Shown here piece after piece: positions 1 to 32,165 of a stretch of DNA of 32,165 nt. The notes beneath the pieces are model-generated. The model saw only the letters and a program-made list of their open reading frames with translations. It was not told the DNA's origin and did not search any database. Source of the DNA: Patescibacteria group bacterium (GTDB lineage: Bacteria; Patescibacteriota; Minisyncoccia; Phycocordibacterales; UBA918); assembly GCA_019745315.1 (NCBI GenBank), contig JAIETH010000014.1, positions 1 through 32,165 of the forward strand. The letters run 5' to 3'. Both the position numbers and the translations under genes were made by a program. Position 1 is the first letter of the stretch, and the number at the start of each line of letters is the position of its first letter.

Positions 1-103
1 TGGCCGTGATAGGTGTCATGTTTGGTTCGTGAGGCAAGAGACGTACAATAACGCCGAAGAGAATCAGAATGCATACGACATAGATGATATTTTTCTTGTT
101 CAT
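1..103 (-). CDS. N-terminus of DUF6580-like small membrane protein (partial)
   Basis: This gene runs off the left edge and is too short for the ORF track. From the ATG at 103 it reads MNKKNIIYVV..., a hydrophobic first helix, followed by LLPHEPNMTPITA. The PHxPNxTPI pattern after a first membrane helix is what I associate with the DUF6580 family of small integral membrane proteins, which resemble ECF-transporter substrate-binding subunits; that assignment is from memory and rests on only 34 residues. It starts just after the stop of the DUF4430 gene (ATG at 103, stop at 108), so it is very likely in the same transcript as the cobalamin genes upstream. I infer a role in cobalamin or precursor uptake from context only. 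Confidence 0.6.
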   Translation of the reverse strand, partial: MNKKNIIYVVCILILFGVIVRLLPHEPNMTPITA

Positions 104-107
104 ATGA

Positions 108-539
108 TTAAAACTCTGATTTACTAAAATACCATTCAATAGTATCTCCATTTTTAACTTCAAGCGTATCTGCTCCCACCTGGGGCATTGTCCCATTTAC
201 CTTGTATTGCCAATACTTATCATCCATTCCGTTTGTTTTATCGCCGATACTTTCGACCAGTGTTCCGAGTCCAGGGTAGTCTTTCGTCGTAAGTCGTACT
301 TCGTCGTCCTCTGTGTCAAGTTGCTGCAACACCTCCAGTACAGTCTTGGGAGAGATGAACTGGATATCTTTATCGATATAAAGCCCTTCGATTGTTACGG
401 TTGAAGTCTGTGTCTCCGATATTTTTTGTCTAGGCTCACTGGGTACATTATTTCGGTCTATGGTCGCAGAGATGCCAAAAAGCAAAATGATTGCGACAGC
501 TCCAACTCCTACTGTTTGCCAAATTGTATTTTTTCTCAT
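108..539 (-). CDS. Membrane-anchored DUF4430 (transcobalamin-like) protein
   Basis: With the ATG at 539 this is a 143-residue protein: a short basic N-terminus (MRKNTIW), one membrane segment (about residues 7-25), a polar linker, and a C-terminal domain of about 95 residues. The domain carries the pattern WQYKVNG...VGADTLEVKNGDTIEWYF, typical of DUF4430, the fold shared with the C-terminal domain of transcobalamin and intrinsic factor and used as a small extracytoplasmic domain in bacteria. The ORF track extends to 608, but that start overlaps the adenosyltransferase gene by about 60 bases; an ATG at 584 is a possible compromise. It lies directly behind a cob(I)alamin adenosyltransferase and a B12-dependent reductase, so cobalamin binding outside the membrane is a reasonable inference, not shown by sequence alone. 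Confidence 0.75.
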   Translation of the reverse strand: MRKNTIWQTVGVGAVAIILLFGISATIDRNNVPSEPRQKISETQTSTVTIEGLYIDKDIQFISPKTVLEVLQQLDTEDDEVRLTTKDYPGLGTLVESIGDKTNGMDDKYWQYKVNGTMPQVGADTLEVKNGDTIEWYFSKSEF

Positions 540-549
540 GATTCTGTTG

Positions 550-1086
550 TTACGAATAAGACGGCGATGCTTCTTTCCTATCATCTTCCGCCGCGACATA
601 GCGCGCAAGTGCGTACAAAAGACTCGAGAGACGGTTGAGGTAAGTAAGTGATTCGTCGGACACCCTTTGTTTCACACTTGGTGCAACGATTGAGCGTTCT
701 GCACGTCGAGCTACTGTCCGGGCATAGTCAAGAAAAGCTGATAACTTTGTTGCGCCCGGAATTACAAAAGCATGAGGATTCCCAATAAGAACCTCTACTT
801 TATTAATGACAGCTTCGATACCCTGCACTCGTGTTGTATCAATATGCTTGTTGGACCCAGCAAGTTCTGCTTGAACAATAAAGAGTGCTTCTTGTGCACT
901 ACGGATTTCATCCTGCAAAGATATGTCGCCGACTGTACCAGTAGCATACACTCTGCAGATACCTAAAAGGGAATTTAACTCGTCTAATGTACCAAGAGCT
1001 TCATACACGGGATGGTCCTTTGAGAACCGTTCTTTAGTACCAAAGAGTCCGGAAGTTCCACTGTCTCCTTTGCGAGTGTATAACAT
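550..1086 (-). CDS. PduO-type cob(I)alamin adenosyltransferase
   Basis: Converts cob(I)alamin plus ATP to adenosylcobalamin in the cytoplasm. The 178-residue length and motifs fit the PduO/MMAB family: N-terminal TRKGDSGTSGLFG (the ATP-binding KTGDxGTTxLxxG element), then YEALGTLDELNSLLG, and the C-terminal ARTVARRAERSIVA followed by LTYLNRLSSLLYALARY. The Arg-rich RRAER segment is part of the active site in this family. The start ATG is 6 bases after the stop of the ribonucleotide reductase gene, so the two are translationally close and probably co-transcribed. The cofactor it makes is exactly what the upstream enzyme needs. No biosynthetic cobalamin genes are visible, which points to salvage. 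Confidence 0.93.
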   Translation of the reverse strand: MLYTRKGDSGTSGLFGTKERFSKDHPVYEALGTLDELNSLLGICRVYATGTVGDISLQDEIRSAQEALFIVQAELAGSNKHIDTTRVQGIEAVINKVEVLIGNPHAFVIPGATKLSAFLDYARTVARRAERSIVAPSVKQRVSDESLTYLNRLSSLLYALARYVAAEDDRKEASPSYS

Positions 1087-1092
1087 ACTTAT

Positions 1093-3429
1093 TTAGCGTG
1101 TTACGGCCAGTTCGGATGCTTCGACAGACATGGTGTCATCAATCTCACAAGTCCCACCTGCACAAGCGAGCTCACGCTTCTGTTCAGTCTCATCAGCATG
1201 CTCGTATGCAAGCAATTTTGAATAATCAATGACGGGCAATTTTGTCATCATCTCATCATATTGTTTTTTAGTGATCGTCTCATACGGCGCGAGTTGATAG
1301 ACGTGGTCAAATCGGGGTAGAAATGAAAGTCCGCCGATGATGTCCCAATTTTTCTGCACCCAATCGACGACACTAATCCATTCGTCCTCTCCAACAGATA
1401 TCGTTGCAGATGGATTATGTTCTGTGTAGTTGAGTTTGATAAGCTTCCAGTATTCAAGCTGCTCGAGTGCGGAGAAATCATCTTTGAATTTTGCATTTCC
1501 TGGAGATTCGATCGGGAATTCTAGGACAAAAGTTGTTGCGTTCTCTATCGATTGTCCGACTTCAGGATGATACGGAACACCCTGATCTTTCATCATTTTG
1601 AACAGTGAATCGGTCGCTGATATGCGAACACGTCGAATGTAATATTTCGCGTGACGCGGATGAATACCCGATGAGCAGTTGAATGTCTGCGAAACGGTAC
1701 CTGAAGGCTTCACAGCGGTAACAGAGAGAGAAGGTTTAATTCCAAACCGCTTCGCGTACACCTCATTTGTTTTGACGGCCATATCACGCATTGCTTGCAT
1801 GGTTTTTGGATCACGTACTGTCGCGCAATCCCATTGCCCAGTAACAGACACTCCTAAAAGACGCTCTTCTTCACAATGCTTAGCCCAATCATTGGAGATG
1901 TAGTTAAACTTCGACAAAGAAGATTGATATGTACCAAGCAGTGACGCTAGTCGTGCCTTCCTTACTAAGTTTTCGTGTGAATCGTCGGCACGTGCAATAA
2001 CTTCCGAAAGATTACAAAATTGTTTCGACTGCAGAATGATCTCACCGCAGGGATTTGTACCGATAGGACCCTGTACTACGCCATCGTCACCAATGAATCC
2101 AACTTTCTTGAAGTATTTTTCACGACGTTTTGGTAAAGTGTTTGCCAGTGACCCTCGATTGAATATCCCTCGTTCACCAGAACCGCTTTTCATGAGTGCA
2201 ACCCATTCCTCCATAAGCTCGTTGCTAGTCGGTCTCATTCCATATACAGCTGAATTGTTAGCAACCGAGCGATGGGGTTCTGTAAGGAAAAATTGACCCT
2301 TTTTTGCGTCGCGCATGTCAACATCATCGAGATCAGATAGGCTGATCATGGCGGTCCGTCGCACACCTCCGGATACCACGCATTCACCAATTTTGCAGAT
2401 AATATCGTGAACATCGATCGGTCGCAGTCTTCTGCCTTGACGCTTAAGTATCTTTTCACGAGAAAATACCAGAAGTGATCGAAGTGGCTCCGGCCCAGAA
2501 GCTTTACCTCCCATCGTCTTCAATCGCGCACCTGCTGGACGAATATGTGAGAAGTCAAATTCAATATCCTTTCCTTCGTACCATGTTTTAAGTCCAAGTG
2601 TTAAGGCATCGCACCAACCTTCCTTTGAGTCCAAAACGATATGTTTTGAGACTTTCTTTGACGTCTGTTTTTGTATCTGCGGTAGCTGTTCAATGTTTTG
2701 ACTCTCAACGGCAAATCCAACACCACACCCTTGCATAGAGAGGTACATGATTTCCGCAAAATCCTCTAACGCGGTTGGTGCAATGAAGGTGCAGTTATAT
2801 GCGCAAGTGTTGCAGCGACGCGCTGGATCTCCCGCAAACTGCATAAGGCGCATCGAAGGCATGATTTCTTGTTTGAGGATCGCTTCCTGCACCTCTGCAT
2901 ACTCTTCCTCGGATAGTTTTTTACCGAGATTTTCACGCATGAAAGCGATATACCTATCGACAGTCTCAATCCAAGTCTCACGACGCTTCTCAACCTCAAT
3001 CCAACGAGCATATGTACGGAGATAAACGAATTCACCTAAAGGATTGCCTTCGAAATATTTCTTACTCTCAGATGATAGAGTGCGGACATGTTCGGGAATT
3101 TCTCCTATCTCAAATCGTTTCTCTGTTCGTTCTGCACGGTACAGGATGTATGCCTTGGCAGATTTAAGAAATCCCAACAACATTAGTCCTGTCTCCACTT
3201 CGTCTTGCACCCCCTCAACAGTGGGGATGAAGTGTTCGTCAGCAAGTTTTTTAGCCATGAGCCGCTTCTCAACTGCACGGGCAACCGTCTCTGCCGCATT
3301 TTCTTCAAATTCGCTAACGGATTTCATTGCTTTACTGATTGCGGTTACAATCTTTTCTCTTTGAAAAGGAGCCGTGGTACCGTTACGTTTCGTAATGATG
3401 GCAAGTTTTGAAGAAGTTGATTGTGACAT
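1093..3429 (-). CDS. nrdJ: Adenosylcobalamin-dependent (class II) ribonucleotide reductase with ATP-cone
   Basis: Reduces ribonucleotides to deoxyribonucleotides using a radical generated from adenosylcobalamin. Residues about 8-105 form an ATP-cone (ITKRNGTTAPFQREKI...), the allosteric activity site. The catalytic barrel follows, with RRCNTCAYNCTFIAP (about 204-217), the radical/catalytic motif NPCGEI (C461, E463) and FCNLSE (C472). The C-terminal CAGGTC (C756 and C761) is a Cys-x4-Cys shuttle pair that would re-reduce the active site. The 778-residue length and the lack of a separate R2-type subunit nearby fit a monomeric, RTPR-like class II enzyme. It is the first gene of the leftward cobalamin cluster; the start ATG lies about 30 bases from an inverted repeat shared with the divergent ArsR gene. 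No good Shine-Dalgarno is seen. Confidence 0.95.
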   Translation of the reverse strand: MSQSTSSKLAIITKRNGTTAPFQREKIVTAISKAMKSVSEFEENAAETVARAVEKRLMAKKLADEHFIPTVEGVQDEVETGLMLLGFLKSAKAYILYRAERTEKRFEIGEIPEHVRTLSSESKKYFEGNPLGEFVYLRTYARWIEVEKRRETWIETVDRYIAFMRENLGKKLSEEEYAEVQEAILKQEIMPSMRLMQFAGDPARRCNTCAYNCTFIAPTALEDFAEIMYLSMQGCGVGFAVESQNIEQLPQIQKQTSKKVSKHIVLDSKEGWCDALTLGLKTWYEGKDIEFDFSHIRPAGARLKTMGGKASGPEPLRSLLVFSREKILKRQGRRLRPIDVHDIICKIGECVVSGGVRRTAMISLSDLDDVDMRDAKKGQFFLTEPHRSVANNSAVYGMRPTSNELMEEWVALMKSGSGERGIFNRGSLANTLPKRREKYFKKVGFIGDDGVVQGPIGTNPCGEIILQSKQFCNLSEVIARADDSHENLVRKARLASLLGTYQSSLSKFNYISNDWAKHCEEERLLGVSVTGQWDCATVRDPKTMQAMRDMAVKTNEVYAKRFGIKPSLSVTAVKPSGTVSQTFNCSSGIHPRHAKYYIRRVRISATDSLFKMMKDQGVPYHPEVGQSIENATTFVLEFPIESPGNAKFKDDFSALEQLEYWKLIKLNYTEHNPSATISVGEDEWISVVDWVQKNWDIIGGLSFLPRFDHVYQLAPYETITKKQYDEMMTKLPVIDYSKLLAYEHADETEQKRELACAGGTCEIDDTMSVEASELAVTR

Positions 3430-3450
3430 ACAAGAGGATGCGTTATATTG

Positions 3451-3484
3451 ATAGTGGTCTATGCATTATAATATAGACGAGTAT
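3451..3484. promoter_or_regulatory. Inverted repeat overlapping the ArsR promoter; candidate shared operator
   Basis: Two 12-base arms (3451-3462 and 3473-3484) match as inverted repeats at 10 of 12 positions, with a perfect core GTCTAT...ATAGAC around a 10-base centre. A consensus TATAAT box (3467-3472) sits in the centre, 14 bases before the ArsR start codon. The repeat lies between the divergent regulator and reductase genes. ArsR-family repressors bind such 12-2-12-like or longer dyads over the -10 element, so this is a good candidate for autoregulation and for control of the cobalamin/RNR operon. A clear -35 is not seen. Confidence 0.6.
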
Positions 3485-3486
3485 CT

Positions 3487-3852
3487 ATGAATAAGAAATC
3501 ATTGGGGACAGAAGATAAGACGACAGAATCAGCTCACGGTAAAGAGAAAAAAACGTATCCACGACCCTCATGGGTCAAGAGTGGTGAAGAAGAGCTTTGT
3601 CCTGACTGCTTTAAGGTGGTAGGTGATCGTAGTCGTTATAACCTAGTCTGCATGCTAGGAAAGTCCAAAGAAGGCATAACTGTGGGTCAATTGACCAAAA
3701 TGGTTAAACTCACTCAACCAACAGTCACACATCATCTACAAGTCCTTAAGTCAGTGGACGCAGTCGAGATTGAACCGCGTGGTCGAGAACGAGTATATAG
3801 ACTTAATCGGGACGCACATTGTTTTGAGGAGTGCCAGATTCCATATCAGTAA
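3487..3852 (+). CDS. ArsR-family winged-helix regulator
   Basis: A 121-residue DNA-binding protein. Residues about 40-108 fit the ArsR/SmtB winged helix: CFKVVGDRSRYNLVCML (first helices), ITVGQLTKMVKLTQPTVTHHLQVLK (recognition helix with THHLQVLK), then the wing VEIEPRGRERVYRL. Unusual cysteines stand out: CPDC at 38-41, C55, and HCFEEC near the C-terminus (C112, C116, with H111). Such paired cysteines could bind a metal (zinc, iron or cobalt) or sense redox state; the ligand is unknown. The gene is divergent from the B12-dependent reductase and shares a 57-base spacer containing a dyad, so it probably controls the reductase operon and itself. The first 25 residues are polar and probably disordered. 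Confidence 0.85.
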   Translation: MNKKSLGTEDKTTESAHGKEKKTYPRPSWVKSGEEELCPDCFKVVGDRSRYNLVCMLGKSKEGITVGQLTKMVKLTQPTVTHHLQVLKSVDAVEIEPRGRERVYRLNRDAHCFEECQIPYQ

Positions 3853-4077
3853 TAAATAGAGTTTACTAGCCAAACCATTTCACCACGCTTTTTTTAAATA
3901 TTTTCTAAGGCCTGATAATCAAGTGTGGGGTATCTTGGACTCGAACCGACGAAGCGGCTTGAAATATAGCTTTCCTGATTTCGAGGAAAATAGCAAAAGT
4001 TCGAGCCCATGACTCGTTCTTAAAATGCTTTGGAAAATATAGCGATTTTAAGAGTCTCGATAGCTCTCACATGGCTG
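3853..4077. other. Non-coding spacer with hairpins and a possible decayed tRNA T-arm
   Basis: No convincing gene. On the minus strand, downstream of tRNA-Gln, it contains a hairpin built from GACTC/GAGTC and TTAAAAT/ATTTTAA arms (about 4008-4056) and a second hairpin TTTCCT/AGGAAA (about 3971-3990). The motif aaatatagc and near copies recur three times. At 3926-3957 the minus strand reads GTCGGTTCGAGTCC then ATACCCCA, which looks like the T-loop and 3' acceptor strand of a tRNA, but the T-stem pairs poorly and no 5' half is present. It may be a degenerate tRNA fragment. The stretch just after the ArsR gene has T-runs but no clear terminator stem. Confidence 0.4.
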
Positions 4078-4148
4078 CTGCCAGACTAGGATTCGAACCT
4101 AGATAAACGGATTCAGAGTCCGTTGTCCTACCATTAGACGATCTGGCA
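4078..4148 (-). tRNA. tRNA-Gln (CUG)
   Basis: A full cloverleaf of 71 nt on the minus strand. The acceptor TGCCAGA pairs with TCTGGCA, the anticodon arm is ACGGA-CTCTGAA-TCCGT with anticodon CTG, and the T-loop is TTCGAAT. The U1-A72 pair and G73 are known glutamine identity features. CCA is not encoded. It sits just 5' of the terminator of the pyrG operon in reading order and may be transcribed by read-through or its own promoter. Confidence 0.95.
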
Positions 4149-4151
4149 ATG

Positions 4152-4173
4152 AAAAAAGCGCTTTCGCGCGAGC
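4152..4173 (-). terminator. Intrinsic terminator of the prfB-ftsEX-pyrG operon
   Basis: On the minus strand a GCGC-GAAA-GCGC hairpin, extended by flanking bases, is followed directly by six Ts. It lies about 37 bases after the pyrG stop codon and just before tRNA-Gln, so it separates the protein operon from the tRNA gene. Confidence 0.75.
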
Positions 4174-4209
4174 GTACTGTACCACACTTTTTCTCGCCAA
4201 ACCATCTCT

Positions 4210-5868
4210 CTAATCCTTCTTCTGCGCTCCTACTTTTGCCGCTTTAATGAACGCAGTGAAGAGTGGGTGCGGCGCAAGCGGTCGCGCGAGAAGTTCGGGA
4301 TGAAACTGTGTTCCAAGAAAAAACGGGTGTTTTCCTACCGGCAACTCCCCTATCTCCATAAGCGTACCATCCGGTGATTTGCCTGAGAATACAAAGCCTG
4401 CTTTTTCGAGATCAGGAATATATATAGGATTTACTTCATAGCGATGACGATGACGCTCAACAATCTCTGCTGCTCCATACGCCTTTCGCGCAATGGTGTC
4501 ATTTTTTAATTCACATACATAACTTCCGAGACGCATGGTGCCACCGTAATCTCCCTTAGCCATTTTTTCTTTTTGATCTGGCATGATGTCAATGAGAGGG
4601 TGCGCTGCTTTTGGATCAATCTCAACAGTATTTGCGCCTTTTAATTTCAAGACATTCCGTGCATATTCAATCACTGCGAGCTGAAGCCCATAGCAGAGTC
4701 CGAAGTAAGGGATTTTTTGTGTGCGTGCGTATTCAATCACACGAATCTTTCCTTCAATACCTGTCTCACCAAACCCTCCAGGAATAAGGATGCCGTCGTA
4801 TTTTTTAAGAGAACCAAGCTCTTTAGCGCTTGCATCAAATTTCTTTGAGTTCACAAATTCAATGACTGGTTTTACTCCAGCTACGTATGAAGAAAACTTC
4901 AAAGCCTCAATGACTGAGATATATGAATCAGAAAGAACAAAGTCTCCTGAATCAAAATATTTACCTACAATTGCAATGCGTACTTCTTTCTTTACGTTTC
5001 GCGCACGACGTACGAAGTCTTCCCATGGAGCAAAGTCTGGCTTTTTGCAATTAAGAGCGAGCATATCACAGAGATACTCGCCAAGCTTATCTTTTTCAAA
5101 ATTAAGTGGTACTTCATAAATACTCTTTACGTCTGGTGCTGCAATCACATGCTCTCTCCGCACATTACAAAACAACGCAATCTTTTCTTTTCGCTTTTCA
5201 TCAATTGGGACGGCGCTGCGAGCGATGATAAAGTCTGCAAATACTCCTGCACTATTGAGGGTCCGCGCGGCATACTGTGTCGGCTTTGTCTTCATCTCAC
5301 CCAAGGAACCTGGTACTGGCAAATAACTCACTAATACAACAGCAACATCAGCAGGACACTTACTCTTCATCATGCGCGCAGCTTCAAGGAAAAGAATATT
5401 TTGATACTCTCCTACTGTTCCTCCGATTTCAACAGTTGTAACATCAGCGTCAGCCTTCTCTGCTGCAGCCTCAATACGCCTAATAACCTCAAGAGGGATA
5501 TCAGGTACCACCTCTACGTTCTTCCCTTTGTATTCAAGATTGCGCTCTTTTCTGATGACATCAAGGTACACACTTCCTGTCGTCATGTAGTTAATAGCAG
5601 GAAGCGAGGTATTGAGGAAACGCTCATAATTTCCCATATCCTGGTCAGTCTCCAATCCATTTTCAAGCACAAATACTTCACCATGCTCAGTTGGATTCAT
5701 CGTCCCTGCATCCACGTTGATATATGGGTCGATCTTAAGAGAGGTAACTTTAAGCCCACGAGAAAGTAAAATGCGTCCGATAGACGCAGACGCAATTCCT
5801 TTACCGACACCGGACATTACCCCTCCAACAATAAAAATATATTTCCGCGTGTTTTGTTTTTTTGCCAT
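4210..5868 (-). CDS. pyrG: CTP synthase
   Basis: Makes CTP from UTP, ATP and glutamine. The 552-residue length is normal. The N-terminal synthetase domain (about 1-275) has GGVMSGVGKGIASASIGRIL (P-loop), DPYINVDAGTMNPTEHGEVFV and ETDQDMGNYERFL. The C-terminal class I glutamine amidotransferase domain has GFGETG, the nucleophile motif GLCYGLQ and the His-Glu motif GTQFHPEL. Some normally invariant spots differ slightly (GVMSGVGKG for GVVSSLGKG, GNYERF for GHYERF), as in divergent CPR enzymes. It is the last gene of the operon, 3 bases behind ftsX. Confidence 0.97.
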   Translation of the reverse strand: MAKKQNTRKYIFIVGGVMSGVGKGIASASIGRILLSRGLKVTSLKIDPYINVDAGTMNPTEHGEVFVLENGLETDQDMGNYERFLNTSLPAINYMTTGSVYLDVIRKERNLEYKGKNVEVVPDIPLEVIRRIEAAAEKADADVTTVEIGGTVGEYQNILFLEAARMMKSKCPADVAVVLVSYLPVPGSLGEMKTKPTQYAARTLNSAGVFADFIIARSAVPIDEKRKEKIALFCNVRREHVIAAPDVKSIYEVPLNFEKDKLGEYLCDMLALNCKKPDFAPWEDFVRRARNVKKEVRIAIVGKYFDSGDFVLSDSYISVIEALKFSSYVAGVKPVIEFVNSKKFDASAKELGSLKKYDGILIPGGFGETGIEGKIRVIEYARTQKIPYFGLCYGLQLAVIEYARNVLKLKGANTVEIDPKAAHPLIDIMPDQKEKMAKGDYGGTMRLGSYVCELKNDTIARKAYGAAEIVERHRHRYEVNPIYIPDLEKAGFVFSGKSPDGTLMEIGELPVGKHPFFLGTQFHPELLARPLAPHPLFTAFIKAAKVGAQKKD

Positions 5869-5871
5869 AAA

Positions 5872-6792
5872 CTAGTAGCGAAGGTAGCGAGCGATAGCGA
5901 GGATACTTGAAACCATACCGAGCATAATACCTGATCCCATAATAACAAGGAAGATATGCCCAAAGTCCTGTACGTAGTACTGGAAGAGATCAAGCTGGAA
6001 AAAAGCGCGAGTACCATCCGAGAGCCAGAGCGTAATAGGATAAAACAGAAGCAGGGTTAGTATCGCAGCAACCGCTCCATACATAATACCTTGGAGTATA
6101 AACGGTCCACGGATAAACATGTTACCTGCCCCCACAAGGCGCATCACCGTAATCTCTTCGCGTGAAGTATAGATCGCAAGACGAATCGTATTAAAGGTTA
6201 TGAGTATAGACGCAACGATAAGAATAATAGTTGCAAAGAAGCTGACGCGCTCTATAGCATTAATAATTGCAGTGAGCTTATCGATGGCACCTTTATTAGT
6301 GTCGTAGTTTATGCTATCGATAAACCCTTTTTCAATAGGAGTTGTCGCATTTTGCTCATCGAGAAAAGCCGCGATACCTTCATACTGCGAGGTTTCCTTG
6401 GTGCGAACACGAAGCGTTGCACCAAGCGGATTATCTCCAAGCTCCTCAATAGCCTGAGCAGTTGTCTCGTCTCCCTCGTGACGCTCTTCAAATGCAATAA
6501 GTGCTTCTTCACGAGATATATAGGTAACCGCCTCTACCTCAGGCAACGCTTCGAGTGATTTTTTAAGTGCAAGGATTTCATCTGGCACTGCGTCCGTTGT
6601 GAAATATACGTTTATATCAACCTTATCTTGAATTTGAGCGAGTGATACATTGAGAAGCTGACTCAAGAAAAGAACAGAGCCAACAACAAACAGAGTTACC
6701 ATCATTACGAAGATTGCAGCGAGTGAGACGAAGGCATTCCGCCAAAAGCCTACAAATCCTGATCGCACCGTTCGCTTGAATGAAGTCCACAT
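5872..6792 (-). CDS. ftsX: Cell division ABC transporter-like permease FtsX
   Basis: Membrane partner of FtsE that relays ATP hydrolysis to cell-wall hydrolases at the division site. The 306 residues show the FtsX layout: a cytoplasmic N-terminus, a first membrane helix (about 20-45), an extracytoplasmic domain (about 50-185, with VDINVYFTTDAVPDEI and the YISREEALIAFEE segment), and three C-terminal helices. The conserved TREEITVMRLVGA-like turn is present (TSREEITVMRLVGAGNMFIRGPF). The start is 6 bases behind the ftsE stop, the usual ftsEX pairing. A peptidoglycan hydrolase partner is not in the window. Confidence 0.95.
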   Translation of the reverse strand: MWTSFKRTVRSGFVGFWRNAFVSLAAIFVMMVTLFVVGSVLFLSQLLNVSLAQIQDKVDINVYFTTDAVPDEILALKKSLEALPEVEAVTYISREEALIAFEERHEGDETTAQAIEELGDNPLGATLRVRTKETSQYEGIAAFLDEQNATTPIEKGFIDSINYDTNKGAIDKLTAIINAIERVSFFATIILIVASILITFNTIRLAIYTSREEITVMRLVGAGNMFIRGPFILQGIMYGAVAAILTLLLFYPITLWLSDGTRAFFQLDLFQYYVQDFGHIFLVIMGSGIMLGMVSSILAIARYLRY

Positions 6793-6798
6793 AAAATA

Positions 6799-7476
6799 TT
6801 ATAGAGAATACTTACCATCCATATCATCGCGCACAACACGTCCTCCGTCCATAGTGAGTACGCGGCGTCCTAGTGCATCGATCACACCCTTATTATGTGT
6901 GGTCATAATTACTGTAGTACCGAGATCGTTAATCTTTTTAAGAATTTGAACCACCTCATATGTTGCAATAGGATCAAGGTTCCCTGTCGGCTCGTCAGCA
7001 ATAATCAGATCTGGCTGATTTACAATAGCGCGCGCGATTGCAACACGCTGCTTCTCTCCTCCTGAAAGTTCGCTTGGAAAATTCCACATCTTGTCACCGA
7101 GATCGACGAGCTCAAGTGCCTGCGGCACATTCTCTCGAATCTCCTCATCACTTCGACCATTCGCCTCCATCGCAAATGCAATATTTTCGTATGCTGTCTT
7201 ATTAGAAAGAAGTTTGAAATCTTGAAAAACAGTACCGATCTTTCGACGGTACTGTGGCAAGCGACCACGAGGAATAGTGTGTACGTTCAAAGATTCAAAA
7301 AAGACCGCGCCATCAGTCGGTTTATCTTCAGCGATAAGCATCTTGATGAGCGTGGTTTTTCCTGCACCTGAATGACCTACAATAGAAATAAACTCACCTG
7401 GCGCAACCTTGAAGGTTACGTCACGAAGAGCTGCAGAGTTGTCATATACTTTTGAGACTTTTTCGAAATAGATCAT
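6799..7476 (-). CDS. ftsE: Cell division ATP-binding protein FtsE
   Basis: ATPase of the FtsEX complex, on the cytoplasmic face of the membrane. The 225-residue protein has Walker A GHSGAGKTTLIK (about residues 34-45), the Q-loop FQDFKLL, the ABC signature LSGGEKQRVAIARAI, Walker B LIIADEPTGNLDP and the switch His in MTTHNKG. FtsE is distinguished from other ABC proteins by VFQDFKLLSNKTAYENIAFAMEANG and by the adjacent ftsX. prfB upstream is a common neighbour of ftsEX in many bacteria. Confidence 0.96.
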   Translation of the reverse strand: MIYFEKVSKVYDNSAALRDVTFKVAPGEFISIVGHSGAGKTTLIKMLIAEDKPTDGAVFFESLNVHTIPRGRLPQYRRKIGTVFQDFKLLSNKTAYENIAFAMEANGRSDEEIRENVPQALELVDLGDKMWNFPSELSGGEKQRVAIARAIVNQPDLIIADEPTGNLDPIATYEVVQILKKINDLGTTVIMTTHNKGVIDALGRRVLTMDGGRVVRDDMDGKYSL

Positions 7477-7508
7477 AGAAAAGACACCTTCTTTGGAACC
7501 ATACTATT

Positions 7509-8381
7509 CTACTCCACCGAAGGTGTTGCGTCTAGAAAAGCTGTTAAATCTCCTTCAAGGACACGAGTCACATCACGCACCTCCACGTTAGTCCTGTGAT
7601 CTTTCACAAGCTGGTATGGGTGCAGTACATACGAGCGAATCTGGCTTCCCCACTCGATTTTCATCGTCTTTTCAACAGACAATCCTTTGAGTTCACGTTT
7701 TCGCTGTTCTTCTGTAAATGCATAGACCTTTCCTGCGAGAAGTGCGAGCGCTCGTTCACGATTTTGCTGCTGACTTCGCTCCGTAGAAACATGAACCGAA
7801 ATGTGTGTCGGTATATGAGTAATACGCACTGCGGTCTCTCGTTTATTCACGTTCTGTCCACCAGCACCACCCGAGCGAGCAAAAGAAACCTCGAGCGCAT
7901 CTTCAGGAAGCTCAATTTCTTTTGTTGAATCAAATTTTGGCACAACCTCCACAAGGACAAACGATGTCTGCCGCTTCCCTCCTGCATTAAATGGCGAAAT
8001 GCGCACAAGCCTATGAACACCTGATTCATTTTTAAGAAGTCCGTATGCCCCTTTGCCTCGAATCTCAAACATAATATTGCGATACCCTCCGTGATCATTT
8101 TGATTTTCATCAATAATTGCAGTTTGCCATGAACGACCCGCTCCAAAACCCTGATACATCGCAAGTAGCATGCGCGCAAAGTCTTCAGCATCGTCTCCTC
8201 CAGCTCCAGCAACAATAGTCACCACGGCATGATTGTTGTCGTATTTTTCTTTTCCTGCCCCTGAGTCTTTAAGCTCTTGAAGCTCTTTAATCATCGCTTG
8301 CGCCGCACGAGGATCGCTCCAAAAATCCGCCTGCTGCATGGCGGTTTCTATTTCTGTTATGCGTATAGCTGTATCATCCAT
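7509..8381 (-). CDS. prfB: Peptide chain release factor 2, shortened N-terminal domain
   Basis: Ends translation at UAA and UGA. The SPF stop-codon recognition tripeptide is present in RLVRISPFNAGGKR, and the catalytic GGQ loop in FARSGGAGGQNVNKRETAVRI. The protein is only 290 residues, against about 365 for typical RF2. It begins near the residue where the programmed frameshift site lies in other RF2 genes and keeps the ADFWSDPRAAQAMIKEL helix. It then jumps almost at once to VVTIVAGAGGDDAEDFARMLL, so most of domain 1 is missing. No CTTTGA frameshift site is seen near the start. It lies 11 bases behind the small upstream gene. RF2 presence implies UGA is read as stop. Confidence 0.93.
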   Translation of the reverse strand: MDDTAIRITEIETAMQQADFWSDPRAAQAMIKELQELKDSGAGKEKYDNNHAVVTIVAGAGGDDAEDFARMLLAMYQGFGAGRSWQTAIIDENQNDHGGYRNIMFEIRGKGAYGLLKNESGVHRLVRISPFNAGGKRQTSFVLVEVVPKFDSTKEIELPEDALEVSFARSGGAGGQNVNKRETAVRITHIPTHISVHVSTERSQQQNRERALALLAGKVYAFTEEQRKRELKGLSVEKTMKIEWGSQIRSYVLHPYQLVKDHRTNVEVRDVTRVLEGDLTAFLDATPSVE

Positions 8382-8392
8382 AACGAGAAGGT

Positions 8393-8716
8393 TTAATAGC
8401 TCGCTGTATCTCTCGGTAGAGTCTTTATTTTATTTTGAACTTCTTCAATAAAACTCTTTAAATTTTCGTTACCAAGAGAAACGAGTAATCCCTCTTCAAG
8501 CTCTTCCCAGTCTTCACGGGAAACCTCTTTTTGTTGTTGTTTTTTAAGCACATCGTCAATGTCCTTAAGTGACCCTTCAATGTCTCTAAGACGACGAACA
8601 AGAAGATGCAAGAAACCATCAGCCTCTTCTTGTGTTTTTAAATTCTCTATGACTTCTTTAATGCGTTTTTCATTAAGAAACTCAGCAGACTCTTTTTTAG
8701 GTGGTAGCTCACTCAT
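8393..8716 (-). CDS. Small helical protein of unknown function
   Basis: I do not recognise a family. Starting at the ATG at 8716 (MSELPPKKESAEFLNEKR) it encodes 107 residues, almost all charged and helical, with heptad-like runs (VIENLKTQEEADGFLHLLVRRLRDIEGSLKDIDDVLKKQQQKE) that suggest a coiled coil. There are no cysteines and no membrane segment. The ORF track extends the frame to 8899, but that upstream part reads through the tRNA-derived repeats, so I reject it. An AGAGG lies just before the ATG. It is the first gene of the operon with prfB, 11 bases upstream of it. Confidence 0.65.
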   Translation of the reverse strand: MSELPPKKESAEFLNEKRIKEVIENLKTQEEADGFLHLLVRRLRDIEGSLKDIDDVLKKQQQKEVSREDWEELEEGLLVSLGNENLKSFIEEVQNKIKTLPRDTASY

Positions 8717-8740
8717 ACCTCTATAGTACCACTTCTTTCC

Positions 8741-8956
8741 TTGAGCTATCTCCCAGGTGAGCATGCAAATATATCGCTTCGCTCTTTGAGCCATCTCCCA
8801 GGATTGTCCTGACGGTTCGTAATTCGCTTTGCTCATAACGACCGCGGGACACGGCTCGCGGTCGCAAGCGACATCGCTCCGCCGTTCAATCCCTATCAAT
8901 GCTTCGCATTGATGAGCTGTCTCTACGCTTCGCTTGAGCCATCTCCCAGGATTGAA
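8741..8956 (-). repeat. Three partial copies of the tRNA-Thr(GGU) 3' end
   Basis: The minus strand holds three copies of the tRNA-Thr 3' end (part of the T-arm plus the acceptor strand) downstream of the intact gene at 9091. They lie at about 8741-8757 (one mismatch, short), 8771-8806 and 8926-8956. The copy at 8771-8806 also repeats 18 bases beyond the tRNA end (GCGAAGCGATAT follows both). Two of the copies are about 150 bases apart, as is the last from the real tRNA. Between them are hairpins, such as the GACCGCG/CGCGGTC stem at about 8839-8863, and GGGATTGAA motifs. No recombinase gene is present. The spacer 8717-9090 has no credible gene. Confidence 0.8.
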
Positions 8957-9090
8957 ACTTACAGTTTCAGTACGGGTTGTCGTTTTTTTACTTCACTTCG
9001 TTCGTAAAAAATCTGGCAACCCCTTCAATCCCTGCTCCTGTTGTAAAAACAACAGTTACGCGATATGCCTCAATATCGCTTCGCTCTTTG

Positions 9091-9163
9091 AGCCATCTCC
9101 CAGGATTGAACTGGGGACCTCATCCTTACCATGGATGCGCTCTACCGACTGAGCTAAGATGGC
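9091..9163 (-). tRNA. tRNA-Thr (GGU)
   Basis: A 73-nt cloverleaf on the minus strand: acceptor GCCATCT/AGATGGC, D-stem GCTC/GAGC, anticodon arm CATCC-ATGGTAA-GGATG with anticodon GGT, T-loop TTCAATC, discriminator T. CCA is not encoded. Partial copies of its 3' end lie downstream. Confidence 0.95.
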
Positions 9164-9211
9164 TGAAATCAAATTGCCATATCATGCAATCTGAATCTTT
9201 GCTGTAAAGAA

Positions 9212-9330
9212 CAAAAAAGTGAGAGGGCGGATCAGCCTGATGACGACTCCACCAAATGGTGAAGGACAGCGGCCATTGGAAGCTCTGTCACTGACCCGCC
9301 CTCTGACGCCGAGTATTCGGTGGCGACCAA
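9212..9330 (-). ncRNA. Candidate structured small RNA ending in a U-run
   Basis: On the minus strand, two 14-base arms (9291-9304 and 9222-9235) pair along their full length with one G-U pair (AGAGGGCGG... with ...CCGCCCTCT). They enclose a TGAC/GTCA stem, an ACAG/CTGT hairpin and a CACC-ATTT-GGTG hairpin. A further hairpin, CCGA-ATAC-TCGG, lies just 5' (about 9306-9326). A run of six Ts follows the closing stem at 9213-9218, as in an intrinsic terminator. I do not recognise it as 4.5S, 6S, tmRNA, RNase P or a known riboswitch. It could be an independent small RNA or a large terminator-like element upstream of tRNA-Thr. The overlapping 79-aa ORF in the track is probably not real. Confidence 0.5.
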
Positions 9331-9404
9331 AAAACAATACCAGAAAGTACTTTGTTTTGCGAATAACTATATTCGTACACTGTGACGCATGATATAAATA
9401 TTCT

Positions 9405-10013
9405 ATGAACACATTTTTCACTAAAGATCGACTCGTGCTCAGCCTATTTACTTCAGGCTACATAGTCGCTTCAAGTATCTGGTTTATTGCACAGCGTAAT
9501 TATGAATTTATTTGGTACGTCGCTACCATGCTCGTAATTGTCGGAATCCTCCTTGCAACATATCGAGCATCCCAACTCCCTAACCCTCTCTTGTGGTTGC
9601 TGTCTATTTGGGGGTTACTCCATGTACTTGGCGGAGGAATATTTATAGATGGTCACTCACTCTACGCACAAATACTTTACCCGTTTCATGTTGATGGTGA
9701 CTTCACAATCCTTAAATACGATCAGGTTGTACACGCGTATGGATTTGCTGTGGCAGCTCTCGTGCTCCACAACATACTCTCGCGCCTTGCGCCCACAATG
9801 GGAGTATTTGGCAGAATTATGTTCCCTGCGCTCGGCTCAATGGGACTTTCAGTTGTGAATGAAATTATCGAATTTATTGCAGCGCTCTCTCTTCCAAATA
9901 CCTGGGTTGGTGGATATTACAATCTTTCACTTGACCTCGTAGCAAACACAATTGGCGCATTTGGTGCTGTGATTATCTTTGAGATTATTCGATCTTTTCG
10001 GAAAAACTTCTAA
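9405..10013 (+). CDS. Polytopic membrane protein, DUF2238-like (tentative)
   Basis: A 202-residue protein with about six hydrophobic segments (near residues 12-30, 36-50, 60-75, 108-125, 135-155 and 175-197). The pattern of polar residues within the membrane parts, YDQVVHAYGF, NEIIEF and YYNLSLDLVANTIGA, resembles the conserved Asp/His/Glu/Asn positions of the DUF2238 (YjdF) family, but I am not sure of this. Function unknown. It is a single gene on the plus strand ahead of tRNA-Thr(CGU). The start ATG at 9405 has no obvious Shine-Dalgarno. Confidence 0.75.
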   Translation: MNTFFTKDRLVLSLFTSGYIVASSIWFIAQRNYEFIWYVATMLVIVGILLATYRASQLPNPLLWLLSIWGLLHVLGGGIFIDGHSLYAQILYPFHVDGDFTILKYDQVVHAYGFAVAALVLHNILSRLAPTMGVFGRIMFPALGSMGLSVVNEIIEFIAALSLPNTWVGGYYNLSLDLVANTIGAFGAVIIFEIIRSFRKNF

Positions 10014-10062
10014 ATTGAAAACATACTTGCACTGTATTACCATCTTAAACACAGTGCAGTAT

Positions 10063-10135
10063 GCCATTGTAGCTCAGTTGGTAGAGCAGGTGCTTCGTAA
10101 GCGTCAGGTCGTCGGTTCAATCCCGACCAATGGCT
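10063..10135 (+). tRNA. tRNA-Thr (CGU)
   Basis: A 73-nt cloverleaf: acceptor GCCATTG/CAATGGC, D-arm GCTC/GAGC, anticodon arm GGTGC-TTCGTAA-GCGTC (anticodon CGT, with two G-U pairs in the stem), T-loop TTCAATC, discriminator T. CCA is not encoded. It shares the GCCAT acceptor start and T73 with tRNA-Thr(GGU) at 9091, so these look like isoacceptors of common origin. Confidence 0.95.
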
Positions 10136-10174
10136 CAAAAACAGAGGAAATTCTCTTATGGTAAACTTCTGATA

Positions 10175-10711
10175 ATGAAAATCCTTATCGCTACCCCTCT
10201 CTATCCTCCTGAAATAGCACCCATTGCTCGATACGTAAAAGAGCTGGCAACACGACTTACAACCACTCACAGTATCACCATTTTGACGTATGGATATATT
10301 CCAGAAAAAATAGAAGGAGTAAAAATTATAACTATCGACAAACACGCTCCACGCTTAGTGCGAATTGCGCGTTTTTTCTTTGCTCTTTTCAAAATAAAAG
10401 CAGATAGAATCTATTCCCTAAATGGTGCATCAGTCGAACTTCCTGTCTCTCTCCACAGCTTCCTTAGGTCGACTCCCATAGTGTTTTGCATAGGTGATAC
10501 ACAGGCATCTCTCCATGCGCAGAAGAGCTTTTGGCACAGCTCACTTGAAAAATTAATGAGACATCGTTCTCAAACGCAATCCACCGTACCTAATGACAAA
10601 CCTGAGATACTACCTTTTGAAGCATATCCAACACAGTCTCTCGCGAAATGGGAGAATGAGTGGATTGCTCATATCAAAGAAGTAATGAAGCTTTTTTCGT
10701 ATGACACATAA
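10175..10711 (+). CDS. Half-length GT4-like glycosyltransferase (N-terminal GT-B domain only)
   Basis: The ATG at 10175 begins MKILIATPLYPPEIAPIARYVKELATRL, the usual opening of family 4 glycosyltransferases (a beta strand, then the glycine/proline loop and first helix). It continues with ITILTYGYIPEKIEGVKIITI. The C-terminal nucleotide-sugar domain with its ExE motif is absent; after about residue 125 the sequence turns into an unrelated polar tail, and the whole is only 178 residues against about 370. It may be a truncated remnant or a partner subunit. The ORF-track start at 10130 lies inside the upstream tRNA and is rejected. The end overlaps the next gene by 11 bases, suggesting translational coupling. 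Confidence 0.75.
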   Translation: MKILIATPLYPPEIAPIARYVKELATRLTTTHSITILTYGYIPEKIEGVKIITIDKHAPRLVRIARFFFALFKIKADRIYSLNGASVELPVSLHSFLRSTPIVFCIGDTQASLHAQKSFWHSSLEKLMRHRSQTQSTVPNDKPEILPFEAYPTQSLAKWENEWIAHIKEVMKLFSYDT

Positions 10712-11816
10712 CACCCTGCCATCCTCAAGAGAAAATTGGGAGCGCCTCTATCGAGAGGATATGGAGCGCATCCGTCCCCTCTTGACCAAACACGAACTTG
10801 CTCTAGACCCCGAACAACCGCATACGCAAGGCGAACGATTTTTAATGCAGGCTGTTACCACAGAGAGCGGACGGAAGCTGATCTTGCTTGGGACAACAAA
10901 AAACGGAAAACGTATTGTTATTAAGATTACTAAAGATCCTCAAGGAAAAAAAGAACTGGTGCACGAGCGAGCATGTCGCACACTTCTTAAGAAAATTCGT
11001 TTTGCGTATGATGTTTTTTTCTCCCCAGAAGAAATACTGTTTATAGAAGAAAAGGAATACCTCATTGCCGTCTATGTTTTCATAGAACAAGAATGCGCGT
11101 TTCTTGAACGACCAATTGAAAAACAGTTTGCTTTTGCACTTAGAGCGTTTAAGGCACAGGAAAGCGCTCATGCAACCACATGGGCACATAGAAAGCTTAT
11201 AGAAAATAGCTTTACGCGCGCAACTTCAAATACCTATATACAAACCTTCAAAGAGTTTAAAGAGAAGACAATCGCCGCGCACGCGACCAATACTGACTTA
11301 TCAAACCTCTATGCGCGAACCCTTGAAGAATTAGAGAGGAATAAAGAAACGATTGAGCAATACACGGACTTCCTCACACACGTTGACTTCGTGCCGCATA
11401 ACTTTCGCATACAAAACAATACCATCTACCTTCTCGATCACTCATCACTTCGCTTTGGAAACAAATATGAAGGGTGGGCTCGTTTTCTTAACTTCATGGT
11501 GCTGTATAACAAACCGCTTGAAGAAGCACTCGTTTCCTATGTGAAAAATAATCGCTCTCCTGAAGAGACTCTATCTCTCCACCTCATGCGTCTCTATAGG
11601 CTTGGTGAAATTATCTGGTATTACACACGCACCCTTGAGCGCTCAGAAGGCAACCTACTCGCCCTTAATACAAAACGCATATCTTTTTGGTCAAAAGTAC
11701 TTGAAGCAGCACTACGCCATGAGTCAGTGAATGAAGAAATGATTACCGAGTACAAAAAAAGCCGCGATCTACTTCGCAGTGATGATGAAAAACAACGGCA
11801 AGTTGGACTTCATTAA
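10701..11816 (+). CDS. APH-like kinase-fold protein
   Basis: A 371-residue protein with the marks of the aminoglycoside phosphotransferase/choline kinase fold. It has a beta-strand lysine (RIVIKI, K75) in the N-lobe, the catalytic loop HVDFVPHN (H227, D229, N234), and YLLDHSS (D246) in the place of the metal-binding Asp. The substrate is unknown; this fold phosphorylates small hydroxylated molecules such as sugars, choline, amino sugars or antibiotics. It overlaps the half glycosyltransferase upstream by 11 bases and converges on a second glycosyltransferase, so a role in modifying a surface glycan or lipid is a plausible inference. The C-terminal third is helical and ends in a very charged tail. 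Confidence 0.7.
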   Translation: MTHNTLPSSRENWERLYREDMERIRPLLTKHELALDPEQPHTQGERFLMQAVTTESGRKLILLGTTKNGKRIVIKITKDPQGKKELVHERACRTLLKKIRFAYDVFFSPEEILFIEEKEYLIAVYVFIEQECAFLERPIEKQFAFALRAFKAQESAHATTWAHRKLIENSFTRATSNTYIQTFKEFKEKTIAAHATNTDLSNLYARTLEELERNKETIEQYTDFLTHVDFVPHNFRIQNNTIYLLDHSSLRFGNKYEGWARFLNFMVLYNKPLEEALVSYVKNNRSPEETLSLHLMRLYRLGEIIWYYTRTLERSEGNLLALNTKRISFWSKVLEAALRHESVNEEMITEYKKSRDLLRSDDEKQRQVGLH

Positions 11817-11827
11817 AAGACGAGAAT

Positions 11828-13006
11828 CTATTCACCGAGAATTTTAGCAAATACTTTCCGTCGCATATCAGTCGCTATCATATCCCAATTAAATTTCTCT
11901 ACGACCATATCACGCGCATATGTAGTTACTTCTTCTACTTTTTGAGGATTTTCAAGAATTTCAAGAACAGCGCGAGCTATAGCCTGAGGATTATCTTTCT
12001 CTACCACCCATGCTGTTTGTGGCACGTCGGGATTATGCTTTGTATCAAAAATAAATTCAGCTAAACCTCCCTCTTGGGTTGCTACAACAGGAAGGCGCGA
12101 CGCCATTGCAGAAAGAAATGCGTTGCCAAGACCCTCTGACCTGCTTGGTGCAACAAAAATATCAGAGATTTTTCGATACATCGTGACCTCCGTCCGGTCA
12201 ACTTGCCCAACAAATATAACGCGAGATTCAAGTCCTAATTCGCTCACCAAATTCTTTAGCATTTCTTCATCAGTACCACCTCCAACAATTAAAAAATGAA
12301 TATTTTCTGGGAGAAGTAGAAGCGCACGAATCACATCGTTGTGCGCTTTCTGATATTCAAGACGTGCAGTATTCACTAAATATACAATCCCTTCCTTTTT
12401 TCCTACTTTCTTTTTCCATTCCTCCACCTCGGCATCTGAAACACTATCAGCAATATCACGAGGATTAGCTCCATTATATACAAGCTCAATCTGCCCCTTA
12501 AACCCCCTCTTGCGAGGCCATTCTGCTAGCGAGCGAGATATTGCTTGTACGAGAGACGCATGTCGAAAGCCATAATCAAGAATCGGCAATAATGGCTTTA
12601 TAAAACGACGACCAAACACTTTATTGTACGGATCTCCATCCTGGAGGGTCAGCATGTATGGCGTGCGTACACCTACAAGGCGCATGACTGCGATCGGGAA
12701 AAGCATGTAGGTCATCATTGACCACACTGCATCTATTTTATATTTCCAACAGAAATATATACCTTGTAGTATCGAAAGCGGGATAAAAAGAATTTTAGAA
12801 AGATATGACGGACCAATACCAACGCGATGCACGATGACATTCCCAATCTTCTCGGTGCGAAGGTCACGCGCATCAAAACGAAGCGTTAGCATGTGAAACT
12901 CAATATCAGAAGGATCGATTCTGTCGGTAATTTCTTTAATAGCTGCTTCTGCCCCACTTACATGTCGAGGGTAATATGCGAGCGAAAAAATAAGTATTTT
13001 CTTCAT
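11828..13006 (-). CDS. Family 4 glycosyltransferase
   Basis: A full GT-B enzyme of 392 residues that should transfer a sugar from an activated nucleotide-sugar. The N-domain opens with MKKILIFSLAYYPRHVSGAEAAIKEITDRI. The C-domain has VNTARLEYQKAHNDVIRALLLLPENIHFLIVGGG, the acidic motif APSRSEGLGNAFLSAMASRLPVVATQEGG (the E-x7-E retaining GT4 pattern), and a final KFNWDMIATDM helix. Donor and acceptor cannot be read from sequence. It is 3 bases behind the epimerase gene, so the two are co-transcribed and probably act in the same surface polysaccharide or glycolipid pathway. Confidence 0.9.
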   Translation of the reverse strand: MKKILIFSLAYYPRHVSGAEAAIKEITDRIDPSDIEFHMLTLRFDARDLRTEKIGNVIVHRVGIGPSYLSKILFIPLSILQGIYFCWKYKIDAVWSMMTYMLFPIAVMRLVGVRTPYMLTLQDGDPYNKVFGRRFIKPLLPILDYGFRHASLVQAISRSLAEWPRKRGFKGQIELVYNGANPRDIADSVSDAEVEEWKKKVGKKEGIVYLVNTARLEYQKAHNDVIRALLLLPENIHFLIVGGGTDEEMLKNLVSELGLESRVIFVGQVDRTEVTMYRKISDIFVAPSRSEGLGNAFLSAMASRLPVVATQEGGLAEFIFDTKHNPDVPQTAWVVEKDNPQAIARAVLEILENPQKVEEVTTYARDMVVEKFNWDMIATDMRRKVFAKILGE

Positions 13007-13009
13007 AGA

Positions 13010-13888
13010 CTATCCCTGAGACCTATTTTCTTCAATATATTCTTTGAGTGTTTTTTTCTGTTGCCACCCGAGCGCTTCAAGTTTTGAGGTCAGTGCAGCG
13101 CCAGATGATCGCGTACTTTGTGTGCTTGGCATCATCGATACGGTGCACCCAAACATTTCTGCAACGTCAAGCAGTGAGTAGACTTCTTGAGCACTTATCG
13201 CATATTCATCAGCCTCACCTTTCTCCCCAATATACATAAGTCCTGAAACAGTATCTTCTACATGGGTAAATGCACGAGTCTGAGTACCCGGAGCATTCAC
13301 CGGACAAACTTCACCTTTTAATGAGCATTGTTTAAAAACCTCTATAACGGTCCCATACCCTGCCTCCCAATCAGCGCGCTCCCCTGGTCCGTATACATTG
13401 TAGAAGTAGGCAATTGAATATGGTAGCTCATACCATCGCCCATAGTTGTGTACCAACTCGCTGAGACACGCTTTCGCCCATGAGTAAGGTGATCTATCCC
13501 GCCCAAGAACACCGTCTTCTCGGTCATCCGCAAACTTTGTTGAAGAACCAGCGTAGACAAGCTTACATTTTTTTTCTCGCCAATATTCCAACACTGCAAG
13601 CGTCCCTGCAATATTTAAATCAAAAACTGTTTCAGGCTCAGAGAGACTTTTTGCCACACGCGAATATTCTCCTAAGTGATAGATAAGATCTGGGATTTCT
13701 GGCACCAACGCTGCAATATCTTTTGTATGACCTTCACGATACTCAACACCAGAAACATGATTTTCTTTTGAGCCCGTAAAGTAGTTATCCAGAGACATAA
13801 CAGAATGTCCGTCTGCAACAAGGCGAGCACATAGATGCGACCCGATAAACCCCGCTCCCCCAGTGACAAGAATAAGCTTTTTTTCCAT
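13010..13888 (-). CDS. NAD-dependent nucleotide-sugar epimerase/dehydratase (extended SDR)
   Basis: A 292-residue extended short-chain dehydrogenase/reductase. The NAD-binding glycine motif is VTGGAGFIGSH (residues 8-18), the serine of the active site is in YAGSSTKF (S115/S116) and the catalytic pair is Y135-x3-K139 (YSWAK). YNVYGPGE and TRAFTHVEDTV are typical of UDP-glucose 4-epimerase and related enzymes. The exact product cannot be told apart from related epimerases and dehydratases. It is transcribed ahead of the glycosyltransferase and probably supplies its sugar donor. Confidence 0.87.
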   Translation of the reverse strand: MEKKLILVTGGAGFIGSHLCARLVADGHSVMSLDNYFTGSKENHVSGVEYREGHTKDIAALVPEIPDLIYHLGEYSRVAKSLSEPETVFDLNIAGTLAVLEYWREKKCKLVYAGSSTKFADDREDGVLGRDRSPYSWAKACLSELVHNYGRWYELPYSIAYFYNVYGPGERADWEAGYGTVIEVFKQCSLKGEVCPVNAPGTQTRAFTHVEDTVSGLMYIGEKGEADEYAISAQEVYSLLDVAEMFGCTVSMMPSTQSTRSSGAALTSKLEALGWQQKKTLKEYIEENRSQG

Positions 13889-13912
13889 ACGTCCAGATTA
13901 TCATATAATTAA

Positions 13913-13962
13913 AACTCTGCTCATAAATCGAAGGTGATGAGTTCAAGTCCTCATCGTGCTCA
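13913..13962 (+). pseudogene. Orphan tRNA 3' half (partial tRNA-like sequence)
   Basis: The plus strand reads GCTCATAA (like an anticodon loop with CAU), then GAAGGTGATGAGTTCAAGTC and CTCATCGTGCTCAC, which looks like a variable loop, T-arm and 3' acceptor strand. The T-arm pairs GATGAG with CTCATC but encloses 8 instead of 7 bases. No complementary 5' acceptor strand TGAGCAC is found upstream, and the anticodon stem is missing. It is best read as a decayed or truncated tRNA copy. A small chance of a split tRNA remains. Confidence 0.45.
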
Positions 13963-13966
13963 CACG

Positions 13967-13996
13967 AAAAAACCTGGCACAAAGCCAGGTTTTTTT
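13967..13996. terminator. Bidirectional terminator after tRNA-Asp
   Basis: CCTGGC/GCCAGG stem with A-run on one side and T-run on the other (aaaaaacctggc and gccaggtttttt). It works as an intrinsic terminator on both strands; on the minus strand it follows the intron-bearing tRNA-Asp by 7 bases. Confidence 0.85.
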
Positions 13997-14003
13997 CATG
14001 TTG

Positions 14004-14299
14004 CGCGAGCGATGGGACTTGAACCCACGGCCTCTTCCGTGCACGTTATCCGCTATTTTCATAACGGCATGGACTATATCTTTACCATAAGTCTTTCGAC
14101 TCGTAGGTACCCCGGTATCTAGTCTCTACGGCGCCCTCATGCTATGTGTTTTTGTACATGAGGTTCCCTCGGTATTCGCATATCTTAGACCTAACTAAGA
14201 CGTAGCCTTCACCGATATCCCGGAAAGTTTCAATCTCCCTTTCGAAGAGAAAGCTGCATGTCTACAGGGAAGCGCTCTAACCAGCTGAGCTACGCCCGC
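14004..14299 (-). tRNA. tRNA-Asp (GUC) interrupted by a group I intron
   Basis: The 5' exon (14264-14299) and 3' exon (14004-14041) join to a 74-nt tRNA. The acceptor is GCGGGCG/CGCTCGC, the D-stem GCTC/GAGC, the anticodon arm CTTCC-CTGTCAC-GGAAG with anticodon GTC, the T-loop TTCAAGT and the discriminator G. G73 and GUC are aspartate identity elements. The intron splits the anticodon between U35 and C36. This choice of splice sites is supported by the 5' exon ending in U, by the intron ending in G, and by a P1 helix CUGU/GCAG with the U-G pair at the splice site. CCA is not encoded. The 5' end overlaps the stop codon of the LAGLIDADG gene by 10 bases. The tRNA cannot function without splicing. 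Confidence 0.9.
14042..14263 (-). ncRNA. Group I self-splicing intron, 222 nt
   Basis: The intron lies inside tRNA-Asp on the minus strand. P1 is CUGU/GCAG. The catalytic P7 is GACTA (R segment) with TAGTC in AAGATATAGTCC, a hallmark S-segment of group I introns. P8 is capped by AGTC-GAAA-GACT. Hairpins TCTTAG/CTAAGA and CCTCATG/CATGAGG fit the P5-P6 region. The terminal P9 is CGTTAT/ATAACG, followed by the final G. The intron has no ORF of its own. Small introns of this size in bacterial tRNAs usually belong to subgroup IC3; I cannot fix the subgroup by eye. Confidence 0.9.
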
Positions 14300-14961
14300 A
14301 ACTTTCGACTTTTTACAAACCCTTCAAAGACTCGCCTTTTGCGCTCTAAGAGGAGGTTGCAGGGCACATTATACATAATTTTGTAAAGTTTCATAGAGTC
14401 GAGAGTTGAAAAATTAAGGCGCCCATAATTATCATTTTTAACCCTATAAAGACCCCCTCCGCGCATACCATGAGCCTGGAGTTGTTCACGTAACGAAAAT
14501 AAAAAAGCTGATGAGCTACTGGTAAATGCTACATAGAGAACCTTAGTAGGAGTTTTTCTCTTTTTATTGATATATCCCTGCCAAACATTCCCGTCCCCAT
14601 CGAAGTATCCGCGCACAAAAGAACCAAAGTGCTTGGGTGGGATTATTGGCAGCTCCATGCGTGTGGCTTTATTCGGATGCAAACCGTAGCGCTGTATATC
14701 ATCAAACCACTCTCTACTGCCAATCTGAATACGGTACACAGAACCAGTTTCTGATTTTATTTCAGAAATCATATGATTTGATTTTATTACAGATCGGATA
14801 CTTAAGAGAAGTGCTTTGTCTTTTGTGTAAAGCGCAATGAAGTGAGTGCCACGCTTTGTAAGAGTAATATTCCCATCCGCAAATAAAAAACCAAGCACGT
14901 ACGCCATATCATCTGACCATTTTTTAAAGAAATCTTTATTGTAGTCTTTGTATATAGGCAT
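14290..14961 (-). CDS. LAGLIDADG homing endonuclease overlapping the tRNA-Asp 5' end
   Basis: A 223-residue protein (ATG at 14961; the track starts at an upstream GTG) with two LAGLIDADG motifs, AYVLGFLFADGN and FVRGYFDGDGN, about 90 residues apart. It is thus a single-chain enzyme that would cut a long asymmetric DNA site, or act as an intron maturase. The gene is not inside the intron; it lies directly 5' of the tRNA, and its last codons (TTG CGG GCG TAG) run into the tRNA, so the stop is the conserved TAG of the tRNA 5' strand. A TATAAT box ends only 6 bases before the ATG, so its mRNA may be leaderless and continue into the tRNA. Confidence 0.9.
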   Translation of the reverse strand: MPIYKDYNKDFFKKWSDDMAYVLGFLFADGNITLTKRGTHFIALYTKDKALLLSIRSVIKSNHMISEIKSETGSVYRIQIGSREWFDDIQRYGLHPNKATRMELPIIPPKHFGSFVRGYFDGDGNVWQGYINKKRKTPTKVLYVAFTSSSSAFLFSLREQLQAHGMRGGGLYRVKNDNYGRLNFSTLDSMKLYKIMYNVPCNLLLERKRRVFEGFVKSRKLRA

Positions 14962-14962
14962 G

Positions 14963-14979
14963 ACAGTATTATACACTGT
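14963..14979 (-). promoter_or_regulatory. -10 box within a small dyad upstream of the endonuclease gene
   Basis: TATAAT (14968-14973 on the minus strand) sits between the arms ACAGT and ACTGT. Its distance from the ATG at 14961 would put the transcript start at or near the start codon. The dyad could be an operator. No good -35 is seen. The transcript would also cover tRNA-Asp. Confidence 0.45.
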
Positions 14980-15010
14980 ACATATTGTTTTATATGAGAG
15001 GGTGATTAAT

Positions 15011-15032
15011 AAAAAGACCTGCGAAAGCAGGG
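15011..15032 (-). terminator. Terminator after tRNA-Met/Ile2
   Basis: On the minus strand CCTGC-TTTC-GCAGG is followed by TCTTTTTATT. It lies about 58 bases past the tRNA 3' end. Confidence 0.7.
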
Positions 15033-15090
15033 ATATTTTATTGAACGAGCGACAGTGACTGACCTAAAAGATCACGCCGTACTCTCCGTG

Positions 15091-15163
15091 TGTCGAGGGT
15101 GGGGCTCGAACCCACGACCCCAGGCTTATGAGTCCTGTGCTCTACCAGCTGAGCTACCCCGAC
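15091..15163 (-). tRNA. tRNA with CAU anticodon (elongator Met, or Ile2)
   Basis: A 73-nt cloverleaf: acceptor GTCGGGG/CCTCGAC (one G-U), D-arm GCTC/GAGC, anticodon arm CAGGA-CTCATAA-GCCTG with an A-G mismatch next to the loop, T-loop TTCGAGC, discriminator A. The 1-72 pair is a normal G-C, so it is not the initiator. CAU could be read as Met, or as Ile2 if C34 is converted to lysidine by TilS; sequence alone does not decide. CCA is not encoded. Confidence 0.9.
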
Positions 15164-15222
15164 AAAAACAACGCCTACATACCATAATATAAATAAGGCT
15201 TCTAGTAAACCTTTTTGGTTAA

Positions 15223-15267
15223 AAGGCATAGAAAAACTCCACGGTGTGTGGAGTTTTTCTATGCCTT
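15223..15267. terminator. Long perfect bidirectional terminator
   Basis: Two perfect 20-base arms (15223-15242 and 15248-15267) around a GGTGT loop, with a GC core CTCCAC/GTGGAG and T-runs on both sides. It ends the minus-strand sigma/anti-sigma/Spy-like unit (the last stop is at 15283). Confidence 0.85.
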
Positions 15268-15282
15268 GCTTCTTAGACCACT

Positions 15283-15819
15283 TTAATCTGATACTTCACC
15301 TTTTTGACCTCCCATCATGTGACTACCCATAGGTGAGCGATGCATTCCTTTCCCAAAACCTAATTCCTTTAGGATCTCAAAAGCACCCTCTTTGTCCCCC
15401 GCCTCTCGAAGCTTATTCGCTTCAACGAGTTTAGTAAAGTTCTCTTCTGTCACCATATCTCTAAATGGTGCATCAAGCGTTGCTTCTTTGAATGCGGCAA
15501 AGTCGTTATTTTCTACAGCTTCTTTCAAGGCTTGGTGTTTGATGGCCATTTTTTCACGCTCTTCCTCAGTCATATCTTTCATCCCGTGCCCTTTCCCGTG
15601 ACCGCGAAATTCCGGCAACCCCGCCTCTTTTAAGACTTCTTTTGCTTCATCACGAGATCCCTCTTTGAATAACTCTCGCGCTTCTTCGAGCGCTGAGCGC
15701 TGCTCTTCGGTTAGCTCAGCGAACGCACGTGGTGAATATGCTGAGGCAACTGAAGAACCGAGAATAATGAGCGCAAGGGCTGGAAGTGTGGCTAATGCAA
15801 TTTTTTTTCTTTTTGTCAT
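15283..15819 (-). CDS. Secreted Spy/CpxP-like helical protein
   Basis: 178 residues with a clear signal peptide (KRKK, hydrophobic core, cleavage after ASA near residue 27). The mature part is charged and helical, with ELTEEQRSALEEARELFKEG and a related DMTEEEREKMAIKHQALKEA repeat. It ends in a His/Met/Gly-rich tail (GKGMHRSPMGSHMMGGQK) and has a GHGKGHGMK linker. The LTEEQRxxLEEA repeats resemble Spy/CpxP-type periplasmic chaperones, and the His/Met stretches could bind metal; both are analogies, not firm assignments. It lies 71 bases behind the membrane protein that follows an ECF sigma gene, so it may be the stress-induced output of that unit. A small CACCT/AGGTG dyad is found upstream of its start. 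Confidence 0.75.
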   Translation of the reverse strand: MTKRKKIALATLPALALIILGSSVASAYSPRAFAELTEEQRSALEEARELFKEGSRDEAKEVLKEAGLPEFRGHGKGHGMKDMTEEEREKMAIKHQALKEAVENNDFAAFKEATLDAPFRDMVTEENFTKLVEANKLREAGDKEGAFEILKELGFGKGMHRSPMGSHMMGGQKGEVSD

Positions 15820-15890
15820 ATGTATGGTGAATAGTTTTTATATACACCTATAGAAGGTGCGCTGATACCAATTTTTAATGTAGTTAACTT

Positions 15891-16712
15891 TTAACGCTCA
15901 GGTAGTGGTGCAAAGCGTACGTAAGGCCGTACGTCCTTACATTCTTTAGTACGTGATATCAGTATTTTTCTTTCACCCTCTTCATTTGTTTCGAATTTTT
16001 CATGCATATGTGCCCTTCGCAATATGTCATCGTTTTTCATAAAAATAATACATCCCTCGAGAATACCTGGTGTTGTGGTGGGCATACCTACAACACGCAC
16101 ATATTCGCCTGCACGAAGCATAAGTCGACTATTCACATCAACATTCATCTCAATCCGATACGGACTCCCATCAGCTCCCTCCAACCAAAAACCAGTGTCC
16201 CCATAAGGAACTTCTCGTATAATTCCAGCAAGGCGTCCATCCGTTGGCTTCATCCACGTCATACGTTCGCGTGACAAGAGAGGATTATGGAATGGCACAA
16301 ATGCTCCAACTCGCTCGTCTATAAAACGCCCCATACCAAAAGAATAGAATCCCACACCCATCACCCCTGTAGAAACCAGAGAGACGCACACAACAAGTAA
16401 GAATGAATACCGATATCCACGAGATGTTGATCGAAGGAGGTGATATACCGGTATCAAGAAAAGAATAAAGAGTATGAGCCACACGAGGGGAAGCGCATCG
16501 AGCATAAACATAAAAAATGAATCATGCGTTGCCTCATAAACATCCCACCATGCATAGCGCAACTCAAACAAAAGACCAGCAATTGCGAGAGCACCCACGA
16601 AGATAGAAAGACCGCCGAGCGTCCACATAACTCCTTCTTTCATTAAAAAGTGCCACCGAGGCCTCGGACAAATGCCATCACGCACAATGCACGCGAGCAC
16701 GCTTTCAGACAT
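15891..16712 (-). CDS. Membrane protein, probable anti-sigma partner
   Basis: The protein has about 270 residues from the ATG at 16712, which has a GAGGGGG tract just upstream. An alternative ATG at 16748 overlaps the sigma gene by 14 bases. It begins MSESVLACIVRDGICPRPRWHFL, a cytoplasmic segment of about 25 residues. Membrane helices follow at about 29-52, 70-94 and 106-130. The rest is an extracytoplasmic beta-rich region (GRLAGIIREVPYGDTGFWLEGADGSPYRIEM...GEYVRVVGMPTTTPGILEG) that could be an OB-like fold. I do not recognise a named family. Its place directly behind an ECF sigma factor is the usual position of an anti-sigma factor; there is no zinc-finger HxxxCxxC motif. Confidence 0.7.
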   Translation of the reverse strand: MSESVLACIVRDGICPRPRWHFLMKEGVMWTLGGLSIFVGALAIAGLLFELRYAWWDVYEATHDSFFMFMLDALPLVWLILFILFLIPVYHLLRSTSRGYRYSFLLVVCVSLVSTGVMGVGFYSFGMGRFIDERVGAFVPFHNPLLSRERMTWMKPTDGRLAGIIREVPYGDTGFWLEGADGSPYRIEMNVDVNSRLMLRAGEYVRVVGMPTTTPGILEGCIIFMKNDDILRRAHMHEKFETNEEGERKILISRTKECKDVRPYVRFAPLPER

Positions 16713-16734
16713 GCCCCCCTCTTTGTGTTTTGTG

Positions 16735-17319
16735 TTATGCGTGTCCATATAAATATCCTACATTCTCTAATAAAATTCTCAATCGATCCTTGGCACGAAA
16801 TACAAGCGTCGCAACTGTTCCTATCGGCATCTCTAAAATATCTGCTATCTCTTCATATGTCCGCTCTTCAAAAAATCGCAAAACTAATACGTCGCGATAC
16901 TTCTGGGGAAGCCGCTCAAGCGCTTCTGAAATAGCGGCGCGATCACTTTCCTCAAGATGCACTTTTTCACTCGATTCTCCACCGGAAATAAGTCCGAGTA
17001 TTTCATCTCCATCATCTGCCATATGCCCTTCAGGACGAGCTTTCCTCTTGCGAAACCAACTCATCGTCTCATTATGTGCAATGCGATAAATCCACGAAGA
17101 AAAAGATAGCGATGCATTAAATGCATTTAAATTTCGATACACTTTTATAAAAATATCTTGGAGCACATCGTGTCGATCATCAGCATTAGCAACACCCAAC
17201 CGTCGAACATATCGATCAAGCTTTGCTTCATAACGCAAAATAAGCACGGCAAAAGAGTCTTTATCTTTAAGTGACTGTGCTACCACAGACGCGTCAGAGA
17301 GTGAGCTCGAATCAACCAT
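16735..17319 (-). CDS. ECF-type RNA polymerase sigma factor
   Basis: 194 residues with sigma region 2 (about 25-95: FAVLILRYEAKLDRYVRRL, DVLQDIFIKVYRNLNAF, SFSSWIYRIAHNETMSWFRKRK) and region 4 (about 130-185: ALERLPQKYRDVLVLRFFEERTYEEIADILEMPIGTVATLVFRAKDRLRILL). The linker is acidic, and regions 1 and 3 are absent, as in ECF sigma factors. It should direct RNA polymerase to a small regulon, probably including its own operon with the membrane protein and the Spy-like secreted protein downstream. An AAGAGG lies 13 bases upstream of the ATG. Confidence 0.93.
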   Translation of the reverse strand: MVDSSSLSDASVVAQSLKDKDSFAVLILRYEAKLDRYVRRLGVANADDRHDVLQDIFIKVYRNLNAFNASLSFSSWIYRIAHNETMSWFRKRKARPEGHMADDGDEILGLISGGESSEKVHLEESDRAAISEALERLPQKYRDVLVLRFFEERTYEEIADILEMPIGTVATLVFRAKDRLRILLENVGYLYGHA

Positions 17320-17433
17320 GATGTAACTCTACCTCTTATACGCAAAAATACGAAAGATATTTCATATCAAAAATATATAGACAATATTAAATATATATGT
17401 CATTATCCAAACAGACACAGAGGAGCACCTGCG

Positions 17434-18126
17434 ATGTACAAAGAAAGATCCTTCAATCTCCGTGTATGGAACGGAGATCAAGCTACGGTTTCCGAAGCGC
17501 GGAGAGCGTACGCAGACGATCAGACGGACGCCAATCTGCTTCGCTTCGCCAGCACCCTCTATAGCTTCAGAGTAGAACGCAATCTGGCGCTCGAGCTCGT
17601 ACTACACCGTATAGAATTGCTCACCTACGCAATCACGAACATGCAAGACGGCGAAAAAGCGCCGCCCTATGACAACGAGATGGCGCAGAATGCAGATCTG
17701 CTCTCCACGATATTCGAGTGGATGAGCTGGCACAAGGATACGCCAGAACACGAGCGCGAAGACCTCCACAACGCTGCCGTTGGCGTGTGCTTGTATGGCC
17801 TCCTGCGAGCCAATCCCATGCTGGCGGACGGATCAACCAGTCACACGTGGTGCTTGCTTATGCTCACGCACTCGCAGCTCCTCATCACAAATGAGGACAC
17901 ATTACATGCAGCAAATAAACTGTGGGAGGTGTCGCAGACAGCCGCATATGTCCGGGATCCAAATCAACGATCACGTGTCTACCGAAAGCTCGGCACTCTC
18001 TACAGACAGCTATCCGGACGCTGGATTCGTGGAGTCCATTGGCACCTCTACGCCTGCTTCATGCGCGATATTCCTCTCGGAGTGCGGGTAAAAAACTTCG
18101 CAGCTCTTCTCGGTATCATTCGCTAA
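17434..18126 (+). CDS. Orphan helical protein of unlike composition
   Basis: A 230-residue protein that I do not recognise. It is mostly alpha-helical with Trp and Leu-rich segments (NLLRFASTLYSFRVERNLALELVLHRIELL; HNAAVGVCLYGLLRANPML), perhaps a repeat-type helical fold, and has no membrane helix. The base composition is clearly richer in G and C than its neighbours (many CGC, GCG, CTC codons). The start has a strong Shine-Dalgarno, GAGGAG, 8 bases before the ATG, which nearly all other genes here lack. It stands alone between divergent and terminator elements. These points suggest recent transfer or special expression. It has its own terminator. Confidence 0.75.
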   Translation: MYKERSFNLRVWNGDQATVSEARRAYADDQTDANLLRFASTLYSFRVERNLALELVLHRIELLTYAITNMQDGEKAPPYDNEMAQNADLLSTIFEWMSWHKDTPEHEREDLHNAAVGVCLYGLLRANPMLADGSTSHTWCLLMLTHSQLLITNEDTLHAANKLWEVSQTAAYVRDPNQRSRVYRKLGTLYRQLSGRWIRGVHWHLYACFMRDIPLGVRVKNFAALLGIIR

Positions 18127-18127
18127 C

Positions 18128-18150
18128 CCACCTCACCCAGGTGGTTTTTT
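18128..18150 (+). terminator. Terminator of the orphan gene
   Basis: CCACCT-CACCC-AGGTGG followed by six Ts, starting 1 base after the stop codon of the 230-residue gene. Confidence 0.85.
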
Positions 18151-18226
18151 ATTTTTCAATTCTGACGGAAAGCACGCAAGTGCTTGTCGGCGCGCCTGCG
18201 GTCGTTCGATTCCGTTCTCTCTGTAG

Positions 18227-18269
18227 AGAATATAAAAAGACCGGCACAGTGCCGGTCTTTTTATATTCT
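18227..18269. terminator. Long perfect bidirectional terminator after tRNA-fMet
   Basis: Two perfect 21-base arms around a single central base, with core GACCGGCAC/GTGCCGGTC and AT-rich flanks that give U-runs on both strands. On the minus strand it follows the initiator tRNA directly (3 bases). Confidence 0.85.
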
Positions 18270-18271
18270 TG

Positions 18272-18342
18272 TTGCGGGGCCCGGAATCGAACCGGGGTCT
18301 GGAGGTTATGAGCCTCCCGAGGTACCTCTCCTCTACCCCGCT
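18272..18342 (-). tRNA. tRNA-Met (CAU), initiator-like
   Basis: A 71-nt cloverleaf: AGCGGGG/CCCCGCA with an A1-A72 mismatch, D-arm GAGG/CCTC with the A11-U24 pair, anticodon arm GGAGG-CTCATAA-CCTCC, a short 4-base variable loop, T-arm CCCGG-TTCGATT-CCGGG, A73. The unpaired 1-72 and A11-U24 are bacterial initiator features. The three G-C pairs next to the anticodon loop are only partly kept: 30-40 and 31-39 are G-C, but 29-41 is A-U. CCA is not encoded. Confidence 0.88.
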
Positions 18343-18371
18343 ATAAATCTTATACAACGAGAGCAGCGAAA

Positions 18372-18440
18372 GATTCCTCGAGAGGCAAGCCTCCCCGTAG
18401 TCAATCTCCCAGATTGACTACCCTCTTCCTCTACCCCGCT
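18372..18440 (-). pseudogene. Broken copy of tRNA-fMet 5' half with a hairpin insert
   Basis: About 98 bases upstream of the real tRNA, the minus strand repeats AGCGGGGTAGAGGA and its TAT flank. It then carries a perfect 11-base inverted repeat (18397-18407 and 18411-18421) and resumes with GGGGAGGCTTGCCTC, similar to the anticodon-stem side of the tRNA. No T-arm or 3' acceptor strand follows. It is a partial tandem duplication. Confidence 0.65.
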
Positions 18441-18522
18441 ATATACCTTAAAAACTACAGTAATGAAACTATACGGAAAAAATACTAAAATCGCAAGACC
18501 TCCTGCTCAAACCTATGCATGA

Positions 18523-19122
18523 TTAAATAATATGTAATTCTGTGAAAACCCTGCGGTACTGCTCAATAGTTTCTTTTGCAAGACGCTTTGTAAGCACAAA
18601 ATCGCTACCTCGGTGAGCAATCTCGTTACGTACACGATGTGCTTTCCATGCATCATCAAGAGTTGTAAAAAATTGAGGTGATGCCTGTTTGAGTTTATCG
18701 CCGATAGTGATACCAGCATATCCGAGTGCATCGAGCGCTTCTTCAAGCATAATATCTGCCTCAATGATTGCAAGTCTCCAGTCATTCGGATTATCTGATT
18801 CAATATGATGAGAGGCTTGCTCCCATCGTTCATTCTTAGATGAATGATGATGCTCTTCAAAATGATGCTCCAGCTCGTGAAGTGCATGATCTCGCAACTC
18901 AGCAAGTTCACCACGGCGAATTATGGAATATATGATCCCGAAAAGAAAAAGGGCGCTGAGAATAAAAGCGAAAACAGCATATATCGTCCACAGCGTTCCA
19001 AAAAACTGGAACACTCCATCTACTCTCTCAGGAGAACCGAGAACTAATTCTAAAATAGCATTAAATATCCGCTCTATATCAAGACCGTATCCTGAAACTA
19101 CAATAGTATTTCCTTCTTGCAT
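18523..19122 (-). CDS. Membrane-anchored HEPN-like protein
   Basis: A 199-residue protein. There is one hydrophobic segment (about 43-67), then a charged His/Glu-rich linker (ELEHHFEEHHHSS), then a helical domain from about residue 112. This domain carries WRLAIIEADIMLEEALDALGY and ends AWKAHRVRNEIAHRGSD. The RNEIAH motif (R165-x4-H170) matches the R-x4-6-H signature of HEPN ribonucleases and HEPN-like domains, and the E121/D123 positions are also typical. It could be an RNase or a non-catalytic HEPN fold. The start is 2 bases after the gatA stop (TAG CC ATG), so it is translationally coupled to the amidotransferase gene. Confidence 0.75.
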   Translation of the reverse strand: MQEGNTIVVSGYGLDIERIFNAILELVLGSPERVDGVFQFFGTLWTIYAVFAFILSALFLFGIIYSIIRRGELAELRDHALHELEHHFEEHHHSSKNERWEQASHHIESDNPNDWRLAIIEADIMLEEALDALGYAGITIGDKLKQASPQFFTTLDDAWKAHRVRNEIAHRGSDFVLTKRLAKETIEQYRRVFTELHII

Positions 19123-19124
19123 GG

Positions 19125-20537
19125 CTATTCGCCCCGATATCGTTTTGCAATATCAAAGAGTCGCTTCTCACCATTATGCGGTGCCATCGCTTGGATACCA
19201 ATAGGCAAATGCACAGTATCTCTAGTTACCGTACCTGCAGGAATAGAAATCGCTGGTACACCTGTGAGATTTGCTCCCACTGTATAGATATCTTCAAGAT
19301 ACATTGAAAGCGGGTCTGCTTTTTCTCCAAACTTCCAGGCAGGCGTTGGTGTTGTTGGAGTTACAATCACATCAACGTTTTCAAAATTCTGAGCAAGCTC
19401 TTCACGCATACGATCACGTACTCGCTCTGCGGTTCCATAGTACGCATCATAATAACCAGAAGAAAGAACATACGTACCAAGAAGTATTCTTCGCTTTACC
19501 TCTGCACCAAATCCAAGTGCGCGAGTTTTTCGATAATCATCGAGCAGAGTATCTCCTGAAACATGGAGACCAAATCGCACGCCATCAAATCGCGCAAGGT
19601 TTGATGAAACTTCTGCAGGCATCACAATATAATATGCAGCCAGCCCCTCTTTCATATAAGGCAATGAAATATCAACGATCGTATGGCCGTCAGCCGTAAG
19701 TTTCGCAAGCGCAGCATCAAAGAGCGCACGGACATCAGGAGCTAGCCCTTCGAGAAACGCATACGGTACACCAATGCGATACATCTCTTTCACCGAAACC
19801 TCCGGGTACACTCCTTCATCCCATGATGTTGCATCATACTGATCTTTCCCTCGAATAACATTAAAGATCAACTCTGCATCTCCGACGGTATGTGTAAGTG
19901 GCCCTGCCTGATCAAGCGAAGAGCCCATGGCCATAAGACCGTATCGAGACACAGCTCCATAGGTCGGTTTGAGTCCCACAAGACCACAAAAACTTGCGGG
20001 GCCTCGAACTGAGCCTCCTGTATCAGTACCAAGAGAAGCGAGTGCGCTCTCCATAGCAACAGCAGCGGCGGAGCCTCCCGAAGAACCTCCGGGGACACGC
20101 GATGTATCATGTGGATTTTTTGTAGGACCAAATGCTGAGTTTTCAGTAGAAGAGCCCATTGCAAATTCATCCATATTTGTCGCACCCACAAAAATCGCGC
20201 CCGCCGCGCGCAGTCGTGCGGTAACTGTTGCGTCATACGGAGCAATATAGTTTTCAAGAATCTTTGAGGAAGCCGTTGCTCGTTCCCCATTAACCAAAAT
20301 ATTTCCTTTCATTGCAATGGGGATCCCCGTGAGGAGCGGTGCCTCCCCACCCTTCTGTTCTAACGTTTTTTGTGCTTCCTCAGCCCTCTTCTCAAGATCA
20401 GAGAATACATCGACATATGCATGTACATCTGGTTCGCGTAAAGCAAGGACATTCATGCATTCAGCAATAACATCCTGAGGAGAAAGCTCCCCATTTTGAT
20501 ACAACGTTCTCGTCTCTTGTATTGTTCGCTTAGCCAT
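19125..20537 (-). CDS. gatA: Glutamyl-tRNA(Gln) amidotransferase subunit A
   Basis: Amidase subunit of GatCAB, which converts Glu-tRNA(Gln) (and/or Asp-tRNA(Asn)) to the amide form. The catalytic Ser-cisSer-Lys triad region is visible: GIPIAMKGNI (Lys), GGSSGGSAAAVA (cis-Ser) and DTGGSVRGPASFCG (Ser nucleophile). The 470-residue length is typical. The ATG at 20537 overlaps the end of gatC by 8 bases; the track start at 20549 is a TTG. gatB is not in this window, so it must be elsewhere. tRNA-Gln(CUG) at 4078 would be a client if no GlnRS exists. Confidence 0.96.
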   Translation of the reverse strand: MAKRTIQETRTLYQNGELSPQDVIAECMNVLALREPDVHAYVDVFSDLEKRAEEAQKTLEQKGGEAPLLTGIPIAMKGNILVNGERATASSKILENYIAPYDATVTARLRAAGAIFVGATNMDEFAMGSSTENSAFGPTKNPHDTSRVPGGSSGGSAAAVAMESALASLGTDTGGSVRGPASFCGLVGLKPTYGAVSRYGLMAMGSSLDQAGPLTHTVGDAELIFNVIRGKDQYDATSWDEGVYPEVSVKEMYRIGVPYAFLEGLAPDVRALFDAALAKLTADGHTIVDISLPYMKEGLAAYYIVMPAEVSSNLARFDGVRFGLHVSGDTLLDDYRKTRALGFGAEVKRRILLGTYVLSSGYYDAYYGTAERVRDRMREELAQNFENVDVIVTPTTPTPAWKFGEKADPLSMYLEDIYTVGANLTGVPAISIPAGTVTRDTVHLPIGIQAMAPHNGEKRLFDIAKRYRGE

Positions 20538-20826
20538 TGTTATTTTCAAGGATCTTCTTCACCTTTATATACTCTTTTTCTCGTGTTGGTGCAGCTGCAA
20601 GAAGTGATTCTGTATATAGACCTGGCTCATGCGGATCAGCATCCTCTCGAAACACATTATGAACCACACCAAGGTGTGGTGTAGATGTATCCGAGCCCGC
20701 CAAATCTTTTATCCGAGCAACATACGATAGAATGGCGTCAAAATCTGTACCAAAGCGAACTATTTCCTCAGGAGATAGTTCAATCCGGGCAAGTGTTGCC
20801 AAATGAAGTACTTCTTCTTTTGTCAT
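20530..20826 (-). CDS. gatC: Glutamyl-tRNA(Gln) amidotransferase subunit C
   Basis: A 98-residue subunit that stabilises GatA. It has the family pattern KEEVLHLATLARIELSPEEIVRFGTDFDAILSYVARIKDL, then the belt segment with the usual R-x-D (FREDADPHEPGLY) and the terminal PTREKEYIKVKKILE. The length is normal. It directly precedes and overlaps gatA. Confidence 0.95.
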   Translation of the reverse strand: MTKEEVLHLATLARIELSPEEIVRFGTDFDAILSYVARIKDLAGSDTSTPHLGVVHNVFREDADPHEPGLYTESLLAAAPTREKEYIKVKKILENNNG

Positions 20827-20874
20827 GGCGTCATGATACCACTCTGACTTAAAATCTGCATCTCGGGCGAATAC

Positions 20875-22926
<2,052 letters not shown>

Positions 22927-22929
22927 CTA

Positions 22930-23397
22930 TTAATACTCTATTTTAATAGCACGCTCAACTGCTCGAGCATCAGATTGACCACTTATGCCACGATTAAAAC
23001 CACTTGCCCGCACGACTGTTGATTGACAATTTACACCACAGTTAACTTTTGTAATGCTCACATTTGCCGAAAGCTGCGGATTAGACCCCCACTCGATTGA
23101 AAAAGTATGCGAGCCACCGCTTATTGACGAAGTAATAGTAGAACCAGCAACGCAATAAATAGTTGCAGGAGCTAACGCGGCGAAGGCATTAGCAACCTTA
23201 TCCCAATACAAAGCACACTCAGCAAGAGCATCTGATGCATAGAACGCCACCTCTGCATCACGAGCTACATTTGCAAACAAAAAACCTTTCAGCGTTAGAT
23301 TTAATATTGAAACACCAATAGCAAGAACAAGGCTTGTGGTAATAACGGCGACAAGTAGCGTGAAGCCTTTTTGTAATTTTTGTTTAAATTGAACCAT
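22930..23397 (-). CDS. Minor pilin-like protein, PilX-type
   Basis: A 155-residue prepilin. The N-terminus KQKLQKGFTLLVAVITTSLVLAIGVSILNLTL has the prepilin peptidase site (KG/FTLL) and membrane helix. Instead of Glu at mature position 5 it has Leu, as in PilX/GspK-like minor pilins, which form the tip of the pilus. AEVAFYASDALAECALYW is common in this type. Cysteines are present in the C-terminal part (NCGVNCQS). It is the last gene of the pilus operon and is followed 6 bases later by ligA. Confidence 0.8.
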   Translation of the reverse strand: MVQFKQKLQKGFTLLVAVITTSLVLAIGVSILNLTLKGFLFANVARDAEVAFYASDALAECALYWDKVANAFAALAPATIYCVAGSTITSSISGGSHTFSIEWGSNPQLSANVSITKVNCGVNCQSTVVRASGFNRGISGQSDARAVERAIKIEY

Positions 23398-23406
23398 AAG
23401 TAGTCA

Positions 23407-24006
23407 CTATCGATAATGGTCAAAAAGTCTTTCTTGGATAGTTATTTGTTTTCTACCAGAGAACAAATTTGCTTGCCAACTCACGCGAGCAGTAACCACA
23501 ATTTCACGATCATTCGGACTTGAGTAATCATAAATAAAGAGCTTGCGTGTATAAGGAGAGAGCGCACCACCGCTCACGGCATTATTAAAGTATGACCCAT
23601 TAACACTGGCAGCGGTCGCAGAATCATACTTAAGTCGACATCCTCCCCCATCGGTGCCGCAATCAAAAAAAGTTTTTGCTCGAGTGTCTATGCCACATCC
23701 ATGATCATCTGCTACAGTAAAGAGCTCTTTGCATATCGTAGGAACACCATTTACATCCGTAGAAGCATTATACCAGCCAAAACTACTTCCTGAGTTTGCG
23801 AGCGCATACTGATCGCGCTTCATACGAACAAGCTCGATTGCTTCTTGCGCAAGGAAAACTGCCACCATCTCGTCTTTTGAGTAATAGGCAGTTTGAAGAC
23901 CTCGTGCAGCAATTGTCATTGGACCAGCTATCGCAGTAACAAGAATAGTAATGGCGATCAGTGTCTCCATTAATGTAAATCCTTTTTGTAGAGAAATAGT
24001 ACGCAT
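23407..24006 (-). CDS. Minor pilin-like protein, PilV/GspI-type
   Basis: A 199-residue prepilin: MRTISLQKGFTLMETLIAITILVTAIAGPMTIAARGL, with the KG/FTLxE cleavage motif and Glu at mature position 5, then a PilV-like helix ending LAQEAIELVRMKRDQ. The C-terminal part is beta-rich with several cysteines. It is 2 bases behind the PulJ-type gene. It is a likely member of the minor pilin tip complex. Confidence 0.85.
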   Translation of the reverse strand: MRTISLQKGFTLMETLIAITILVTAIAGPMTIAARGLQTAYYSKDEMVAVFLAQEAIELVRMKRDQYALANSGSSFGWYNASTDVNGVPTICKELFTVADDHGCGIDTRAKTFFDCGTDGGGCRLKYDSATAASVNGSYFNNAVSGGALSPYTRKLFIYDYSSPNDREIVVTARVSWQANLFSGRKQITIQERLFDHYR

Positions 24007-24008
24007 AA

Positions 24009-24590
24009 CTAATTGATCGTATCAAGAACTCGCTGAGTTGCAGTGGTTTGCACATTGAAACTCCCCAGCGTGCTTGCTTTGCTAGAAGTACCTGCAGCGC
24101 CTTCTAGTATAACTGTAACGATAGGCTGGAAAGCATCATTTACAGTTGTACCAGTTACAAAAAAGCGTAATTTTTCAATGCGAGCCTCAGGAGCAGTTAT
24201 ACGCTCCCAGCTAGATCCATCAACACTGCGTAGCACTGCCTGTAGCGTAGCGTCATATTTATACCCGATTCGATCGGTACCGTCTGAGTTGGTAAACTCA
24301 ATTCCGTCGCCCCCTCCCGAGCAATCTGGACCAACTTCTGTGTTAGCAGAATTAACAGAGGAGGCAGAGGCAGGACATGAGTAGTTGTACCCCGTACGAA
24401 TTGACCGAGTCATGGTATCCATAGCAAACGCAACGTTATCAGTAACAACTCTGAGAGCTTGCACTTTCCTATTTGCATCCACAAGCGTCAATAAAGAACC
24501 GATACTTATCATCATCACAATAGAAAAAAGAGCAACTGAAACAAGGAGCTCAACCAATGTAAAACCTTTTTTAGATATATCTTTCTGCAT
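24009..24590 (-). CDS. Minor pilin-like protein, PilW/GspJ-type
   Basis: A 193-residue prepilin: MQKDISKKGFTLVELLVSVALFSIVMMISIGSLLTL. Cleavage motif KG/FTLVE, then a helix typical of PilW/PulJ proteins (VDANRKVQALRVVTDNVAFAMDTMTRSIRTG). The C-terminal globular domain ends ATQRVLDTIN. It is 9 bases behind the GspH-type gene. Confidence 0.85.
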   Translation of the reverse strand: MQKDISKKGFTLVELLVSVALFSIVMMISIGSLLTLVDANRKVQALRVVTDNVAFAMDTMTRSIRTGYNYSCPASASSVNSANTEVGPDCSGGGDGIEFTNSDGTDRIGYKYDATLQAVLRSVDGSSWERITAPEARIEKLRFFVTGTTVNDAFQPIVTVILEGAAGTSSKASTLGSFNVQTTATQRVLDTIN

Positions 24591-24599
24591 GAATACTTA

Positions 24600-25241
24600 T
24601 TATGGCACGGACACCTGACCTGTATTGGTTATACGTACAGTACGTTCAATAGTATTGCGTGCATTAATGAGTGTAATTTCAACCTCCGATACAGTACCCA
24701 CAGGGGAAGGCAATGTTCCCGTTCGTGCAAAGAATGCATCCGGATTCGGTCGCACAAACATTATATCAAGCGTACTTATCCAACACTCATTTGTGGCAAA
24801 TGCGCCACCACTATCGCGATCCCCTGCACACAGCCCTCCTTTTCCAGCAGACAATGGAGACGGCAGTGGTTTTATAGAATTGCCTCGAGTCATAGTGAAC
24901 GTATTTACCGCCTCTCCTGCATCATATGTGAGGTCGTCATTCGCATCACGAAATATAATATATTGCGTAGGAGCTGCGTGAGTAAAATGAACACCATACG
25001 CAAACGTATTGGCACCTACTTTAGTATCCTGTGCAGTAATACCTCGCTGCTGTGCATCGCGTATAGAGAGCGCTACTTCAAAAGCAAGGTTTTTGAGGAG
25101 GAGTTGCCCATCAAATCTTGCATATTGAAAAATAATAACTCCTGAGATAGTTGTGATTATAAAAATAGACACCATGAGCTCAATCAGCGTGAAGCCCCGT
25201 GAGCTATTTTTTGAATGTACTTTTTTTTTCAAAAATGACAT
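24600..25241 (-). CDS. Minor pilin-like protein, FimT/GspH-type
   Basis: From the ATG at 25241 the protein is 213 residues: MSFLKKKVHSKNSSRGFTLIELMVSIFIITTISGVIIFQYARFDGQLLLKNLAFEVALSIRDAQQRG, with a consensus RG/FTLIE site and the FimT/GspH pattern of the second helix (ALSIRDAQQRGI). The ORF track start at 25340 would overlap pilD and puts a second hydrophobic stretch before the prepilin signal, so I reject it. The start is 7 bases after the pilD stop codon. Confidence 0.85.
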   Translation of the reverse strand: MSFLKKKVHSKNSSRGFTLIELMVSIFIITTISGVIIFQYARFDGQLLLKNLAFEVALSIRDAQQRGITAQDTKVGANTFAYGVHFTHAAPTQYIIFRDANDDLTYDAGEAVNTFTMTRGNSIKPLPSPLSAGKGGLCAGDRDSGGAFATNECWISTLDIMFVRPNPDAFFARTGTLPSPVGTVSEVEITLINARNTIERTVRITNTGQVSVP

Positions 25242-25248
25242 GAAGTTA

Positions 25249-26121
25249 TTAAAAAGAAAGCATGACATCAAAAACAGAAATCCCCAGAAAATGCGCCACA
25301 CAAAAACCTGCGAGAAGAAAAGGTGCAAACGGTATCTCACTTTTCATTGTAAGCCCCATGCGCGCGCAATGAAAGCGTTTTCGTAGAGCTTCTGTGGAGC
25401 GTACGATACGTGACTGATAAGGTAAAGATTCTATATAGGTACGAATACGCTTTATTACCCACGCTAAACATACCAGTGAAACACTTATTCCAGCACCTAT
25501 CCAGAATGAAAAAACAACCATAGAGACTGATGCCGGCCATGAAGCAATTATCCCGAGAGGGAGTGCGAGTTTGGCGTCTCCTAGCCCGATCCATCTTCCT
25601 TGAGAAACAAGCCAAAGAACATAAAAGAACAGAGAAGCTGAGGCGCCACCCAGCACCCTCAGTAAAAGCTCATATGTATCTGGCGCATACAAATAATGAA
25701 TGCCAGAAATTAACGCGGCGCATACACTAAAAGCAATAACAAACTCGTCGGGAATAATAGTATGAAGGACGTCATATACGCTAATAAGAACAAATATAAT
25801 CGCAAGACACAGATAGAGAGCACGTAGAAGCGGATCTTGTATCACATACGCAACAAACCCAAAAAGTGCACCCGTAAGAACCTCAACCATGAGGTATCGC
25901 GGAGAAATGTGAGCACTGCAATAGCGACACCGTCCACGGAGCGCCATATACGACACAACAGGAAACAAACACTTCCACGAAAGAGTGTGCCCGCACGACA
26001 TACAGTGCGACCTTCCCTCGAGAGACTTTCCTGTATGAAACCGATAGATTACTACGTTAAGAAAACTACCAACAATGAGTCCGAGAAGTACGTACCAGAT
26101 TACAACTATATGTTCGAGCAT
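25249..26121 (-). CDS. pilD: Prepilin leader peptidase
   Basis: A membrane aspartic protease that cuts the KG/FTL leader of the prepilins. The 290 residues begin with GLIVGSFLNVVIYR, followed by a four-cysteine cytoplasmic region (CMSC...CRYC) where the N-methylation domain lies. About eight membrane helices follow with the catalytic aspartates in IIPDEFVI and GLGDAKLALPLG. It is flanked by the twin pilins upstream and four minor pilins downstream. Confidence 0.93.
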   Translation of the reverse strand: MLEHIVVIWYVLLGLIVGSFLNVVIYRFHTGKSLEGRSHCMSCGHTLSWKCLFPVVSYMALRGRCRYCSAHISPRYLMVEVLTGALFGFVAYVIQDPLLRALYLCLAIIFVLISVYDVLHTIIPDEFVIAFSVCAALISGIHYLYAPDTYELLLRVLGGASASLFFYVLWLVSQGRWIGLGDAKLALPLGIIASWPASVSMVVFSFWIGAGISVSLVCLAWVIKRIRTYIESLPYQSRIVRSTEALRKRFHCARMGLTMKSEIPFAPFLLAGFCVAHFLGISVFDVMLSF

Positions 26122-26177
26122 TACTATTCATTATACAACCCAAGCCTTCTACGCCACATGAAAAATTCTCACATCAC

Positions 26178-26594
26178 TTAACCACAGACGTAGTCAGAGC
26201 CATCAGATATTGAAGATGCCGCAGTCGTTGTCGCTACGCCGGTACTGTCTACACAGTAAAAATCTGTTGATCCCTTAAGTTGGCCTTCGAGCGCCCACGC
26301 ATCCACATCATCCGCACATGTTGCGGAAAGACTTCCCGCAACCAGAACAGCTGCCTGTAAATCTATGATTTTTTGATCAGCACAGAGACTGGTATACGCA
26401 TTACCGTTATCATCATAAAACAACGCTGCTTGAGCACGAGAATTATATATATTCGACTTAATCGCAGCATCAGCTCCTTTTGTACGAGCGGTGTTGAGAG
26501 ACGCCAATACAACTGATGCGAGAATACCGATAATTGCGATCACCACAAGAAGTTCGATAAGGGTGAAACCTCTTGTTTTATTTTTTATTGTCAT
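26178..26594 (-). CDS. Major type IV pilin-like protein, copy 2
   Basis: From the ATG at 26594 the protein is 138 residues. MTIKNKTRGFTLIELLVVIAIIGILASVVLASLNTARTKGADAAIKSN is the signal, cleavage site (RG/FTLIE) and N-terminal alpha helix. The C-terminal globular domain has several cysteines and the motif FYCVDSTGV. The first 40 mature residues are identical to those of copy 1 upstream, at the protein and nearly the DNA level. The ORF-track start at 26615 adds seven residues. Structural subunit of the pilus, membrane before assembly. Confidence 0.92.
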   Translation of the reverse strand: MTIKNKTRGFTLIELLVVIAIIGILASVVLASLNTARTKGADAAIKSNIYNSRAQAALFYDDNGNAYTSLCADQKIIDLQAAVLVAGSLSATCADDVDAWALEGQLKGSTDFYCVDSTGVATTTAASSISDGSDYVCG

Positions 26595-26640
26595 AGTATC
26601 TATATGATACATCATATTTATTTTTAAAAAGTACTCAGAG

Positions 26641-26679
26641 GTTTACAAAAACCTCCTTTTTCGGGAGGTTTTTGTAAAC
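26641..26679. terminator. Bidirectional terminator between twin pilins
   Basis: Two perfect 16-base arms (26641-26656 and 26664-26679) with core CCTCC/GGAGG and A/T-runs on both sides. It lies 19 bases after the stop of pilin copy 1. Copy 2 therefore needs either read-through or a promoter in the short gap. Confidence 0.85.
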
Positions 26680-26697
26680 GATACAAACAAGTATCTA

Positions 26698-27159
26698 TTA
26701 CGGACAAACAATAGCGTTAGCGGCAAGAGTTGTAGAAGCACCCCTAGAAACACCAGTACTATCTACGCACCAATACCCAGAACCACTTGTCTTAAGAGGG
26801 GCCGCAATTGCCCATGCCGCTCCTGTTGTAGCAGTTACGTGACAAATAACAGTCGTTGCTGTTCCAGCAGTACCGATAGCGCTCACTACAGAGGTTGCAT
26901 CAGAAGAGCTCACTACTGATGCCAATGCAGCTGCGACCGTACTGTTAGTACAAAGGTTCAGGTAGTTGCCCTGTGTATCATAAATAATCTCAGCCTGAGC
27001 TCTGATATTTGCAAGGTTCGACTTAATCGCAGCATCAGCGCCCTTCGTACGAGCAGTGTTGAGAGACGCCAACACAACAGATGCGAGGATACCGATAATT
27101 GCGATCACCACAAGGAGTTCGATAAGGGTGAAGCCTCTTGTTCTATTATAAATATTCAT
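26698..27159 (-). CDS. Major type IV pilin-like protein, copy 1
   Basis: 153 residues: MNIYNRTRGFTLIELLVVIAIIGILASVVLASLNTARTKGADAAIKSNLANIRAQAEIIYD. RG/FTLIE cleavage site, then the helix of a major pilin. The C-terminal domain has YWCVDSTGVSRGAS and a final cysteine, like copy 2, but is otherwise different. It has two TATAAT boxes in its 124-base upstream region and a strong terminator after it, consistent with high separate expression as the main pilin. Confidence 0.93.
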   Translation of the reverse strand: MNIYNRTRGFTLIELLVVIAIIGILASVVLASLNTARTKGADAAIKSNLANIRAQAEIIYDTQGNYLNLCTNSTVAAALASVVSSSDATSVVSAIGTAGTATTVICHVTATTGAAWAIAAPLKTSGSGYWCVDSTGVSRGASTTLAANAIVCP

Positions 27160-27192
27160 ACTGAATTGTTATTAAAAACTCTTTTTTAGTTA

Positions 27193-27230
27193 ATTATAGA
27201 CCACGAGTTTTAATGGCTCACATCATTATA
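27193..27230 (-). promoter_or_regulatory. Two -10 boxes upstream of pilin copy 1
   Basis: In the 124-base gap between pilC and the pilin, the minus strand has two perfect TATAAT boxes (27193-27198 and 27225-27230). -35 elements are weak. There is no sigma-54 (GG-N10-GC) site that I can see. The pilin probably has its own transcript. Confidence 0.5.
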
Positions 27231-27283
27231 CTCCTTTCTTGACCCACAAAAGATATGCTTGGGGAAAAGCCCTACAAAAAGAG

Positions 27284-28492
27284 CTATATCCCTGTTGCTA
27301 TGTTGTAAATAGGCATCATGATCGCAGCCAACAGAGTTCCTACACCGAGTCCAAGCATCACGATCATGGCCGGCTCAATCATATTGATAAGCGTATCTAC
27401 CGCATTATTTACCTCGCGCTGATAGAACTTTGCAACAGTGGTAAGAATCGCTGAGAGACTACCTGTCTCCTCTCCCACCTTCATCATCTGTGACATTACT
27501 CCTGGAATCTCTGGAAAGTTGCCGAGCACATCTGAAACAGCTCGCCCCGCCTTCACACCAACAATCGTTTCTTCAATAATTTCTCGATATACACGATGTT
27601 CCACCAATTCAGAAGTTATTTCGAGTGTTTGCACCATCGAAAGACCAGCAGAGAGCAAGGTTGAAAGACCATCAGCGATACGTGAGAGATAGAGTCTCTG
27701 ATAGAGAGTACCTACATAGGGAATTCCGAGCTTTAACTCATCGAGTGCACGTGCGCCAATTTCAGTCTTAGTAAAGCGCCATACGCCGACACCAGCAAAA
27801 GCCACAAAAATCAGGATGAGTACTATGTATTTTGTAAGGAATGCTGAAGCGGCCATCACAACAGATGTAAATACAGGAACCTCCTGCCCGGACTGGAGAA
27901 TGATGTCGCTCAAGCGCGGAACAACCAAGGTCATCATGAGTGTCATCACAGTCACAAAAGTAGCGATAACAAACGCTGGGTAGATCAACGCATTTCGTGT
28001 CTTCGACATCACTTCATACGAACGATCGAGATAGTCAGCGAGCTGTGTAAAGATACTATCGAGACGTCCTGACTCTTCTCCGGCACGAACCATATTCACG
28101 TAAAACGATGAGAATGTATCCGGATGCCGAGCAAGCGCCTTTGCAATAGTACTTCCTCCTTGAATATCGTCTCCTATTTCAGTGAGGATTCTTCTAAGTA
28201 ATGGATTTTCTGTTTCAGAAGCCAGCAACCTAAAGATTCGAAGAGCAGATACCTGCGCTTCGAAAAGTGTTGCTATTTGTCGAGAAAAAATAACAATCTC
28301 TTTATGAGATACGTGTTCAAGAAACGTGAGCTGAATACCAAACAGTGAACTTTTCTCAAGTGCTGGATCTATTGCCGCAACGGTATACCCACGTCTCTGG
28401 AGAGAGTTTATTGCGGAATCAATATTGGAAGCATCAATCACACCCTCCCATTTGGTACCTTTTTGGTCAAACGCTTTATAGTCAAAAAGCAT
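27284..28492 (-). CDS. pilC: Type IV pilus inner-membrane platform protein
   Basis: A 402-residue T2SF/PilC protein that anchors the pilus motor. The N-terminal cytoplasmic segment is DYKAFDQKGTKWEGVIDASNIDSAINSLQRRGY. Two homologous GspF domains follow (about 60-190 and 265-395), each with an FYVNMVRAGEESGRLD / MSQMMKVGEETGSLS motif and membrane helices (about 165-185, 215-235, 370-395). The start is 5 bases after the pilT stop. Confidence 0.95.
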   Translation of the reverse strand: MLFDYKAFDQKGTKWEGVIDASNIDSAINSLQRRGYTVAAIDPALEKSSLFGIQLTFLEHVSHKEIVIFSRQIATLFEAQVSALRIFRLLASETENPLLRRILTEIGDDIQGGSTIAKALARHPDTFSSFYVNMVRAGEESGRLDSIFTQLADYLDRSYEVMSKTRNALIYPAFVIATFVTVMTLMMTLVVPRLSDIILQSGQEVPVFTSVVMAASAFLTKYIVLILIFVAFAGVGVWRFTKTEIGARALDELKLGIPYVGTLYQRLYLSRIADGLSTLLSAGLSMVQTLEITSELVEHRVYREIIEETIVGVKAGRAVSDVLGNFPEIPGVMSQMMKVGEETGSLSAILTTVAKFYQREVNNAVDTLINMIEPAMIVMLGLGVGTLLAAIMMPIYNIATGI

Positions 28493-28497
28493 ATAGT

Positions 28498-29568
28498 TTA
28501 TAGAAGACGCTTAAGTCCTTTCGGATTAGTTGAATACGCAAATGCGTTCTCAATAGAAATTTCACCTCGATGAACAAGCTCTGAGATAGAGCGATTCATT
28601 TCGATCATGCCGTGCTCGGTTCCTGTTTCAATAACAGTGTTGAGTTCATGTGTTCTGCGCTCACGTATAAGGTTTGCAACAGCATTGTTATTTATCAAAA
28701 GTTCATATGTTGGAACGAGACCTCCTGCAATTCGTGGAATAAGACGCTGAGAGAAAACTCCGAGGAGAGATCCAGCGAGCTGAACACGAATCTGATCTTG
28801 CTGTCCACCTGGGAACGAGTCAATAATACGATCAATTGTCTGCGCAGCGGTGTTGGTGTGGAGCGTTGAAAGCACGAGATGTCCTGTTTCGGCTGCAGTT
28901 ACCGCAGTACTTATGGTCTCAGCGCTCCGCATCTCACCAACCATGATAACGTCAACGTCCTGGCGAAACGCTGAGTGAAGCGCAGTATGGAAGTCAGCAG
29001 TATCGACACGAACTTCACGCTGATCAATCAATGATCTCTTTGGCTCGTAGATATATTCAATAGGATCTTCAATGGTAACAATATGAGCCGCTTGAGTTGT
29101 ATTAATGAGATCAATCATCGCAGCAAGAGTGGTTGACTTACCCTGCCCCACAGGACCCACACAAAGAAAGAATCCTTGAGGACGCGCTGCAAATGTTTCA
29201 AGAATCGGCGGAAGATTAAGTTCTTTAAATGTACGAATAGCGTTTTGAATATGACGCAATGCAATAGAGATGCCTCCTCGTTGAAAAAATCCATTGCCAC
29301 GAAAACGCACGCCATTTTTATATGCATATGAAAAGTCTACTTCTTTCGCTTTCAAAAAAGCCTCAGCTTGCTCTTTAGTCAAAAGAGCTTTCGCAAAACC
29401 AAGGGCGTCATCTGCATCGAGAATAGGCTTCTTAAGAAGTGGAATCAGTGAGCCTGACACACGAATCATTGGATGTGATCCAACAGAGAGGTGTATATCA
29501 GAACCTCCCTCACCCACAACGATGTCTATAAGCTCTTCAAGCTCCCCCTTATAATCAATAGATGCCAT
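28498..29568 (-). CDS. pilT: Pilus retraction ATPase PilT
   Basis: 356 residues, hexameric ATPase driving pilus retraction. Walker A GPVGQGKSTTLAAMID, Asp box TIEDPIEYIY, Walker B DVDVIMVGEMRSAETI and the His box TGHLVLSTLHTNTAAQTIDRIID are all present. The short N-terminal PAS-like domain (SDIHLSVGSHPMIRVSG) and the PilT-like AGGLVPTYELLINNNAVANLIRE tail separate it from PilB. The Walker A loop (GPVGQGKST) differs from the usual GPTGSGKST. It lies between pilC and the CheY-like gene. Confidence 0.95.
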   Translation of the reverse strand: MASIDYKGELEELIDIVVGEGGSDIHLSVGSHPMIRVSGSLIPLLKKPILDADDALGFAKALLTKEQAEAFLKAKEVDFSYAYKNGVRFRGNGFFQRGGISIALRHIQNAIRTFKELNLPPILETFAARPQGFFLCVGPVGQGKSTTLAAMIDLINTTQAAHIVTIEDPIEYIYEPKRSLIDQREVRVDTADFHTALHSAFRQDVDVIMVGEMRSAETISTAVTAAETGHLVLSTLHTNTAAQTIDRIIDSFPGGQQDQIRVQLAGSLLGVFSQRLIPRIAGGLVPTYELLINNNAVANLIRERRTHELNTVIETGTEHGMIEMNRSISELVHRGEISIENAFAYSTNPKGLKRLL

Positions 29569-29574
29569 ATTATT

Positions 29575-29964
29575 TTATTTTACTGCATTCGCCTTTTTCT
29601 CTGCGTACTCTTTTACCGAACGCACAACTTCGCTCGGTATAGAATTTGCTTTGATAATGTACCCATCAGCCCCTGCTTCATTCGCAGCCTCGATATCTGT
29701 TCGCTCTCCTTGATTCGAGAGAACAATACACAAAGGATCCCCTCCGAGAGATTCAGCTCTTATTGCCTTAAGGAGATCGAGTCCTGTCAGGTGCGGCATG
29801 ATCATATCGAGCAAAATGATATCAAACGAAGTTCCGCTTCGGAGCTTTTTAAGTGCTTCTTCAACGCTTTTTGCCGTATCAACCGTATACGCATTCTCAC
29901 CAAACTTGAGAGCATACATATCAAGCAAGAAAGAATCGTCATCAACTATCAGGATGGTACTCAT
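29575..29964 (-). CDS. CheY-like single-domain response regulator
   Basis: 129 residues, one receiver domain and no output domain. The acidic pocket D8-D10, the phosphoacceptor D53 (IILLDMIMP), S83 in place of the usual Thr/Ser, and K105 (GYIIKANS) are all present. It lies between pilB and pilT, 6 bases before pilT. This suggests that a kinase signal tunes the pilus motor, much as PilG/PilH do in twitching bacteria. No histidine kinase is in the window. Confidence 0.92.
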   Translation of the reverse strand: MSTILIVDDDSFLLDMYALKFGENAYTVDTAKSVEEALKKLRSGTSFDIILLDMIMPHLTGLDLLKAIRAESLGGDPLCIVLSNQGERTDIEAANEAGADGYIIKANSIPSEVVRSVKEYAEKKANAVK

Positions 29965-30012
29965 GCATCTATTATACGCTGCTTACACAAATAAAATCCG
30001 CGTTATCGACAG

Positions 30013-31791
30013 CTACTTTGCGACAGCCTCTGCAGCAATCGTTTCATCTTGATCAAGCTCAATAAGCATTCCTCCCAGAGCATTGACCTCTTCAAACGGT
30101 ATCTCTCGTTTCATTGCTTTAATAATGGCATCTTCGCGCATAGACATAAACCCATTCTTTCGTGCGCTCTGGAAAAGATCATCCTCCCCCGCACCCTTGA
30201 GAATCAGGTTTTCTAGTTCATCATTCACATTGATTACCTCCATAACGACCGTACGACCTCGCGTTCCATTGGGGCATGCTGCACTTGGTTCTGCTCGCAA
30301 CACACTTTGTACGTTTGGAATACGAGTTTTAAGAGCAGGAGCAAGTCCGGCGAACTCTTTTTCGATCATAAGCTGAAGAGATCCTTTTATAGGAACCTCT
30401 TTTCCAGAATCAGGGCAAATCTTTCGCACTAAACGTTGCGCCATTGCAAGTATGAGCGTAGGAGCTATGAGGTATGGGTCAACACCCATGTCTATCAAGC
30501 GAGGAATTACACCCACAGCACTGTTGGTGTGGATGGTCGAAAGCACTAAGTGACCGGTAAGCGCTGCCTGAATAGCGAGCTGCGCTGTTTCTTTATCACG
30601 AATTTCTCCCACCATGATTACGTCAGGGTCCTGACGGAGGACGGTACGGAGTCCACTCGCAAACGTATAGCCAATCTCTGGTCGTATTTGAGACTGACTT
30701 ACTCCGTCGATCTTATATTCAACCGGATCCTCTAGAGAAATAACGTTTTTCCCAAGGCGATCAACTTCACTCAACATCGCATAGAGAGTTGTTGATTTTC
30801 CTGAACCAGTTGGTCCTGAAATAAGAATAATTCCGTGCGGTTGCCGCACCGCCTCTTGTATCATTGGAACATAATAATCAGAAATACCGATACTTAAGAG
30901 AGAGCGCACAGTACTATCAGGATCCAAGATACGCATCACAATCTTCTCTCCGTAATAGGTAGGCAGCGACGAAACACGAAAATCGATACGTCGTCCATCG
31001 ATAGTTGCCGAAAATCGTCCGTCTTGTGGTTTACGTTTTTCATCGAGCCTCAGAGAAGCGAGTATTTTTACACGAGCCGCAATTGCTGTATGAATCTTGA
31101 TAGGCAGCTCAATTGAGGTAGCAAGAACCCCGTCGACACGAAATCGTACACGAACCTTTTCTTCCGTAGGTTCAATATGTATGTCAGAGGCATGACCATC
31201 AACCGCATAACGAAGTATGGTTGCCACAATACGTGTAACCGGGGCGTCTTCCTTTATAACAGTTTCCTTTTCTACCTCTGTTTCAGCAGCTTCTTTTTTA
31301 CGGTCTTCGATATCGCTCGTCAACTCGCTCTCCAAATCAGTCAATGCTTCGTCCACCTCACCTGTTAGATTTTCATAACCTGCCAAAACCTTCTCGAAAT
31401 CTTCCTGCAGGATAATAACAAGCTTGTACGGTATATTATTTTTTGAGGAAATGAAATTTAATGCATCTGTTGCCTGAAGATTATCTGGATCGGTAATGCC
31501 CACCTCAAGAACTCCATCTTTTTCTTCGAGAGGAACAAATCTATAATGACGCGCCGATTCTTCAGGAATATATCGCAACGCGTCTGAAGCAATTTTTTCT
31601 TGTGGAGCAATGCGACGTGTAGGCAAGCGATAGTACTCGCCCATGTTCTGTAAAAGCACATCGGGATCAACCCCTCGGGCCAGCAAGCCTGCTTCAATCG
31701 AAACCCCTCCTCCTTCAGATTCAGTTAAAATTTCCGTAGCAGCCTGCTCACTTAAAATCCCCTTTTTTTTGAGTAGATCAAGAATGTACAT
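30013..31791 (-). CDS. pilB: Pilus assembly ATPase PilB
   Basis: 592 residues from the ATG at 31791, which has AGAGG 6 bases upstream; the track start at 31797 is a TTG. The N-terminal MshEN/T2SSE_N domain is followed by the ATPase: Walker A GPTGSGKSTTLYAML, Asp box SLEDPVEYKID, Walker B DPDVIMVGEIRDKETA and the His box TGHLVLSTIHTNSAVGVIPRLIDMG. A C-terminal zinc-binding four-cysteine loop is expected in PilB/GspE; here only two single cysteines remain (RKICPDSGKE and AACPNGTRGRT). It drives pilus extension. Confidence 0.95.
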   Translation of the reverse strand: MYILDLLKKKGILSEQAATEILTESEGGGVSIEAGLLARGVDPDVLLQNMGEYYRLPTRRIAPQEKIASDALRYIPEESARHYRFVPLEEKDGVLEVGITDPDNLQATDALNFISSKNNIPYKLVIILQEDFEKVLAGYENLTGEVDEALTDLESELTSDIEDRKKEAAETEVEKETVIKEDAPVTRIVATILRYAVDGHASDIHIEPTEEKVRVRFRVDGVLATSIELPIKIHTAIAARVKILASLRLDEKRKPQDGRFSATIDGRRIDFRVSSLPTYYGEKIVMRILDPDSTVRSLLSIGISDYYVPMIQEAVRQPHGIILISGPTGSGKSTTLYAMLSEVDRLGKNVISLEDPVEYKIDGVSQSQIRPEIGYTFASGLRTVLRQDPDVIMVGEIRDKETAQLAIQAALTGHLVLSTIHTNSAVGVIPRLIDMGVDPYLIAPTLILAMAQRLVRKICPDSGKEVPIKGSLQLMIEKEFAGLAPALKTRIPNVQSVLRAEPSAACPNGTRGRTVVMEVINVNDELENLILKGAGEDDLFQSARKNGFMSMREDAIIKAMKREIPFEEVNALGGMLIELDQDETIAAEAVAK

Positions 31792-31814
31792 ACACAACCT
31801 CTGTAATTAAGCTC

Positions 31815-32114
31815 TTATCTTGAAGTACCTGAAACAGGAAGGTAAGGATTATCTCGTCCCACTGGCTCGCTCACAACTTCTTTTCTGAAATCTACCAAAG
31901 ACTCAAAACGCACGTCTTGCAATACATCCCCACTTATTGATACAGACTCAATCTCTTGTAACTTAACCAACAGATCCTGCCCTGCGTACGACGCCTCACT
32001 TAACCCATCTCCCGTAACAAGATCTTCGGAATCCGCTATAAAAAGTGTATATCCAAGCCAGCCCAACACAGCGAGTCCGAAGGCGAAGAGGATATTACGA
32101 AGAAGAGATGACAT
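31815..32114 (-). CDS. PilP-like single-pass protein
   Basis: 99 residues: one membrane helix at 5-25 (NILFAFGLAVLGWLGYTLFI) and an extracytoplasmic tail ending PVGRDNPYLPVSGTSR. The GRxNPY/F pattern at the end of a small anchored protein, directly upstream of pilB, is what one sees in PilP-like pilus alignment proteins. The assignment rests on position and this one motif. Confidence 0.6.
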   Translation of the reverse strand: MSSLLRNILFAFGLAVLGWLGYTLFIADSEDLVTGDGLSEASYAGQDLLVKLQEIESVSISGDVLQDVRFESLVDFRKEVVSEPVGRDNPYLPVSGTSR

Positions 32115-32115
32115 A

Positions 32116-32165
32116 TTATTTTTCAGGATTAAACGTATAGGTATGTAGAGTTATGTCAAAATCAA
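32116..32165 (-). CDS. C-terminal end of an upstream pilus-operon gene (partial)
   Basis: The reading frame entering from the right edge reads DFDITLHTYTFNPEK and stops at TAA (32116-32118), one base before the PilP-like gene start. It is too short to identify; PilO or PilN would fit the position and the strand-rich ending. Confidence 0.5.
   Translation of the reverse strand, partial: DFDITLHTYTFNPEK

Follow-up and report, generated by a model that had tools for sequence, protein, structure and literature searches.

A probable cobalamin salvage-and-use operon of Patescibacteria pairs a transcobalamin-like protein with DUF6580, a putative solitary S-component

The proteobacterial protein BtuM supported growth as a solitary S-component; btuM lies beside btuR, and trapping of the vitamin by adenosylation was proposed (PMC6072759). 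ECF-CbrT, the structure of which is 6FNP, is a demonstrated B12 transporter (PMC5997447). Bacterial transcobalamin-like proteins, i.e. those with a DUF4430 domain, were proposed as B12 scavengers with CbiO/CbiQ neighbours (Burroughs et al. 2007, PMC1796856). These SLBB (DUF4430) proteins stand alone or are fused to an alpha/alpha toroid, an operon often encodes two paralogues, and fusions of ArsR with SLBB were noted as well (PMC1796856). DUF4430 is also contained in the animal transcobalamins (PMC4350170). Patescibacteria are mostly uncultured and rely on others for cofactors. One study counts cobalamin among the pathways that most MAGs of Patescibacteria do not lack (PMC8672522), a statement that may reflect the annotation of adenosyltransferases. 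A full-text search of the literature gave no paper naming DUF6580, and no paper on B12 uptake in CPR bacteria was found.

The window analysed here, a stretch of 32,165 nucleotides, has its position 1 at the very start of contig C5, in a genome of 771 kb and 15 contigs. Four genes are transcribed from its minus strand in the order class II ribonucleotide reductase (RNR), PduO-type adenosyltransferase, DUF4430 protein and start of DUF6580, with intergenic gaps of 6, 10 and 4 nt (Table 1). The ArsR gene is divergent from this run, not co-directional with it. This locus is very probably a cobalamin salvage-and-use operon. That DUF6580 represents a phylum-wide class of B12 importer, i.e. a solitary CbrT-like S-component that receives B12 from an anchored transcobalamin-like protein and is driven by adenosylation inside the cell, is a broader proposal that we hold with moderate confidence. 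Besides the window's genome, the analysis covered 117 closer relatives, 333 genomes drawn across the phylum and a context set of 80 loci, the organism titles of which are nearly all Patescibacteria.

Table 1. Position and assignment of the features of the locus in the window
Feature	Position	Strand	Assignment or basis
DUF6580 membrane protein, 34 codons to contig end	2..103	-	proposed solitary CbrT-like B12 S-component
DUF4430 protein, N-terminal anchor helix and transcobalamin-like beta-grasp domain	108..539	-	proposed surface B12 binder
PduO-type ATP:cob(I)alamin adenosyltransferase	550..1086	-	PF01923, TIGR00636
Class II (adenosylcobalamin-dependent) RNR, RTPR-like, with N-terminal ATP cone	1093..3429	-	Pfam, NCBIfam and PDB matches, cysteine motifs
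Palindrome GTCTAT-N10-ATAGAC in the RNR/arsR divergent promoter	3457..3478	.	candidate ArsR operator
ArsR/SmtB-family regulator, N-terminal CPDC and C-terminal CFEEC cysteine pairs	3487..3852	+	NF033788

Elsewhere in the window, reading by eye showed a free-standing LAGLIDADG-type homing endonuclease-like ORF (14290-14976) near a tRNA gene (15091-15163), and a type IV pilus cluster (22930-31797) with pilin-like proteins, a prepilin peptidase and PilC-, PilT- and PilB-like proteins.

The B12-dependent RNR and the PduO-type adenosyltransferase of the original prediction were both confirmed by Pfam, NCBIfam and PDB matches. The RNR (778 aa) matches the Pfam ATP-cone (E=1.2e-17), RNR_Alpha (1.7e-12) and, above the cut-off, the class II insertion domain PF21995 (E=1.4e-6). 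In the PDB it is closest to 1L1L, an adenosylcobalamin RNR (E=3.5e-48), and the cysteine motifs NPCGEI, QFCNLSE and a C-terminal CAGGTC are read directly in its translation. The match to NCBIfam RTPR has an E of 1.4e-93, but its 314 bits lie below the equivalog cut-off of 340. Judged by its sequence, the window RNR is a class II enzyme of the RTPR type. The adenosyltransferase matches PF01923 (E=3e-43), PduO_Nterm (TIGR00636; 141.7 bits for a cut-off of 108.45) and adenosyltransferases of the PDB (E down to 4e-26). No class III RNR was found in eight genomes, i.e. that of the window and those of seven relatives bearing DUF6580.

The DUF4430 protein, with a probable start ATG at 539 and a stop at 108, has 143 aa and one N-terminal helix. 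That it is an anchored transcobalamin-like protein is borne out by its match to PF14478 (E=1.2e-16, 61.4 bits, cut-off 23.8) and by fold matches to B12 carriers. A profile of nine relatives found in the PDB transcobalamin-1, transcobalamin-2 and intrinsic factor, besides two marginal histones (E 0.7-0.8). With a profile of 50 rows the same carriers were best, the bacterial DUF4430 structure 3U7Z was added (2.5e-4), and three other PDB rows were marginal (E 0.27-0.29). In the AF2 model built on the 50 rows (pLDDT 87) a beta-grasp domain follows an N-terminal helix. When this model was submitted to Foldseek, all 19 PDB matches at E<=0.001 were intrinsic factor, haptocorrin, transcobalamin or 3U7Z. 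Among them is 5NP4, which contains the beta domain of transcobalamin alone together with cyanocobalamin; for the beta domain of transcobalamin 5NO0 the E is 7e-6 and the TM 0.78 on the target. We infer that the window's DUF4430 is a homologue of the beta domain of the B12 carriers, and propose that it binds B12.

A second protein accompanies DUF4430 in four relatives (G071, G080, G113 and G116) and is present in 48 of the 80 loci. It is a squalene-cyclase-type alpha/alpha toroid with weak similarity to PF01122 and PF14478. This alpha-domain protein is absent from the window's genome, from G024 and from G096. Where it occurs (e.g. L068, L070, L071, L119 and L140) it is anchored, mostly 500-980 aa long and encoded upstream of the pair of DUF4430 and DUF6580. 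With a DUF4430-like domain followed by the toroid, it resembles a transcobalamin of two domains in which their order is inverted. The match to PF01122, "Eukaryotic cobalamin-binding protein", is weak, reaching 1.4e-4 (G080).

Only 34 codons (103-2) of DUF6580 precede the contig end, and they encode MNKKNIIYVVCILILFGVIVRLLPHEPNMTPITA. The remainder of the gene was not found on the other contigs of the genome. This fragment, being 34 aa only, matches Pfam PF20221 with E=0.018 and 15.7 bits, under the cut-off of 27. The assignment as a DUF6580-like membrane protein is nevertheless supported: the fragment matches a profile of the relatives with E=3e-10, and the residues that seven relatives all share here (R21, H25, N28, T30, P31 and A34) are present in it without exception. 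Full-length DUF6580 proteins of relatives from the same taxonomic order score 131-152 bits.

At E<=10 the sole sequence match of DUF6580 in the PDB is 6FNP_A, i.e. CbrT, with E=1.9e-4 from 7 sequences and 9.5e-5 from 74. This match is modest and spans some two thirds of the protein. In the same database BtuM was not matched by sequence. We modelled the full-length protein of a relative (L063, 175 aa) with AF2, which gave 7 helices and a pLDDT of 92.7. The best Foldseek matches of this model are ECF S-components, with a probability of up to 1.00 and a TM of 0.63, but with E 0.3-1. The top rows are thiamin, riboflavin, pantothenate and other S-components, CbrT and BtuM not being among the matches listed. 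The model of this relative's DUF6580 thus predicts the fold of an S-component (about 180 aa, 6 TM helices).

The original prediction had looked to the neighbouring DNA for genes of an ECF ATPase. Such a partner is no longer to be expected, since EcfT (PF02361) is absent from the window's genome and, above the cut-off, from the 117 relatives; as a positive control, the same model found it in 10 of 14 control genomes. No FecCD/BtuC-type permease was found in the genomes that carry the pair, and weak matches occur in 15 relatives (G054, G091, G008 and 12 others). These are ORFs of 266-308 aa, five of them above the Pfam cut-off, and possibly belong to another family of ABC permeases. Because pair-carrying genomes have neither EcfT nor a BtuC-type permease, DUF6580 probably acts as a solitary S-component, with no ECF module. 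It might instead need an energising module encoded elsewhere and too divergent for PF02361. Most characterised S-components do need a module, except BtuM and some BioY. CbrT alone also failed in E. coli (PMC5997447). But we consider a divergent module unlikely, given the results with PF02361 in the relatives and the controls, and because the 80 loci showed no recurrent ABC or EcfT-like gene family.

The original prediction called for a survey of CPR genomes, and the co-occurrence of the two domains is confirmed by it. DUF6580 is present in 91 of the 333 genomes (27%), DUF4430 in 88 and both in 83. Thus 83 of the 91 genomes with DUF6580 also have DUF4430 (Fisher p=3.5e-62, shared ancestry being ignored). 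The two lie on one contig in 71 genomes and within 3.5 kb in 68; in 67 DUF4430 is upstream of DUF6580 within this distance and on the same strand. Among the 117 closer relatives seven carry DUF6580, and all seven genomes have DUF4430, class II RNR and adenosyltransferase. The latter two enzymes occur together in 42 of 116 relatives, which gives p=6e-4 for seven out of seven, again ignoring shared ancestry. As 35 of these 42 have RNR and adenosyltransferase without the pair, another route for B12 must exist. Four genomes of the window's own family (G002, G016, G018 and G020) have class II RNR and adenosyltransferase and neither DUF4430 nor DUF6580.

At the level of the locus, DUF4430 is found in 70 of the 80 loci, most of the other 10 ending at a contig edge. 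A class II RNR is present in 19, BtuR in 15 and PduO in 1. In the available sequence most of the pairs are without the neighbours that the original prediction had relied upon, the very outcome that it had named as its refutation: an RNR or an adenosyltransferase is present in only 24 loci; 9 further loci have a B12 riboswitch. For the remaining 47, many of which end at a contig edge, the available sequence contains neither of these genes and no riboswitch. Genes for another nutrient do not recur beside the pair among the 80 loci. G024 is the only close relative with the window's gene order. A divergent RNR lies beside the pair in G080, G096 and G113, and in the last two BtuR, which is unrelated to PduO, stands next to the RNR. 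An NrdJ-type enzyme takes the place of the RTPR-type class II RNR in Woykebacterial and other loci. That the adenosyltransferase and the type of RNR are replaced while the pair stays constant suggests that it is the cofactor which links them. We read the pair as a module for B12 in general, not as one dedicated to the RNR.

We scanned 65 of the 80 loci with the covariance models RF00174, RF01482 and RF01689, retaining hits at or above the gathering score. A cobalamin aptamer is present in 16 of them, whereas practically none is expected by chance. All 16 share the strand of DUF6580 and precede the first gene for DUF4430 or the toroid, mostly by 9-210 nt (507 nt in L119); two overlap the mechanically extended start of an ORF. 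In L085, L102, L104, L119, L121, L126 and L134 the RNR or adenosyltransferase genes come first, and the aptamer follows them or separates the RNR from the uptake genes. From this position, B12 would be expected to shut off uptake and not the reductase. G024 and the window gave no cobalamin riboswitch, for the window not even when the threshold was relaxed.

These data bear on two other readings of the locus. One holds that the adjacency of the four genes is fortuitous, and that DUF4430 and DUF6580 are unrelated to RNR or B12. The 47 loci without RNR, adenosyltransferase or riboswitch speak for it, but the repetition of the gene order in G024, the divergent RNRs next to the pair in three other relatives, the 19 loci with an RNR and the 16 with a riboswitch speak against it. 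This reading, which the riboswitches and the homologies already contradict, is hardly credible. The other holds that the pair imports a related corrinoid or a precursor (cobinamide, other cobamides) and not intact B12, with some remodelling in the cell. The riboswitches and the carrier homology indeed point to corrinoids and not to B12 itself, and CbrT also carries cobinamide (PMC5997447). But PduO and RNR require a complete cobamide, and genes for remodelling were not seen beside the pair; we regard this reading as less likely. The proposal that DUF4430 and DUF6580 form a B12 capture and uptake pair is supported by the homology to carriers and the similarity to CbrT, and further by the linkage across the phylum, the upstream riboswitches and the exchange of adenosyltransferase and RNR types.

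The ArsR-type control that had been attributed to the locus received some support. The regulator matches the NCBIfam model NF033788 for metalloregulators of the ArsR/SmtB family (58 bits, cut-off 55), and the same gene is divergent from RNR-PduO in G016, of the same family (L153 8310-8516, E=2e-20, incomplete there). As G016 has neither DUF4430 nor DUF6580, the regulator belongs with RNR-PduO. The palindrome of the divergent promoter is not significant in the window alone, 14% of shuffles holding one as good. It carries weight because it recurs: of six occurrences of TCTAT-N10-ATAGA in the 1.54 Mb examined, three stand upstream of the class II RNR, in the window, G016 and G024, all of one family. 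It is a candidate operator for ArsR on these sequence grounds.

Other observations concern the surroundings of this promoter in the two relatives. G024 (L051 13014-13110) keeps the palindrome at the RNR promoter while the ArsR gene is absent; a short remnant, ATCTATG.ATAAGAAA, resembles the start of the ArsR gene. A Fur-like regulator gene lies 1.3 kb beyond the RNR (L051 14292-14645, by eye). Downstream of RNR-PduO in G016 (L153 3390-5251) lie genes that by eye resemble those of an NRAMP-type metal transporter and of a regulator of the DtxR/MntR type.

An ArsR/SmtB regulator with two cysteine pairs next to the run could suggest that the pair serves cobalt or another metal, not corrinoids. Cobalt importers can be among the riboswitch-controlled genes, and the annotation of a DUF4430 structure from Ruminococcus reads "putative metal binding". 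But this is very unlikely because DUF4430 matches the B12 carriers, which sandwich the whole corrinoid, because DUF6580 matches CbrT and not CbiM, and because in G016 the ArsR gene travels with RNR-PduO in the absence of the pair.

We thus favour the following scheme for B12. At the cell surface, the anchored DUF4430 would bind B12 or a related corrinoid in the manner of the transcobalamin beta domain, as its fold and sequence homology suggest. It would hand the vitamin to DUF6580, a putative solitary S-component of six to seven helices according to its similarity to CbrT, its predicted fold and the absence of EcfT from the genomes searched. PduO, the enzyme family of which is established by its matches, would activate the imported corrinoid by turning it into adenosylcobalamin, and this adenosylation probably also traps the cofactor inside, as proposed for BtuM-BtuR. 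With adenosylcobalamin the class II RNR, its family likewise established, would make deoxynucleotides. In the window's family the run is probably under an ArsR-type repressor that acts at the palindrome of the RNR promoter; in many other lineages the cobalamin riboswitches that the covariance models detected upstream of the uptake genes would do the regulator's job.

The B12-scavenger role of DUF4430, which the original prediction put forward as part of a new capture and uptake system, had already been proposed in 2007 (PMC1796856), and only the DUF6580 half is new: DUF6580 as the transport partner of DUF4430, and the motor-less arrangement. A function is thereby proposed for a family found in 27% of the sampled genomes of the phylum, which helps to predict B12 dependence from sequence. 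A relative of the animal B12-carrier domain beside a motor-less transporter also offers a simple system for hand-over and trapping.

Compared with the known systems, the locus shares parts with each. The beta domain of animal transcobalamin, intrinsic factor and haptocorrin is homologous to DUF4430, and some relatives also have the toroid protein with its weak PF01122 match, whereas the window's genome has the beta domain only. With the SLBB proteins of Burroughs et al. 2007 the window shares a secreted or anchored DUF4430 and the proposed scavenging of B12 (PMC1796856), but those operons contain CbiO/CbiQ (ECF) and are mainly from low-GC Gram-positives, while the present ones are from Patescibacteria and combine DUF4430 with DUF6580, without EcfT. 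CbrT of Lactobacillus delbrueckii (PMC5997447, 6FNP) is an S-component of about 180 residues, as is proposed for DUF6580. It is specific for B12 and works with EcfA/A'/T, giving no growth alone (PMC5997447), in contrast to the EcfT-less genomes that carry the pair. BtuM of proteobacteria (PMC6072759) would resemble DUF6580 by its B12-type S-component fold and its work without an ECF module, and its gene context, with an adjoining adenosyltransferase gene, fits that of the window. It has a cysteine ligand to cobalt (PMC6072759), whereas no cysteine is invariant or nearly so in DUF6580. Relative to BtuM, the Patescibacteria system has in addition a proposed DUF4430 binder at the surface.
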